Shown in pieces: positions 1-64,000 of a stretch of DNA of 64,000 nucleotides. Below the pieces are notes generated by a model. The model searched no databases. It saw nothing but the letters and a program-made list of their open reading frames with translations, and was not told the origin of the DNA. The stretch spans positions 1-64,000 of the forward strand of contig CANJRI010000002.1 of the NCBI GenBank assembly GCA_947476555.1. Direction: 5' to 3'. The number at the start of each line of letters is the position of its first letter. Position 1 is the first letter of the stretch. Origin of the DNA: Caulobacteraceae bacterium. Lineage in GTDB: Bacteria; Pseudomonadota; Alphaproteobacteria; Caulobacterales; Caulobacteraceae. The position numbers and the translations under genes were made by a program.

Positions 1-121
1 CAGACCATCCAACATCGGCGCTTGCAACACCGCAAAATCGCCGCCTAAATATCAACCCCAGATGAGGCCATCTCTCCGCTAAATCCGGACCCCACCTGTC
101 TCAAAACATCTGACGACGTAC
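1..121. mobile_element. possible insertion-sequence terminal remnant at the window edge, abutting truncated galE
   Basis: Frame 1 reads ...QTIQHRRLQHRKIAA* then non-coding sequence; galE homology starts abruptly at about 123 with an in-frame stop (TGA 111-113) just upstream. IS identity is not verified. Confidence 0.3.
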
Positions 122-122
122 A

Positions 123-581
123 GAAACCCACCTGATCCCCCTGGCCATCGCCGCAGCGCTCGGGGAAGGCCGGCCGCTGACGATCTTCGGCGACGACTTC
201 GACACGCCCGACGGCACCTGCCTGCGGGACTATATCCATGTGAACGACCTGGCCGCCGCCCACGTTGCCGCGCTGGAGGCCGACCTGGCCGCGGGCTCAT
301 TCGAGGCTGCGAATGTCGGGACCGGCCGTGGATCGTCGGTGCGCGAGGTGGTGGAAGCCGTGGGCAAGGCCGTCGGCCGACCGACGCCGCACAGCGTGGG
401 CCCCCGCCGGGCGGGCGATCCCCCGAGCCTGGTGGCCGATCCGGCGCGTGCGCGCGCGCTGCTGGGCTGGCAGGCCCACAGCTCCGGTCTGGATCAAATC
501 GTCGCGGACGCGCTGCGTTGGGAGCGCCGGCCCACCTATGGCGTCGGTCGTCGGGAGCCACGCGCGGCCAAAGTGGCCTAA
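123..581 (+). pseudogene. galE: UDP-glucose 4-epimerase C-terminal fragment (5'-truncated)
   Basis: Open frame from 123: ETHLIPLAIAAALGEGRPLTIFGDDFDTPDGTCLRDYIHVNDLAAAHVAAL...NVGTGRGSSVREVV...LLGW, which is the GalE C-terminal half; the Rossmann N-terminus is absent. Confidence 0.75.
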
Positions 582-654
582 ATTCCCAAAGCGCCGGATG
601 ACGCTGTTATCTGAAAAGAGTAGGTTCTCGCTGGAGATCCAAGAGGGTGGTTGC

Positions 655-1044
655 GTGGGTAATAAGTCGGAATTGGCGCCCGATCCGATCGACATCGCGG
701 TCGGGGCGAGAATACGGGTCCTGCGCAAGGTGCGGGGGCTCTCCCAGCAGGCGCTGGCCGAGGTGATCGGCGTCACCTTCCAGCAGATCCAGAAGTACGA
801 ACGCGGGGCCAACCGGGTCAGCGCCTCGATGTTGTCCCGCATCGCCTCGACGTTGGACGCCCCGGTGTCGGAGATGTTCGGCGAAGGGATCCCGCAATCC
901 AACCGCCCGGTCGATGAGGTGGCCGCGATCCTGGGGCAGCCGGGCGCCCTGGAGTTGCTGCGCGCCTTCGAGCGGCTGCCACGGGGGCCGGCGCGGGCTT
1001 CCCTGGTGGAGTTCGTCCGCACCCTCGGCCGCGGCGCGGACTGA
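655..1044 (+). CDS. XRE-family HTH transcriptional regulator
   Basis: GTG start at 655; IRVLRKVRGLSQQALAEVIGVTFQQIQKYERGANRVSASMLSRIAS is a classic HTH_3 domain. Confidence 0.8.
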   Translation: MGNKSELAPDPIDIAVGARIRVLRKVRGLSQQALAEVIGVTFQQIQKYERGANRVSASMLSRIASTLDAPVSEMFGEGIPQSNRPVDEVAAILGQPGALELLRAFERLPRGPARASLVEFVRTLGRGAD

Positions 1045-1198
1045 CTCGAAAGCCCCGCGATATGGGTCCCACAACGGATAAAGGCCGCCGTCGCTTCTCC
1101 AGTAGCGCGCAGCGCGACGCGCGTTAGGATACCCCCAAGCGACTCACTCCGGCGGTCATCGCCGGGAAAGGTCGTGGAACCTTAGCTGGGGGAGCCCC

Positions 1199-1459
1199 AT
1201 GGCCACTGGAAAGAACACGAACGCCCTTCAGAAGCCCCTGACGCCGTCGGCTGAACTCGCCGCCGTGGTCGGCGCGGGACAGCTCTCCCGCGGTGAAACG
1301 GTCTCGAAGATGTGGGACTACATTAAGAAGAACAACCTGCAGAACCCCGCCAACAAGCGCGAGATCGTGGCGGACGCCAAGCTGAAGCCGATCTTCCACG
1401 GCAAGGACCGCGTCAGCATGTTCGAGATGAACAAGCACCTGGCCCAACACCTGAAGTAG
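1199..1459 (+). CDS. stand-alone SWIB/MDM2 domain protein
   Basis: LTPSAELAAVVGAGQLSRGETVSKMWDYIKKNNLQNPANKREIVADAKLKPIF matches the SWIB fold signature. Confidence 0.9.
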   Translation: MATGKNTNALQKPLTPSAELAAVVGAGQLSRGETVSKMWDYIKKNNLQNPANKREIVADAKLKPIFHGKDRVSMFEMNKHLAQHLK

Positions 1460-1501
1460 GACAGACCCGACGGCTCGCGCCGTTCGGAACTGAGAGTCAA
1501 G

Positions 1502-1530
1502 GAACCTCGCCGGCGAGAGCTTGCGGGGTT
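1502..1530 (+). terminator. probable intrinsic terminator after the SWIB gene
   Basis: AACCTCGC ... GCGGGGTT stem (one G-U) followed by TTCTTCACTTTT. Confidence 0.45.
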
Positions 1531-1623
1531 TCTTCACTTTTCGCCGGCATGAACGCGGCATAGGGCCGCCCTTCGCGCGCCTTGGGGTTTCCCATCGCCC
1601 GATCATCTGCCAGGGATGCAGTC

Positions 1624-2379
1624 GTGACGCCGGAAAGAGCCATCATCCTGAGCGCGGGCCAGGGCAAACGCCTGCTGCCGCTCACCGAGGACCGGCCCAA
1701 GTGCCTCCTCGACCTGTCAGGCCGTAGCCTGCTCGCCTGGCAGCTCATGCACCTGGAACGCGCGGGCCTGCAGGAGGCGGTGGTGGTCACCGGCTTCCGG
1801 CACGAGGCGGTGGAGGCGGAAATCGCCCAGCTGGACCTCAAGATGCCCGTCCGCCTGGTGTTCAACCCATTCTACGCCCTGGCCGACAACCTGGCCTCCA
1901 CCTGGGTGGTGCGGGGGGAATTCGACCGCGAGGTGCTGCTGATCAACGGCGACACCCTGTTCGAGCAGGCGGTGGCCGAGCGGATGCTGGCGGCTCCCGA
2001 GGCGGAGATCACGGTCGGGATCGACCGCAAGACCGCCTACGACACCGACGACATGAAGGTGCTGACCGACGGGGACCGGCTGCTGGCCATCGGCAAGACC
2101 ATCGAGGCCTATGACGCCGAGTCGATCGGTTTCCTGCGGTTCTCCGCGGACGGCGCTGCCAAGTTCGCCGCGCGCGGCGAGATGATCCTGCGCAAGGCCG
2201 AGGGGCTTCGGCGCTGGTACCTGTCGGTGATCGACGAGCTGGCGAACTCGGGCGTGGACGTGCGCGTCCAGTCGCTGGAGGGCCTGGAGTGGGGGGAGAT
2301 GGATTTCCCCCACGACGTCGACAACCTGAACCGGATCAGCCGGCCCTGGGCCGAGCAGCTGGCCGTCGTCAGGGCCTGA
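1624..2379 (+). CDS. LicC-like sugar/alcohol-phosphate nucleotidyltransferase
   Basis: AIILSAGQGKRLLPLTEDRPKCLLDLSGRSLL nucleotidyltransferase motif, LINGDTLF and WGEMDFPHDVDNL C-terminal motif. Likely GTG start at 1624; ORF is open from 1582. Confidence 0.8.
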   Translation: MTPERAIILSAGQGKRLLPLTEDRPKCLLDLSGRSLLAWQLMHLERAGLQEAVVVTGFRHEAVEAEIAQLDLKMPVRLVFNPFYALADNLASTWVVRGEFDREVLLINGDTLFEQAVAERMLAAPEAEITVGIDRKTAYDTDDMKVLTDGDRLLAIGKTIEAYDAESIGFLRFSADGAAKFAARGEMILRKAEGLRRWYLSVIDELANSGVDVRVQSLEGLEWGEMDFPHDVDNLNRISRPWAEQLAVVRA

Positions 2380-3112
2380 GGCCCCGCACGAGGTCGAGAT
2401 CGGCGGGCTTGTCCACGTCCACCGCCGCCAGGCCATAGGGGCTTTCCACCACCGCAGCGGAGACCCCGGCCATGCGGCCCATGCGGGCGGCAGCTTCCTT
2501 CAGACCCAGCCGGCCGGTCAGGTAGCGCAGCAGGATGCCGGCGCCGAGGGTGCGGGCCATCCGCCACGGACGCTTGCGGTCGGCCTCGACGCGCCGCCAC
2601 AGGTCGACCACCGCCAGGGACGCGGGGGTGGCGAGGTAGAAGAGATTGCAGCCCGACCAGTGGCCGTCGGCCAGCTTCAGCCAGGTACGGGCGGTTCCGG
2701 GGGCCGCGGCCTCGACCACCTCGCGGCGGGCGGCCAGGACGGCAGCCTGGGCGCCGGCCGGGATGCCGGCGAGGAATCCGGTCACCCACTCAGGGCGCAG
2801 CAGGGCGTGGTCGGCGGTGGTGACCAGCAGCGGCGTGCCCAGCGCCTCGGCGGCGCGGGCGACGCTGAGGCTGGGACCGGCCTCGGCGGGCAGGACCTTG
2901 GCGCCGAGAGCCTGGGCCGCGGCGGTCACGGCCGGGTCGGAGGCCGACACCGCGATGCGGTCCGCGCCGGCCGCGCGAAGGGCGTTCACCACCCGCTCAA
3001 GCAGGGTTCGATCCTCCAGGATTATCAGCGCCTTGTGCGAAACGCCGGCGTATTCGGCCACCGGATCGGGGCCGCCCCGTGAGCCCGCCAGGACCAGGGC
3101 GGAAAAGCTCAA
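2369..3112 (-). CDS. MobA-like NTP transferase family protein
   Basis: SALVLAGSRGGPDPVAEYAGVSHKALIILEDRTLLERVV N-terminus; VTTADHALL; DVDKPADLDLV C-terminus. Confidence 0.75.
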   Translation of the reverse strand: MSFSALVLAGSRGGPDPVAEYAGVSHKALIILEDRTLLERVVNALRAAGADRIAVSASDPAVTAAAQALGAKVLPAEAGPSLSVARAAEALGTPLLVTTADHALLRPEWVTGFLAGIPAGAQAAVLAARREVVEAAAPGTARTWLKLADGHWSGCNLFYLATPASLAVVDLWRRVEADRKRPWRMARTLGAGILLRYLTGRLGLKEAAARMGRMAGVSAAVVESPYGLAAVDVDKPADLDLVRGLRP

Positions 3113-4251
3113 GCCAGCGCCTTCTCATAGAGCCGGTAGGTCTTGTAGACCTTGGCGCCGCCGGCGTCGCAGATGCGGCGCATGGGCAGGTTGTCCTCCA
3201 GCACCCAGGACAGTTCGTAACGCTCGTAGCCGAGCCGGCGGGCGGCCTGGGCGGCGGCGTCGATGAGCAGGAACGGCAGGAGCTGGCCGCGCATGGCGCC
3301 GGCGAACTTTCGCCGCACGCCCATCAACGGGACGCGGCCGGTTTTGAGGCCCTTCACCTTCAGCCGCCAGAGCAGCTTGGCCCAGCCGAAGGGGAGCAGC
3401 TTGCCGTGCAGGTCGGCGATCGCCTCATTGACGTTGGGCAGGAGCACGATGAAGCCGGCGGTCTCGCCGTCGATCTCGGCGAAGAAGGCCAGGCGCGGAT
3501 CGATGACCGGCTTCATGGCGGTGGCGAGCTGCTTGGTCTCGGCCTCGGTGGTGGGGGTGAAGCCCCAGTTGCCCGACCAGGCGTCGTTGAGGATCTCGGT
3601 GAGGGTGCGGACCTCGGCCTCGAACCGCTTCATGTCGAGGGTGCGCAGGGTGACGCCCTCGGGCGGGCCTTTCCGGATGCGGCGCAGGATCGGGGCGGGC
3701 AGGTCGTCGGCGACGTTGCACTGGTAAGCGAAGACGTCCTTGGCCTTGGCGTAGCCCCGGGCCTCCAGCTGGGCGGCCGCATAGCGCGGGTCATGGCCCA
3801 TCATCACCATGGGCGGGGCCTCGAAGCCGTCGACCAGCAGGCCGACCTCCTCGTTGATGGAGAGGTTGAACGGACCGATGACGCGGGTGCGGCCGCGGGC
3901 GCGCAGCCACGCCTCGGCCTCGCGGGTGAGGGCGGCGAAGACCCGCGGGTCGTCCTCGGCGGCGATCATGCCGAAATGGCCGACGCCTTCGGCGGTCTGG
4001 GGGTTGAGCTGGTCGATCTGGGCGCTGATGCGGCCCACGTCCCGGCCGTCCTTCTCGGCCAGCCAGAGCTGGACCTCGGCGTGCTCGAAGAAGGGGTTGG
4101 TGCGGGGAGACAAGGCCTCCCGCCGTTCCATCAGCAAGGGCGGCACATAGGCCGCGTCTGCCGCGTTCAACCGCATCGGCACGCGAATGAACCGCTCGAG
4201 CTGGGCCGGTGTCTCCACCGGCGTGATTTTGATCCCCCCGGCCGGCATCAC
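3109..4251 (-). CDS. bcerS: GNAT-type acyltransferase, probable bacterial ceramide synthase
   Basis: 380-aa protein of the family often labelled GNAT or 'dATP pyrophosphohydrolase' (GGIKITPVETPAQLERFIRVPMRLN...GPFNLSINEEVGLLVDGFEAPPMVMMGH...YELSWVLEDNLPMRRICDAGGAKVYKTYRLYEK); synteny with spt/cerR/aasR matches the Caulobacter ceramide locus. Confidence 0.75.
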   Translation of the reverse strand: MMPAGGIKITPVETPAQLERFIRVPMRLNAADAAYVPPLLMERREALSPRTNPFFEHAEVQLWLAEKDGRDVGRISAQIDQLNPQTAEGVGHFGMIAAEDDPRVFAALTREAEAWLRARGRTRVIGPFNLSINEEVGLLVDGFEAPPMVMMGHDPRYAAAQLEARGYAKAKDVFAYQCNVADDLPAPILRRIRKGPPEGVTLRTLDMKRFEAEVRTLTEILNDAWSGNWGFTPTTEAETKQLATAMKPVIDPRLAFFAEIDGETAGFIVLLPNVNEAIADLHGKLLPFGWAKLLWRLKVKGLKTGRVPLMGVRRKFAGAMRGQLLPFLLIDAAAQAARRLGYERYELSWVLEDNLPMRRICDAGGAKVYKTYRLYEKALA

Positions 4252-5312
4252 CCCTCCATGTAAAGCAAGGCGGTCACCCCCAGGGCCGCGAACATCGCCG
4301 GCGCCGCCCAGGCGGCGAGGATGGCGGGGGCCGCGCCGTTCTCGCCGAGCGCGGTGAAAGCGCCGTCGAAGACCAGGAACAGCAAACCGCCGGTCAGGCA
4401 GAGCACCAGGACAGGGGCACCGCCACGGATGTTGGTTAGGGCCGCGGGCGCGGCCAGCAATAGCATCACCAGGCAGGCGGCGGGGGCCGCCCAGGCCCTC
4501 TGGAGCTGGGTGTCGTAGAAGGTCCGCGGCCGGACGGAAACGCCCCCCTGGACGGCCCGGCGGGCTTCGGCCGGGGTGACGGTCGGCTGACCGGCCCGCA
4601 GCATCTGCAGGTCCTCAGGGGTCAGCTTCACCCTCCAGTCCATCTCGTCGGCCGATCCGGTCTGGATGGCGTCCCGTTGGATGGTCTCGAACCGGGGGGC
4701 GATCAGCCGCCAGCGGCCGGTGTCGTAGACGGCGCTGTCGGCGTGGGTGCGCTGAGTGAGCCGGCCCGCAGCGTCGCGGCGATAGATGGTGAGCTTGCTC
4801 AGCGTGCGCCCGTCGGCCGAGGCCTCCCCGACCATCACCTCGTCGCCGACCCGGAAGGTGAGGATATCAGGCTTCTCGGCGTCGGCCTTGGCCTCGGCGG
4901 CCGGTTCGGTGGCCCGCCACCAGTCGGAGAGGGTCTGATCGGTCCGGGGCGCCACGGCCCCGCTGATGGTGAGCTGGACAACGGCCATCACCACCGCCGC
5001 CGGCAGGGCCATGAGGGTGATCTGATAGGCCGATACGCCGGTAGACCGCATGGCCGTGACCGCGCTCTCCTGGGCCAGCTTGGCGAAGGCGAAGAGAGAC
5101 CCGGTGAGCACCGCCAGGGGCGCCGCCTGCTCGACGAGACGCGGCATCCGCAGGAGCGCGTAGTAGGCGATCCCGCCGCCGCCCAGTTCGCGGTCGAGGA
5201 TGTCGGTGGTCACTTCGAGGAGGTCGAGGATCTGCAGGATGCCCACCAGCACCAGCAGCGAGCCCAGGATGCGGCCGGCCATCAGGGCCGCGAGATAGGA
5301 GCAAAGCTTCAC
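4248..5312 (-). CDS. lptG: LptG-family permease (LptF/LptG)
   Basis: N-terminal TM segments (YLAALMAGRILGSLLVLVGILQILDLLE), soluble middle domain, C-terminal TM segments; follows lptF with overlapping stop/start. Confidence 0.85.
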   Translation of the reverse strand: MKLCSYLAALMAGRILGSLLVLVGILQILDLLEVTTDILDRELGGGGIAYYALLRMPRLVEQAAPLAVLTGSLFAFAKLAQESAVTAMRSTGVSAYQITLMALPAAVVMAVVQLTISGAVAPRTDQTLSDWWRATEPAAEAKADAEKPDILTFRVGDEVMVGEASADGRTLSKLTIYRRDAAGRLTQRTHADSAVYDTGRWRLIAPRFETIQRDAIQTGSADEMDWRVKLTPEDLQMLRAGQPTVTPAEARRAVQGGVSVRPRTFYDTQLQRAWAAPAACLVMLLLAAPAALTNIRGGAPVLVLCLTGGLLFLVFDGAFTALGENGAAPAILAAWAAPAMFAALGVTALLYMEG

Positions 5313-6508
5313 GACGAGGCCGCCTGCGCCACGGACGCGCGGGCGCGGAAGCGGGCGATGAAGTTCGCCACGTGCTCCATGGCCCGGCCAATGGGAGTCT
5401 CTCCGGGACGTTTGCGGCTGGTGACGAAGACCAACACGCAGATGCCGGCGAAGACGAGGTAAGGCAGACCGACGCTGAGCTCCGGCGCGGCGCGGCCGGT
5501 CACGGCCATGCTCTGGCCGAACTGGACCATGTGATGGAAGCCGAGCAGCAGCAGGCCGCCGACGATGATGCCCGGCGCCCGCCCGCTGCGTTTGGCCGCC
5601 AGACCCAGCGGGAGCGCCAGCAGGGGCAGCAGTGGCAGGGCGAAGGCGCGCGCCAGCCGGCCATAGAGTTCGGCGAGCAGGGTGGTGCGGGGAATGACGG
5701 AGTGGGGGCTGCGGGCCTGGGCGGCCAGTTCGAGGAGGGTGAACTCGCGTTCGTCCCCGCCCCGGGCGCGCAGCAGCTGGGCCGGGCCGCTGAGCGGAAC
5801 CTGCATCGTCAGGTCGTCGAAGGTGACCATCTCCGGCTCGCCGCGGGCGTTGGCGCGCAACTGCTGGCCGTTCTTCAGCAGCAACACCACGTTCACGCCG
5901 TCGGCGGTGCGCCGCACCTCGGCCATTTCCGCTGACGTCACCTCTTCGCGGCCCGAAGGGGCGAGCCGGCGGATGAAGATGCGGCTCAGACGCTGGCCAG
6001 CGGCGTCGGCCTCGTCCGTGGTCATGGTGAGGCCGTCACTGGGGGAGATGATGACACCCTCGGGCACGGCGCCGCTCCAGCCCGCGTTCTGCGCCGCGTG
6101 CAGGACAGCGCGGTAGGCGTAGCGGCTGTAGGGCTGGAGGAAGCCGAAGACGATCAGGCTCACGGCCATCAGGGCGGCCGCCAGGCAAAGGTAGGGCGCG
6201 ACGACCCGGGAAAGCGAGACGCCGGCCGCCAGCAGGGCGTCGATCTCGGAGGCCTCGTTCATCCGGTTCACGACGATCACCAGGGCGATGAAGAAGGCCG
6301 CGGGCAGGGTGAGGCCGAGGTAGTGGGGAACCAGGTTCACCGCGAGTTGGGCCACGAAGCCGAACCGGTCCGAAGAGGCGGAAAGCAGGTCGAGAAGGCG
6401 CAGGATGCGCTCGAGCAACAGCGCGATCAGGGTGACGCCCGTGGCGCCGACCAGCGGCCAGAAGGCCAGTCGCAGCAGGTATCGGTCGACGAGGATCATG
6501 CGGCCCAC
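5309..6508 (-). CDS. lptF: LptF-family permease (LptF/LptG)
   Basis: MILVDRYLLRLAFWPLVGATGVTLIALLLERILRLLDLL; six TM segments with a periplasmic domain. True start probably ATG at 6499. Confidence 0.85.
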   Translation of the reverse strand: MGRMILVDRYLLRLAFWPLVGATGVTLIALLLERILRLLDLLSASSDRFGFVAQLAVNLVPHYLGLTLPAAFFIALVIVVNRMNEASEIDALLAAGVSLSRVVAPYLCLAAALMAVSLIVFGFLQPYSRYAYRAVLHAAQNAGWSGAVPEGVIISPSDGLTMTTDEADAAGQRLSRIFIRRLAPSGREEVTSAEMAEVRRTADGVNVVLLLKNGQQLRANARGEPEMVTFDDLTMQVPLSGPAQLLRARGGDEREFTLLELAAQARSPHSVIPRTTLLAELYGRLARAFALPLLPLLALPLGLAAKRSGRAPGIIVGGLLLLGFHHMVQFGQSMAVTGRAAPELSVGLPYLVFAGICVLVFVTSRKRPGETPIGRAMEHVANFIARFRARASVAQAASS

Positions 6509-6927
6509 CGGGCCGCGAACTCGGCGGCGAGGGCGGGAGCGGCTTCACCGAGGTCGACGTGGGCCCGGAGGTTGGGCTGACCCGGCCAGCCGGCGTCGAC
6601 GAAGCTGCGCCCGTCGTGGCCGCGCTCACCGGCGTAGCGGGGGATGACGTGGAAGTGGACGTCCGGGTCCACCATCATGAGCATGAGGTAGTTGATCTTT
6701 TCGTAGCGGACGAGGTCCGACAGCAGCCGCTCGATCCCCGCGACGGCGACCTGGAGATCGGCGAAGGCCGCGGCGCTGAGGTCCGCGAAGGCGCGCGCCT
6801 CATCCTTGCAGACCAACACCAGGGACCCGAATGTCGGCTGTTGCGGGCGCAGCAGCACCAGCCATTGGTCCGTCTCGGCGACCAGGGTGCGCGGGTAGCC
6901 GAATTTCTGGGCGGTGGAATTGGTCAC
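6496..6927 (-). CDS. HIT family protein
   Basis: DPDVHFHVIPRY (HxHxxP histidine-triad variant). Confidence 0.85.
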   Translation of the reverse strand: MTNSTAQKFGYPRTLVAETDQWLVLLRPQQPTFGSLVLVCKDEARAFADLSAAAFADLQVAVAGIERLLSDLVRYEKINYLMLMMVDPDVHFHVIPRYAGERGHDGRSFVDAGWPGQPNLRAHVDLGEAAPALAAEFAARWAA

Positions 6928-7081
6928 GGAGGGTCCAAGCGAGCGGCGCGCGGATCATAGGGATGGGTCCGTGTCCATGAAAGGGCGAAGGCCGTCCAGG
7001 ACAATGGTATCAGGGGCCTTGATTTGGAGTCGGGCGAGGCCGCGCTTGCAGGAAGCTGAGACGAACGCCGGCCCCGCCGGG

Positions 7082-8149
7082 ATGATCCTGGGCGACGGAG
7101 CGGTCCGGCTCTGGGGGATGAGCGCACGCGAACGCCTTGCCCGGACCTATCGCCGGGCCGGCGTGAGCCTGGACGGGGCCGGGGCGACCACGGTGCTGAC
7201 CCTCGGGGACTGGGTCTATGACGAGGTGCTGGTGGCGACCTTGGCGAAGCGCCCGGGGACCGTGCTGGTGACCGCCGAGGGTCGGGCGGTGGCGGCCCAT
7301 GTGGCGAGCGAAGCCGCGGCCTTGGCGGCCGTGAACCTGAAGGCCGGGCGCGCGCCGGCGGGCCTGAAGCTGCTGTCGCCGGACGAGCTGGCCTACAACC
7401 ACGCCCTGCGCAAACGCTCGACGCCGGTGCTGACCGAGTTGACCACGGACAACGTGCGCGCGGTCGAGGCGCGGCTGTTCGGAGGCTCCTACAAGGGCGT
7501 GACGGACCTGGTGACCAAGTACGTCTGGCCGGTTCCGGCGCGGATCGTCACCCGCTGGTGCGCCGTCCTGCGGATGACGCCGAACCAGGTGACCTTCGTC
7601 GGATTCCTGCTCGTGCTGGCGGCGTTCTGGCTGTTCTGGCGGGGCGAGTTCGGCTGGGGGCTGGCCTGCGCCTGGCTGATGACCTTCCTGGACACCGTGG
7701 ACGGCAAGCTGGCGCGGGTGACCCTGACCTCCTCCAAGATCGGCAACGCCTTCGATCACGGGATCGACCTGATCCATCCGCCGTTCTGGTGGTGGGCCTG
7801 GTGGGTCGGCCTGTTCGTGGTGAGCCAGCCTCCCCCCTGGGCGGAGGCGGTGCTGTTGGTGACGGTGGGGGGATATGTGCTGCAGCGGGTGCAGGAGGGG
7901 ATCTTCCTCGGGCTCTTCAGGGTGGAGATCCACGCCTGGCGGCGGTTCGACAGCTTCTTCCGGCTGATCACCACGCGGCGGAACCCGAACCTGATCCTCC
8001 TCACCCTGGCCTGGCTGGTCGGGCGGCCGGATGTGGGCATGGTCCTGGTCGCCGCCTGGACGGTGGTGAGCCTGGCGGTGCACCTCGTGCAGATCCTGCA
8101 GGCCCTGGCCGCGCCCAAGGGGCAGGTCGTCTCCTGGCTGTCGCGATGA
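7082..8149 (+). CDS. cpgA: CDP-alcohol phosphatidyltransferase family protein with an N-terminal extension (sphingolipid head-group transferase candidate)
   Basis: Exact CDP-AP motif D(x2)DG(x2)AR(x8)G(x3)D(x3)D: DTVDGKLARVTLTSSKIGNAFDHGID; followed by TM segments. Start codon uncertain (7082 or upstream). Symbol by synteny with Caulobacter cpg genes; not certain. Confidence 0.75.
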   Translation: MILGDGAVRLWGMSARERLARTYRRAGVSLDGAGATTVLTLGDWVYDEVLVATLAKRPGTVLVTAEGRAVAAHVASEAAALAAVNLKAGRAPAGLKLLSPDELAYNHALRKRSTPVLTELTTDNVRAVEARLFGGSYKGVTDLVTKYVWPVPARIVTRWCAVLRMTPNQVTFVGFLLVLAAFWLFWRGEFGWGLACAWLMTFLDTVDGKLARVTLTSSKIGNAFDHGIDLIHPPFWWWAWWVGLFVVSQPPPWAEAVLLVTVGGYVLQRVQEGIFLGLFRVEIHAWRRFDSFFRLITTRRNPNLILLTLAWLVGRPDVGMVLVAAWTVVSLAVHLVQILQALAAPKGQVVSWLSR

Positions 8150-9057
8150 TCCGCGCCGGGGTCATCAGGAACTTGAAGAGCTACCGCAACCAGGACGGGC
8201 CGCCGGCCACGGTCCCGGCCGGCGTGCTGGAGGTGAAGGCCGGAGAGCCCGACGAACTCAACGAGACCCTGGCCTGGTTCGCCAAGTCCGGCGTCGAGCT
8301 GGTGGTGATCGACGGTGGCGATGGGACCATCCGCGACGTGCTCTCGCGCCTACCGCCGCCCTATGTGAAAAACCCGCCGCGCCTGGCTGTGCTGCCCCGG
8401 GGCAAGACCAATGCGCTCGCGCTGGACCTGGGCATGAGCGGGGACGCGCCGCTGGAATCGATCCTTTCGGCCGCGGCGGCCGGGCGGACCAAGACGCGGC
8501 CCTGCCTGGAAATCGTCCGGGCAGGCGCGGCGACGCCGGACCTGCGGGGCTTCCTGTTCGGCCTGGGGGCTTTCGTGCGCGGCACAGAACTGGCCCAGAA
8601 GACCCACGGGTTGGGGTTCTTCAACAACGCGGCGATCGGGCTGACCATCCTGGGGGCGGCGGCGCGCACCCTGGCCGGCGGGCCTGACGATCCTTGGCGG
8701 CGTGGCGAGCCGGGAAGCCTGACGCTGGGCGAGGAGGCCACGGAGACGCGGGCCTGGTTCCTGGCGGTCGCCTCGACCCTCAAGCGATTTCCTCTCGGAT
8801 TGAAACCCTATGGCCCGCCGCACGAGGGGCTGAAGGTGCTGACCATCCATGCGCCGCCGCCAAAGCTCCCGACCGCCGCAGCGCTGATCTTCGCGGGCTC
8901 GGAGGCGTCGTGGCTGGAGAAGAAGGGCTATCGGCGCAGGGACGTGACCCGGCTCGGGGTCGAGATGGAAGGCAGTTTCGTCCTGGATGGCGAGCTGTTC
9001 CCGACCGGTGAGCTGACGGTGCGGCAGGGCCCCGAACTGGAGTTCGTGATCGCGTGA
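8146..9057 (+). CDS. cpgB: LCB5/diacylglycerol-kinase-type lipid kinase, probable ceramide kinase
   Basis: VVIDGGDGTIRDVLSRL and AVLPRGKTNALALDLG catalytic motifs; ATGA overlap with the upstream gene. Confidence 0.8.
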   Translation: MIRAGVIRNLKSYRNQDGPPATVPAGVLEVKAGEPDELNETLAWFAKSGVELVVIDGGDGTIRDVLSRLPPPYVKNPPRLAVLPRGKTNALALDLGMSGDAPLESILSAAAAGRTKTRPCLEIVRAGAATPDLRGFLFGLGAFVRGTELAQKTHGLGFFNNAAIGLTILGAAARTLAGGPDDPWRRGEPGSLTLGEEATETRAWFLAVASTLKRFPLGLKPYGPPHEGLKVLTIHAPPPKLPTAAALIFAGSEASWLEKKGYRRRDVTRLGVEMEGSFVLDGELFPTGELTVRQGPELEFVIA

Positions 9058-9932
9058 GGGGGCTTAAGGACGCGATCGCGGCCGAGCTCGCGGCCGGGCC
9101 GGATGACGCGGCGGCCGCGTTCGGGGCGAGCCTGGCAGACCCGGAGCGGGATGCGGCGATCCTCTACTACGGCTCGACGCTGCGGACCGGCGACCTGTCG
9201 GGGATGCTGGACTTCTATCGGCTGACGCGGCGGCCGCACCGCAGGGGCCTTCGCGGGCTGGTGGAGCGCGTGCTGTGGCCCGAAGTCAGCTACCACGAGG
9301 CGGGGAAGCTCCGGGCCAAGGTGGCGACCTTGCCCCTGGCGACGTTCCGGCGCGCGGCCGAAGGGCGGACGCTCGACACCACCATCTGGACCCGGTTCGT
9401 GCAGCCGGCGCGGATCGTGTGGGCGGCGGACGAGGCCGCGCGGGCCGAGGCCGTGGCGGCGGTGGCCGCCGCGGTGCGAACCGCCAGCCGCTATGCGGCG
9501 GCGGCGGGCCCGGCCGAAGGATCGGCCAAGGATTTCTGGTTGGCGCTGTTTCGCAAAACCTATGCCGCCGAGTTCCGTGTGGAGTCGGCCGGACGCGCCG
9601 ACGAGGTGATGGGGCCCAACGCGGCGCGGTTCGCCAGATTACTCCCCATGGCTTGGGACGAGGCCGGCGTGGACTTCGCCCAGGTGGGGCTGCTTCGGCC
9701 GAGGCGGCGCGGCCTGCCCAGGTGGTGGTTGCGGAGCGCCCTGGGCAAGCCGCTGAACCTCGCCCGACTGGCCAAGGCGGCCTTCACCTTCGAGGGCGCG
9801 GCGCGCTATGCGGCTTGGAAGATCGAACGGCACACCGGGCTGGCGATCGAGGTCACGCCCTGGCGCGAGCGTCACCCGATCCTGGCGGCGCCGGGGGTGC
9901 TGTGGAAGTTGAGCCGGCGGAAGAAGCCCTAG
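9054..9932 (+). CDS. cpgC: Tam41/Mmp37-like putative cytidylyltransferase (CDP-ceramide or CDP-DAG synthase candidate)
   Basis: YYGSTLRTGDLSGMLDFYRLTR then VLWPEVSYHE...LRAKVATLPLATFRRAAEGRTLDTTIWTRFVQPARIVWA, which parallels the Tam41 YGS...MLDF, ...KYGVIS..., ...L.GR...PV pattern; 4-bp overlap with the lipid kinase. Symbol by synteny only. Confidence 0.6.
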   Translation: MRGLKDAIAAELAAGPDDAAAAFGASLADPERDAAILYYGSTLRTGDLSGMLDFYRLTRRPHRRGLRGLVERVLWPEVSYHEAGKLRAKVATLPLATFRRAAEGRTLDTTIWTRFVQPARIVWAADEAARAEAVAAVAAAVRTASRYAAAAGPAEGSAKDFWLALFRKTYAAEFRVESAGRADEVMGPNAARFARLLPMAWDEAGVDFAQVGLLRPRRRGLPRWWLRSALGKPLNLARLAKAAFTFEGAARYAAWKIERHTGLAIEVTPWRERHPILAAPGVLWKLSRRKKP

Positions 9933-11143
9933 GCGCTCTTGCGCGCCCGCTTAGGCAGCAGGCCGAATTCCTGGCCAAGCTGGTCGAAGACCGCGATGAC
10001 GGCGTCGATCTGCTCGAAGGTGTGGGCGGCGCTGACGCTGGAGCGGAGCAACGGCCGGTTGTCCGGGGTCGCCGGCGGCAGGGCCAGGTTCAGGTAGACG
10101 CCGTTGGCCAGGAGCGCGTTCCACATGGCGATGGCCATGCTGGTCTCGGGCATCACCACGGCGACGATCGGGCTGGCCTTGGGGCCGGTGGTGTAGCCGA
10201 GCCGTTGCAGGCCGCTCCAGAGCCGCTGGGCGTTGGCCTCGAGCTTGCCGCGCAGGGAGCCGTCCTGCTCCAGCCGCTCCAGGGCGGTCAGGGTGGAGGC
10301 GACGATGGCGGGCGGCAGCGAAGCGGTGAACATGTAGGGGCGGCTGACCACGCGCAGGAGGTCGAAGTCGTCCACGTCGGCGACGCAGAAGCCGCCGATG
10401 GCGCCCAGGGACTTGGAGAAGGTGCCGACGATGAAATCGACGTCGGCCTCGACGCCGGCCGCTTCGGCCAGGCCGCGGCCCTTTTCGCCGAGCACGCCCA
10501 TGGAGTGAGCCTCGTCGACCAGGAGGTAGGCCCCGGTCTCCTTCTTGACGGCGACGATCTCCTTCAGCGGAGCGACGTCGCCCATCATGGAATAGATGCC
10601 CTCGACCACGATCAGGCGCTCGCCGGGCTGACCTTCCAGGCGCTTGAGGCGCTTGTAGAGGTCGTCGGGGTCGTTGTGGCGGAAGCGGATGACCTCGGAC
10701 TGGCAGAGCCGGGCGCCGTCGTAGATCGAGGCGTGGCTGTCGGCGTCGAGGATCAAGTGGTCCCCGCGTCCGACGAGGGCGGACAGCACGCCGAGATTGG
10801 CCTGGTAGCCGGTCGTGAAGACCATGGCGTGCTTGCGGCCATAGAAGCGGGCCAGGGCCGTCTCCATGGCCATGTGGCCGCCGAAGGTGCCATTGGCGAT
10901 CCGCGAGCCGGTGGTGCCGGTGCCCCATTTCCGGACGGCCGCGGCCGAAGCCTCGACGCAGGCCGGGTCGAACGTCAGGCCCAGGTAGTTGTTGGTGCCG
11001 AGGAGGATGACCTTGCGGCCATCGAGCTGGCCTTCCGTAGGGGAAAGCACCGCCTCGAAGCGGACGTTGAAGGGATCGACGCCGGCGGCGCGGATGCCTT
11101 CATAGGCGTCGCGATACGACGCGTGCTTGTCGAGCAGACCCAT
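9929..11143 (-). CDS. spt: serine palmitoyltransferase (alpha-oxoamine synthase family)
   Basis: NNYLGLTFDP, GTGTTGSRIANGTFGGHMAME, VDEAHSMGVLGEKGRG, PLP-lysine motif GTFSKSLGAIGG. Confidence 0.9.
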   Translation of the reverse strand: MGLLDKHASYRDAYEGIRAAGVDPFNVRFEAVLSPTEGQLDGRKVILLGTNNYLGLTFDPACVEASAAAVRKWGTGTTGSRIANGTFGGHMAMETALARFYGRKHAMVFTTGYQANLGVLSALVGRGDHLILDADSHASIYDGARLCQSEVIRFRHNDPDDLYKRLKRLEGQPGERLIVVEGIYSMMGDVAPLKEIVAVKKETGAYLLVDEAHSMGVLGEKGRGLAEAAGVEADVDFIVGTFSKSLGAIGGFCVADVDDFDLLRVVSRPYMFTASLPPAIVASTLTALERLEQDGSLRGKLEANAQRLWSGLQRLGYTTGPKASPIVAVVMPETSMAIAMWNALLANGVYLNLALPPATPDNRPLLRSSVSAAHTFEQIDAVIAVFDQLGQEFGLLPKRARKSA

Positions 11144-11145
11144 CC

Positions 11146-11400
11146 TTAAGCCTTTACCCGCAGCTTGTTGATCAGTTCGGAGAGGTCGCCAACCGTCTCC
11201 ACGGTGGCCAGCCGATCGAGAGGGATCGACAGGTCGAATCGATCTTCAAGCTCCATCACGATGTTCATGAGCGCAAGCGAATCGACGGCGAGGTCCCGGG
11301 CGATGTGAGTGGCAGGCGTGACATCGACCGCGCGCCCGAGCACGGTTTCCGCCGCCTTCGCGACTTCACGGACGGTTAGATCCGTCGCGAGTTCGACCAT
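11146..11400 (-). CDS. acpR: acyl carrier protein of the ceramide pathway
   Basis: 84 aa with phosphopantetheine serine motif DLAVDSLALMNIVMELEDRFDLSIP; adjacent to spt. Confidence 0.8.
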   Translation of the reverse strand: MVELATDLTVREVAKAAETVLGRAVDVTPATHIARDLAVDSLALMNIVMELEDRFDLSIPLDRLATVETVGDLSELINKLRVKA

Positions 11401-11506
11401 GTACGCAGGCCCCCATAGCCCCAAGACTCTAATACTAATTCCGGTACGTAACCGCGTTAGGCCCGGATTTCCACCTTTGACGCATGTGGGGGTCACAAAA
11501 GGGCAG

Positions 11507-12421
11507 TCAATGTTTCATCCAGGACGCACTTCGATACCAGGCCACGGTGTGCGCGAAACCCTTCGGCAGGGGGTAGGCGCAGGGCGGCAGGCCCGGCGCT
11601 CGTTCCCCGGCGCCGAGCGTCCAATCGGGGTGCAGGAGCTCGCGGGTCTTGCCTGAGGTCAGCATAGGGTTTCCCCCGAGGGCGGCGGCCAAGTCGCCCA
11701 GGCCCCCGACACCCCTTACGACACCGGCGGGAATCGCCATGAGGCGGGGGGATCGGCCGCACGCCGCCGCCGCCTCGGTCATCACTTCCGACCAGGAATA
11801 GCCATCGGGGCGGTCGTCGCTGAGGGCCCAGATTCCGCCCGTGGGACGGGCGGCCAGGGCGGCGATCTGCCGCGCGGCGTCCTCCACGTGGATCACCGCC
11901 AGCCGGGCGCCGGGCGACAGGAGCGGGAGAATCGGGCTGACCGCCGCTGCCTGGAAAAGCGGCAGAAGCTCGCGGTCGGCCGGGCCGTAGATGGCGGGCG
12001 GGCGGACCACGGTGAGGCGGGCGCCGAGAACCTCGGCCATCGCCGTCTCCGCTGCGCGCTTGGAGGCGGCGTAGGGCGACAGGCCGGGCTCGCGGGCGGC
12101 GAGGCTGGAGATCAGCATCACAGGCCCGCGGGCCGCCTCCGCCAGGCGCCGGGCTCCATCGACGTTCACCCGCTGGAATTCCCCCGCGATGCGGGCTTTC
12201 ACGATGGCCGCGCCGTGGATCACCACCTGGGCGTCCGCGCACAGGGCCGCGAGGGCCGCCGGATCGTGGAGATCGCCTTGGATCACCTCCGGATCGGCGT
12301 CGTCCCAGCGCGCCTCGCGGCGGGCCAGGACCCGCAGGCGCCAGCCATCCTGGGACAGGGCGCGGACGAGCTGGCGGCCCAGAAAGCCGGTGGCGCCGGT
12401 GACCGCCGCCAGCGGCTTCAG
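11507..12421 (-). CDS. cerR: NAD-dependent epimerase/dehydratase, CerR-like
   Basis: LKPLAAVTGATGFLGRQLVRALSQDGWRLRVLARREARWDDADPEVIQGDLHDPAAL...YAASKRAAE; Rossmann motif plus YxxxK. The upstream end needs a CTG (12419-12421) or other non-standard start; the track ORF starts at an internal GTG (12286). Confidence 0.75.
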   Translation of the reverse strand: MKPLAAVTGATGFLGRQLVRALSQDGWRLRVLARREARWDDADPEVIQGDLHDPAALAALCADAQVVIHGAAIVKARIAGEFQRVNVDGARRLAEAARGPVMLISSLAAREPGLSPYAASKRAAETAMAEVLGARLTVVRPPAIYGPADRELLPLFQAAAVSPILPLLSPGARLAVIHVEDAARQIAALAARPTGGIWALSDDRPDGYSWSEVMTEAAAACGRSPRLMAIPAGVVRGVGGLGDLAAALGGNPMLTSGKTRELLHPDWTLGAGERAPGLPPCAYPLPKGFAHTVAWYRSASWMKH

Positions 12422-14127
12422 ACGGGCTCCTCGGCCTTGAAGGCGCCGGACAGGTAGAGGGCGCGGGCCTTTGAGCGGGAGAGCTTGCCGGAGGAGGTCT
12501 GCGGCAGGGCATGGGGCGGCACCAGCTCCACCCGGGGCTCCACGCCGTGCCGGGCGCGCAGGAGGGCTGCGACGTCGGTGGCCAGGTCCTGACGGGCCTT
12601 GGGATCGCTGAGGCGGGCCTGGACGAGGACGACGAGCTGCTCAGCCTCTTCCTGGTCCACGGAGAAGGCGGCGACGTCGCCGGAGCGCAGGCGCTCGATC
12701 TCGGTCTCGGCCGTCCATTCCAGATCCTGCGGCCAGACATTGCGGCCATTGAGGAGGATGAGGTCCTTGGCGCGGCCGGTGGGGGTGATCTCGCCCTCGA
12801 CCATGAAGCCGAGGTCGCCAGTGTCGAGCCAGCCGTCGGCGGAGAGCACCCGGGCGGTGGCCTCGGGCTCGTCGAAGTAGCCCTTCATCAGGCTGGGGCC
12901 CCTGGCGAAGATGCGGCCCATCCGGCGTTCCGCAAGCACCTGGCCGTCGTCGCCGCGGACCTGGAGCTCGTGGCCCGGGAAGACGACGCCGCAACGGACG
13001 AAGGCGCGGCTGCGGCCGTCCTGGCCCGGCGTCACCTCTCCGGAGCGTTCCATGCGGCCGACGTCGACGTCGTCGAAGCGAAGGCCGACGCCCAGCGGAG
13101 CCATGGAGAGGCCCAAGGTGGCCTCGGCCATGCCGTAGGAAGCGACGAAGGCGCGGGCGTCGAAGCCGCGCGGGCCGAAGGCCTCGGCGAAGGCCTGCAG
13201 CGGGGCGGCGCGAACCATGTCGCCGCCGCAGCCAGCGATGCGCCAGCAGGAGAGGTCGAGGTCCTCGCGGGCGGCCTCGGCCCGGCGGGCGCAGAGCTCG
13301 TAGCCGAAGGTGGGGCTGTAGGCGATGGTGGCCCGGTAGCGGTCCATCAGGTCGAGCCAGAGCAGCGGCCGGCGGACGAAGGCGCCGGTTGGCATCATGT
13401 CGATGGTCATCTGGCAGGCGAGGGGGCTGAGCAGGAACCCGACCAGGCCCATGTCGTGATAGAGCGGCAGCCAGGTGTGCGAGCGGTCGTGCGGGGTGAC
13501 CTGGAGACCGTCGCGGGTGCTGGCCGTGGCGTTGGCCATCAGGGCGGCGTGGGTGCAGAGCACGCCCGTCGGATTGCGGGTCGAGCCGGAGGAGAACTGG
13601 ACGTAGCAGGGCTCGTCCGGCGTGGGCGCTGGGAGGTCGCGGAGCGGGGCGTCGGGCAGGTCGGCGGTCCGACCCACAAGGCGCACCCCGGCGGCCTGGC
13701 CGGCGTCACGCAGCCAGGGCTGAAGGGCTTCCGGTCCGAAGGCGGCGGCTGCCCGGGCCGAGGCCAGCATCCGGCCGATCTGCTCCACATAGGCCTCGCG
13801 GCCGCCCAGCGGCGCCGGGAGGGGCAGGGGGGCGGGGGTCAGGCGCGCGTACTGGCAGGCGAAGAAGGCGACGATGAATTCGGCGTCGGAGTCGGCCACC
13901 AGGCCAACCCGGTCGTGGGGTTCCAGGCCGGCGGCCAGCAAGCGGACGGCAAGTTTCCGGGCGCGGTCGCGCAGGTCTGCGTAGGACAGGGCCTCGACGA
14001 GCTCGCCGCGCAGCCCATGCAGGTTGATGCCGGTCGGCCCGGCCGCGGCGAAGTCGAGCGTCTCGGTCAGGGTGGCGAAGCCGCCGTGACGGAACGGCCG
14101 ATCCGGAGCTGTGGGTAGAGGGGTCAA
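12418..14127 (-). CDS. aasR: fatty acyl-AMP ligase (acyl-ACP synthetase of the ceramide pathway)
   Basis: YVQFSSGSTRNPTGVLCTH (AMP-binding P-loop), ASYGMAEATLGLS, GWLDTGDLGFM...GRAKDLILLNGRNVWPQDLEWTAE. Confidence 0.85.
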   Translation of the reverse strand: MTPLPTAPDRPFRHGGFATLTETLDFAAAGPTGINLHGLRGELVEALSYADLRDRARKLAVRLLAAGLEPHDRVGLVADSDAEFIVAFFACQYARLTPAPLPLPAPLGGREAYVEQIGRMLASARAAAAFGPEALQPWLRDAGQAAGVRLVGRTADLPDAPLRDLPAPTPDEPCYVQFSSGSTRNPTGVLCTHAALMANATASTRDGLQVTPHDRSHTWLPLYHDMGLVGFLLSPLACQMTIDMMPTGAFVRRPLLWLDLMDRYRATIAYSPTFGYELCARRAEAAREDLDLSCWRIAGCGGDMVRAAPLQAFAEAFGPRGFDARAFVASYGMAEATLGLSMAPLGVGLRFDDVDVGRMERSGEVTPGQDGRSRAFVRCGVVFPGHELQVRGDDGQVLAERRMGRIFARGPSLMKGYFDEPEATARVLSADGWLDTGDLGFMVEGEITPTGRAKDLILLNGRNVWPQDLEWTAETEIERLRSGDVAAFSVDQEEAEQLVVLVQARLSDPKARQDLATDVAALLRARHGVEPRVELVPPHALPQTSSGKLSRSKARALYLSGAFKAEEPV

Positions 14128-15497
14128 ACGTCGCCTTTCAAACCATCACCGCCGCCGGCGGACCTATCGCGCGCCCGGCGATTCCCACTCATGCGCAGGA
14201 TGAACCACAGCATGCCCAGGGCAAGGGCTGTCGCGGCCCCCACCAGGCCCGCGCCGGCTCCTGTAAGGCCGAAAGCCTCGATGAGGAAGGGCAATGAAAT
14301 CAGGAAGGTCACCCCGACCGCAAGATGGACCCGCACCGCGGCGCCGGGTTTTCCGAGGGAAACCAGCATCGGCTCCAGGGGCAGGGCGAAGATGGCCACC
14401 ACGGCTGCGGCGACCTGCCACGTCATGACGCTAGCGGCTGGAGCGAAGGCCTCGCCCATCACCAGGGTGAGGAGCGGACCGCCGGCCAGGACCGCGACGA
14501 GCAGGACGAGGAGGCCGACGCCGCCGGCCAGGACGCCCACGCGCTTGACCAGCCGCCACATGTCGTCGTGGCGCTCCTCGACGCGCAGGCGGGCCAGTTC
14601 GGGATAGAGCGCCGGCACCAGGAGTTTAGCCGGCTTGGCGATGGCGTCGGCGATCTGCCGGCCGATCCGCCAGAAGGCCGCCGCGCCGGGACCGACCATC
14701 ATCCCCACCACCAGGGTGACGACGTGGGTGAGGGCCACTTCCAGGGTGGCCGCGAGGTTGGTGTTCCAGGCGAAGCGCCAGATCCCGGGCAGCCCCTGGG
14801 TGAAGGGCCCGTTCCAGGCGAAACCCTCCAGCAGCCGACGCGTATGGAGTTCACGCCACGCGGCCGCCAGCAGATAGGCGTAGGCGACCACGCTGCCGAG
14901 CGCCCAGGCGGCCAGGAAGCTCTCCAGGCCCCCATGCAGCCACCAGGCCACGCCGCTGCCGATCAGGCGGACGAGGGAGACCAGCGCCGCCTGGTTGGCC
15001 ATGACGTCGAAGCGGTCGAACAGGCGCAGCAGGCCGATCGGCGTGGCCGAGACCATGAACACCAGGCTGAGCATGTAGAGCGCGGCGGCCGGCGCGGCGT
15101 CCGCGCCCCAGCCCAGGGAGCCGGAAAAGGCGAAGGCCCCGATCACCCCGAGGGCCATGCCCAGCAGGGTCGAGGCGATGTCCAGGGCGAGGGTGAAGCG
15201 AAGGACCTGCTGGAAGCGGGGCGTGTCGCCCGCGGCCAGGGGACGGGCGCCGTACTGCAGGACGGTCTGCCAGGACTGGAACTTGACCACCTCGCCCAGG
15301 AACAGGGCGAAGGCGTGGATCAGGACCAGGACGCCCATCTCCGACACGCCGAGCGCGCGGGCGACCACGGCCATGTAGGCGAGGCCGAGGATGGCGTTGA
15401 TGGTGCGGCCGCCGAGCAGCATGCCGGCATTGGCCAGGACGCGCCTCAGGATCTCGCCGACTCCGCCGGCGTCCGGGGGCTCGCCCTTCTCGATCAT
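14124..15497 (-). CDS. oligosaccharide/lipid flippase (Wzx/MATE-like)
   Basis: 457 aa, multiple TM segments, GGRTINAILGLAYMAVVARALGVSEMGVLVLIHAFA; stop/start overlap with aasR. Confidence 0.75.
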   Translation of the reverse strand: MIEKGEPPDAGGVGEILRRVLANAGMLLGGRTINAILGLAYMAVVARALGVSEMGVLVLIHAFALFLGEVVKFQSWQTVLQYGARPLAAGDTPRFQQVLRFTLALDIASTLLGMALGVIGAFAFSGSLGWGADAAPAAALYMLSLVFMVSATPIGLLRLFDRFDVMANQAALVSLVRLIGSGVAWWLHGGLESFLAAWALGSVVAYAYLLAAAWRELHTRRLLEGFAWNGPFTQGLPGIWRFAWNTNLAATLEVALTHVVTLVVGMMVGPGAAAFWRIGRQIADAIAKPAKLLVPALYPELARLRVEERHDDMWRLVKRVGVLAGGVGLLVLLVAVLAGGPLLTLVMGEAFAPAASVMTWQVAAAVVAIFALPLEPMLVSLGKPGAAVRVHLAVGVTFLISLPFLIEAFGLTGAGAGLVGAATALALGMLWFILRMSGNRRARDRSAGGGDGLKGDV

Positions 15498-15713
15498 GCG
15501 GCCTCCCCGATTGGCGAGGGACTCGCCCCGCGCTCCGTCGCAAGGCGTCCATATCCCCCGGCGGGGTCATGTCAATCGACGGCGGCGGAGAACCGGCCCC
15601 GCGCCCCATGCTTGCGATCCGGGGCCAGCGGAGCTAAGAGAGCGCTCCCCGAATGGCCGGCGTCAGTCAGCTATGCGGGGCCAGGCCGGAAAATCCAAGA
15701 TTTTCAAGCCCTT

Positions 15714-15789
<76 letters not shown>

Positions 15790-16389
15790 TTCTTTCAGGG
15801 ACTTGATGGTGGCAATGGGCGCTGGGCGCCTAGGGGTCGAACGGCCGTGAAGCCGGCGCAAGACCACGATTGATGCCGTTCTTCGGGAACCAGCCAATGT
15901 TGCTGAACCTGTCGTCGGCCTCCAGAATCCCCTGGAGGTCCGAAAGGAAGGCCCAGAAGACCTCCTGACCCAGCCCAAGCCAAAACGTCATGTCGGATGC
16001 GAAGATGGCTTCATCGCGGCGCAGTTCCACCGCAGGCCCGTTCCGGCCACGCCGGTAGAGCCGTCACGCGTGCTGTTTCCGCGATATATGGTGATGTGGG
16101 AAACCGAGGCGTCGGCCTTGATCGGTCCGCCGATGGGCGCGCCGGGCGCGCAGAGTCTGCAGGACGCCATGACGGCCGCCGAGAAGGCCGGTCAGGTGAG
16201 AGACGTGAACGCGAACGCTGCGACGCGTCAGTGGACCTGGTGGACGCCGGTTTCGCCCTGGATCGACAAGAGCGATTTTGTTCGCTGACGGGTTGTGATC
16301 GCCCGCCGGCCTCTGCCCCACCCCGAGGCGGCAGAGGTTAAGGACGGACATCGCGTCCGCCCTTTTTCTCGGGCGCAGGTTGATCCTGG

Positions 16390-18204
16390 GTGCAAAGAGA
16401 GATTTTTGCGCGTTGGCCTGATAGCACCGCCATCCAGTCTCATCTCTGCGAGCGCGTCTTGGCTGACAGCCAATCATCATCGTCCAATGCGAAGAATGCC
16501 CAGCTTCAACAAGCCATGGCTTTCTTGCAAGCGGGCCAGCCGGAAAAATCGCGTGTCCTGTGCGAAGGATTGCTGAGGCAAAATCCGCGTCACCCTGACG
16601 CCTTGCACATTCTCGGCATTCTCGCCCACCGTGCCGGCCAGCTTGACGACGCGCGCCGCCTCATCACCGACGCCGTTGCGGCCGGGTCGCGAAACGCCAG
16701 CATTCATACGAGCCTGGGCAATGTCCTCCAGGATATGAAGCAAAGTAAACACGCTGTCGAAAGCTATGATCGCGCCCTGGCGCTAAAGCCGGATCTTGCC
16801 GAAACCCACTACCGGAGAGGCTTGGCGCTGGAAGCGCTGGAGCGGCGCGACGATGCTGTTGGCGCATATGGCCGCGCGATTGCGCTGAACCCCCAATTTG
16901 CGGCCGCCTATTACAAGCGCGCCCTGGCCCTTCACGTTGCAGCGCCCGCGGACGCGGTCGCGGACTACGATCGGGTCATTGCGTTGACCGGCGGCGTCGC
17001 CGAAATGCACTACAACCGCGCCAGCGCACTGCAAAATATAGAACGCCATGACGACGCGGTCGCCGGCTATGACCGCGCCATTGCGCTGGACGCAAATTTT
17101 ACGGCCGCGCATTTCAATCGCGGCAATGCGCTGGTGAGACTGGGTCGCCAGGGCGACGCCCTGGAAAGCTACCAGCGCGTACTGGCGTTGGACGCCGACC
17201 ATCCCGGCGCGCGCAAGAGCCTCCTATGGCTCGGAATCGCCAACCCATCGCTCGGGATCGACGTCGCCTCGCTCGCTGCAGAGGCCTGCGCCGCGAAGGC
17301 CGCGCAGAACGCGCGCGCGCTTGCCGCGGCCAAGACGATCGCCGCGTTCCGGGTTCGCCACGACCTGGAGCAAAGCGCCTATCTGCTGGCGCAAGGACGC
17401 CAAGAATTGCAGGGCGCGCACGAGACAATGAAGGCGCTGCAAGCGAGGGAGCCGCGCGGCGGCAAGATCTACCTTTCGGACGCGGAAATAGACACGATCA
17501 ACGAAGCGCGACGTCATATCCTGCGTCATGAAATCGGCGTTGACGTCGTGGAGTGTCTCAATCCCCAAAACGATTGGAACGCACTAGAAGCGCAATACCT
17601 CTCCGGCACGCCCGAGATCGTGGTGATCGACAATCTACTGACCGGGCCGGCGCTGCTCGCGCTGCGGCAATTCTGCCTGGCGTCCACCGTCTGGAGAACC
17701 GAGTACGACAATCACTATCTCGGCGCGTTCGCTGACGATGGTTTTGTCAGCCCGCTGCTCTCACGCATTGCGGAGGAACTCCTTGAGCGGATGCCGCGCA
17801 TATTTTTCGGCCATCCCCTGGAGCACCTTTGGGGCTTCAAATACGATTCAACGATGGGCCGCGGCATCAATGTTCACGCCGATTTCGCCCGCATTAATCT
17901 GAATTTCTGGATCACGCCGGACGAAGCCAACCTCGACCCCGCGTCCGGCGGCCTGGTCATCCATGACGCGCCCGCGCCGAAATCGTGGAGCTTTCAAGAA
18001 TACAACAACGATCCCGAGCGGATCTATGCGTTCCTTGCCGAGCGCAAGGCCGGCAAACTTGTTGTGCCCTACCGCTGCAATCGCGCCGTGCTGTTCAATT
18101 CAAACCTCTTCCATGAAACCGATGCGATCCATTTCAAGGAGAGCTATGAGAACCGGCGCATCAACATCACCTATCTGTTCGGACGCGGCCTATCGGTCTC
18201 ATAG
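16390..18204 (+). CDS. TPR-repeat protein with C-terminal 2OG-Fe(II) oxygenase-like domain
   Basis: Repeated 34-aa TPR units (HYRRGLALEALERRDDAVGAYGRAIALNP...); C-terminus INVHADFARINLNFWITPDEA...NLFHETDAIHFKESYENRRINITYLFG carries HxD...H and a trailing R. Start codon uncertain. Confidence 0.85.
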   Translation: MQREIFARWPDSTAIQSHLCERVLADSQSSSSNAKNAQLQQAMAFLQAGQPEKSRVLCEGLLRQNPRHPDALHILGILAHRAGQLDDARRLITDAVAAGSRNASIHTSLGNVLQDMKQSKHAVESYDRALALKPDLAETHYRRGLALEALERRDDAVGAYGRAIALNPQFAAAYYKRALALHVAAPADAVADYDRVIALTGGVAEMHYNRASALQNIERHDDAVAGYDRAIALDANFTAAHFNRGNALVRLGRQGDALESYQRVLALDADHPGARKSLLWLGIANPSLGIDVASLAAEACAAKAAQNARALAAAKTIAAFRVRHDLEQSAYLLAQGRQELQGAHETMKALQAREPRGGKIYLSDAEIDTINEARRHILRHEIGVDVVECLNPQNDWNALEAQYLSGTPEIVVIDNLLTGPALLALRQFCLASTVWRTEYDNHYLGAFADDGFVSPLLSRIAEELLERMPRIFFGHPLEHLWGFKYDSTMGRGINVHADFARINLNFWITPDEANLDPASGGLVIHDAPAPKSWSFQEYNNDPERIYAFLAERKAGKLVVPYRCNRAVLFNSNLFHETDAIHFKESYENRRINITYLFGRGLSVS

Positions 18205-18590
18205 CTTCTGCGCCTCGCTTTGGCGTTTGTCTCGTCGCCCTAAAAAAAGCGAAGCGCGAGAACTAAAAGTGGTTACGGTCAGACTCCTTGTGCTTGGGAC
18301 GCACTGATCGCTTCGTAATAACGGACGCCCTATGTCTGTTGTGGCGCAACGCGGCACTCATGTCCGCTTCTGGGATCAATCAGCCCCACGATGCGTCAGC
18401 AAATAGCCAGCGGCGGCGGCTAGTTAGCAAACGATTTTGAATTCGCGGTCGAATGCGCCTCGTCTCACTGCCGCTGAACGCTCGGCCGAAGTCGCCGAGA
18501 CGCAACTGCATTGATGACCCACAGCAGACCCCTCGCCGATTCACTAGCTTACCTTTCTAAGGCGCAGCTCCCATCTAGGTGACGCAAGCC

Positions 18591-18737
18591 GTGGGCGCCC
18601 CCGCCGACGTGGCGCTCATGGAACTGCGAACCGGGAAATTCGATTTCGTGGACAACTACAAGGGCGTGCGCACCGGCGCGCAGCGGCTGTTCCCCGCCGG
18701 AGTCGTGCTCGCCGGCAAGCAGGTGAAGGCCGCCTAG
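18591..18737 (+). pseudogene. 3'-terminal fragment of an amidohydrolase gene (duplicate of the 20560-20704 segment)
   Basis: VGAPADVALMELRTGKFDFVDNYKGVRTGAQRLFPAGVVLAGKQVKAA* aligns to the C-terminus of the gene at 19529-20704; no upstream amidohydrolase body. Confidence 0.85.
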
Positions 18738-18803
18738 AGCGCGTCCCGCCGAGGAAGAGCCAGCCGCAGGCGATCAGGACGCGCTCCAGAAGAAGAGCGA
18801 CGA

Positions 18804-18850
18804 GCCCGCTCATCCCGTCCGGCTTGATCCAAGCCGGACGGGACGGGCTC
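18804..18850. terminator. long bidirectional hairpin
   Basis: Perfect 12-bp stem CCCGTCCGGCTT (18814-18825) / AAGCCGGACGGG (18831-18842) with an outer GAGCCCG/CGGGCTC stem; lies between convergent ORF ends. Confidence 0.6.
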
Positions 18851-19329
18851 TAGCCCTTCTCCACGATGGCGTCGGCGAGGCGGTAGACCGTCTCGGCGGC
18901 GGCTTCCGGGCCGGAGGCGAGCACCAGACCGGCCGCGGCGTGGGCGAGCAGCTGGCGCAGGCGAAGGTCCCGTTCGGAGGGCCGGGCGCGGCGAAGCCAT
19001 CCGGCCACCAGGTCGGCGTGAACCATCCCTCTGACGCCCCCCGCAACATTCCCAGCGCGGCGAGCTGCAACGACGGCGGCAGCGCTCAAATTCGGGTCCT
19101 GCGCGATGCGCCTTGTGGCGTAGTCAACGCGCCGCTTCATCGCGGATCGGGCAGACGCCTCGGTTGCTCCGCTAAGAGCGGAGAGCCTGCCCCGTAGTTC
19201 CTCCCAATCGAGTCTCAATCGAGGGTCGCTCGGGTTCTTGAGGGCGTTCGGCTCGCTGACGGCCATCCCCATGCTGCGAAGGTACTCCCGTTCCGCCTTT
19301 TCGGCGCCTAGACGTCTTTCTCGGTTCAC
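18850..19329 (-). CDS. hypothetical protein whose C-terminal ~58 aa duplicates the small ORF at 20708-20893
   Basis: C-terminus DLVAGWLRRARPSERDLRLRQLLAHAAAGLVLASGPEAAAETVYRLADAIVEKG; the unrelated N-terminus may be a fusion. Confidence 0.5.
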   Translation of the reverse strand: MNRERRLGAEKAEREYLRSMGMAVSEPNALKNPSDPRLRLDWEELRGRLSALSGATEASARSAMKRRVDYATRRIAQDPNLSAAAVVAARRAGNVAGGVRGMVHADLVAGWLRRARPSERDLRLRQLLAHAAAGLVLASGPEAAAETVYRLADAIVEKG

Positions 19330-19528
19330 CGGGGAACTCCTTTGCAGAAGGATTGACGCCCTTGGCGGCGATCATGGGTGAGTGAGGGAAACAAAACAAG
19401 AACAAACAGGCCTGACGACTTCTGCTCAGCCCAAGTTTCTGTGGATCATCGCGGAGCCGCACCGGCCGTAGGCGTGCGCCGTTCCCGCGTATAGATTGCT
19501 TCCAAAGCTAAGATGGGAGGGCGATCCT

Positions 19529-20704
19529 ATGATAAGTCGACGCGGGTTGGCATTCGGCGCTGGGGCTTTGATGGTAGCCGGCGTCCCGGCGGCTCCCCGC
19601 GCCCAAGCGCAGACCTACGACCTGATCATCCGGGGTGGCCGGGTGATCGACCCCTCTGTCGGGCTCGACGCCATCCGGGACGTGGCGATCATGGGCACCT
19701 CCATCGTCGCGGTCGAACCGAACATCGCCGGCCCGGCGACCGAAACGATCGACGCGCGCGGCAAGATCGTGACCCCGGGGCTGATCGACATCCATAGCCA
19801 CGCGGCCAACAAACCGGAGTTTCCGGCCGCCGTCGTACGGGAGGGGATCACCGGCTGGATCGACGCCGGCTCGGTGGGAATGGACGACATCGATCGGGCC
19901 GTCGCCGTCGCGCGGGGCGCACCGGGGATCGCCCGGGTGCTGATCCACGTGGTCCGCGGCGGGGCGCTGAGCCGCGCCAATGCGCGCGACCTCAACAATA
20001 TCGACGTCGCCGGCACGCAAGGGGCGATCGCGCGTCATCGCGACATGGTCGTGGGCGTTAAGGTCCAGATCTCGGAGAACAACGCCGGCGGCAACGACCT
20101 CGAAACCCTAAGGCGCGCGCAGGAAATGGTCGGACCTTTTGGCCTGCCGATCATGGTCCATATCGGCCAGGGCCACTCGCCCATGCGCGCGGTCATGCCG
20201 TTGCTGAAGCGCGGCGACATCGTCACCCACCTCTACGCGCCGGCGCCGAACCCCATCTATGACGAACAGGGCCGGATATTCCCGGAGGTGATGGCGGCGC
20301 GTCGGCGCGGGGTCATCTTCGACTTCGGCAATGGCAGCAACGGTCACTACGAGTGGGCCACCACCGAGCGGGCGATGAAGACGGGCTTCTGGCCCGACAC
20401 CATCTCCACGGATTTCTTGAGCGTGAACCCCAGCGTCGTGGATTTCCCCAACGTCCTGTCCAAGTTCCTCTACCTGGGCATGCCGCTCAGCCAGGTCATC
20501 GCCTGTGGGACGGTGAACGCCGCGCGCGTGTTCCCCTGTTTCAGCGACCGGGGGACGCTCAACGTGGGCGCGCCGGCCGACGTGGCGCTCATGGAGCTGC
20601 GGACCGGGAGGTTCGATTTCGTGGATAACTTCAAGGCCGTGCGCACAGGGACCCAGCGACTGTTCCCCGCCGGGGTCGTGGTCGCGGGGAAGCGCGTGAC
20701 CTAG
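19529..20704 (+). CDS. exported amidohydrolase (dihydroorotase-like) with twin-arginine type signal
   Basis: MISRRGLAFGAGALMVAGVPAAPRAQA signal; TYDLIIRGGRVIDPSVGLDAIRDVAI...GKIVTPGLIDIHSHAA amidohydrolase motif. Confidence 0.85.
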   Translation: MISRRGLAFGAGALMVAGVPAAPRAQAQTYDLIIRGGRVIDPSVGLDAIRDVAIMGTSIVAVEPNIAGPATETIDARGKIVTPGLIDIHSHAANKPEFPAAVVREGITGWIDAGSVGMDDIDRAVAVARGAPGIARVLIHVVRGGALSRANARDLNNIDVAGTQGAIARHRDMVVGVKVQISENNAGGNDLETLRRAQEMVGPFGLPIMVHIGQGHSPMRAVMPLLKRGDIVTHLYAPAPNPIYDEQGRIFPEVMAARRRGVIFDFGNGSNGHYEWATTERAMKTGFWPDTISTDFLSVNPSVVDFPNVLSKFLYLGMPLSQVIACGTVNAARVFPCFSDRGTLNVGAPADVALMELRTGRFDFVDNFKAVRTGTQRLFPAGVVVAGKRVT

Positions 20705-20707
20705 CGC

Positions 20708-20893
20708 CTAGCCTTTTTCCACGATGGCGTCGGCGAGGCGGTAGACGGTTTCGGCCGCCGCCTCCGGGCCCGAGGCCAGAACGAGGCCGGCCGCGGCGTG
20801 GGCCAACAGCTGGCGCAGGCGCAGGTCGCGCTCGGCGGGACGAGCGCGGCGCAGCCAGCCGGCCACCAGGTCGGCGGGGCCCTCATCACCCAT
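20708..20893 (-). CDS. small conserved hypothetical protein (61 aa)
   Basis: MGDEGPADLVAGWLRRARPAERDLRLRQLLAHAAAGLVLASGPEAAAETVYRLADAIVEKG; second copy at 18850 differs mostly at synonymous positions. Confidence 0.65.
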   Translation of the reverse strand: MGDEGPADLVAGWLRRARPAERDLRLRQLLAHAAAGLVLASGPEAAAETVYRLADAIVEKG

Positions 20894-21143
20894 GGGATCC
20901 TCCGGCGCGAAACAGGGCGAGGGCCTGGACGCCCGCTTCCAGGACCACATCGATTTGGCGAGAGCCGGTGAGGCGCACCTCGCCGTCGGGGCCTTCCAGG
21001 ATGAGTTCGGGCCGGCGGCCGTTGTCGTAGGCGGCGAGCGAAAGGATCAGGCCTTCGGCGTCGGCGCGCGGGTCGCGCGGGCCGTCGTAGGCGAGCCAGG
21101 CGGCGTCGAAGGGGTGGCGGGTGTCGATGAGGGCGCGAAGCAT
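20886..21143 (-). CDS. hypothetical protein (85 aa)
   Basis: ORF overlaps the start of the downstream small ORF; operator-like repeats sit just upstream of its start. Confidence 0.55.
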   Translation of the reverse strand: MLRALIDTRHPFDAAWLAYDGPRDPRADAEGLILSLAAYDNGRRPELILEGPDGEVRLTGSRQIDVVLEAGVQALALFRAGGSHG

Positions 21144-21238
21144 TCACGGCTCCAGTTGAGGCCGCAAGTCTCGCAAAATAGCATGTCGGATTGCAAGACT
21201 TATTTCTCGCAAAAACGACAATAAGAAAGTAAGTGGCG

Positions 21239-21565
21239 TCAGTCCTCGGTGCCGGTCCGGTTCAGGACGCGGAGCAGGCGGACGGCCTCGGCCTTGCGGT
21301 CAGGCGCCACGTCGGTGATCGCCTCGAGGATCGCGAGGTCGGCGTCCTCGGGCGCGAACTCCAGCAGGAAGCCGGGGCGGGTCTCCAGGGCAGGGGCCAG
21401 TTTATAGAGCCACTTGTCGGAGAGCCGACGGCCGCCGCTCTCCAGCAGGGAGATCACATTGTCGGTGGTGCCGATGCGGGTGGCGAGCTCGGCCTGGGTC
21501 ATGCGCCGATGCTCCCGCCAGGCGCGCAGGTGGTTGGCGGCGATTCGCTTGGTCTTACCGGCCAT
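21239..21565 (-). CDS. XRE-family HTH repressor (phage-type)
   Basis: RAWREHRRMTQAELATRIGTTDNVISLLESGGRRLSDKWLYKLA HTH; divergent from the DnaA-like gene. Confidence 0.8.
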   Translation of the reverse strand: MAGKTKRIAANHLRAWREHRRMTQAELATRIGTTDNVISLLESGGRRLSDKWLYKLAPALETRPGFLLEFAPEDADLAILEAITDVAPDRKAEAVRLLRVLNRTGTED

Positions 21566-21634
21566 CCTCTCCTTATGCGAGGAATTCTGTGGATAGTCCA
21601 GACCGCCCCGGCGGATTCATCTTGGCCCTTAACC

Positions 21635-21647
21635 TCGCAATATGCGA
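21635..21647. promoter_or_regulatory. perfect inverted-repeat operator TCGCA-ATA-TGCGA
   Basis: Located in the XRE / DnaA-like divergent intergenic region, immediately upstream of the ATG at 21660. Confidence 0.6.
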
Positions 21648-21659
21648 ATAGAACAATCA

Positions 21660-22046
21660 ATGAACACAACCACAGGTCCGGAGATGTCTTCGATGCCCAA
21701 GTTCGCCGGCCACGTCGGCCATGTGGCCCAGGTGATGGCCGCCAGCGCCGGCCTGGGCTTTGCCGGCGGGGAGGCGCGCGGCGAGGCCGCCGGCCTCCGG
21801 AGCCTGCTGGAGGCGGTGGGCCGGGCCCACGGCGTGGCCTCCGACCACCTGCTGGCGGGACGCAAGCTGAAGCGGCTGGCGGTGGCGCGGCAGGACTTCA
21901 TGTGGCGGGCGCGGCAGGTGAGGGCCGCGGACGGCGCCCGGCGCTACAGCCTGCCGATGATCGCCAGGTTCCTGGGCCTGAAGGACCACACCACCATCCT
22001 GTGGGGCGCGCGGCGGCATCAGGCGCGGCTGGAGGGCGGGCGATGA
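21660..22046 (+). CDS. DnaA domain-IV-like (DnaA_C HTH) protein
   Basis: RQDFMWRARQVRAADGARRYSLPMIARFLGLKDHTTILWGARRH matches the DnaA C-terminal DNA-binding signature (GxRDHTTVLHA). Confidence 0.75.
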   Translation: MNTTTGPEMSSMPKFAGHVGHVAQVMAASAGLGFAGGEARGEAAGLRSLLEAVGRAHGVASDHLLAGRKLKRLAVARQDFMWRARQVRAADGARRYSLPMIARFLGLKDHTTILWGARRHQARLEGGR

Positions 22047-22626
22047 GCCACTTGATCCCGCCGGGCCTGGACGAGGCGGACGGTACGGCGCCGATCGAGG
22101 CGCCGCGCTGGTTCGCGGTGTTCACCCAGCCGAAGGCCAGCGGTGGGCGGAACTGGCGCTCAGCGAGGCCTTGCGGCGGCGCGACGCCTTCGGAGACCTG
22201 GCGGTCTGGCTGCCGGTGGAAACCCACTGGGCGCGGCATGCGCGGCGGCGGGAGCGGGTGAGCCGGCCGCTGTTCACCCGGTATCTGTTCGTGCGCCTAC
22301 GTGAGGCCGATCTGCACGTGGTGAAGGGCTGCGACGGGGTTGACGACCTGGTGCGCTCCGGCGGCCGGGCGCGGCCGGTGGATCCCGGGCGGCTGGAGGA
22401 GTTGCGGCGGGCTGAGGCGTTGGGCGTGTTCGATCTGACGCGCCGCGCCGAGGCGGCGGGGCCGTTCCGGGCGGGCGAGGCGATCGAGGTGAAGCTAGGC
22501 AAGCTCTCCGGCTGGCCCGGGAAGGTGCTGGGCATGGGCGGCGAGGGACGGGTTCGGGTGCTCCTATCCATGTTCGGCAGGGGCCACATCAAGGAATTGG
22601 ACCTGCGTGAGGTGCGCGCGGCGTGA
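22043..22626 (+). pseudogene. NusG-like transcription (anti)termination protein, apparent single-base frameshift near 22137
   Basis: Frame 1: MSHLIPPGLDEADGTAPIEAPRWFAVFTQPKA; then after a shift: ELALSEALRRRDAFGDLAVWLPVETHWARHARRRERVSRPLFTRYLFVRL...GLSGWPGKVLGM...VRVLLSMFGR. Confidence 0.7.
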
Positions 22627-23050
22627 GCGCCGTACATCCACAGGAAAATGAGAACAAAACAAGAATTTTCCGTGCACCCCGGGGCCGGATGCGCTATATT
22701 GAAGACCGTGGCAGTACCCGCGCCGGCCCGTTGAGGCCGGGGCGCTGTGGACCCCAGGTGACGGCGGACTTCCCTCGCGGAAGGGGCCGATCACCCCGGC
22801 GGCGGCCTATGGCCCAAAGCCGGCGCTGAGCCACCGAGACACCGATCATCGAGACAGCCCGCCGCCGCACACACGAGCCAGCGCGACCGCGCCTGATGTC
22901 CACGAGAGCGGGCCAGGCGGGCTTTCCCATCCTCTCCCGTCGCCATTCGGGGGAGGCGGCCCGGAAAGGCCAGGAGGGGGCGGCGCGAGCGCGTCCCTCC
23001 CCGCGCCTGACCGCGGCGCCCCCTCCGACTTTCCTCGACGGAGCGACAGC

Positions 23051-23209
23051 ATGGACGAAGCGGAACGCGCGGCCCTGGAGGCCGAGCTCATGGCGCTGCG
23101 CCGCAAGGCGGGGAAGCGCCGCGATATGCCTGGGTACGCCGCGAATGTGGCCGAGATCGACGCGCGGGTCGCGGAGATCCAGGCGGCACTGGAAGCGGAG
23201 GAGGCGTGA
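23051..23209 (+). CDS. small coiled-coil-like phage protein (52 aa)
   Basis: MDEAERAALEAELMALRRKAGKRRDMPGYAANVAEIDARVAEIQAALEAEEA; TGATG overlap with the next ORF. Confidence 0.55.
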   Translation: MDEAERAALEAELMALRRKAGKRRDMPGYAANVAEIDARVAEIQAALEAEEA

Positions 23210-23715
23210 TGGAGCGGTACCTTCGCGGGGTCCGGTCAGAGCGCGATCCCTACGGGCGGGAAGCGCCGACGGTGAACTATCTGCAGGATCCGCGTGGCGC
23301 GGTCTGGGTGGGGAGACAGCGGGTCGGCGTAGCGATCCCTCAGGCGCCCGGCAGTCTAGGCGGGGGTTTCCCAGACCGTAGCTCGATGGGTCGTGCCGGC
23401 AGATCAGCAGCCGATTGCCCCACTTGCCACGGAAGAAGGGCCCCGCCCCTCCCGGGCAACCCGTGGGACATGTTGGATGCCGTTCTGCGCCGGGATCGTG
23501 GAGGCCAGGGTTCTGCGGGCCCCGGGAAGCGGCGCTCGGATCAATGCGACAAGCAGTACGATCGAGACAGCGGCGTATGCAGAGGTCAACCAAACAAGCA
23601 GGCAAAAGAGCGGTGCTGGTCCAGCGCCAGCAGGCGTCTCGCTTGGTGCACGAGCCATCAGGGAGAAGTGGGTTATCCGAGGCTGGAAACCGATCCCTAC
23701 GGTCCGCCAGACTGA
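23206..23715 (+). CDS. hypothetical prophage-region protein; 3' half may be non-native
   Basis: ERYLRGVRSERDPYGREAPTVNYLQDPRGAVWVGRQRVGVAIP; overlaps the preceding small ORF. Confidence 0.35.
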   Translation: MMERYLRGVRSERDPYGREAPTVNYLQDPRGAVWVGRQRVGVAIPQAPGSLGGGFPDRSSMGRAGRSAADCPTCHGRRAPPLPGNPWDMLDAVLRRDRGGQGSAGPGKRRSDQCDKQYDRDSGVCRGQPNKQAKERCWSSASRRLAWCTSHQGEVGYPRLETDPYGPPD

Positions 23716-23782
23716 CCGATATTCCGCATTGTAAGCGGCAATGTTCGATATATGTTCTCGCCGTGAGCCAATCGGAGAGCAT

Positions 23783-24106
23783 ATGACGGTAATCGCCGAG
23801 ACCACCTTCGAACTCCTGGACACTGGGGAGAAGGTCCTCGTCCGGCTATTCGCTCCCAGGGTCGATGAAGGCACGACATGGGCTTGCCGGTTCGAAATCG
23901 GCGAGCCGATCGGCAAAGGCATGGACATATATGGAGAGGGGAGCTTGCAGGCGCTGGCCTTGGCTTTGCAAGGCCTCTCCACAAGGCTCTACAGCTCGGA
24001 GGAGTGGAAGGCGGGAAGGCTCGTAGCCGAGGGCGGCCGGCCCCGATCCTACCTGGGCATCCCGGCCTCCCAGTACTTCTTGGAAGAGGCGCCTTATCCG
24101 TTCTGA
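23783..24106 (+). CDS. hypothetical protein (DUF6968-like)
   Basis: MTVIAETTFELLDTGEKVLVRLFAPRVDEGTTWACRFEIGEPIGKGMDIYGEGSLQALALALQGLSTRLYSSEEW; family assignment from memory only. Confidence 0.5.
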   Translation: MTVIAETTFELLDTGEKVLVRLFAPRVDEGTTWACRFEIGEPIGKGMDIYGEGSLQALALALQGLSTRLYSSEEWKAGRLVAEGGRPRSYLGIPASQYFLEEAPYPF

Positions 24107-24170
24107 GGCTTCACGCTTCGAGCACCGCTCCCTGGGGGCGAAAAAACCCGAACATTCCCGGAGACCCACC

Positions 24171-24530
24171 ATGCCCGGCGGACGGCCGACGAAGTACCAT
24201 GCGCGACGCCCGGCCGAGGTGGCGGATGTGATGGGGCGGGGCTTCAGCCTCAGCGCCTACGCCGGCGAGATCGGGGTCTCGCGCTCCACCGTGGACGCCT
24301 GGCGGGCGGCCTATCCGGTGTTCGCCGAGGCGGTGCGGGTCGGGCAGGCCCGGCGGACGGCGAAGCTGGAGCGGGACCTGCTGGACCTGGAGTCCACCGG
24401 CCCGCGGATCACCGCGCGGCTCTTCGCCCTGAAGATGGCCGCCCCTGAGGAGTGGCGGGAGCAGGCCGCGCCGCCGCCAGAGCCGGTGAATGTGACAGTG
24501 AGGTTCGTGGACCCAGAGCCCCGGACCTGA
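24171..24530 (+). CDS. phage terminase small subunit
   Basis: MPGGRPTKYHARRPAEVADVMGRGFSLSAYAGEIGVSRSTVDAWRAAYPVFAEAVRVGQA; typical TerS HTH, followed by TerL. Confidence 0.75.
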   Translation: MPGGRPTKYHARRPAEVADVMGRGFSLSAYAGEIGVSRSTVDAWRAAYPVFAEAVRVGQARRTAKLERDLLDLESTGPRITARLFALKMAAPEEWREQAAPPPEPVNVTVRFVDPEPRT

Positions 24531-24544
24531 CCACGGAGGATCGC

Positions 24545-25030
24545 ATGGACCCTTTGGTGGACGTGCCCACGGCGTTCCGCTTCCTCTGGGACGAGACCGC
24601 CGACGACGGGCTGCCGGTGCGCTACCGGGCGGCGTTCGGAGGGCGGGGGTCGGCCAAGAGCCACAGCTTCTGTCAGGCGCTGGTGCTGAAGGCGGCTGAT
24701 ACGCCGCTACGGATCGGGTGCTACCGCGAGGTGCAGCGTTCGATCCGCGACAGCGTCAAGCGGCTGCTGGACGACAAGATCGCGGCGGCGGGGCTCTCCC
24801 ACGCCTTCCAATCCACGGACTCCGAGATCCGCGGGACCAATGGCAGCCTGTTCATCTTAGCGGGGCTGCGGAACAACCCGGACGCGGTGAAGTCCACCGA
24901 GGGGCTGGATATCGCCGCGGTGTTCGAGGCCAACCGGGTGTCGCGCCGCTCCTGGGATCTGCTGATCCCGACGGTGCGCAGGCCCGGATCGGAGATCTGG
25001 GCCGCGCGCCTCTCTTGGTCGCCGGAGGCT
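24545..25030 (+). pseudogene. phage terminase large subunit, N-terminal ATPase part only (truncated)
   Basis: AAFGGRGSAKSHSFCQ (Walker A), GCYREVQRSIRDSVKRLLDDKI, NNPDAVKSTEGLDIAAVFEANRVSRRSWDLLIPTVRRPGSEIW; similarity ends at about 25020. The track ORF 24452-25489 continues only as antisense of the methyltransferase. Confidence 0.85.
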
Positions 25031-25811
25031 AAGGCGCCTGGAAGACATATTCTGCGCAGCCGGAGCCGAACAGGCCGAGGCTGCCGCCGCCCGGGGATCG
25101 GTGGGAGAGCAATCGCCACCCCACCAGGGTCTCGACCTCGGTCCGACTGGCGCTTTCATAGGGCCAGCCGCCCATCCAGTCGTGCAGGTCGTGCTCGACC
25201 TCCATGCCGCGGTCCTGGGGAGGCTGCTGCTTCTCGCCGACCAGAAAGCCATAGGCGCGGCGCGCGGCATGGTAGAGCCACCGGGCGCCGCCCTGAACGA
25301 ACCTGGGCGCGCGGGCGTAGAGGCGCTTTTCGACCTTCCAGGCCCAGCATAGGTGGGTCTTCTCGTAGATGGCGATCGCGAGGAGCCCGCCGGGCGCGAC
25401 GAGGCTGGCGGCCTTGCGGATCGCTCGCGCCATGTCGCCGGTATGGTGCAGGACGCCCCACGAATAGACGACATCGAAAGCGCCAGTGAGATCGAACACG
25501 CTCGCCGTCGCGGCGGTCCAAAGACCCGCCGGGGCGTAGCGGCCGAGCGTGGCCTGGGCCGCGGCCACCGAATTGGGGTCGATGTCCACGCAGGTCACAT
25601 GCCCTGCGCCGGCCCCGAGCATCGACAGAGCCGGCAAGCCGGAACCGCAGCCGACATCGAGGACGCGCTTGCCATTCAGTTGTCCGTCCGGGAACAGCCG
25701 GGCGATGCCTTCGTCGGACTTCGCGATGGCCTCCGCATCGACGGTCCTGGCGAAGGATCGCCAGTTCTCACCGAAAGCGAAGTGGGTGTCGGCGGCCGTC
25801 AGATCGGGCAT
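25029..25811 (-). CDS. class I SAM-dependent methyltransferase
   Basis: KRVLDVGCGSGLPALSMLGAGAGHVTCVDID...DVVYSWGVLHHTGDMARAIRKAASLVAPGGLLAIAIY. Confidence 0.85.
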   Translation of the reverse strand: MPDLTAADTHFAFGENWRSFARTVDAEAIAKSDEGIARLFPDGQLNGKRVLDVGCGSGLPALSMLGAGAGHVTCVDIDPNSVAAAQATLGRYAPAGLWTAATASVFDLTGAFDVVYSWGVLHHTGDMARAIRKAASLVAPGGLLAIAIYEKTHLCWAWKVEKRLYARAPRFVQGGARWLYHAARRAYGFLVGEKQQPPQDRGMEVEHDLHDWMGGWPYESASRTEVETLVGWRLLSHRSPGGGSLGLFGSGCAEYVFQAP

Positions 25812-25829
25812 GTTTCGCCGATAACATGC

Positions 25830-26759
25830 CTATGCGGGCTTGACGATCTCGACCAGCAGGCTGTGGCCGCAGAGGCCCATCCGGCGGGTCAGGGCGCCCG
25901 TCCACAGCCAGGCGAGAGGCCGGGCCGTGAGGATCCGGCTGAGGATTTTGACCGGGACAGAGCCCGGCCGGCGGCGGCGCATGGCGAGCAGGATCTGGTG
26001 CAGGGAAGGGGGCTCGATCTCCACCCTGGACGAGGCCGCCTCCAGCATTTCGGCGAGGGCCGGAAGCTGGCCTGCCGACCAGCGGGTGAGGTGGTGCGGC
26101 GGGTGCTCGAAGGAGGTGAGGTCCTCGGCGGGGCGGTCTCGGTTGGGCACGGTGAGGTAGAGCCGGCCGCCGGGCTTCAGGGCGGCCCACGCGGCGGCCA
26201 GGAAGGGGCGAGGCTCTTTCAGATGTTCCAACACCTGGAAGGAACAGACGACGTCGAAGGACGCTGGCCGCGTGGGCGCGAAGGCCTCGATGGTTTCCAT
26301 GTGGATGGTCGCGCCCCGCTGGCGGGCCATGCCGGCGCCGACGTGGTTGAGCTCCAGGCCTTCCCCCACGATTCCGCGCCGGGCCGCCTTGGCGAGGAAG
26401 GCGCCGTTGCCGGCGCCGATGTCGAGAAGCCGCTCGCCTGGGGAAACCCGAGACAGCACCTGTTCGAAATCCCACTTGTCCTCGACATAGGCCGAGGCGT
26501 TGGCGGCGATCAGCTCGTCATGGAAGGCGCCCCCGCCGGCGATGGCCGGGCTGAAGTAATCGAGGCCACAGCCCTCGCACCGACGCAGCTCTGTGACCTC
26601 AGCGGGAGTGAGGGAGGCGCGCAGCTGGGGGCTGAAGGTCACACCCCATTCCTCGCCGTACCATTCCCAGATGCGGTCGAAGGCGATCCGGCTGCGCACA
26701 GCGAACGCCACGTCGCCGCATAGGGGACACCCGGTCCCCGGCTGCCAATGCTTGCTCAT
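25830..26759 (-). CDS. class I SAM-dependent methyltransferase with N-terminal zinc-ribbon-like CxxC
   Basis: CPLCGD...CEGCGLDYFSP...ERLLDIGAGNGAFLAKAARRG...FDVVCSFQVLEHLKEPRPFLAAAWAALKPGGRLYLTVPN. Confidence 0.85.
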   Translation of the reverse strand: MSKHWQPGTGCPLCGDVAFAVRSRIAFDRIWEWYGEEWGVTFSPQLRASLTPAEVTELRRCEGCGLDYFSPAIAGGGAFHDELIAANASAYVEDKWDFEQVLSRVSPGERLLDIGAGNGAFLAKAARRGIVGEGLELNHVGAGMARQRGATIHMETIEAFAPTRPASFDVVCSFQVLEHLKEPRPFLAAAWAALKPGGRLYLTVPNRDRPAEDLTSFEHPPHHLTRWSAGQLPALAEMLEAASSRVEIEPPSLHQILLAMRRRRPGSVPVKILSRILTARPLAWLWTGALTRRMGLCGHSLLVEIVKPA

Positions 26760-26835
26760 CGACGGGCTCTTATCACGGGAGTCGGCGGCGCGTCGCCTGC
26801 CGGCCCACCTCACCGCAAATCCCAAAGGAGCGCAG

Positions 26836-27282
26836 ATGACCACCTGCCTTGATCTCGTGACGCGGGCGTTCCGGGCGCTCGGTGTCGTCGGCGCCGGGGA
26901 GGCGCCCAGCGGGAACCACGCCGCCGATGGGCTGCAGCATCTCCAGGACCTCATCAACGGTCTGCCGTTGCTTCGTGACGGGGCCTGGCGCGAGACAGTG
27001 TTGAGCTCGGACGCGGACCATGTCGCGGCTGACGGCGACCGGATCTCGACCGGTGGGTTCGCCGCCGCGATCACCCTGCCGCCGACCTATGTGGATGGGT
27101 GCGGGCGCACGCTCCCGATGCGTGACCTGTCACGGGTGCAGGTGACCGACGCCGTGCAGCCCTTCGCGGGGCAGTCCTCGGTGGTTGGTCAGGCGGTGAT
27201 GATCCTGGCGACCATCGCCGCAGCCGCGGCGGCGGTGACGGCGGTGATGATCTGGCTGCAACGTCGCGGGGCGCGGCGATGA
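26836..27282 (+). CDS. phage head-tail connector / P22 gp4-like tail accessory N-terminus fused to a TM (holin-like) tail, likely deletion chimera
   Basis: CLDLVTRAFRALGVVGAGEAPSGNHAADGLQHLQDLINGL... then VMILATIAAAAAAVTAVMIWLQRRGARR. Confidence 0.55.
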   Translation: MTTCLDLVTRAFRALGVVGAGEAPSGNHAADGLQHLQDLINGLPLLRDGAWRETVLSSDADHVAADGDRISTGGFAAAITLPPTYVDGCGRTLPMRDLSRVQVTDAVQPFAGQSSVVGQAVMILATIAAAAAAVTAVMIWLQRRGARR

Positions 27283-27632
27283 TGCCCGCACTGTCCGTCG
27301 GTCCCAAGGTGACGATCGTGATCGTGGCGCTGTGCCTCTGCGCCTACCCGCTCGGACGCTGCCACGGCGCTCGGGCCGAGCGGGACCGAATGGCGTCGGC
27401 CGCCCTCGACCTGGGCCATCGGAACGCCGTGCAACACGGCAAGGCCGCCGATCAGCGAGCGCAGGACGACGCTCACAACCAGTCCGAAGCGCAGGAGCGC
27501 CAAGATGCCTTCAAGACCGCGCCGGATGCTCGTCCTAGCGATGCTCGCCGCCGCTTCAATTGCCAGCGGCTGCGTCAGTCGGGCGCCGATTCCACCCGCC
27601 TTTCCGCCTGCCGTGGACCTGAGGGCGCCTGA
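27279..27632 (+). CDS. Rz-like i-spanin candidate
   Basis: N-terminal TM (VTIVIVALCLCAYPLG), charged coiled-coil-like middle; overlapped out of frame by a lipoprotein ORF. Confidence 0.5.
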   Translation: MMPALSVGPKVTIVIVALCLCAYPLGRCHGARAERDRMASAALDLGHRNAVQHGKAADQRAQDDAHNQSEAQERQDAFKTAPDARPSDARRRFNCQRLRQSGADSTRLSACRGPEGA

Positions 27633-27798
27633 AAAACCAAGGCCAACCCCGGCGATCGTGGAATCCGAGCAGGCGGCCCTGGCCTACGACAATGCGATCG
27701 AGGCGTGGGGGGACGCCATGGCCCTGCAGATCGGACGGCTATGCCGGTGGGCCAAGGCGATGGGCCAGGAGGACCTGGGGTGTCCGCCGTCCCGCTAG
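27505..27798 (+). CDS. Rz1-like o-spanin lipoprotein candidate
   Basis: MPSRPRRMLVLAMLAAASIASGC lipobox then proline-rich VSRAPIPPAFPPAVDLRAPEKPRPTPAIV; starts inside the upstream ORF in a different frame. Confidence 0.6.
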   Translation: MPSRPRRMLVLAMLAAASIASGCVSRAPIPPAFPPAVDLRAPEKPRPTPAIVESEQAALAYDNAIEAWGDAMALQIGRLCRWAKAMGQEDLGCPPSR

Positions 27799-27858
27799 AA
27801 ACGACGCTTGCCGAAGTCACCGAACAGCAAAACCCTCCTGGGTGACTGGGGGTAGGCG

Positions 27859-28155
27859 ATGGGCGCGGTCGATTTCGATTACCTGGAGGGCTTCGCCGCC
27901 GGCGACCGGCGCGTGGTGACCGAGGTCCTGGAGCTGTTCCTGATCGAGGCCAAGGACTGGCTGGAGCGCCTCGACGGCCCCGGCTGGGCGGACCTCCTCC
28001 ACACCATGAAAGGCGCGGGACGAGGCGTGGGAGCCCATGCCCTGGGCGAGATATGTGAACGGGCGGAAGTAGACGGGCGCGAAATGGCCCCTGACGTGCG
28101 GACGGCGCTCGCGGCGACGGTGGCTGAGATCGAAGCCTACCTTACAGCCGCCTAG
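27859..28155 (+). CDS. Hpt (histidine phosphotransfer) domain protein
   Basis: LLHTMKGAGRGVGAHALGEIC, Hpt motif with conserved HxxKG. Confidence 0.75.
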   Translation: MGAVDFDYLEGFAAGDRRVVTEVLELFLIEAKDWLERLDGPGWADLLHTMKGAGRGVGAHALGEICERAEVDGREMAPDVRTALAATVAEIEAYLTAA

Positions 28156-28457
28156 GCGCGGGTGCGGTCCCAGGCCTCGAATTCGTAGGCGATGCAGCGC
28201 TCGATAAGGGTGCGCCAGACGGGCTCGGCGATCTCCGGTGAGAGGCCGACTCGAAGGGCCTCCGCCTTCACCTTGGCCACCACCTCCTCGACACGGACCG
28301 GATCGCGGACCGCGGTCCGGTCGGGCTTTATGCGGGCCGCGGCGTCCATATAGCTCTGGCGCTGGGCGAGGAGGGCGACCAGGGCGCGATCGATGGCGTC
28401 CACGCCGGCGCGGACGTCGGTCATGGTGGCGCAGGCGTCGGGGGTAAGCGTCGTCAT
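28152..28457 (-). CDS. chorismate mutase (AroQ type)
   Basis: VRAGVDAIDRALVALLAQRQSYMDAAARIKPDRTAVRDPVRVEEVVAKVKAEA. Confidence 0.85.
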   Translation of the reverse strand: MTTLTPDACATMTDVRAGVDAIDRALVALLAQRQSYMDAAARIKPDRTAVRDPVRVEEVVAKVKAEALRVGLSPEIAEPVWRTLIERCIAYEFEAWDRTRA

Positions 28458-28471
28458 ACTCTTTCGCTTTT

Positions 28472-29428
28472 TCAGATGCCGGCGCCGTTGTCGATGGCCA
28501 GGAGCGCGGCTTCATGCGCCCGGGCCTCCGCTTCGATCCAGCCGATGAAGGCCTTGACCTGGGGCAGGCGTCCCTTGGCCTTGGGATGTACGAGATAGTA
28601 GGCGAAGTCCACCGCAGTGGCGATCTGAAGGGGCGCCACGAGGCGGCCAACCTCAAGGTCGGCCTGGGCCAGGGTGCGCTTGGCAAGCGCCACGCCACGA
28701 CCGTTGGCGGCGGCCTCGATCACCAGGGCGGACTGGTTGAAGCGCGGACCACGCTGGCCGTCGATGCCCCGAAGGCCGCGGGCCGCCAGCCACATCGGCC
28801 AGTCAGGGCAGGAATCGTCCAGGTCCGGCGACCCGTCGTGCAGGAGGATGTGGTTGGCCAGGTCTTCCGGTTCGTCGAGAGGCTGCTGAGCCAGCAATTC
28901 GGGGCTGACCACCGGCAACACGGTCTCGGCCATCAGGCGGCTGACCTCGACGCCCGGATAGCGGCCCGAGCCGTAACGGATGGCGACGTCCACTTCGCCG
29001 GCCGTGAGGTCGACCAACTCCATGCCCGCGCTGAGCCAGACGTCGACCTGGGGGTGCGCGCGCTCGAAGGCGCCAAGGCGGGGCACCAGCCATTTGGCGG
29101 CGAAGGAGGGCGGGGCGGTAATGGTCAGGCGGCGGCCATCGACGGCCGCGGTGAGCAGGCTGGCGGCCTCCGCCAACCGGTCGAAGGCCTCGCGCAGGGC
29201 GGGCAGGGCGGTCTGGGCCGCATCGGTGAGCAGCAGACCCTTGGGCGTGCGCTTGAAAAGCGGCGCGCCCACATAGTCTTCGAGGTTCTGGATTTGTTGG
29301 GACACGGCGCCCGGGGTGACCGCGAGTTCGTCGGCGGCCCGGCTGAAGTTCAGGTGCCGCGCGGCGGCCTCGAACGCTCGCAGGGCGTTCAGGGGCGGAA
29401 GACGGCGGCGTTGGAGATTTCGTTCCAT
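28472..29428 (-). CDS. LysR-family regulator (GcvA-like)
   Basis: LPPLNALRAFEAAARHLNFSRAADELAVTPGAVSQQIQNLEDYVGAPLFKRTPKGLLLTD. Confidence 0.9.
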   Translation of the reverse strand: MERNLQRRRLPPLNALRAFEAAARHLNFSRAADELAVTPGAVSQQIQNLEDYVGAPLFKRTPKGLLLTDAAQTALPALREAFDRLAEAASLLTAAVDGRRLTITAPPSFAAKWLVPRLGAFERAHPQVDVWLSAGMELVDLTAGEVDVAIRYGSGRYPGVEVSRLMAETVLPVVSPELLAQQPLDEPEDLANHILLHDGSPDLDDSCPDWPMWLAARGLRGIDGQRGPRFNQSALVIEAAANGRGVALAKRTLAQADLEVGRLVAPLQIATAVDFAYYLVHPKAKGRLPQVKAFIGWIEAEARAHEAALLAIDNGAGI

Positions 29429-29580
29429 CAGAATTCCTGGGAGGCCAGGCAGAAGTCCTTGGTTGCGAAGTGGACGCCGCGACACCTAATTGCAAGCGTC
29501 CGCCGCTCTATGTGAACCATTGGCGGTGGTTGAGGCGGGAGGGATCGCTAGTCCGTCCCGTCGAGATTCACAAGCCTAGT

Positions 29581-29601
29581 TGTTTATAGAGAAGCTAAAC
29601 A
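29581..29601. promoter_or_regulatory. perfect inverted repeat TGTTTA-N9-TAAACA abutting the cobA start
   Basis: TGTTTA (29581-29586) and TAAACA (29596-29601), 1 nt before the ATG at 29603. Confidence 0.5.
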
Positions 29602-29602
29602 G

Positions 29603-30439
29603 ATGTCGCATCGCGAGGACAGCTCCAGGACAGCCGATCGGCTGGTGGTGCTGGGCGCCCGGGACAAGCCCCGCCGGGCGGGAAGCGTGTGGCTGGTGGG
29701 CGCCGGGCCTGGCGATCCCGAGCTTCTGACCCTGAAGGCCTTGAAGGCCCTGCAGAGCGCCGACGTCATCGTCCACGACGGCCTCGTCTCCGGGGAGATC
29801 CTGGAGCTCGCCCCGCGCACGGCGCGGCGGATCAGCGTAGCCAAGCGCAAGTCGCGGCATTCCTACGCTCAGGACGAAATCAACAGAATGCTGACCGCCT
29901 TCGCGCGCGAAGGCCTGACGGTCGTGCGCCTCAAGGGCGGCGATCCCTTCATCTTCGGCCGCGGCGGCGAAGAGCTGGAAGCCTGCCGTGAGGCGGGCGT
30001 GGATTGCCATGTGGTGCCCGGCGTGACGGCGGCCCTGGCGGCTGGCGCGAGCGCCGGCGCCCCGCTGACCCATCGCGGCTCGGCCCAGGCCGTAACCTTC
30101 GTCACCGGCCATGCGGCGAACGGCGAGGCGCCGGACCTGGATTGGGCCTCGTTGGCTTCGGCGAACCATACGGTGGTGATCTACATGGGCCTTTCCACGG
30201 CCGGGGCGATCGCCGACCGACTGGTGGGCGCGGGGCGAGACCCCGCCACCCCCACGCTGATCGTGGAGAACGCTTCGCGCGCCGACGAACGTCGGATCGT
30301 GACGACCCTGGGCGGCCTGGGCCAGGCGGCGGCGGGCCTCACCGGGCCGGCGTTGCTGATGGTCGGCGAGGCCATGGCCCTGGCGCAGGCTGGCGAGAAG
30401 CCGGCGATCGAGGCCTTTGTCGCGGAGGCCCTGGCGTGA
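29603..30439 (+). CDS. cobA: uroporphyrinogen-III C-methyltransferase
   Basis: GSVWLVGAGPGDPELLTLKALKALQSADVIVHDGLVS...RLKGGDPFIFGRGGEE. Confidence 0.9.
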   Translation: MSHREDSSRTADRLVVLGARDKPRRAGSVWLVGAGPGDPELLTLKALKALQSADVIVHDGLVSGEILELAPRTARRISVAKRKSRHSYAQDEINRMLTAFAREGLTVVRLKGGDPFIFGRGGEELEACREAGVDCHVVPGVTAALAAGASAGAPLTHRGSAQAVTFVTGHAANGEAPDLDWASLASANHTVVIYMGLSTAGAIADRLVGAGRDPATPTLIVENASRADERRIVTTLGGLGQAAAGLTGPALLMVGEAMALAQAGEKPAIEAFVAEALA

Positions 30440-30798
30440 AGGTCCTCACCGCAAACCGGCTCATCGACGGCGAAGTCGTGTTCTGGAAGGACGCTGAGTG
30501 GGTCGAGCGCTTCGCCGACGCCCAGCTGTTCTCGGGAGACGACGCAGAGGCCGCCGAAGCGGCTGAGGCGCACGGCAAGAACCAGCCGACAGTGGTGGTG
30601 GAGCCCTATCTGATCGACCTGATCGAATCTGAGGGCCTCTGGGCGCCGGTCTCTTATCGCGAGCGCATCCGCGCCCTTGGCCCCACCAACCTCAACCACG
30701 GCAAACAGGCCGAGGGCGGGGCGGGGATCGAGGCGCTGCAGCACGCCCACGGGGCGGCCCGGTCCAAGGGCCGCGTCGACCTGATCAAGCGGAAGTAA
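30436..30798 (+). CDS. DUF2849 domain protein of the sulfite reduction operon
   Basis: GTG start overlapping the cobA stop; KVLTANRLIDGEVVFWKDAEWVERFADAQLF. Confidence 0.75.
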   Translation: MKVLTANRLIDGEVVFWKDAEWVERFADAQLFSGDDAEAAEAAEAHGKNQPTVVVEPYLIDLIESEGLWAPVSYRERIRALGPTNLNHGKQAEGGAGIEALQHAHGAARSKGRVDLIKRK

Positions 30799-30802
30799 GA
30801 CG

Positions 30803-32458
30803 ATGTACCGTTACGATGTCCTCGATAAGGAATTCCTGGCGGACCGCAGCGCGGAGTTCCGCGAACAGGTGGGCCGGCGATTGTCCGGCGAGCTGACCGA
30901 AGATCAGTTCAAGCCTCTGCGCCTGCGCAACGGCCTCTATCTGCAGCTGCACGCTTACATGCTGCGGATCGCCATCCCCTACGGCTCGCTCAACCCCACC
31001 CAGCTTCGCAAGCTGGCCTGGATCGGGCGCTCCTACGACAAGGGCTACGGCCACTTCACGACCCGCACCAACCTGCAGTTCCACTGGATCAAGCTGGCCG
31101 ACGCGCCCGACATCCTGGACCACCTGGCCAGCGTCGACATGCACGCCCTGCAGACCTCCGGAAATTGCATCCGCAATGTCAGCGCCGACCCCTACGCCGG
31201 CGCGACGGCCGAGGAGATCGACGATCCGCGCGTCTGGGCCGAAGCGATCCGCCAGTGGTCGAGCGTGCATCCCGAGTTCTCCTACCTGCCGCGCAAGTTC
31301 AAGATCGCGGTCACCGCCGCGCCCAAGGACCGAACGGCTGCGAAGACCCATGACATCGGCCTGCATCTGAAACGCGCCAGGGACGGCGCCCTGGGCTTCG
31401 AGGTGATGACCGGCGGCGGCCTCGGGCGGCTGCCGCATATCGCGCCCACCATCCGCGAGTTCCTGCCCGTCCAGCGGCTGTTCTCGTACCTGGAAGCGAT
31501 CCTTCGCACCTACAACCGCCACGGCCGGCGCGACAACATCCACAAGGCGCGGATCAAGATCCTCGTCGCCGCCCTCGGCCGCGAGGAATTCGCCCGCCAG
31601 GTGGAGGCCGAGTGGGAGAAGATCGGCCCCGGCCCCGACCTGCCCGACACCGAACTGGCCCGCATCCGGGCGGCCTTCGCCCCGACGGCCTTCGAGACGC
31701 TGCCGTCCCGGTCGGAGGTGTTCGACGCCGCCAAGGCGGCCAATCCCGCCCTCGCCCGGTTCGCCCGCAACAACCTGAAGCCCCACAAAGTCAGCGGTTA
31801 TTCCATCGTCGAGATCAGCCTGAAGGCGATCGGCGAGACCCCCGGCGACGCCACGTCCGACCAGATGGAGGTCGTGGCGGACCTCGCCGAGCGCTTCGGC
31901 CAGAATGACATCCGGGTGACCCACGAGCAGAACCTGGTCCTGCCGCACGTGAAGCTGGACGACGTCCCGGCGGTCTGGGAGGCCCTGGCGGCTGTGGGCC
32001 TGGCCACACCCAACATGAACCTGGTCAGCGACATCATCGCCTGCCCGGGACTGGACTACTGCGCTCTGGCCAACGCCCGGGCGATCTCGGTGGCCCAGAA
32101 CATCGCGCTGAAGTTCACCGACCAGGATCGGGCGGAGAAGATCGGCGAGTTGAAGGTCAAGATCAGCGGCTGCATCAACGCCTGCGGCCACCACCACGTG
32201 GGCCACATCGGCATCCTCGGCGTCGATAAGAAGGGCGAGGAGTTCTACCAGCTCACCCTGGGCGGCTCGGGGGCGGAAGACGCCGCCGTCGGCTCGGCGC
32301 TCGGTCCCGCGCTGCCTTACGACAAGGTCGCGGACGCGGTGGACACCCTGGTGGAGGTCTATCTGCGCGAGCGTGCGGAGGGCGAGCGGTTCCTCGACAC
32401 CTTCCGCCGCACGGGGGTCGCCCCCTTCAAGGAGGCCGTCTATGCCGACGTACATTAA
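30803..32458 (+). CDS. cysI: nitrite/sulfite reductase hemoprotein subunit
   Basis: Siroheme/4Fe-4S motifs CPGLDYCALANA and CINACGHHHVGHIG. Confidence 0.9.
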   Translation: MYRYDVLDKEFLADRSAEFREQVGRRLSGELTEDQFKPLRLRNGLYLQLHAYMLRIAIPYGSLNPTQLRKLAWIGRSYDKGYGHFTTRTNLQFHWIKLADAPDILDHLASVDMHALQTSGNCIRNVSADPYAGATAEEIDDPRVWAEAIRQWSSVHPEFSYLPRKFKIAVTAAPKDRTAAKTHDIGLHLKRARDGALGFEVMTGGGLGRLPHIAPTIREFLPVQRLFSYLEAILRTYNRHGRRDNIHKARIKILVAALGREEFARQVEAEWEKIGPGPDLPDTELARIRAAFAPTAFETLPSRSEVFDAAKAANPALARFARNNLKPHKVSGYSIVEISLKAIGETPGDATSDQMEVVADLAERFGQNDIRVTHEQNLVLPHVKLDDVPAVWEALAAVGLATPNMNLVSDIIACPGLDYCALANARAISVAQNIALKFTDQDRAEKIGELKVKISGCINACGHHHVGHIGILGVDKKGEEFYQLTLGGSGAEDAAVGSALGPALPYDKVADAVDTLVEVYLRERAEGERFLDTFRRTGVAPFKEAVYADVH

Positions 32459-32942
32459 GTGGCGTGACGGGCGAGCCACGCTCGTCGAGGACGTTTTCAC
32501 CAACATAGCCGACGGCGCCGGCATGACGCCTGGCGAGGTGATCGTCTCCTTGGGCCGCTTCCAGACCGAGGGCGAAGCCCTGCTGGCCGAGGGCCGGAAG
32601 GTGGGCGTGCGCCTGACCAGCGCCGAGGAGGCCGAGGCCCTGGCCTACGATCTGCCGCGCATCGCCGTGGTGGCCCTGGAGCTGCCCAAGTTCGGAGACG
32701 GTCGGGCCTACACCAACGCGCGCCTGTTGCGGGAGCGGTTTGGTTTCACTGGCGAGATCCGGGCGGTGGGCGATGTCCTGCGCGAACAGGCGGTGTTCAT
32801 GGTCCGCTGCGGCTTCGACGCCTTCGAGCCGGCGGACGGCTCCACCTCTGAGCAATGGGACGCGGCGGCCCATCGGTTCCGTCATGTCTACCAGCGGTCC
32901 GCAGACGGGCGGACGCCGGCCTTCGCGGAGCGGCAAGGATGA
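32442..32942 (+). CDS. DUF934 domain protein
   Basis: VRLTSAEEAEALAYDLPRIAVVALELPKFGDGRAYTNARLLRERFGFTGEIRAVGDVLREQ. Confidence 0.85.
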   Translation: MPTYIKWRDGRATLVEDVFTNIADGAGMTPGEVIVSLGRFQTEGEALLAEGRKVGVRLTSAEEAEALAYDLPRIAVVALELPKFGDGRAYTNARLLRERFGFTGEIRAVGDVLREQAVFMVRCGFDAFEPADGSTSEQWDAAAHRFRHVYQRSADGRTPAFAERQG

Positions 32943-33685
32943 GCCTGGCTTTCGACGCCCCTGATCGGGACCGCGCTCTGGCGGCCCGTCTCGACGCTGA
33001 ACTGCGCCGGGCCGATCCGCGAACCGTGCTGGAATCGGCGGTGGAGACCTTCGGCGACAAGCTGGCCCTGGTTTCCTCGTTTGGCGCGGAATCAGCGGTG
33101 CTGCTGCACATCGCCGCCCAGGTGGACCCCGCCATCGCGGTGCTGTTCCTCGACACCGGCATGCAGTTCGGCCAGACCCTCGACTATCGCAAGCAACTCG
33201 CCGAGCGGCTTGGACTGACCAATGTTCGCGACCTGCGGCCCTCCTACCAGGACCTGGCGGTCAGCGATCCGCAGGCGAACCTCTGGCAACGGGACACCGA
33301 CGCCTGCTGCCACATTCGCAAGGTGCTGCCGCTCGACCGGGCGCTGGAGGAGTTCGACGCCTGGATCACCGGGCGCAAGCGCTTCCACGGCGGCGACCGG
33401 CTGAACCTGCCGGTGGTCGAGCCCGCGGCCGGCAAGGTGAAGTTCAACCCCCTCGCCAACTGGGGCAAGGCGGAGCTGGAGGCCTATGCGCGCGAGCATG
33501 ACCTGCCGGCCCACCCACTGGTGGCCCAGGGCTTCCCGTCCATCGGCTGCTGGCCCTGCACGGCCCCGGCCCAGGAAGGCGAGGACGTCCGCGCCGGCCG
33601 CTGGAAGGGTATGGACAAGACCGAGTGCGGCATCCATGTCGCCCGCGCCCCGGGCGCGCCGAACAACGTTGGCGGCGATATCTGA
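32939..33685 (+). CDS. cysH: phosphoadenylyl/adenylyl-sulfate reductase
   Basis: LVSSFGAESAVLLH PP-loop; CC (DACCHIRK) and CWPC (GCWPCT) cysteines typical of the Fe-S APS/PAPS reductase. Confidence 0.9.
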   Translation: MSLAFDAPDRDRALAARLDAELRRADPRTVLESAVETFGDKLALVSSFGAESAVLLHIAAQVDPAIAVLFLDTGMQFGQTLDYRKQLAERLGLTNVRDLRPSYQDLAVSDPQANLWQRDTDACCHIRKVLPLDRALEEFDAWITGRKRFHGGDRLNLPVVEPAAGKVKFNPLANWGKAELEAYAREHDLPAHPLVAQGFPSIGCWPCTAPAQEGEDVRAGRWKGMDKTECGIHVARAPGAPNNVGGDI

Positions 33686-33697
33686 GTAAGTAGGACC

Positions 33698-34513
33698 ATG
33701 ACCGAAGTTATCCTGGCCCAGCCGGCCCTCAAGGCCAGCGGGGCCTTCTTCGTCGAGACCGTCACCTGGGTCCAGCACTGGACCGACAGCCTGTTCTCGT
33801 TCCGCACTACCCGCGATCCGGGTCTGAGATTCTCCTCGGGCCAGTTCGTGATGGTCGGACTATCGAAGGAGGACGGCAAGCCGCTGGTCCGCGCCTATTC
33901 CATCGCCTCGCCGGCCTGGCACGAGGAGCTGGAGTTCTACTCGATCAAGGTGCCGGACGGCCCGCTCACCTCGCGGCTGCAGAACATCCAGGTGGGCGAC
34001 CAAGTGCTGATCGGTCGAAAGCCCACGGGAACGCTGGTGCTGGATGGGTTGAAGCCCGGCAAGCGCCTGTACATGCTCGGGACAGGCACCGGCCTGGCGC
34101 CCTGGCTCTCCCTGGCCCGCGATCCCGACGTCTACGAGCGCTTTGACCAGGTGATCGTCACCCACACCGTCCGAGAGATCGCCGATCTCAACTACCGCGA
34201 GCTTTTCGAAGCCGAATTGGACGCCGACGAGATCCTCGGCGAGCTGATCGGCGGCAAGCTCACCTACTACCCGACGGTGACCCGCGAGCCCTTCAAGACC
34301 AAGGGCCGGATCACCGACCTGATCGCCTCTGGGCAGATCTTCCGCGACCTGGGGGTTCCGGATCTCGACCCGACGGTCGACCGCCTGATGGTCTGCGGCG
34401 GCCCGGGCGTGCTGGCCGACGTCAAGCAGCTGCTGCTGGATCGCGGCTTCGAGGAAGGTTCGATCGCCAACCCGGGCGATTTCGTGATCGAGAAGGCCTT
34501 CGTCGAAAGCTAG
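33698..34513 (+). CDS. fpr: ferredoxin-NADP reductase
   Basis: VRAYSIASPAWHEELEFYSIKVPDGPLTSRLQ; MLGTGTGLAPWLSLARDPD. Confidence 0.9.
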   Translation: MTEVILAQPALKASGAFFVETVTWVQHWTDSLFSFRTTRDPGLRFSSGQFVMVGLSKEDGKPLVRAYSIASPAWHEELEFYSIKVPDGPLTSRLQNIQVGDQVLIGRKPTGTLVLDGLKPGKRLYMLGTGTGLAPWLSLARDPDVYERFDQVIVTHTVREIADLNYRELFEAELDADEILGELIGGKLTYYPTVTREPFKTKGRITDLIASGQIFRDLGVPDLDPTVDRLMVCGGPGVLADVKQLLLDRGFEEGSIANPGDFVIEKAFVES

Positions 34514-34518
34514 CCCGC

Positions 34519-34998
34519 CTAGGCCGGCGGGCAGCCCTTGAACGTGCCGACCTTCACGGCCGACAGCTTGGCCAGGTTGAGCTGGCGGATCGGCTTCATC
34601 GAAGCCGCGCCACGGCCGGTGTAGAGGTCGATCCGCTCGCCCTTGATCGCGCCGCCGACATCGGAGGCGTACCAATAGCCATCGTGGGCGCCGCCATCGG
34701 GCATTGTCAGGCCCACGGTTTCCTTGATGAACAGCACGGTGCGGCGCGGGATCACGGTCTTGTCCACGGCCACCGTCCGCATGGGAACGACCTTGCAGCC
34801 GAGGCTGTCGAGGCTGCCCACACCCTTGGCGCCGGCATGATAGAGCGTCGCCTTCAAGTTGAAGGCTGGGGCGCCGGGAAGGCTGCCCGACAAAACTGAG
34901 GCGAGGAGGTCGCCAACGGGATCCGACGTCGCTGCGGACGCGTTGAACGCGGCGGCCATAACGGGAATAAATGCCAGGGCGGCGAGGCGGCGTCGCAT
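34519..34998 (-). CDS. secreted 3D-domain protein
   Basis: Signal peptide MRRRLAALAFIPVMAAAFNASA; C-terminal 3D (Asp-rich) domain YWYASDVGGAIKGERIDLYTGRG. Confidence 0.75.
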   Translation of the reverse strand: MRRRLAALAFIPVMAAAFNASAATSDPVGDLLASVLSGSLPGAPAFNLKATLYHAGAKGVGSLDSLGCKVVPMRTVAVDKTVIPRRTVLFIKETVGLTMPDGGAHDGYWYASDVGGAIKGERIDLYTGRGAASMKPIRQLNLAKLSAVKVGTFKGCPPA

Positions 34999-35183
34999 GG
35001 ACGGCGTCTCCTTCGTCGTTGAACTGGAGCGCCGGGAAAGTACCGGCTGCACTCAGCGGGCGCAACCCCGGGCGGCCCTCCAACGCTGAGCTGTGAGTTT
35101 TCCTCACGCCTGCGAGAGGCGTGATCGCTTGATTTCCCAGGGGATCGGCCGCACCAGCAAGCTTGGCCTTGAAAGAGCACAGC

Positions 35184-35765
35184 ATGAGAATTTTTGGGGA
35201 CTCGAAGTCGGGCAACTGCCTGAAGGTGAAGTGGGTCGCCGACTCCCTTGGCCTTTCCTATGACTGGATCGAGGTCGACATCCTCAAGGGGGAAAGCCGC
35301 ACGCCGGACTATCTGGCGATGAATCCCGCCGGCCAGGTTCCGGCGATCATCCTGGACGACGGTCGCCCTCTGGCGCAGTCCAACGCCATCATTCTCCACC
35401 TCGCCGAGGGTTCGTCGCTGATCCCCGCCGATCCCTATTCGCGGGCCAGAATGCTCGAATGGATGTTCTGGGAGCAGTACAGCCACGAGCCCTATATCGC
35501 CGTGGCGCGGTTCCAGGTGCGCTACCAGGGTAGGCCGGTGGACGAACTGGACTCCCGGATCGTCGAGCGCGGCGCCGCAGCTTTGGCGCGCCTGGAACTG
35601 ACCCTCAAGACCTCCCGATTTCTGGTCGGCGAGGATGTCAGCCTGGCCGACGTGGCCTTGGTCGCCTACACCCGTGTGGCGCACGAGGGCGGATTCTCCC
35701 TGACCGACTACCGGGCCGTCCAGGCCTGGGTCGCGCGGGTCGAAGCGGCGCTTTCCATCCGCTAG
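35184..35765 (+). CDS. glutathione S-transferase family protein
   Basis: SGNCLKVKWVADSLGLSYDWIEVDIL...NPAGQVPAIILDDGRPLAQSNAIILHLAE. Confidence 0.9.
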   Translation: MRIFGDSKSGNCLKVKWVADSLGLSYDWIEVDILKGESRTPDYLAMNPAGQVPAIILDDGRPLAQSNAIILHLAEGSSLIPADPYSRARMLEWMFWEQYSHEPYIAVARFQVRYQGRPVDELDSRIVERGAAALARLELTLKTSRFLVGEDVSLADVALVAYTRVAHEGGFSLTDYRAVQAWVARVEAALSIR

Positions 35766-35806
35766 GCGCGCTTGCGTTTGTCACGCGGAGCCAGCAAACC
35801 GATGAC

Positions 35807-36811
35807 ATGAGACGCCTGATCGCCCTGGCCCTTGTCGTGATCCTGGCTCCGGGGCAGGCGCTGGCCTGGGGCAACACCGGACACCGGATTCTGGGGGTGG
35901 CGGCGGCCCGCGCCCTGCCCGCCGAGGTCCCGGCCTTCTTGCGCACCCGCCAGGCCATCGCCGATGTGGGGGAGCTTTCCCGCGAGCCGGACCGCTCCAA
36001 GGCCGCGGGCCGGGTTCACGACCAGGACCGCGACCCCGGCCACTTCATCGACCTGCATGAGGACGGAACCGTGCTCCTGGGGCCGCCGATGCTGCCGCTG
36101 GCCACCACCCGCGCCGACTACGAGGCCAGCCTGCAGGCCCACAAGCTGAACTCCTGGTCGGCCGGCTACCTGCCCTACACGATCATCGACCGCTGGCAGC
36201 AGCTGCTCATCGACTTCGCCTATTGGCGGGTGCTGGAGGCGGCGGAGAACAACCGCGCCTGGCGGACGAACCAGGCCTGGTTCCAGGCCGACCGCCGCCG
36301 GCGCGAAGCCCTGATCCTCAGGGACATCGGCGAACTTTCGCACATGGTGGGCGACGGCTCCCAGCCGCTCCACGTCACCACCCACTTCAACGGTTGGGGG
36401 GAGTATCCCAATCCCGCCGGCTATTCGATGGCGCGGAGCTTTCACGGCGTCTTCGAGGGCGATGTCGTCCGGGACTCGGTGCGCCCCAAGGCCGTGGAGG
36501 CGGGTGTCGCGCCGCTGCGGCTCTGCGGCTGCTCCATCGAGCAGCGGACCGCCGACTACCTGATGGCTTCGAACCGACTGGTGGTCCCGCTCTACGAACT
36601 GGAGAAGGCGGGCGGCCTGGCCAAGGGCGATCCGCGCGGCGCGGCGTTCGCCACCCGCCAGATGAGCGCCGGGGCCTCGGAGCTGCGCGACATGATCGTC
36701 GAGGCCTGGCGGGCCAGCCTGGACCACCGGGTGGGCTGGCGGCCGATCGCGGTGCGGGATGTGCTGTCGGGCAAGGTCGATCCCTATGCGAGCCTGCGCG
36801 GCGTCGACTGA
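35807..36811 (+). CDS. S1/P1 nuclease family protein
   Basis: Signal peptide then WGNTGHRILGVAAARAL; DIGELSHMVGDGSQPLHVTTHFNGWG zinc-ligand motif. Confidence 0.9.
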   Translation: MRRLIALALVVILAPGQALAWGNTGHRILGVAAARALPAEVPAFLRTRQAIADVGELSREPDRSKAAGRVHDQDRDPGHFIDLHEDGTVLLGPPMLPLATTRADYEASLQAHKLNSWSAGYLPYTIIDRWQQLLIDFAYWRVLEAAENNRAWRTNQAWFQADRRRREALILRDIGELSHMVGDGSQPLHVTTHFNGWGEYPNPAGYSMARSFHGVFEGDVVRDSVRPKAVEAGVAPLRLCGCSIEQRTADYLMASNRLVVPLYELEKAGGLAKGDPRGAAFATRQMSAGASELRDMIVEAWRASLDHRVGWRPIAVRDVLSGKVDPYASLRGVD

Positions 36812-37272
36812 TGAATATTCCCCAGTTCGGCGAGCCCCGACCCGGCGCCACCTATCCGGACAGGCCGGCGGCCTTCGCGATCGTCGAGCGGGATGGCCGG
36901 ATCGCCGTGGTTCGAGTGGAAGAAGGGGGCCGGGCCGGCGACCTCGACCTCCCGGGCGGCGGCGTCGACGCGGGCGAGACGGAGGCCGAGGCGGCTGTGC
37001 GCGAGTGCGGGGAGGAGGCGGGGTTGAAAGTGGCGGTGGAGTCCGAGCCCTTCACCCGGGCGGACCACTACTTCATCAGCGGGGAGGGCGCTCTCAGGAA
37101 CACACGGGGCGCATTTTTCCTGGGAAGGGTCCTGGGCGAGGACGAGAGCCTGAAGATCGAATCCGACACGCTCCTGTGGATGACGCCGCAGCAGGCTTTG
37201 GCTGAGCTGTCGCGCGAGTCCCACGCCTGGGCCGTGGCGGTCTGGATCAGGCGTTTGCACCCGGCCGCCTGA
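36811..37272 (+). CDS. NUDIX hydrolase
   Basis: Nudix box GGGVDAGETEAEAAVRECGEEAGL; ATGA overlap with the nuclease stop. Confidence 0.9.
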   Translation: MNIPQFGEPRPGATYPDRPAAFAIVERDGRIAVVRVEEGGRAGDLDLPGGGVDAGETEAEAAVRECGEEAGLKVAVESEPFTRADHYFISGEGALRNTRGAFFLGRVLGEDESLKIESDTLLWMTPQQALAELSRESHAWAVAVWIRRLHPAA

Positions 37273-37289
37273 CGGGCTAGTCCGGCGCA

Positions 37290-38192
37290 ATGCCCCAGAC
37301 TCAAGCCCAGATCATCGACGGCAAGCTCCATGCCGAGCGGCTGCGCGCAGAGGTGGCCGCCGAGGTGGCGCGGCTCAAGACCAAGCACGGCCTGCAGCCG
37401 GGGCTTGCGGTGGTTTTGGTGGGAGAGGACCCCGCCAGCCAGATCTACGTCCGATCGAAGGGCGAGCATTCCCTCGGGGCAGGGATGCACTCGGTCACCC
37501 ACAGGCTGGCCGACGACACCGGGCAGGACGCGTTGCTGAAGCTCATCGCGGACCTGAACGCCGATCCGAGGATCCACGGGATCCTCGTCCAGCTTCCCCT
37601 TCCCAAACACCTTGATGAAAAGGCGGTCATCGCCGCCATCGACCCCGACAAGGACGTCGACGGACTTCACGTGGTCAACGCCGGGCGCCTGGTGGCAGGC
37701 CTGCCGGCGCTGGTTCCCTGCACGCCGATGGGCTGCATGATCCTGTTGCGCGAGACGCTTGGCGACCTGTCGGGCAAGCGGGCGGTGGTGGTGGGCCGGT
37801 CGGTCCTGGTCGGCAAGCCGATGGCGCAACTGCTGCTGGCCGCCGACTGCACGGTGACAGTCGCCCATTCCCGCACCACCGACCTGCCAGCTGTCTGCCG
37901 AGAGGCGGATATCCTGGTGGCGGCGGTGGGTCGGCCGCGGATGATCCGCGGCGACTGGATCAAGCCGGGCGCGGCGGTGATCGACGTGGGCATCAATCGC
38001 GTGCCCTTCGACGATCCAGAAAAGGCGGCGCAGGGCAAGACCAAGGTGGTTGGCGACGTCCACTTCAAGGAGGCGAGCGACGTCGCCGGCTGGATCACCC
38101 CGGTGCCAGGCGGCGTCGGTCTGATGACCGTGGCCGTCCTGCTGCAGAATACGGTCACCGCGGCCAAACGGCTCGCGGGCCTGGAGGCCTAG
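37290..38192 (+). CDS. folD: methylenetetrahydrofolate dehydrogenase/cyclohydrolase
   Basis: [63 protein letters not shown]. Confidence 0.97.
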
Positions 38193-38809
38193 GTCGGTCG
38201 GGCCGCCCCATTCGTCCAGGACACGACCTTGCCCAAGACCTCCGAGACCGCGGCGTCATAGGCGCCGACGATGGCCGAGACCCGATTGTCGCCCGCCCGC
38301 ACGCGGGCTTCGATGATCTGCTCATTCACCGCATTGGCCTGTCCGCTTTGGACCATGGCGACGCGAACCCGCACCAGGACCTCCGGCGCCGTCTCCGGGC
38401 CGCGATCGTAGTGAGCCTCGAAGTTCCGGACATCGAGCCGAAGGACATAGGCGGCGGACGTGGGTTCGCCGCGCGAAACCAGCCGCACCGGGCCGGGATC
38501 GGCGTCAAAGGCGGCCAGCACCGCCTGGTCCCACAAGGTGGTGGCGGGCGCCGCCCAGCGGCTCTCGGCAAGATAGGCGACCTGTCCGCCGGTGACGGTC
38601 AGAATTCGGTCGCCGGCGGCCTCACGCGGAAAGACGCTGGTGGACCGGAGCACGCCGACCGTTCCGGTCGGAACGGAGGCAAGCTCCGCAGCGGCCGGCT
38701 GGCCGAACCGGTAGAGGTGGGCGGGCTTGCTCTTCGGGAGCAGGGACACGCAGCCGGCCAGCGCCAGTGCGGAGATGGCGAGGGCGGCGAACCGGATCGA
38801 TCGCATCAT
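38189..38809 (-). CDS. ABC-type transport auxiliary lipoprotein
   Basis: Lipobox [23 protein letters not shown]; downstream of mlaD-like gene. Confidence 0.8.
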
Positions 38810-39771
38810 TGGGGCACTTTCACTTCCTCGGCGCGCGGCTTGCCGAGCGCGCCGGTGGGGCTGGACTGGATTTCGTTGATCAGGGCCTCAAGGGCCTGGG
38901 CGGCGCTTTGCATCTGGATCACCGCCGCGGTGATCTGGGGCAGGCCATTGGCCGCGAAGTCCCGGGTCGGACCCTGCAGCCCGGCGATCATGGCGCGGCC
39001 TTCCTTCGCCGCCTCTCGCGCCTCTTCCGTAGCGGCGGCCAGGTTGGCGACAGCGCGTTTGCCGTCTCCCTCAACCAACTCACGACCCGACCGACTGAGG
39101 CGGGCGATCTCGGTGGTGGCCTCCTCCATACGTTGGATGGCGCTCTGGGCGTCGGCGATCATCGACTTGCGCTCGCGCAATTCGGCGGTGACCGCCTGCG
39201 CATCGGAAAGCGTGGCCGATATCGCCTTGATATTCTGGTCCGACATGACCCGGTTCACTCGATCCAGAGCCTCGATGGTGCGGGTGAGGACGGTGCCGCC
39301 GCCGGCGATCAAGTCGGAGAGGGCGCTACGCTGGCTGCGCAACACCGGGACACATTGCGCGCCCAGACCCTGCCGCTCGCAGTTGGCCCGCGCCACATCC
39401 TTCGCCAGCGGGCGCGTCGAGGTGCCGGCGCTGATCTGCACGATATTGAGGCCGGTGATCCCCTGAGGCTCGAGCGTGGCGTAGCTGTCGACCCGGATCG
39501 GCACGTCGTCGCTGACGCGGACTCTGGCGATGACGTTGCGGGGGTTGGTCTTGTCGAGCGCGATGGTGGTCACCTCGCCGACCTTGATGCCGTTGAAGTG
39601 CACCTCGCCGCCCTCATTGATGCCGCGCACGGGCCCAGGGAAGACGATGTCGTAGAGCTCGTTCTCCCGGGCGAAGTTCAATCTCGCCAGCCAGATCACG
39701 AAGACGATCCCGGCCACCAACAGGATGACCGTGGACAGGCCCACAAGGGCGTAGTTGGCGTTCTTTTCCAT
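38806..39771 (-). CDS. mlaD: MlaD/MCE domain protein
   Basis: YDIVFPGPVRGINEGGEVHFNGIKVGEV MCE domain. Confidence 0.9.
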   Translation of the reverse strand: MEKNANYALVGLSTVILLVAGIVFVIWLARLNFARENELYDIVFPGPVRGINEGGEVHFNGIKVGEVTTIALDKTNPRNVIARVRVSDDVPIRVDSYATLEPQGITGLNIVQISAGTSTRPLAKDVARANCERQGLGAQCVPVLRSQRSALSDLIAGGGTVLTRTIEALDRVNRVMSDQNIKAISATLSDAQAVTAELRERKSMIADAQSAIQRMEEATTEIARLSRSGRELVEGDGKRAVANLAAATEEAREAAKEGRAMIAGLQGPTRDFAANGLPQITAAVIQMQSAAQALEALINEIQSSPTGALGKPRAEEVKVPQ

Positions 39772-40595
39772 CAGACCTCCATTCCGGCGGCCTTGGCCGC
39801 TCGGCCGCGTGGGCCGAGGAAATATTCCTGAATCCAGGGGTGGTCCGACCGCTCAAGCTCCGCGATCGGGGCCGTGGCCACGATCGTGCGGTCGGCGATG
39901 ACGGCCACCCTATCGGTGATCTCGTAAAGGGTGTCGAGGTCGTGGGTGATCATGAACACCGTGAGGTCCAGGCTGTCGGACAAATCCTTGATGAGGACGT
40001 CGAAGGCGGCGGCGCCGATAGGGTCGAGACCGGCCGTGGGCTCGTCGAGGAACAGAAGTTCGGGGTCGAGGGCCAGCGCCCGCGCCAGGCCGGCACGCTT
40101 GCGCATGCCGCCCGAAAGCTCCGAAGGCTTCAGGGCCCCGGATTCCGGCTTTAGGCCGACCATGGCGATCTTCAGATTGGCCAGCTCGTAGATCTCCGAA
40201 CGGGGCAGGTCCGTGTGCTCGAACATCGGCGCGGCGACATTCTCGCGCACCGTAAGGTTGGAGAATAGCGCGCCTTGCTGGAACAGCACGCCCCAGCTGC
40301 GCTCAAGCGCGCTCCAGCTGTGCTTAGAAGCCCGCTGCAACTCCTGTCCGAAAACGCGCACCGTCCCCCCGTCGGGCTTCCTCAGGCCGATCAGTGAGTT
40401 GAGCAGGACGGACTTGCCGGCGCCCGATCCCCCCACCACGCCAAGCACCTCGCCTCGGTTGACGGTCAGGTCCAATCCATCGTGCACGACATTCTCGCCA
40501 AAGCACGAGCGCAGGCCCTGGACCTCGATGGCCGGCCCATCTTGGTCCAGCAGCTCCTCGTCGGAGAGCCCGGATTCATCGCGCGTCTCGGTCAT
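39771..40595 (-). CDS. mlaF: Mla-type ABC transporter ATP-binding protein
   Basis: GVVGGSGAGKSVLLNSLIGL; LSGGMRKRAGLARALALDPELLFLDEPTAGLDP. Confidence 0.92.
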   Translation of the reverse strand: MTETRDESGLSDEELLDQDGPAIEVQGLRSCFGENVVHDGLDLTVNRGEVLGVVGGSGAGKSVLLNSLIGLRKPDGGTVRVFGQELQRASKHSWSALERSWGVLFQQGALFSNLTVRENVAAPMFEHTDLPRSEIYELANLKIAMVGLKPESGALKPSELSGGMRKRAGLARALALDPELLFLDEPTAGLDPIGAAAFDVLIKDLSDSLDLTVFMITHDLDTLYEITDRVAVIADRTIVATAPIAELERSDHPWIQEYFLGPRGRAAKAAGMEV

Positions 40596-41722
40596 ATGTC
40601 CAACTGGATGAAGAGCAGGGCGAAGGCGGCGTCGAGCATGATGATCGCGAAGATCGCGTGCACGACAGCCGCGGTGACCCGCTGGCCTAGGGATAGTACA
40701 TCGCCGCCGGTCTCCAGGCCCTGGCGGCAGCCAATCCCGGCCACCACACCGGCCATGATCGGCGCTTTCGCCAGCGCGACCCAGAAATGGTTCACCCCGA
40801 CGTTGTCCACGATCCGTTGCAGGAAAAAGGCGGGCCCCAAGTCCAGGACCGTCCAGGTCACCACCAGACCCCCGAACAGTCCGGCGATGGTGGCCACGAG
40901 GGTCAGGAGGGGGATGGTGATCAGCAAGGCCACAAAGCGGGGCAGCACCAGGGCTTCGAACGGATCGACGCCCATGACCTCCATGGCGTCGATCTCCTGC
41001 TGCATCTTCATCGCTCCCAGCTCGGCCGCGAAGCTAGACGCCGAACGCCCGGCGAGGAGAACCGCCGTGATGAGGATGTTGAACTCTCGCAGCATGGCCA
41101 CGCCGATTAGTTCGACGGTGAACACCTCCGCCCCGAACTGCTGCAGCATGTCCGCGCCGATGAAGGCCACCACCGCGCCGATGAAGAAGGTCGTCACGGC
41201 GACGATCGGGATGGCGTCCAGGCCGGACCGCTCCATCTGGTTGACGATCGCGGCCCATCGTATGCGGCCAGGCGCCGAGAAAATCTTGCCGAAGGTCTGG
41301 GTAGCCACCACCAGCAGGTGACCGAGGAAGGCCATGGTGGCCAGGAATTCGACGCCCAGACTTACGGTCCCCCGACCTATCCGGATGGTCAACTCGTGGA
41401 AGCCGGTTGGCTCGCGCCGGACAACCGGCTCGACCTGAATCGCCTCGCTGACTAGCTCCAGCAAGCGACGGGCCTCGGGTTTCGCTTTCACCCGGGAAAG
41501 CGTGAAATCCGCGCCGGCGGCGCGAACGACGGCGTAGGCGCCGGCCGTGTCCATGCGTCGTATGCGGGAAAGATCGAACTGGACCTGGGGGTGGCCTCTA
41601 AGCGCCTGCTGCAGCCCAGCGCCTGCCGATCCGATCCCGGTGGCGGTCCAGTCACCGCTAAGCGCCGCCAAAGGGCGATCGGTGTCGATTTTCAGACTGA
41701 AGTCGGCGGGTCTCTGCATCAC
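40592..41722 (-). CDS. mlaE: Mla-type ABC transporter permease with N-terminal STAS-like domain
   Basis: C-terminal MlaE permease (LGAMKMQQEIDAMEVMGVDPFEALVLPRF) and N-terminal STAS-like region. Confidence 0.9.
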   Translation of the reverse strand: MMQRPADFSLKIDTDRPLAALSGDWTATGIGSAGAGLQQALRGHPQVQFDLSRIRRMDTAGAYAVVRAAGADFTLSRVKAKPEARRLLELVSEAIQVEPVVRREPTGFHELTIRIGRGTVSLGVEFLATMAFLGHLLVVATQTFGKIFSAPGRIRWAAIVNQMERSGLDAIPIVAVTTFFIGAVVAFIGADMLQQFGAEVFTVELIGVAMLREFNILITAVLLAGRSASSFAAELGAMKMQQEIDAMEVMGVDPFEALVLPRFVALLITIPLLTLVATIAGLFGGLVVTWTVLDLGPAFFLQRIVDNVGVNHFWVALAKAPIMAGVVAGIGCRQGLETGGDVLSLGQRVTAAVVHAIFAIIMLDAAFALLFIQLDI

Positions 41723-41905
41723 GCTCAGCCTCGGGCCGAAAGGAGGTCCAAGCTTGTGTCTCCTCGCAAGTTCAACACCCTAACAGAGACGGCCCATTCG
41801 CGAACGTCCATATGGTCAAGGTCGTTCCCGGCGACAATGGGTTCATAAGGCCAGGCTCGGCCCACTTTTGGCCCAGGTCGTCCGGGTAGGAAGGGCGCGC
41901 GCGGC

Positions 41906-42244
41906 TTGCATTGCGCAAAGTGGAGTGCGTCCTTGACCCGTAAGATCGACATCCCCGGCAAATCCGGCGCCCGTTATCGCTATACCGCCGTGGAGGAGAA
42001 CCGCTTCCTCCCGCCGGCTGGCGCCAATTTCGTCATCGCCAAGCTGACGCGGGACGGCGCCCAGGTGGTCTACGCCGGGGAAACCGACAATCTCGCCGCC
42101 CAGAGCTGGAGAACGGAGCTCGAGAAGGCGCGCCAGACCTACACGGGGGCCCAGATCCTTACGCGCCTGAACGTCACCCGCGCCATTCGCGAAGCCGAGC
42201 GGGCCGATCTCATCGAGCAGCATCACCCGCCCATGAACAGCTAG
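41906..42244 (+). CDS. hypothetical protein
   Basis: Coherent ORF LTRKIDIPGKSGARYRYTAVEENRFLPPAGANFVIAKLTRDGAQVVYAGETDNL; upstream start uncertain. Confidence 0.6.
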   Translation: MHCAKWSASLTRKIDIPGKSGARYRYTAVEENRFLPPAGANFVIAKLTRDGAQVVYAGETDNLAAQSWRTELEKARQTYTGAQILTRLNVTRAIREAERADLIEQHHPPMNS

Positions 42245-42268
42245 GCGTTTCAGGATATAAGGGGCGCC

Positions 42269-43042
42269 ATGTCGACGGCCGACCGCGACCAGACCAACGC
42301 GCAACAGGGGCCGGCCGGCTGGCCCCAGCACACGCGCATCTCGGTCCGGGCCGGCGGCGCCTCACCGACGCCCGAGATCAGGCCGGCTTATACGCGCCCA
42401 GCGTCGGGACCGGCGCCGTCTCCCACTCACCCCGTACGGCCCGCCTACACGCGACCAGCCACCGGTCCCGCTCCGGCAGTCGAGCGGACCGCGCCGCCAC
42501 CGGCTGCTGAGTCCAGGACGCAACCCTCGGCCCCTGTCGAGATGGCGCCCGTCGCGGCTGTTCAGCGAGCGAAGCCGAACCGGACGTGGATTCCCGTGGC
42601 GGTGGCCGGCGCTATCGGCCTAGCGGGCGTGGCGGGTCTTCTCGCTGTGCTGGGGCGGGGACCGACGGCATCCGTCTCCTCGCCCCCGACCGTCGAGACT
42701 CCCGACCTCCCCCAGGCTCTGCAAGCCCCGCTGGATCGCCTCACCGCCGCCGATTTGTCGGCGGCGAGCCCGGCCCCCGCTCCGCCCGCGCCCAAGGCCC
42801 CGCTGGCTAGCCCGCCAGCCCGGATCGCCCGGCCCGCGCAGACTTCCCAGCCGCTTCCCGCCGAGCCGCGGCCCACGCCTCGCCCTGAGCCAGCGCCGCT
42901 CTCACCGCCGCCGCCCTCACAGCCGGCGCTCTCGGCGCCGCCGCTGGTTCCGGCCCCGCTCCCGACGCCTCAGGCCAGGCCGGCGCCGCCGCCCGCCGAT
43001 CCGGACGCACCGCTCATCACCCGCGCGCCGGCCGATCGCTAG
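42269..43042 (+). CDS. proline/alanine-rich single-pass membrane protein
   Basis: One TM (WIPVAVAGAIGLAGVAGLLAVLG) between Pro-rich low-complexity segments; PAYTRPA.GPAP repeat. Confidence 0.5.
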   Translation: MSTADRDQTNAQQGPAGWPQHTRISVRAGGASPTPEIRPAYTRPASGPAPSPTHPVRPAYTRPATGPAPAVERTAPPPAAESRTQPSAPVEMAPVAAVQRAKPNRTWIPVAVAGAIGLAGVAGLLAVLGRGPTASVSSPPTVETPDLPQALQAPLDRLTAADLSAASPAPAPPAPKAPLASPPARIARPAQTSQPLPAEPRPTPRPEPAPLSPPPPSQPALSAPPLVPAPLPTPQARPAPPPADPDAPLITRAPADR

Positions 43043-43054
43043 TTTCGTCCCCGC

Positions 43055-45508
43055 CTAGTAGGCGAACCGCAGGGTCACGCCGAAGGTGCGTGGGGCGCCC
43101 AGGAAGGCGTCGTAGACGCTGATATCGTCGTTGTTCTCGTCGATCTGGAACGGTCCGTTGAAGCCGACCTGCAGGTAATCCTTGTCGGTCAGGTTCGCGC
43201 CCCAGACCTCCAGCGTCCAACGATCGTCCGCCGAACCGATGCCAACGCGGCCGTTCATCAGGATCATGGCGTCCTGGAGCTTGGACGGATGGAGGTCGGA
43301 TCCGGTGTTGTAGCGCGAGGTGTATTTGCCCGAGAGATTGGCGCGGAACATCAGGCCACTCGGCAGTTCGGCCTCATAGGTGCCCGCCAGCGATGCCGAC
43401 CACAGGGGCGCGAAGGACAGCCGCGCGCCCGGCAGCCGCCGCAGACTGTTGAACCGGCTCGCGACCAGCAGATCGGCGGCCGTGAACGGCTGGATCTCCG
43501 TCTCGGCGTAGGTGACGCCGCCCTGGAAGGAGAGGCCTTCGACCGGGGGCAGGAATATGAAGTCGACGTCCACGCCTCGCGAAATCACCTCCGGCAGGGT
43601 TTCGACGATGAAGGCCGTCCCGGCGAAGGTGTTCAGCTGGAAGTCCTTGAAGGTCTGATGGAACAGGGCCGCGTTCAGGAGGAAGGAGTTGCTCAGGAAC
43701 GTGGTCTTGGCGCCGATTTCCCAGCTATCCACCAGTTCCGGCCGGAAGCTGGTGTCGGTGTCGGCGGTGAAATTCAGGCCCGCGGTCGTGACGATCCGCT
43801 GCTCGCGGTCGAGGTTGAACCCGCCCGCCTTGTAGCCCCGGGAATAGGACGCATAGGTCATGGCGTCGTCGTTGAACCGGAAGGCCAGCTTGGCGGTCCC
43901 CGACAGTTCGTTCTCGGTGCTCGACTGGCGCAGCGTTCCCAGTTCGTCGAAGTCATTGTTCTGGTGATTGAGGCACAGGCCGCCCACGATGGTCTGGGCC
44001 GTGGCGGCCCCGACGACGCCCACCAGGGCTCCCAGAGCCGCCTCGCCCTGGTCACAGGAGGAGCCGGTGGTGGAGTAGATCGACTGAAGCTCCTTCTTGT
44101 CGTGCGTGTACCGCAGACCCACGGTCAGCTCGAGCTGCTCGGTGAACCGGTAGGCGTTGTTGGTGAAGAGCGCCCAGGCCTTGTCGTTCTGGGCGAAACG
44201 ATCGTCCTGTCCACGTCCGGGCTGGAAGATAGCCGCCGGCGTCAGCCCGATCAGGCCTGGAACCCCGCCGAGCACCCGGCTCGCGAAATAGGCGTAGTAA
44301 TCCGTTCCGTAGAGCAGCTGTGAGCGGCTATCGAGATCTTCCGAGGCGTAGAATCCGCCGACCAGCCAGTTGAGCGAACCCGCCTCGCCGTCGAGCCGGA
44401 GCTCCTGGGAAAATTGCTTGAAGCCGACATTGTTCGTGCCGTCCGACGGGCGCCACACCAGGTCGGCGGCGGTGAAGTCGCTGTCCTGGCCGTTCTCCGT
44501 ACGCCAGCTCCGCAGCGCCGTGATGGACGTCAGGTTCACGGCGGGACTGAGCGCCGCGCTGACTTCAAGCGAGACGCCCTTGTCGGTGACCCGCTGGTCC
44601 GTGGGACGGTTGGCGTAGCCATTGCGGTCGAAGGGGGTGGAGGTGAGGTCGATGCTGCCGGGGCGGACGGCGTTGATGAACTGGCCCCGCCCGGCCGGGG
44701 AACTGCCCACGAACAGCTGGGTGCCCACGCAGCAGTCCTCGTTGCGCTTGGTGTAGTCCACGATCAGCCGCGCGGAGACGTCCGCGTTGGGCTCCCACAT
44801 GGCTTGGCCGCGCACGGTATGGAAATCCTGGTTCACATCGTCCGACTCGCGGGTCTGGTTGCCCTGGACGATATCGATCAGGCCGTCGCGATGACGCATG
44901 GCGCCATAGATGCCCAGGGAAAGCCCCTCGGCCACAGGGCCGCTGAGCGCGCCGGTGACGCCGAAGGCCCCATAGTTACCCACGGTGGCCTCGGAACTGG
45001 CCTCCAGCTCGTTGCCGGGGGCGGCGGTGATGATGCTGATCACGCCGGCGGAGGTGTTTTTGCCGAACAGCGTCCCCTGCGGTCCCTTGAGAACTTCGAT
45101 CCGTTCGACATTGCCCAGGTCGCCGAAGCCCACACCGTTGCGGGGCCGGTAGACGCCATCGATCACCACGCCGACCGAGGACTCCAGGCCCGGATTGTCG
45201 CCCACGGTGCCGACACCACGGATCCGCGCGGTCACCACCGTCTCGTTCGTCGTGGAGGTGACGGTCAGGCCGGGGGTCAGCAGCGTCAGCTCGCGGATGT
45301 CGCGCACCCCGGCGTCGCGCAGCAACTGCGCGCCCACCGAGGTGATGACGATCGGCACATCCTGCAGGCTCTGCTCGCGTTTCTGCGCGGTGACGACGAT
45401 CTCCTCGATCTCCCGGCCGAGGCCGTCGTCCTGCGCTTGGGCGGTGGTGGCGCAGGCGGTCAGCAGGGCGGCGATCGCGGTGCCGCGGAGCAGCTTGATG
45501 GTGCGCAT
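43055..45508 (-). CDS. TonB-dependent receptor
   Basis: Signal peptide, EEIVVTAQKREQSLQDVPIVIT plug motif, C-terminal aromatic ...GVTLRFAY. Confidence 0.93.
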   Translation of the reverse strand: MRTIKLLRGTAIAALLTACATTAQAQDDGLGREIEEIVVTAQKREQSLQDVPIVITSVGAQLLRDAGVRDIRELTLLTPGLTVTSTTNETVVTARIRGVGTVGDNPGLESSVGVVIDGVYRPRNGVGFGDLGNVERIEVLKGPQGTLFGKNTSAGVISIITAAPGNELEASSEATVGNYGAFGVTGALSGPVAEGLSLGIYGAMRHRDGLIDIVQGNQTRESDDVNQDFHTVRGQAMWEPNADVSARLIVDYTKRNEDCCVGTQLFVGSSPAGRGQFINAVRPGSIDLTSTPFDRNGYANRPTDQRVTDKGVSLEVSAALSPAVNLTSITALRSWRTENGQDSDFTAADLVWRPSDGTNNVGFKQFSQELRLDGEAGSLNWLVGGFYASEDLDSRSQLLYGTDYYAYFASRVLGGVPGLIGLTPAAIFQPGRGQDDRFAQNDKAWALFTNNAYRFTEQLELTVGLRYTHDKKELQSIYSTTGSSCDQGEAALGALVGVVGAATAQTIVGGLCLNHQNNDFDELGTLRQSSTENELSGTAKLAFRFNDDAMTYASYSRGYKAGGFNLDREQRIVTTAGLNFTADTDTSFRPELVDSWEIGAKTTFLSNSFLLNAALFHQTFKDFQLNTFAGTAFIVETLPEVISRGVDVDFIFLPPVEGLSFQGGVTYAETEIQPFTAADLLVASRFNSLRRLPGARLSFAPLWSASLAGTYEAELPSGLMFRANLSGKYTSRYNTGSDLHPSKLQDAMILMNGRVGIGSADDRWTLEVWGANLTDKDYLQVGFNGPFQIDENNDDISVYDAFLGAPRTFGVTLRFAY

Positions 45509-45602
45509 GACGTGCTTCTCCCAATGAGCAGGGACTCAGGGGCCCACTCTTACTCAAGGCGTAGGATAACGCTGATAAGTTGGCAATTGGCCCGCCTCCC
45601 GG

Positions 45603-46787
45603 GTGGGGGTGATCGAGACGAGCCGTGGCCGCGGAGACACGGGGGACTGGACGGACCGCGCTTGCCCGATCCACAACGTCGCCGTGACCGATCTGTCGAC
45701 CGCCGCCGCCCTTCGCACCCTCGACCTGCTGCCGGACCCGGTGCTGCTGGTGCGTTTCAGCGAAGCCGAGGGTCCACAGATCGTCTACGGCAACGAGGCG
45801 GCGGGCGAACATTTCCGCCTCGCGATCCCCGGCGTCGCGGTGGGGGCGGCGCTGCGCCAACCGGTCCTGCTGGAGTCTGTCGAGAACGCCCTGGAGACCG
45901 GGGCGCCCGCCGAGGTGGCGTTCGAGTCCATCGGCGTCCAACCCCGGTACTGGCGGGCGTTCATCCGGCCGTTGGGTCCGGCGGAGTTGGTGCTCGTGCT
46001 GCGCGATGAGACCGACGCCCGGCGGACCGAGCGGATGCGGGCCGACTTCCTTGCCAACGCCAGCCACGAACTGCGCACCCCGCTGGCGTCCCTGGCGGGG
46101 TTCGTGGAGACCTTGCGCACCCATGCCAAGGACGACGCCCCGGCCCGCGAGAAGTTTCTCGGCATCATGGCTGAGCAGACCGGGCGGATGACACGCCTGA
46201 TCAACGATCTGCTCTCCTTGAGCCGGATCGAATTGAACGAGCACATCGCCCCCTCGGGGGCGGTGGACCTGGTTCAGGTTCTGCAGGACGTCGCGGACGG
46301 CATCCGGCCGCTGCTCGCCGAACGGGGCATTTCCATCGCGATCGCCGCCGACGGGCCGGCCGTGGTGGTGGGTGACCGTGACCAGCTGGTGCAGGTGGTC
46401 CAGAACCTGGTCGATAACGCGGTGAAATACTCCCCGACGGGCGCCAGCGTGGGGGTGGCGTTCCAACGCGCCGAGAATCTTGAGGCCGCCCGCGCCCCCT
46501 CCCGTAGCGGTGGAGTCACCCTTTCCCTGCTGACGCCGGACGCCGCCGATCAGGCCTACCAGGTGATCCGTGTCGCCGACGTCGGCCGGGGAATCGCCCG
46601 GCAGCATCTCCCGCGCCTCTCCGAGCGGTTCTACCGCGTCGAGGGCCAGAGCGGCGGGGGCACGGGTCTCGGGCTGGCGATCGTCAAGCACGTGATCAAC
46701 CGTCATCGGGGCGGGCTGATCGTCGAGAGCGAGGAAGGGGCCGGCGCCACCTTTACGGCCTTCCTTCCGGCGGCGACTGTCACATAA
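45603..46787 (+). CDS. phoR: phosphate regulon sensor histidine kinase
   Basis: FLANASHELRTPLASLAGFVETL H-box; N, G1/G2 boxes; next to phoU/phoB. Start uncertain (possibly 45681). Confidence 0.88.
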   Translation: MGVIETSRGRGDTGDWTDRACPIHNVAVTDLSTAAALRTLDLLPDPVLLVRFSEAEGPQIVYGNEAAGEHFRLAIPGVAVGAALRQPVLLESVENALETGAPAEVAFESIGVQPRYWRAFIRPLGPAELVLVLRDETDARRTERMRADFLANASHELRTPLASLAGFVETLRTHAKDDAPAREKFLGIMAEQTGRMTRLINDLLSLSRIELNEHIAPSGAVDLVQVLQDVADGIRPLLAERGISIAIAADGPAVVVGDRDQLVQVVQNLVDNAVKYSPTGASVGVAFQRAENLEAARAPSRSGGVTLSLLTPDAADQAYQVIRVADVGRGIARQHLPRLSERFYRVEGQSGGGTGLGLAIVKHVINRHRGGLIVESEEGAGATFTAFLPAATVT

Positions 46788-46794
46788 CTGTCAT
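46777..46794 (+). promoter_or_regulatory. Pho box
   Basis: CTGTCACATAACTGTCAT: two CTGTCA(C/T) repeats 11 bp apart, upstream of phoU1, overlapping the 3' end of phoR. Confidence 0.8.
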
Positions 46795-46835
46795 GTACCC
46801 ACGCTAGGTATGGCTCCGCATTAAGGGACCCTAGC

Positions 46836-47549
46836 GTGGCGTCGCCGACCCCCAAGAAATCCGCCGCAACCTTGCTGCGGCAGCTCACCGCCGAAATCAT
46901 CCGCATGGGCGGCCTGGCCGAGGCGCAGGTCGTCGACGCCGTCGAGGCTGTGGTCCGTCGCGACGTACCGCTGGCGGAGGCGCTGATCGTCCGGGACCTT
47001 CGTCTGGACGCTTTGCAAGCCGATATCGAAAGGCGCGCTCTGGCCTTGATCTCCGGGCAGGAGCTTTCGGGGGCCGACCTGCGGCGCGCGGTCTCCTCCC
47101 TGAAGCTGGCGATGAATCTCGAACGCTGCGGCGATCTGGCGCGCAACATCGCCAAACGCAGCCTGATCCTTTCGACCGCCGAGCCCCTGCTGCCCCTGAT
47201 GGCCGCCATCGCGCGCATGGGCCGCTTGGTCTCCGCTCGTTTGCGCGAGGTGCTGGACGCCTATGCCGGCGGGGAGGTCGAAGCGGCGCTCGCGGTCTGG
47301 CGTCGCGACGGCGAGGTCGATGAGCACTACGAGAGCCTGTTCCGCGAGTTGTTGAGCCACATGGCCAGCGAGCCTGGCTCGGTGACGTCCGGCGCGCACC
47401 TGCTGTTCATCGCCAAGAACCTGGAGCGGATCGGCGACCACGCCACCAACGTGGCGGAGATCCTCCACTTCGAGGTCACCGGCGAGGAGCTCTCCGCCGA
47501 ACGACCGAAGGTGAGCCTTACCGACAGCGACCTGCAGGCCACCCCGTGA
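46836..47549 (+). CDS. phoU: PhoU-family protein (copy 1)
   Basis: NLERCGDLARNIAKR and LLFIAKNLERIGDHATNVAEI PhoU repeats. Confidence 0.9.
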   Translation: MASPTPKKSAATLLRQLTAEIIRMGGLAEAQVVDAVEAVVRRDVPLAEALIVRDLRLDALQADIERRALALISGQELSGADLRRAVSSLKLAMNLERCGDLARNIAKRSLILSTAEPLLPLMAAIARMGRLVSARLREVLDAYAGGEVEAALAVWRRDGEVDEHYESLFRELLSHMASEPGSVTSGAHLLFIAKNLERIGDHATNVAEILHFEVTGEELSAERPKVSLTDSDLQATP

Positions 47550-48235
47550 TCCCCCACATCCTGATCGTCGAGGACGAGGACGCTCTGGCGACCCTCCTGG
47601 ACTACAACCTCGTCCGCGAGGGCTTCCGTGTCGAGCGGGTCGCCGATGGCGAGGAGGGGCTCATGCGCGTCGAGGAGGAGACGCCTGACCTCCTGGTGCT
47701 CGATTGGATGCTCCCGAAGGTGTCCGGGGTCGAGGTCTGCCGGCGCCTGCGCCAGCGGCCAGAGACCCGCCGCACGCCCATCCTTATGCTGACCGCCCGG
47801 GGAGAGGAGGCCGACAAGGTCCGTGGCCTCGACACCGGGGCGGACGACTATCTGGTCAAGCCATTCGCCATGAACGAGCTGGTCGCCCGGATCCGCGCCC
47901 TGCTGCGCCGCAGCCGGCCGGAACTGGTGGAGGAACGGCTCGAATACGCCGACATCGTCCTGGATCGCGCCAGCCATCGGGTTTCGCGCGGCGGCGCCGA
48001 CATCCACCTCGGGCCCACCGAATACCGGCTCCTGGATTTCCTCATGCAGCGCCCAGGCCGGGTGTTCAGCCGCGAGCGCCTGCTCGACGCGGTGTGGGGG
48101 GCCAACACCTACGTCGAGGCCCGCACGGTCGACGTGCACGTCGGCCGCCTCCGCAAGGCCCTGCGCCAACCCGGAGCGCCCGACCTGATCCGCACGGTGC
48201 GGTCCGCCGGCTATGCGCTGGATGAGCGCGTCTAG
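47546..48235 (+). CDS. phoB: phosphate regulon response regulator PhoB
   Basis: HILIVEDEDALATLLDYNL; LVLDWMLPKVSG; wHTH domain VWGANTYVEARTVDVHVGRLRKAL. Confidence 0.93.
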   Translation: MIPHILIVEDEDALATLLDYNLVREGFRVERVADGEEGLMRVEEETPDLLVLDWMLPKVSGVEVCRRLRQRPETRRTPILMLTARGEEADKVRGLDTGADDYLVKPFAMNELVARIRALLRRSRPELVEERLEYADIVLDRASHRVSRGGADIHLGPTEYRLLDFLMQRPGRVFSRERLLDAVWGANTYVEARTVDVHVGRLRKALRQPGAPDLIRTVRSAGYALDERV

Positions 48236-48236
48236 G

Positions 48237-48262
48237 CCGTCACGGCTCTGTCACGGAGTCAC
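48237..48262 (+). promoter_or_regulatory. candidate Pho box upstream of the lpxH-like gene
   Basis: CCGTCACGGCTCTGTCACGGAGTCACC; GTCAC at 48239 and 48250 (11-bp spacing). Confidence 0.55.
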
Positions 48263-48295
48263 CCTAAGCCCTCCCATCAACCTCGTGGGGGCCGC

Positions 48296-49087
48296 ATGAG
48301 TGAAATACCCGCCGTCCGCTGCCGGGCAGCGTTCATCTCCGACATCCATCTAGGGACGCGCGGCTGCCAGGCCGCCATGCTCCTGGAGTTCATCCGCGAG
48401 CTGGATTGCGAGACCCTTTACCTGGTCGGCGACATCGTCGACGGCTGGAAGATGAAGTCCGGCTGGTTCTGGCCGCATGGTCACAACGACGTGGTCCAGA
48501 AGATCCTGCGCCTGGCTCGCAAGGGCGTGCGGGTGGTCTATATCCCCGGCAACCACGACGACCGGATACGGGACTTCTGCGGCGTCCACTTCGGCGGCGT
48601 GGTGGTCTGTCGCGACGCCATCCACGAGGCCGCCGACGGCCAACGCTACCTGGTGACCCACGGCGACGAGTTCGACGCCGTGGTCCAGCACGCCAAGTGG
48701 CTGTCGTTCCTCGGCGACTGGGGCTACCGCGGGCTCCTCGGCATGAACACCCACTTCAACCGTGCCCGGCGCCTCCTCGACCTCGGCTACTGGAGCCTCT
48801 CGGCCTACATCAAGCACCGGGTGAAGAAGGCCGTGCAGTTCGTGGACCGGTTCGAGGACGCCATGGCCGCGGAGGCCCGTCGGCGCGGCGTGGCCGGCGT
48901 GATCTGCGGCCACATCCACAAGGCTGAGATGCGCGACATCGGCGGCGTCGTCTACATCAACGACGGTGACTGGGTGGAAAGCTGCACCGCTGTGGTTGAG
49001 CGCCACGACGGGACCTTCGAGATCATCCACTGGCTGGAGGCCCGCGAGAGCCTCGGCGCGCCGGTGATGGAACGGATCGCCGCCTAG
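48296..49087 (+). CDS. UDP-2,3-diacylglucosamine diphosphatase-like metallophosphoesterase
   Basis: AAFISDIHLGTRGC, GDIVDGW, PGNHDD, THGDEFD, CGHIHKAEM metallophosphatase motifs. Confidence 0.88.
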   Translation: MSEIPAVRCRAAFISDIHLGTRGCQAAMLLEFIRELDCETLYLVGDIVDGWKMKSGWFWPHGHNDVVQKILRLARKGVRVVYIPGNHDDRIRDFCGVHFGGVVVCRDAIHEAADGQRYLVTHGDEFDAVVQHAKWLSFLGDWGYRGLLGMNTHFNRARRLLDLGYWSLSAYIKHRVKKAVQFVDRFEDAMAAEARRRGVAGVICGHIHKAEMRDIGGVVYINDGDWVESCTAVVERHDGTFEIIHWLEARESLGAPVMERIAA

Positions 49088-49096
49088 AAGGCCAAC

Positions 49097-49123
49097 TGAC
49101 ATTCCAATGACAATGGGATGACG
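49097..49123. promoter_or_regulatory. tandem Pho-box array (reverse orientation) upstream of pstS1
   Basis: TGACA (49097), TGACA (49108), TGACG (49119): three half-sites at exact 11-bp spacing. Confidence 0.6.
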
Positions 49124-49243
49124 GTCGAAGCCGCCGTTGATTGTCACAAATCAGCCAAAGGCCCGTCACCAAAGCTTTGCAGAGGGTGGGTACCACCAGC
49201 CACCGAGAGCGGGCGTCCGCGCTTGAGGCTGACAGGAATCCTC

Positions 49244-50284
49244 ATGCTCAAGAGATTCATCGCCGCGTTCGCCGGCTTGATGCTCCTCACCGCCGGCGCC
49301 GCCCAGGCGGCCAACATCTCTGGCGCCGGGGCGACCTTTCCAGCGCCTGTCTATGCCAAGTGGGCCGAGATGTACGCCGCCCAGACCGGCAACCGCCTGA
49401 ACTACCAGCCCATCGGCTCGGGCGGCGGCGTTAAGCAGATCACCGCCCGGACGGTCGACTTCGGCGCCACCGACAAACCGCTGAAGCCCGACGACCTGGC
49501 GGCGGGCGGCTTCGCGATGTTTCCCACCGTGATCGGCGGGGTGGTGCCGGTGCTGAACGTCCCCGGCGTCCGCCCAGGTCAGCTCCGCCTCACCGGCCCC
49601 TTGCTCGCTGACATTTATCGCGGCGTCATCAAACGCTGGAACGATCCGCTGCTGGCCCGGGCAAATCCAGGGATCCAGCTCCCGAACCTGCCGATCACTG
49701 TCGTGCATCGCTCGGACGGATCGGGGACCACCTTCCTTTTCACCAGCTACCTGGCCATGAAGGCGCCCCGCTGGGCGGCGGAGGTCGGCGCCAATGATGC
49801 GGTGAAGTGGCCGACCGGCATCGGCGGCAAGGGCAACGACGGGGTCGCCGCCTACGTCGAGCAGACCCCGGGCGGCATCGGCTACGTCGAATACGCCTTC
49901 GCCAAGGAGAACAACCTCACCTACGCCCTGATGCAGAACAAGGCCGGTAGGTTCGTGACCCCGGCGGCCGCCAACTTCGCCGCCGCCGCGGCGGGCGCCC
50001 GGTGGAGTGCGGCTCCCGGGTTCTACCTGTTGCTGCTCGACCAGCCGGCCGCCGAGGCTTGGCCGATCACCGGCGCCACGTTCATCCTGGTGCCGAGGCG
50101 GCCGACCGATCCGGCGAAGGTCCGCGAGGTCCTGGCCTTCTTCGACTGGGCCTATCGCAACGGCGATGCGGCCGCCGACCGCCTGGCCTATGTGCCGCTG
50201 CCGCCGGCCGTGAAGGAGCTGATCCGCAAGTCGTGGGGCAATGTCCGCGCCGGTGACGGCAAGGCGGTCTACGCCGCGCGCTAG
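49244..50284 (+). CDS. pstS: phosphate ABC transporter substrate-binding protein (PstS copy 1)
   Basis: ISGAGATFPAPVYAKWAEMY; HRSDGSGTTFLFTSYL. ATG at 49244 follows a signal-peptide-like start. Confidence 0.93.
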   Translation: MLKRFIAAFAGLMLLTAGAAQAANISGAGATFPAPVYAKWAEMYAAQTGNRLNYQPIGSGGGVKQITARTVDFGATDKPLKPDDLAAGGFAMFPTVIGGVVPVLNVPGVRPGQLRLTGPLLADIYRGVIKRWNDPLLARANPGIQLPNLPITVVHRSDGSGTTFLFTSYLAMKAPRWAAEVGANDAVKWPTGIGGKGNDGVAAYVEQTPGGIGYVEYAFAKENNLTYALMQNKAGRFVTPAAANFAAAAAGARWSAAPGFYLLLLDQPAAEAWPITGATFILVPRRPTDPAKVREVLAFFDWAYRNGDAAADRLAYVPLPPAVKELIRKSWGNVRAGDGKAVYAAR

Positions 50285-50310
50285 CGGCTCCATTATCGCA
50301 ATGCCTTGAA

Positions 50311-50343
50311 AGGGGGCCTCCAGCCGGAGGTCCCCTTCTTTCT
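50311..50343. terminator. bidirectional intrinsic terminator between pstS1 and pit
   Basis: AGGGGGCCTCC-AGCC-GGAGGTCCCCT stem followed by TCTTTCTT. Confidence 0.75.
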
Positions 50344-51359
50344 TATCCGAATGTCCGGTCGAGCAGCCGCGCGCCGGCGTAGAACAGCGCCGCGATGATC
50401 CCCGACGCGGGCAGGGTGATCACCCAGGCCCAGACGATTCGGCCGGCCACGTTCCAGCGCACCGCCGACAGCCGCCGGGAAGCCCCCACGCCGACGATCG
50501 CCCCGGTGATGGTGTGGGTGGTGGAGATTGGTACGCCGATGTGGGTGGCCAGGAAGATGGTGATGGCCCCACCGGTCTCGGCGCAGAAACCCTGCTGCGG
50601 CGTTAGTCGGGTGATCTTCGAGCCCATGGTGTGGACGATCCGCCAGCCGCCGAAGAGGGTGCCCAGGCCCAGCGCCGCCTGGCAGGTGATCACCACCCAG
50701 AAAGGCACGTGGAACTCCCCGCCGTAATAGCCGTGCGCGTAGAGCAGCACCGCGATCACCCCCATGGTCTTCTGGGCGTCGTTACCCCCGTGGCCCAGCG
50801 AGAACGCGGCGGCCGAGACGAACTGCAGCTTGCGGAAGGTCGAGTCGGCGAGGGCCGGCGTCGCCTTCACGAAGGCCCATGAGACGATCAGCACCAGCAC
50901 CAGCGCCAGGGTGAAACCCAGGGCCGGCGAGACGACGATCCCCGCCACCGTCTTCAGCACGCCTGGCCAGATCACCCCTCCGAACCCCGCCTTGGCCAGG
51001 CCCGCGCCCAGCAGGCCCCCGATCAGGGCGTGGGAGGACGACGAAGGAATACCCGCCAGCCAGGTGACGATGTTCCAGGTGATCGCACCGCCCAGCGCGC
51101 CGAAGATCACCGCGTCGGAGATGATGTCCGCCGAGATGATCCCCTTGCCGACCGTGTTGGCCACGTGCAGGCCGAAGAACAGGAAGGCGATGAAGTTGAA
51201 GAACGCCGCCCAGACCACGGCCGCCCGGGGCGAAAGGACCCGCGTGGAGACGATGGTGGCGATCGAATTGGCCGCGTCGTGCAGGCCGTTCAGGAAATCG
51301 AACGCCAAGGCCACGATGACCAGGAAGATCAGGATCAGGCTGACGCCGCCGATGTCCAT
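50343..51359 (-). CDS. pit: inorganic phosphate transporter (Pit family)
   Basis: FDFLNGLHDAANSIATIVSTRVLSPRAAVVWAAFFNF; GGNDAQKTMGVI. Confidence 0.93.
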   Translation of the reverse strand: MDIGGVSLILIFLVIVALAFDFLNGLHDAANSIATIVSTRVLSPRAAVVWAAFFNFIAFLFFGLHVANTVGKGIISADIISDAVIFGALGGAITWNIVTWLAGIPSSSSHALIGGLLGAGLAKAGFGGVIWPGVLKTVAGIVVSPALGFTLALVLVLIVSWAFVKATPALADSTFRKLQFVSAAAFSLGHGGNDAQKTMGVIAVLLYAHGYYGGEFHVPFWVVITCQAALGLGTLFGGWRIVHTMGSKITRLTPQQGFCAETGGAITIFLATHIGVPISTTHTITGAIVGVGASRRLSAVRWNVAGRIVWAWVITLPASGIIAALFYAGARLLDRTFG

Positions 51360-51373
51360 GAACGGGGGCGGCC

Positions 51374-52018
51374 TTAGAGGTGTTCGATCAGCACGCTGCT
51401 GATCCGGTTGGCCACGTCCTCGAAGCGGTCGACCACCTTTTCCAGGTGGTCGTAGATCTCGGCGCCCACGATGTAGGCCATCGGATCCGTTTTCCCGGCG
51501 GTGCGGTAGAGCGCGGCGATCCCGGCGTCGTAGAGCTGGTCCGAGGCCTCTTCCAGCTGGGTGATCTGCTCGGTGAGCCCGTTCAGCTTGTCCGCGTTGG
51601 CCTTCATCGAGCGCAGCAGCGGCGCCGCCTGGGCGGTGAGGCCCGCCGTCGCCACGATCACCTTGCCCAACTCCATCATCTGCGGCTGGAATTCGCGTTG
51701 GTCGAAGAGGGCGGTGACCTTGGCGGTCTTGTGCATCTGGTCGATGGCGTCGTCCATCGAGTTGGTCAGGTCGATGATGTCGCTGCGGTCGAACGGGGTG
51801 ATGAAGGTCCGGCGGACCATCTGCATCACCTCGCGGGTGATCTCGTCCGCCCGCGCCTCATGCGCGGCCACGGCGGCGCAATGCTCAGGGGTGGCGGGGC
51901 CGCCCTGCAGCAGCAGGTGAAGGGATTCGGCGCCCTGGCAGAGTGTCTGGGCGTGCGCTTCGAACAGGTCGAAGAACCGCCCCTCCTGGGGCATGATCGC
52001 CTGGAACCAGCTCAGCAT
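51374..52018 (-). CDS. DUF47 family PhoU-like protein (Pit accessory)
   Basis: FFDLFEAHAQTLCQGAESL...TFITPFDRSDIIDLTNSMDDAIDQMHK. Confidence 0.92.
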   Translation of the reverse strand: MLSWFQAIMPQEGRFFDLFEAHAQTLCQGAESLHLLLQGGPATPEHCAAVAAHEARADEITREVMQMVRRTFITPFDRSDIIDLTNSMDDAIDQMHKTAKVTALFDQREFQPQMMELGKVIVATAGLTAQAAPLLRSMKANADKLNGLTEQITQLEEASDQLYDAGIAALYRTAGKTDPMAYIVGAEIYDHLEKVVDRFEDVANRISSVLIEHL

Positions 52019-52091
52019 ATACGGCCTCGGATGATATGGTTGGCCCTTCTCCGTGGGCTCCCGGCGCGCCGGCTTTAGCGGGGCCGGGGGG

Positions 52092-52131
52092 CTGTCACAA
52101 GACCTTCATCCCACTGTCACCGAACTGTCGT
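52092..52131 (+). promoter_or_regulatory. double Pho box in the DUF47/pstS2 divergent promoter
   Basis: CTGTCAC (52092), CCTTCAT (52103), CTGTCAC (52114), CTGTCGT (52125): four half-sites with exact 11-bp phasing. Confidence 0.8.
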
Positions 52132-52179
52132 GCGGCCCCGGTAGAGCGGGCCCATCCAAAGTGGGTGGGAGTAGGCACT

Positions 52180-53244
52180 ATGATCCGGCGGACCTTCCTG
52201 GGACTGGCCGCAACCCTGGCGCTGGCCGCCTGCGGCGGTGGCGACAAGCCGGACGCTCCCGCCTCGGGCGCGCAGATCTCCGGCGCCGGCGCGACCTTCC
52301 CCGCGCCCCTCTACGCCAAATGGGCCGAACTACAGCAGGCGGAAACCGGCCTGCAGCTCAACTACCAGCCGATCGGCTCGGGCGGCGGCATCAAGCAGAT
52401 CAAGGCGCGGACCGTGGCGTTCGGCGCCAGCGACAAGCCGCTCAAGCCCGAGGAACTCGGGGCCGATGGCCTCGCGCAGTTCCCGGCGGTGATCGGCGGC
52501 GTCGTGCCGATCGTCAACCTGCCCGGCATAGCCCCCGGCGGGATCCGCCTGGACGCCTCCGCCCTGGCCGACATCTACTTGGGCAAGATCACCCGCTGGA
52601 ACGCGCCGGCGCTGACCGCCCTGAACCCGGGCGTGGCCCTGCCGAACCTGCCGATCACAGTGGTTCACCGCTCCGACGGCTCCGGCACCACCTTCCTGTT
52701 CACCAGCTACCTTACCGCTGCGGCTCCGCAATGGGCCCAGGTGGGCGCCAACGATGCGGTCGCCTGGCCCGTGGGCCAGGGCGGCAAGGGCAATGACGGC
52801 GTCGCCGCCTATGTGAAACAGACCCCCGGCGCGGTGGGCTACGTGGAATACGCCTTCGCCAAGCAGAACGGCATGGCGCACGCCCTGCTGAAGAATGCCG
52901 CCGGCCAGTTCGTGGCCCCGACCGCCCCGGCCTTCGCCGCCGCCGCCGCCGGCGCCGATTGGTCCCAGGCCCCCGGCTTCTACCTGCTGCTGCTGAACCA
53001 ACCCGGCGCCGAGGCCTGGCCGATCACCGGGGCCACCTTCATCCTGATGCACAAGACCCAGGCGAACGCCGCCACCGGCAAGGCCGTGCTCGGCTTCTTC
53101 GATTGGGCCTTCAACAAGGGCGATCCCGCGGCCGACGACCTGGCCTATGTGCCGCTGCCAGCCGACCTCAAGGCGCGGGTCCGCGCCTCCTGGGCCGAGA
53201 TCGTGGGCCCCGACGGTAAGGCCGTGGCCGGCCCCGCTTCCTGA
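52180..53244 (+). CDS. pstS: phosphate ABC transporter substrate-binding protein (PstS copy 2, lipoprotein-like)
   Basis: MIRRTFLGLAATLALAACGGG lipobox; ISGAGATFPAPLYAKWAELQ; HRSDGSGTTFLFTSYL. Confidence 0.93.
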   Translation: MIRRTFLGLAATLALAACGGGDKPDAPASGAQISGAGATFPAPLYAKWAELQQAETGLQLNYQPIGSGGGIKQIKARTVAFGASDKPLKPEELGADGLAQFPAVIGGVVPIVNLPGIAPGGIRLDASALADIYLGKITRWNAPALTALNPGVALPNLPITVVHRSDGSGTTFLFTSYLTAAAPQWAQVGANDAVAWPVGQGGKGNDGVAAYVKQTPGAVGYVEYAFAKQNGMAHALLKNAAGQFVAPTAPAFAAAAAGADWSQAPGFYLLLLNQPGAEAWPITGATFILMHKTQANAATGKAVLGFFDWAFNKGDPAADDLAYVPLPADLKARVRASWAEIVGPDGKAVAGPAS

Positions 53245-53249
53245 ACCCC

Positions 53250-54212
53250 ATGACCGCCGCCGTCGCCGTCATCGGGGAAGGCCGCCCGCGCCAGGCGCGG
53301 GGCGTGGTGCTGGATCGGGCCTTCGAATGGCTGTGCTTCGGCGCCGCCAGCCTGCTGCTCACCGCCCTGGCCGGGGTGGTGATCTCCCTGACCATCGGCG
53401 GCTGGCCGGCGCTGGCGAAATTCGGGCCGGCGTTCTTCTTCAGCGCCGAATGGGATCCGGTGGCCGAGGTCTATGGCGCGGCCGGCGCGGTGACCGGAAC
53501 CCTGGTGACCTCGGCCCTGGCCCTGCTGTTCGCCCTGCCGCTCGCCCTGGGGGTCGCCATCTTCCTGGTGGAGCTTTGCCCCGCGAGGCTTCGTCGGACC
53601 ATCGGTACGGCCGTCGAGCTGCTCGCCGGAATTCCCTCCATCGTCTACGGTATGTGGGGTCTGTTCGTCTTCGCGCCCTGGTTCGTCAAACACATCCAGC
53701 TGCCGATCATGATGTCCGTCGAGCCAGGGTCGATCTGGGAAAGGTTGACGGCCGGCGTGCCTAACGGCGCGGGGATCCTCACCGCCTCCCTGATCCTGGC
53801 GATCATGATCCTGCCCTTCATGGCGGCCACCTTACGCGAGCTGCTCCTCACCGTTCCGTCCCAGGTCCGCGAGAGCGCCTATGGCCTGGGTTCGACCACC
53901 TTCGAGGTCGTCGGCAAGGTCAGCCTTCCCTACATCCGCACCGGCGCCGTGGGCGCTGTGATGCTGGGCCTAGGCCGGGCGCTCGGCGAGACCATGGCGG
54001 TCACCTTCATCATCGGCAACGCCCATGGCCTGCCCACTTCGATCTTCGCCTCGGGTTCGACGATCGCCTCGACCATCGCCAACGAGTTCGCGGAGGCCAG
54101 CGGCGTGCTTCACACCGGCTCGCTCATGGCGCTCGGCCTGGTGTTGTTCATCATCACCTTCATCGTCCTGGCCCTGGCCCGCCTGCTGATCGGAAAGCAG
54201 GTCCACGGATGA
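53250..54212 (+). CDS. pstC: phosphate ABC transporter permease PstC
   Basis: [38 protein letters not shown]. Confidence 0.93.
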
Positions 54213-55060
54213 GCGCCTCCGGCTCCCAACGTCTCTCCCGCCGGGTCGGAAACGTCGCCTTCCTGTCCTTCTGCTGGGCGGCGACGGCACTCGCGCTGAC
54301 CGCGCTCGCCGCCATCCTCTGGTCGCTGATCAGCCAGGGTGTCGGAGGTCTGGAACTGGCGGTGTTCACCGAGTCGACGCCGGCCCCGGGCTCGCAGGGC
54401 GGCCTGCTCAACGCCATCCTCGGCTCGATCATGATGTGCGGCCTCGCCATGGCGGCCGCCACCTTCGTGGGCGTCCTGGCCGGCACCTGGCTTTCCGAGT
54501 ACGCCCGCGACAGCGCCTACGGGAAGGTGGTCCGCTTCATCAACGACGTGCTGCTGTCCGCGCCGTCGATCCTGGTGGGTCTGTTCATCTACGGCATCCT
54601 GGTGGCCCCAATGAAGGGCTTCTCGGGCTACGCTGGCGCCGCGGCCCTGGCCCTGATCGCCGCCCCGGTGATCACTCGCACCACCGAGGACGTGCTGCGA
54701 CTGCAGCCGGTCTCCTTGCGGGAGGCGTCCGTGGCCCTCGGCGCGCCGGTCTGGAAGACCATCTGGGCGGTGATCTGGCGCTCGGCCCAGGCCGGGATGC
54801 TGACCGGGGCCCTGCTGGCCTTCGCGCGGATCAGCGGCGAGACCGCGCCCTTGCTGTTCACCGCCCTCAACAACCAGTTCCTCAGCCTCGACCTCGGCGG
54901 ACCCACGGCCAACCTGCCGGTGGTGATCTTCCAGTTCGCCCTCAGCGCCTACGACGACTGGCGGCGCCTGGCCTGGACCGGCGCCCTGCTGATCGCCGCG
55001 GCGGTGCTCGGCGTCACCGTCCTGGCCCGCATCCTCGCCCGGGAGCCTGCCCGCTCATGA
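54209..55060 (+). CDS. pstA: phosphate ABC transporter permease PstA
   Basis: [42 protein letters not shown]. Confidence 0.93.
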
Positions 55061-55866
55061 ACATCCACGCTTCCGACCCGCCGGAGACGTCGGTCCTCAG
55101 CCTGCCGCCCGAGCAGGTGAAGATCGACATCCAGGGGCTCGACTTCTTCTACGGGGCCAAACAAGCGCTGTTCGGTGTCCAGGTCGGCTTCGCGCGCAAC
55201 GCGGTCACCGCCCTGATCGGCCCCTCCGGCTGCGGCAAGTCCACCCTGCTGCGCACCCTGAACCGCATGTACAGCCTCTATCCCGGCCAGAAGGCGCAGG
55301 GACGCGTGCTATTGGAGGGCGACGATATCCTGTCGCCCCGCACGAACCTCTCTGCCCTGCGCGCGCGGATCGGCATGGTGTTCCAGAAGCCCACCCCGTT
55401 CCCGATGTCGATCTTCGACAACGTGGCCTACGGCGTCCGGCTCTACGAGACGCTGTCCAAGCCCGACATGGCCGCGCGGGTCGAGGAATCCCTGCGCCGG
55501 GCCGCGCTCTGGGACGAGGTGAAGGACAAGCTGAAGGACTCCGGCCTGGGGCTTTCCGGCGGCCAGCAGCAGCGCCTGTGCGTCGCCAGGGCCATCGCCG
55601 TGAAGCCGGAGATCATCCTGCTCGACGAACCGGCCTCGGCCCTCGATCCGATCTCCACCGCCCGCCTGGAGGAGACCATCTCCGACCTCAAGGGCGACTA
55701 CACCGTGGTCATCGTCACCCACAACATGGGCCAGGCCGCTCGGCTCTCCGACCATACGGGCTTCATGTACCTCGGAACCCTGGTGGAATTCGGCGAGACC
55801 GATCGGGTCTTCACCAATCCGGTCACCAGCCGGGCCCGCGACTACATCACCGGCCGGTTCGGTTAG
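55057..55866 (+). CDS. pstB: phosphate ABC transporter ATP-binding protein PstB
   Basis: [50 protein letters not shown]. Confidence 0.96.
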
Positions 55867-55877
55867 GGGAGGGCAGG

Positions 55878-56546
55878 ATGGATCACACCCTCAAGGCCAT
55901 TGACGAGGATCTCGCCGCCCTCGGTCGCGACGTGGCCGATCTCGGCGCCCTGGCGGTCGAGCAGACCAAGGCCGCGGTCGCCGCCTTCATGGCCCACGAC
56001 GTGGCCGCCGCCGCAAAGGTCGTCACCGCTGATGAGCGCCTGGACGAGGCCGATGCTGACATCGAACGCCGCGCGATCCGCTTCATCGCCCTGCACCAGC
56101 CCATGGCCGACGACCTGCGGCGGCCGATCGCCGCCATGAAGAGCGCCATGCAGCTCGAGCGTTGCGGCGACCTGGCCAAGAATATCGCCAAGCGGGTGTC
56201 CCGCATGAATGGCCGTCCCGGGGCGACCCAGACCGCCGCCATCGGCGAGCTCGGCACGCTTGTCGCCGTGCGCTTGGAGGCGGTGGTCGGAGCCTGGCGC
56301 GACGGTGACGCGCTCGCGGCCTTCGATGTCTGGTCCAAGGACACCGACGTCGACGAACGGCATGAAGCGGTCCTGCGCGAGATCGTCGCCTGCATGACCG
56401 CCGACCCGGCTTCTGTGGGCGTCTGCACCCACCTGCTGTTCATCGCCAAGAACCTCGAGCGGATCGGCGACCACGCCACCAACATCGCCGAGCTGGTGCA
56501 TTACCAGCTCACCGGCCAGGACCTGTCGCACCGGCCGAAGCTCTAG
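55878..56546 (+). CDS. phoU: PhoU (copy 2)
   Basis: QLERCGDLAKNIAKR; LLFIAKNLERIGDHATNIAELV. Confidence 0.94.
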   Translation: MDHTLKAIDEDLAALGRDVADLGALAVEQTKAAVAAFMAHDVAAAAKVVTADERLDEADADIERRAIRFIALHQPMADDLRRPIAAMKSAMQLERCGDLAKNIAKRVSRMNGRPGATQTAAIGELGTLVAVRLEAVVGAWRDGDALAAFDVWSKDTDVDERHEAVLREIVACMTADPASVGVCTHLLFIAKNLERIGDHATNIAELVHYQLTGQDLSHRPKL

Positions 56547-57046
56547 CCCTTCGCCATCTCCGCCAGCTTGGCGACGGTGTTCATGTTGCGCGCCGTCCCC
56601 GCCCTGGCGGCCGGGATCGCCAGCTTCGAGCGTCCCTGCCCGGAGGGGTAGTGGACGTAGATCTCCCGCTTTCCCAGGCGCGCCGTTTCATCGGCCTGGC
56701 CGTGGATGTGCCCCAGGGCGTCCTTCGGCGGCGCCTCGTCCAGGAAGATGGCGACCACACGGTTTCCCGGTTCGGCGGGGAAGGGATTGGCTTTCGCGAC
56801 CGCCGCCATCTCGGCCGCCGTCCGGACCAGCACGCCCTTGCCGGCGTAGGCCTTGAGCTTGCCGTCCAGCGCCGCCTTCACCTGGACCTCCGAACCCTCC
56901 GCCTCGAACACCACATTGCCGCTGGCGATATAGGTGCGGACGTTTGCGAACCCCGCCGCCTCGCACATGGCCTTCAGCTCGGCCATCGGCAGGGTGCTGC
57001 CGGCGCCGAGGTTCACCGCGCGGAGGAGGGCGACGTAGGTGGTCAT
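56543..57046 (-). CDS. DUF1697 domain protein
   Basis: YVALLRAVNLGAGSTLPMAELKAMCEAAGFANVRTYIASGNVVFE. Confidence 0.9.
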   Translation of the reverse strand: MTTYVALLRAVNLGAGSTLPMAELKAMCEAAGFANVRTYIASGNVVFEAEGSEVQVKAALDGKLKAYAGKGVLVRTAAEMAAVAKANPFPAEPGNRVVAIFLDEAPPKDALGHIHGQADETARLGKREIYVHYPSGQGRSKLAIPAARAGTARNMNTVAKLAEMAKG

Positions 57047-57065
57047 GACGACCCCGAAAGGGGAT

Positions 57066-57140
57066 TGGTGGATGCGACAGGGATTGAACCTGTGACCCCC
57101 TCGGTGTGAACGAGGTGCTCTCCCGCTGAGCTACGCATCC
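57066..57140 (-). tRNA. tRNA-Val (anticodon CAC)
   Basis: Reverse strand GGATGCGTAGCTCAGCGGGAGAGCACCTCGTTCACACCGAGGGGTCACAGGTTCAATCCCTGTCGCATCCACCA; anticodon loop TTCACAC; encoded CCA. Confidence 0.96.
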
Positions 57141-57174
57141 GTCTCGGGCGCCAAGGGCGCGCGGAAGGCGGCGG

Positions 57175-57879
57175 CTATAGCCGCTCGGCCGCTTCCCCGC
57201 AAGCGCCGAGCAGCCGCGCGCAGGCCTCCGGAAGCTCGTCGAAATGGTGGATCAGGATGTCGGGCCCGAGTTCCTGGGCCGGGGTCTCGGTGTAGCCGAA
57301 GCTGACCAGCACCAGGTGCGCCCCCGCGGCCCGGGCGGCGCCGGCGTCGGTGGCCGCGTCGCCCACCATCACCGTGCGGGCGGCGGTCCCGCCCAGAGCG
57401 TCCACCGCCGTCATCAGGTGACGGGGGTCGGGCTTGATGGCGGGGGCGGCGTCGGCGCCGATCACCGCGTCGAAGTGGCCATCCAGGCCGACGGCGGCCA
57501 GCAGGGCCACCGACAGGTCGGTGCGCTTGTTGGTGCAGACGCAGAGTTTGGCGCCGGCCGCCTTCAGGCGCTCCAGGGCCGCCACCACGCCCGGGAAAGG
57601 GACGCTCTCGTCGGCGATGTGGGCCAGGTAGTAGGCGATGAACCGGTCGAACAGCGCCGGGACCCGCTCGGCCGCCAGCGGCGCCCCCGCCGCCGAAAAT
57701 CCGCGCTCGATCAGCCAGCGCGCGCCCCGACCGATGAAGGGCCGCGCGTCTGCCAGGGGCAGGGGAGCGATCCCCTCGGCCTTCAACAGGGCGTTCAGCG
57801 TCCCGATCAGGTCCGGGGCGGTGTCCACCAGGGTCCCGTCCAGGTCAAAGGCGATCACCGCGCCGTCAAGGTCGCCCAT
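57175..57879 (-). CDS. gph: phosphoglycolate phosphatase-like HAD hydrolase
   Basis: [42 protein letters not shown]. Confidence 0.88.
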
Positions 57880-57956
57880 CAGTTTCTCGCGCCTGGCTGC
57901 AAGGCTTGCTAAGCCGTGAACAGGAGCATGACTCGCCCCCTTCGGAGTATAGCCGC

Positions 57957-59321
57957 ATGAGCGCACGCGCCGCCGTCATCATGGCCGCAGGGCAGGGCAC
58001 GCGCATGAAGTCGCCGACGCCCAAGGTGCTGCACAAGGTCGGCGGTCGCGCCCTTCTGGACCGGGTGATTGACACCGTCCAGGCGGCGGGCTGCGAGCGA
58101 ATCCACGTCATCGTCGGCGATCACAGCCCTGAGGTCCGCGCCCTGGTGGAAAAGCGCCTGGGCGCCGCCGCCGCCGCCGCCGTGCTCCAGGACCCGCCGC
58201 TCGGCACCGGCCACGCCGTGCTCTGCGCCGCCGACGCCCTGGCCGACTTCGACGGCGACGTGCTGGTCGTGAACGGCGACTGCCCGTTGCTGCGACCCGA
58301 GGACCTGGAGCCGCTCTACAATCTTCGCCGGGACGGCGCGGTCCTGGGCATCCTCGGCTTCGAGCCGCACGACGCCTTGCTCTATGGCCGGGTGATCCGC
58401 GGGGCCGACGGCCACGTGATCCGCATCGTCGAGCCCAGCCAGCTCACCGAGGAACAGCGGGGCGTGAGGCTCTGCAACGCGGGCATGTACCTCGCCGGCC
58501 GCGCCGACCTGTTCCGCTGGCTCTCCCGCCTCACCGACGACAATCCCAAGAAGGAATACTTCCTCACCGGCGTCATCGCCGAGGCCGGCGCCGAGGGCGG
58601 CCTGATCCGCTGCGCCCTGGCGCCGGAGAGCGCCGTGATGGGCGCCGACACCCAGGCCCAGCTTTCCCAGGCCGAGGCGATCTTCCAGCAGCGCCGACGC
58701 GCGCATTTCCTCGCCGAAGGCGTGGCCATGCCCGCCCCGGAGACCGTCCACTTCGCCTGGGACACCCAGATCGCGGCCGGCGCGACCGTCGAGCCCTTTG
58801 TGGTGTTCGCTCCCGGCGTGAAGGTGGAGGCCGGCGTCGTGATCCGCGCCTTCAGCCACCTGGAGGGCGCCGAGGTGAAGGCCGGCGCCCTGGTCGGTCC
58901 CTACGCTCGCCTGCGCCCCGGCGCGGTGATCGGCGAGGACGCCCACGTCGGCAACTTCGTGGAGATCAAAAACGTCTCGCTGGGCAAGGGCGCCAAGGCC
59001 AACCACCTCAGCTATCTGGGCGACGGGTCGGTGGGGGCGGGGGCCAACATCGGGGCCGGCACGATCTTCTGTAACTACGACGGCTTCTTCAAATACGAGA
59101 CCCATGTGGGCGAGAACGCCTTCATCGGCTCCAATACGGCGCTGGTCGCGCCGGTGAAGGTGGGGGCGGGGGGCATGACGGGCTCGGGCTCGGTGATCAC
59201 CCGCGATGTCCCCGCCGACGCCCTGTCCCTGGAACGCAGCGCACAGGACGACCGACTCGGCTGGGCTGCGGCTTTCCGCAAACGCAAGGCCGCCGCCAAG
59301 GCCGCCAAGATGAGGAAATGA
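57957..59321 (+). CDS. glmU: bifunctional GlmU
   Basis: [26 protein letters not shown]; left-handed beta-helix C-terminus [39 protein letters not shown]. Confidence 0.95.
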
Positions 59322-60004
59322 TGGACGCGGACGCGCAGAAGCGGGCGGCCGGCGAGGCCGCCGCCGCCCTGGTGGAATCGGGCATGGTCGTGGGCCTGGG
59401 CACCGGCTCCACCGCCGCCTGGTTCGTCAGGGCCCTGGCGGCCCGGGGCCTGGATATCGTCGGCGTGCCGACCTCCGCGGCCACCGGCGCGTTGGCCCAG
59501 AGCCTCGGGATCCGGCTGGGCGAGCTCGGTGAGACCAAGGGCATCGACCTCACCGTCGACGGCGCCGACGAGATCGGTCCGGGCCTGTCCCTCATCAAGG
59601 GTGGCGGGGCGGCGCTGCTGCGCGAGAAGCTGGTGTGGGAGGCCTCGGCCCGCTGCGTCGTCATAGCCGACGCCGCCAAGCAGGTGAAAACGCTGGGGAA
59701 GTTTCCCTTGCCTATCGAGGTGGTGGCGTTCGGACACACGATCACGTCCCTTCGTATCTGCGACGCCCTTTCCGAATGCGACCTCGGCGTGGCCCCCCGC
59801 CTGCGGATGAAGGACGGCGCCCCGGTGCGGACCGACGGGGGCAACCTCATCTATGACGCAGCCTGCGGCCGGATCGAGGAGCCGGCGGCCCTGGCGGCGG
59901 CGCTGAAGAGCGTCACCGGCGTGGTCGACCACGGCCTGTTCCTCGACCTCGCCGACACGGCGCTGATCGGCGCGCCCGGCGGCGTGCTGACATTGGAACC
60001 GTAA
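59318..60004 (+). CDS. rpiA: ribose-5-phosphate isomerase A
   Basis: [43 protein letters not shown]. Confidence 0.95.
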
Positions 60005-60015
60005 GGAGCCCGTCG

Positions 60016-61401
60016 TTGGCCAACTACGACTACGACCTCTTCGTCATCGGCGCCGGCTCGGGCGGGGTGCGCGCCGCGCGCCTGGCCGCTCTGTCCGGCG
60101 CCAAGGTGATGGTGGCCGAGGAGCATCGGGTCGGCGGCACCTGCGTGATCCGCGGCTGCGTGCCCAAGAAGCTCCTGGTCTACGCCTCGGAAGTCTCCCA
60201 CCAGGCCAAGATCGCCGCCGAGTATGGCTGGACGATCCCCGAGACCCACTTCGACTGGCCCACCTTCATCGCTCGCAAGGACAAGGAGATCGCCCGCCTC
60301 TCCGGCATCTACGTCCGCAACCTGCAGAACGCCGGCGCCGAGTTGGTCCACGGCAAGGCCTGGCTGACGGACGCCCACACCATCGAGGTCGAGGGCCATG
60401 GGACCGTCACCGCCGAGAAGGTGCTGGTCGCCACCGGCGGCCGGCCCTGGAGCCCGAAGGAGCTGCCGGGCGTCGAGCACGCCATCTCCTCCAACGAGGC
60501 CTTCCACCTGGAAACCCTGCCGAAGAGCATCGTCATCGCCGGCGGCGGCTACATCGCTATCGAGTTCGCCGGCATATTCAACGGCCTGGGCGTCGAGACC
60601 ACTCTGGTCCATCGTGGCCCCAATCTGCTGCGCGGCTTCGACGACGACGTGCGCGCCCACGTGGCCGAGGAGATGGGCCGGCGCGGGATCAAAGTCCTGC
60701 TCGGCAACCAGCACACCGCCATCGAGAAGACCGCCACGGGCTTCATCAGCCGCTTCAAGGATGGCCATTCCTGCGAGAGCGACCTCGTCATGCTGGCGCT
60801 CGGCCGCGAGCCCTACGTCGAGGGCCTGGGTCTGGAAGCCGCCGGCGTGGCCCTCAACGAGGCGGGCGCGGTGGTGGTGGACGAATACTCCCGCACCAAC
60901 GTGCCGAGCATCTGGGCGGTGGGCGACGTCACCAACCGCATCAACCTCACCCCGGTGGCGATCCGCGAGGGCCAGGCCTTCGCCCAGACCGAATTCCAGG
61001 ACAAGCCCACGGCGTTCGATCACGACCTGGTGGCCTCGGCGGTGTTCTCCCAGCCGCCGATCGGCTCGGTTGGCCTCTCGGAAGCCGACGCCCGCCACAA
61101 GCTGGGCGGCAAGGTCGATATCTACCTGGCCCGCTTCAAGCCCATGAAGTACGCCTTCGCCGGCGCCGAGGAGCGCTGCCTGATCAAGCTGGTGGTCGAG
61201 CCCGGGTCCGAGCGGATCCTCGGTTGCCACGTGGTGGGCCCGGACGCCCCCGAGATCATCCAGATGGCCGCCGTCGCCCTGAAGATGGGGGTCACCAAGC
61301 CGCAGTGGGATTCCACCTGCGCCGTCCACCCGACCCTCGCGGAGGAGCTGGTGACCATGCGCGAGAAGTACGTCCCGCCCTCCCTCGGCCAGGCCGCATG
61401 A
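60016..61401 (+). CDS. gor: glutathione-disulfide reductase
   Basis: GAGSGGVRAARLAALSG; VGGTCVIRGCVPKKLLVYAS; HPTLAEELVTM. Confidence 0.93.
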   Translation: MANYDYDLFVIGAGSGGVRAARLAALSGAKVMVAEEHRVGGTCVIRGCVPKKLLVYASEVSHQAKIAAEYGWTIPETHFDWPTFIARKDKEIARLSGIYVRNLQNAGAELVHGKAWLTDAHTIEVEGHGTVTAEKVLVATGGRPWSPKELPGVEHAISSNEAFHLETLPKSIVIAGGGYIAIEFAGIFNGLGVETTLVHRGPNLLRGFDDDVRAHVAEEMGRRGIKVLLGNQHTAIEKTATGFISRFKDGHSCESDLVMLALGREPYVEGLGLEAAGVALNEAGAVVVDEYSRTNVPSIWAVGDVTNRINLTPVAIREGQAFAQTEFQDKPTAFDHDLVASAVFSQPPIGSVGLSEADARHKLGGKVDIYLARFKPMKYAFAGAEERCLIKLVVEPGSERILGCHVVGPDAPEIIQMAAVALKMGVTKPQWDSTCAVHPTLAEELVTMREKYVPPSLGQAA

Positions 61402-62624
61402 GCCCAGCATCCGCCGCGGGTCGCGACCGGCTGGCCCTCTGGTGCGGTTGGGTGATGGTGGGCCTGGCGGTCCTCACCGCCCCGTTCGGCTGGCTGTTCT
61501 ATCAGGGCTTCTCGGTGCTGATCGCGCTGGTTGGGCTCCTCTGCCTGCCGGCTTTGCGGATCAATGAGGGCGATCGCCCCGTCGCGGTGGTCCTGCTGGC
61601 GGCGCTGGCCTGGGCCGCGATCTCCACGATCTGGAGCCCGCATCATCCGCCCCTGGACGCCAACCAGGGCCTGAAGCTCACCGCCGAACTTGTGCTCTAC
61701 TGGTCCGCCTGGTGCGCCGCCCGCCGCGCCGATCCACGGCTCGCGGGCCTCGCGCTCCGGATCCTCGCCTGGAGCCTCGGCCTGCTCGGCGCCTGGTTGA
61801 CGGTCGAGGCCTTCACCTGGGGCGCCGTCTACCACGCCCTGCGCAACGCCCTTTACGAACCGACGCGTATCGATCTTTCCCTCAAGAGCCTCGCCGAGGC
61901 GGCCTATCCCCTGGCTCTCCTGTGGCCGGTGGCGGCCGCCGGCGGCGTGCGGGCTGGCGCGCCCCAGTGGCTGGCGATCCCCATGGTCATCGGGACGTTC
62001 GCTCTTGGCCTGCAGCTCGGTTCGGACGCTCAGGTGGTCGCTGTGTTCGTCAGCCTGATTGTCGGCGGTGTCGTGCTCGCCTGGCCGCGCGGCGGGCCAA
62101 AGGCCCTGGCCCTGACCGCCGCCGCCTACTTCCTCCTGGCGCCGGCCATCGTCCTGGGTGTTCGCAGCGTCACGCGTGGCGTCCCCGGCGGGCTTCAGGT
62201 GCAGGAATCCTGGTCCATGCGTCTCGGCTACTGGAGCAACACCGTCGACGCCATCGCCGAGAAGCCGCTGCTCGGCTGGGGCCTCGACGCCAGCCGCACC
62301 TTCTCCGGCGTCGGCCTGCATCCGCACAACGGCGCCCTCCAGGCCTGGCTTGAGCTGGGCGCCCTCGGCGCGGCGGCGGCGGCGCTGTTCTGGGCCATGT
62401 CGCTGCGCCGGCTGTCCCGCGAGGGCAGGGACCTGATGGCCGCCGCCATCGCCGCCTCGGCCGGCCTCTACCTGCTGTTCGAGGCCGTCGGGCACGGGAT
62501 CTGGCAGGAACATTGGCTCGCCATGGGGGCCTTGGCCGCCATCGTCGGCGTCCTCGGAAGCGGCCCGCTGGCCCCCTGGTCCACGCGGCCAAACCGCCGC
62601 AGCGCGGCAAAATCATCGACCTAG
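61398..62624 (+). CDS. O-antigen ligase/polymerase-like membrane protein
   Basis: Multi-TM protein with [30 protein letters not shown]...[18 protein letters not shown], a Wzy_C-type motif. Confidence 0.8.
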
Positions 62625-62692
62625 CGGTCTTCCTTGGAGTAGAAGCGGCGCTCCGCCGCCGGGGGTGGCCCCAGGTGGCGCGGAGTTGGACT

Positions 62693-64000
62693 ATGACCGA
62701 GACCTGGAATCCCGCTTCCTGGCGGACCAAGCCCGCCAAGCACGTGCCGACCGACTATCCGGATATGGCCGAGCTTTCCCGCGTCGAGCAGACGCTGCGC
62801 CGGATGCCGCCCCTGGTGTTCGCCGGCGAGGCGCGCCGCCTTAAGGGTCTGCTGGGCGACGTGGCGGAGGGCCGGGCCTTCCTGCTGCAGGGCGGCGACT
62901 GCGCCGAGAGCTTCAAGGAATTCCACGCCGACAACATCCGCGATTCCTTCCGCCTGATCCTGCAGATGGCGGTGGTCCTGACCTTCGCCGGCGGCAAGCC
63001 GATCGTGAAGGTCGGCCGCATGGCCGGCCAGTTCGGCAAGCCCCGGTCCTCGCCGGTGGAGAAGATCGGCGACGTCGAGCTGCCCTCCTATCGCGGCGAC
63101 AATATCAACGGCACGGAGTTCACGCCCGAGGCCCGGATTCCCGATCCGCAGCGCCTGCTGCAGGCCTATGGCCAGTCGGCCTCGACCCTGAACCTGCTGC
63201 GCGCCTTCGCCGGCGGCGGCTACGCCGACCTCTACAACATCCACCGCTGGACCCTGGGCTTCGTCAACGACAGCCCGCAAGGCGCGCGTTACGGCGAGCT
63301 CAGCGAGAAAATCTCCGAGGCCCTGACCTTCATGGCCGCCATCGGCGTCACCCCGGAGACCCATCCGGAGATGCACCGGGTGGAGTTCTTCACCTCGCAC
63401 GAGGGCCTGCTGCTGGGCTTCGAAGAGGCCATGACCCGGGTCGATAGCACCTCGGGCGAATGGTACGACACCTCCGCCCACCTGCTGTGGATCGGCGAGC
63501 GCACCCGCCAGCTCGACGGGGCGCACGTGGAGTATTTCCGCGGCATCAAGAACCCCATCGGCGTGAAGGTCGGCCCCACCCTGGAGCCGGACGAGCTGTT
63601 GCGCCTGATCGATGTCCTGAACCCGAAGAACGAGCCTGGTCGCCTGACCCTCTACGGCCGCTTCGGCTACGACAAGGTCGAGGATCGGCTGCCGCGCCTG
63701 CTGCGGGCCACCAAGGCCGATGGCCGCCATGTCGTCTGGGCCACCGACCCTATGCACGGCAACACCCTGACCGCCGCCAACGGCTACAAGACCCGGCCGT
63801 TCGACCGGATCCTGTCGGAGGTGAAGCTGTTCGTGGAGACCTGCCTGGCGGAAGGCGTCCACCCGGGCGGCGTCCATCTTGAGATGACCGGCCAGAACGT
63901 CACCGAGTGCCTCGGCGGCGCCCGGGCCCTCACCGAAGGCGACCTGGCCGATCGCTACCACACCCACTGCGACCCCCGCCTCAACGGTGAGCAGGCCCTC
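62693..64000 (+). CDS. class II 3-deoxy-7-phosphoheptulonate synthase (runs off right edge)
   Basis: [35 protein letters not shown]...[14 protein letters not shown]...[18 protein letters not shown]; not in the ORF track because no stop falls in the window. Confidence 0.95.

Follow-up and report, generated by a model that had tools for sequence, protein, structure and literature searches.

The closest described relatives of the gene pair examined here are CC_1156 and CC_1155 of Caulobacter crescentus, which were named LptF2 and LptG2 in a 2024 study (PMC11324152), together with LptC2 (CC_1168). These proteins were proposed to carry phosphosphingolipids to the outer membrane; transport was not investigated in that study, which stated that the route of bacterial sphingolipids to the outer membrane is unknown. 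The same study found orthologs in several alpha-, beta-, and gammaproteobacteria, suggested horizontal transfer, and reported a cofitness of 0.60 between mutants in CC_1156 (lptF2) and a mutant in CC_1159, a gene of CPG2 synthesis. In the open-licence literature, which leaves subscription papers mostly outside coverage, we found no later work testing sphingolipid transport by LptF2/LptG2. The transport idea is already in print for Caulobacter, and the cross-genome support described below we did not find published.

The pair considered here lies in a stretch of 64,000 nucleotides (the window) from a Caulobacteraceae bacterium (assembly GCA_947476555.1, contig CANJRI010000002.1, positions 1 to 64,000). 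It belongs to the same protein family as the canonical LptB2FGC exporter, which is known from Escherichia coli and Shigella and encoded at the pepA-lptFG-lptD locus in Alphaproteobacteria, but it falls in a separate clade and occupies a different locus. It shares its clade with the pair of Caulobacter vibrioides and its cluster neighbors (HIT, cerS, cpgD, CDP-alcohol transferase, kinase, spt, and flippase) with LptF2/LptG2 of C. crescentus.

Gene Neighborhood and Family Identity

The HIT, lptF2, lptG2, bcerS, and cpgD-like genes form a tightly coupled operon on the minus strand (window positions 6927–2369; table 1) in which neighboring genes overlap by 1–4 bp. The original prediction placed an LptF/LptG pair overlapping a ceramide synthase gene at 3109–6927, and these coordinates are right save for small start corrections, the interval ending at 6927 since the HIT gene of the same run was included. 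The most probable start codon of lptF2 is the ATG at 6499 (MILVDRYLLR, compared with the canonical MRLIDRYLLR) and not the GTG at 6508, so that lptF2 and the HIT gene overlap by 4 bp (ATGA). For bcerS, the ATG at 4248, located behind a GGAGGGG motif, is a more likely start than the GTG at 4251. The predicted co-directional 4-bp overlaps hold at 5309–5312 (lptF2/lptG2, GTGA) and 3109–3112 (bcerS/cpgD-like, TTGA), whereas the one proposed at 4248–4251 is more likely a 1-bp lptG2/bcerS overlap (TGATG).

Table 1. Genes of the sphingolipid cluster in the window.
Feature	Coordinates	Strand	Basis
cpgD-like phosphoglycerate cytidylyltransferase (NTPase of the original prediction)	2369..3112	-	NTP_transf_3, E 3.1e-16; cluster position kept in named loci
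bcerS, ortholog of CC_1154 (cerS), bacterial ceramide synthase, GNAT-like	3109..4248	-	Acetyltransf_1 match
lptG2, sphingolipid-type LptG permease (predicted)	4248..5312	-	354 aa; PF03739 and type-2 clade
lptF2, sphingolipid-type LptF permease (predicted)	5309..6499	-	396 aa, ATG start at 6499; PF03739 and type-2 clade
HIT-domain protein at the head of the operon, CC_1157 position	6496..6927	-	PF01230, E 2.6e-4
CDP-alcohol phosphatidyltransferase-like gene	6914..8149	+	PF01066, E 1.6e-11
Ceramide-kinase-like gene, DAGK catalytic domain	8140..9057	+	PF00781, E 1.4e-12
Cluster gene without Pfam match	9054..9932	+	Conserved kinase neighbor
spt, serine palmitoyltransferase-like	9929..11143	-	Aminotran_1_2, E 2.2e-53; same position as Caulobacter spt
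Acyl carrier protein, ceramide reductase-like, and acyl-ACP synthetase-like genes (acpR, cerR, aasR positions)	11146..14127 (11146-11496, 11507-12286, 12418-14127)	-	Three ORFs; cerR: NAD-dependent epimerase match; order as in Caulobacter (PMC11324152)
Flippase-like polysaccharide-biosynthesis membrane protein, CC_1166 position	14124..15497	-	PF01943, E 2.3e-11

Both permeases are full-length members of the LptF_LptG family (PF03739; E-values of 9.5e-64 for LptF2 and 6.9e-69 for LptG2, over profile positions 1–351 and 2–351 of 353), and the best solved-structure matches are LptF chains for the upstream product and LptG chains for the downstream product. The ceramide synthase role of bcerS is taken from that of CC_1154 (PMC11324152); the gene product is 64–77% identical to the Caulobacter and Phenylobacterium proteins of the same cluster, the nearest (up to 77%) being from Phenylobacterium. 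CpgD activity has been described (PMC12275187), and the CDP-alcohol phosphatidyltransferase-like gene is probably a member of the head-group pathway. The HIT gene (CC_1157) was judged probably unrelated in Caulobacter (PMC11324152), and it is conserved ahead of lptF2 in most named bcerS loci. The flippase-like protein is 66% identical to its positional counterpart in Phenylobacterium; a tRNA-Lys gene (ctt; 15714–15789) lies just beyond this end of the cluster.

A Canonical LptFG Pair and the Other Lpt Components

The original prediction proposed that the window pair is a second LptFG paralog and that another should be sought near pepA or lptD. In the window genome, an assembly of 2.56 Mb with 94.8% completeness, four PF03739 matches exceed the cut-off: two are the window pair, and the other two form a canonical lptFG on contig C8, located between pepA and lptD-surA-pdxA-ksgA. 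Its presence excludes the possibility that the window pair is the only one of the genome. The window pair itself sits between the HIT gene and bcerS and not at the pepA/lptD place, which the C8 pair occupies; identities are 28% between LptF2 and LptF1 and 25% between LptG2 and LptG1.

LptB, LptC, and LptD were each detected once. One LptB is above the curated cut-off (contig C28), adjoined by LptC and LptA, and one LptD match and one LptC match were detected. A genome search with PF06835 gave no LptC, a false negative given that the ORF beside LptA-LptB matches LptC in hmmscan (5.7e-8). This is the sole LptC match of the genome, whereas the Caulobacter genomes G292 and G301 have two; the second LptC of Caulobacter (LptC2, CC_1168) is encoded next to the cluster. 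A second LptC was not detected in the 94.8% complete window assembly; LptC2 is a Caulobacter feature and not a property of the whole sphingolipid-linked clade, and given the single LptC only the LptFG head is doubled in the window genome.

Linkage to Ceramide Synthase and Phylogeny

At least two LptFG-like ORFs are found in the fetched flank of 67 of 80 named bcerS loci, most commonly in the order HIT-lptF-lptG-bcerS-cpgD, showing that the adjacency is not due to chance. Where the distance to bcerS could be measured, it is at most 15 kb for 34 of 38 pairs (median 2.1 kb). Among the 21 genomes that lack lpxC and have a single pair, the pair is about 5 kb or less from bcerS in 20 and 24 kb away in one. 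In one LPS-less genome (G254; loci L074 and L075) there are two bcerS genes with an LptFG pair close to each.

A phylogeny of LptFG, which had been suggested as a check of the original prediction, separates two types with support of 99. The joint tree of LptF and LptG places 44 of the 46 sphingolipid-linked pairs in a single LptG group and a single LptF group (support of 99 for each), the LptF group also taking in two single rows from genomes with bcerS (L221 and L077), and in the concatenated tree a branch supported at 99 sets the 44 pairs apart from the rest. We refer to this clade, which is separate from the canonical alphaproteobacterial pairs, as type 2. It contains every pair of the LPS-less genomes with bcerS as well as LptF2 and LptG2 of the window (support of 99), whose closest rows are pairs from Phenylobacterium and Caulobacter sphingolipid loci. 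Beta- and gammaproteobacterial genomes with bcerS have a type-2 pair nested among the alphaproteobacterial ones and a canonical pair of their own. The remaining two sphingolipid-cluster pairs (G182, L062; G264, L072) group with beta/gamma canonical LptFG outside the type-2 clade, possibly reflecting a separate recruitment; a single clade of all 46 pairs is not rejected (p-AU of 0.65).

LptFG Copy Number across Alphaproteobacteria

We counted LptFG pairs in 290 alphaproteobacterial genomes, the window genome among them. The first count scored up to six candidates per genome, and scoring all candidates for 60 genomes gave the same counts. Two pairs are present in 16 of 18 genomes with both lpxC and bcerS, whereas nearly all of the 237 genomes with lpxC and without bcerS have one pair (two pairs in about 2 of 237; Fisher p of 2e-21 for genomes that are not phylogenetically independent). 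Exceptions in the latter set are a genome with 8% contamination (G106) and another (G257) with three matches each, two of those in G257 resembling pieces of one gene, and a genome (G015; L213) that has a very divergent second LptFG pair. Genomes with bcerS and without lpxC have exactly one pair in 21 of 26 cases, the others being one with a pair and a divergent single copy (G181), G254 with its two pairs, and three with none (G048, G206, and G267).

Contrasts within families agree in direction with the Fisher tests. In each of six families (f1, f13, f24, f37, f45, and f96), genomes with bcerS have two pairs and those without it have one, and in three others (f21, f59, and f69) LPS-less genomes with bcerS have a type-2 pair and LPS-containing genomes without it the canonical type. 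Two pairs are also present in all 12 of the named bcerS genomes tested, which include Burkholderiales and Nevskia. Copy number follows the sphingolipid and LPS genes in the way expected of a dedicated exporter.

The same counts bear on the idea that type-2 LptFG exports anionic outer-leaflet lipids broadly, either sphingolipid and LPS or other glycolipids. Type 2 is the only kind of pair in LPS-less genomes, so any other cargo of their Lpt system would need to pass through it, and G023 and G057, which carry both bcerS and LPS genes, have canonical-type LptFG only, which suggests that canonical LptFG may also carry sphingolipid. However, dual producers nearly always have two pairs (16 of 18, although two of them have a second pair that does not group with type 2), which argues for a division of labor, and we consider a broad cargo unlikely.

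LptFG in Genomes without LPS Genes

With lpxB as a second LPS marker beside lpxC, LptFG is retained in 22 of 25 genomes that lack both markers and have bcerS and in none of the five that lack all three genes (Fisher p of 4e-4, treating related genomes as independent). Four genomes without lpxC and bcerS that have LptFG (G042, G045, G102, and G252) were not counted as LPS-less given that lpxB is present, and G041 was excluded from the 25 for a weak lpxB match. All 22 genomes that keep LptFG have an LptD match and 21 have an LptB match; in the larger set defined by bcerS and the lack of lpxC, LptD is found in every LptFG-bearing genome and LptB in all except G146, where scoring covered 42 of 78 candidates. 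In one genome without lpxC and lpxB matches (G024; L231), an ORF just upstream of lptC-lptA-lptB resembles arabinose-5-phosphate isomerase, as named by eye from its translation.

Three genomes of one genus (G048, G206, and G267) have no match for LptFG, LptB, LptD, LpxC, or LpxB and carry the ceramide genes bcerS, spt, acp, cerR, and aasR (loci L078, L080, and L079, respectively), indicating that sphingolipid makers can be without Lpt. Ten ORFs neighboring bcerS in L078 and L079 include no transporter family; in both loci a metallophosphoesterase gene lies between spt and bcerS.

Conserved and Divergent Residues

In LptF, Glu84 of the coupling helix is invariant, the window protein included. 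The corresponding Glu88 of LptG (E. coli numbering) is kept in 93% of type-2 and 98% of canonical sequences, with alanine at this position in LptG2 of the window, and Arg301 of LptG is present in about 90%. The invariance of Glu84 and near invariance of Glu88 fit the use of the same LptB by both types, the alanine in LptG2 of the window being a point against it for this pair.

Contact positions were taken from PMC6744409, which covers the LPS contacts of Shigella, and from PMC5548808. At the K40/K41 positions of LptG, most canonical alphaproteobacterial sequences have arginine, whereas type 2 has mainly acidic or polar residues. In LptF, canonical sequences mostly have glutamine at position 30 and phenylalanine at position 292, compared with arginine or lysine and arginine, respectively, in type 2. 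We considered and rejected such residues as proof of a changed cargo, given that the LPS-contacting residues of Shigella are unconserved even in canonical alphaproteobacterial LptFG, whose LptG also differs, and that LptG K40E/K41E is tolerated (PMC5548808). These alignment differences are only suggestive with respect to cargo.

The conserved residues, the shared family, and the detection of one LptB, LptC, and LptD are also what would be expected if the window pair were a further LPS exporter, redundant or conditional, whose place in a sphingolipid locus is happenstance. This explanation is improbable: genomes without detectable lpxC or lpxB keep type 2 and not the canonical type, and almost every LPS maker that lacks bcerS has a single pair.

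A Proposed Sphingolipid Head on a Shared Lpt Bridge

A pair dedicated to sphingolipid is the simplest reading that accounts for how many pairs there are, where they lie, how they group, and their persistence in LPS-less genomes. We propose, with a probability of roughly 0.78, that LptF2-LptG2 is a second inner-membrane Lpt head specialized for sphingolipid that would act on a shared bridge. The sphingolipid delivery envisaged in the original prediction is supported by copy number, clade, and retention in LPS-less genomes, and the detection of just one LptB, LptD, and LptC in the genome agrees with the predicted delivery to a common bridge; we infer the cargo, the use of the common bridge, and the flipping step. 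In this model, ceramide phosphoglycerates would be synthesized at the inner membrane by the neighboring enzymes and reach the periplasmic leaflet, possibly via the flippase-like protein. LptF2G2, driven by the one LptB of the cell, would extract them and deliver them to a single LptC-LptA-LptD bridge that would also take LPS loaded by the canonical LptF1G1. A tie to the ceramide genes through inherited clustering alone, with no functional connection, would fit the nesting of beta/gamma pairs in the type-2 clade, which is consistent with whole-cluster transfer. It is nevertheless very improbable given that the linkage holds over many families and gene orders, that G254 has a pair for each bcerS gene, and that two genomes tie a pair of a different type to the cluster.

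Lpt is probably a two-headed machine, with one LptB, one LptC-A-D bridge, and two LptFG heads of different cargo, and LPS-less sphingolipid bacteria would run the whole system on sphingolipid alone, keeping just the sphingolipid head. With the window, the Caulobacter-type LptF2/LptG2 gain a member for which no LptC2 was detected. Because the number and type of LptFG pairs depend on the sphingolipid and LPS genes, what had been proposed from a few clusters becomes a prediction that is testable over many lineages, and the same dependence suggests why bacteria without LPS retain an LPS exporter.
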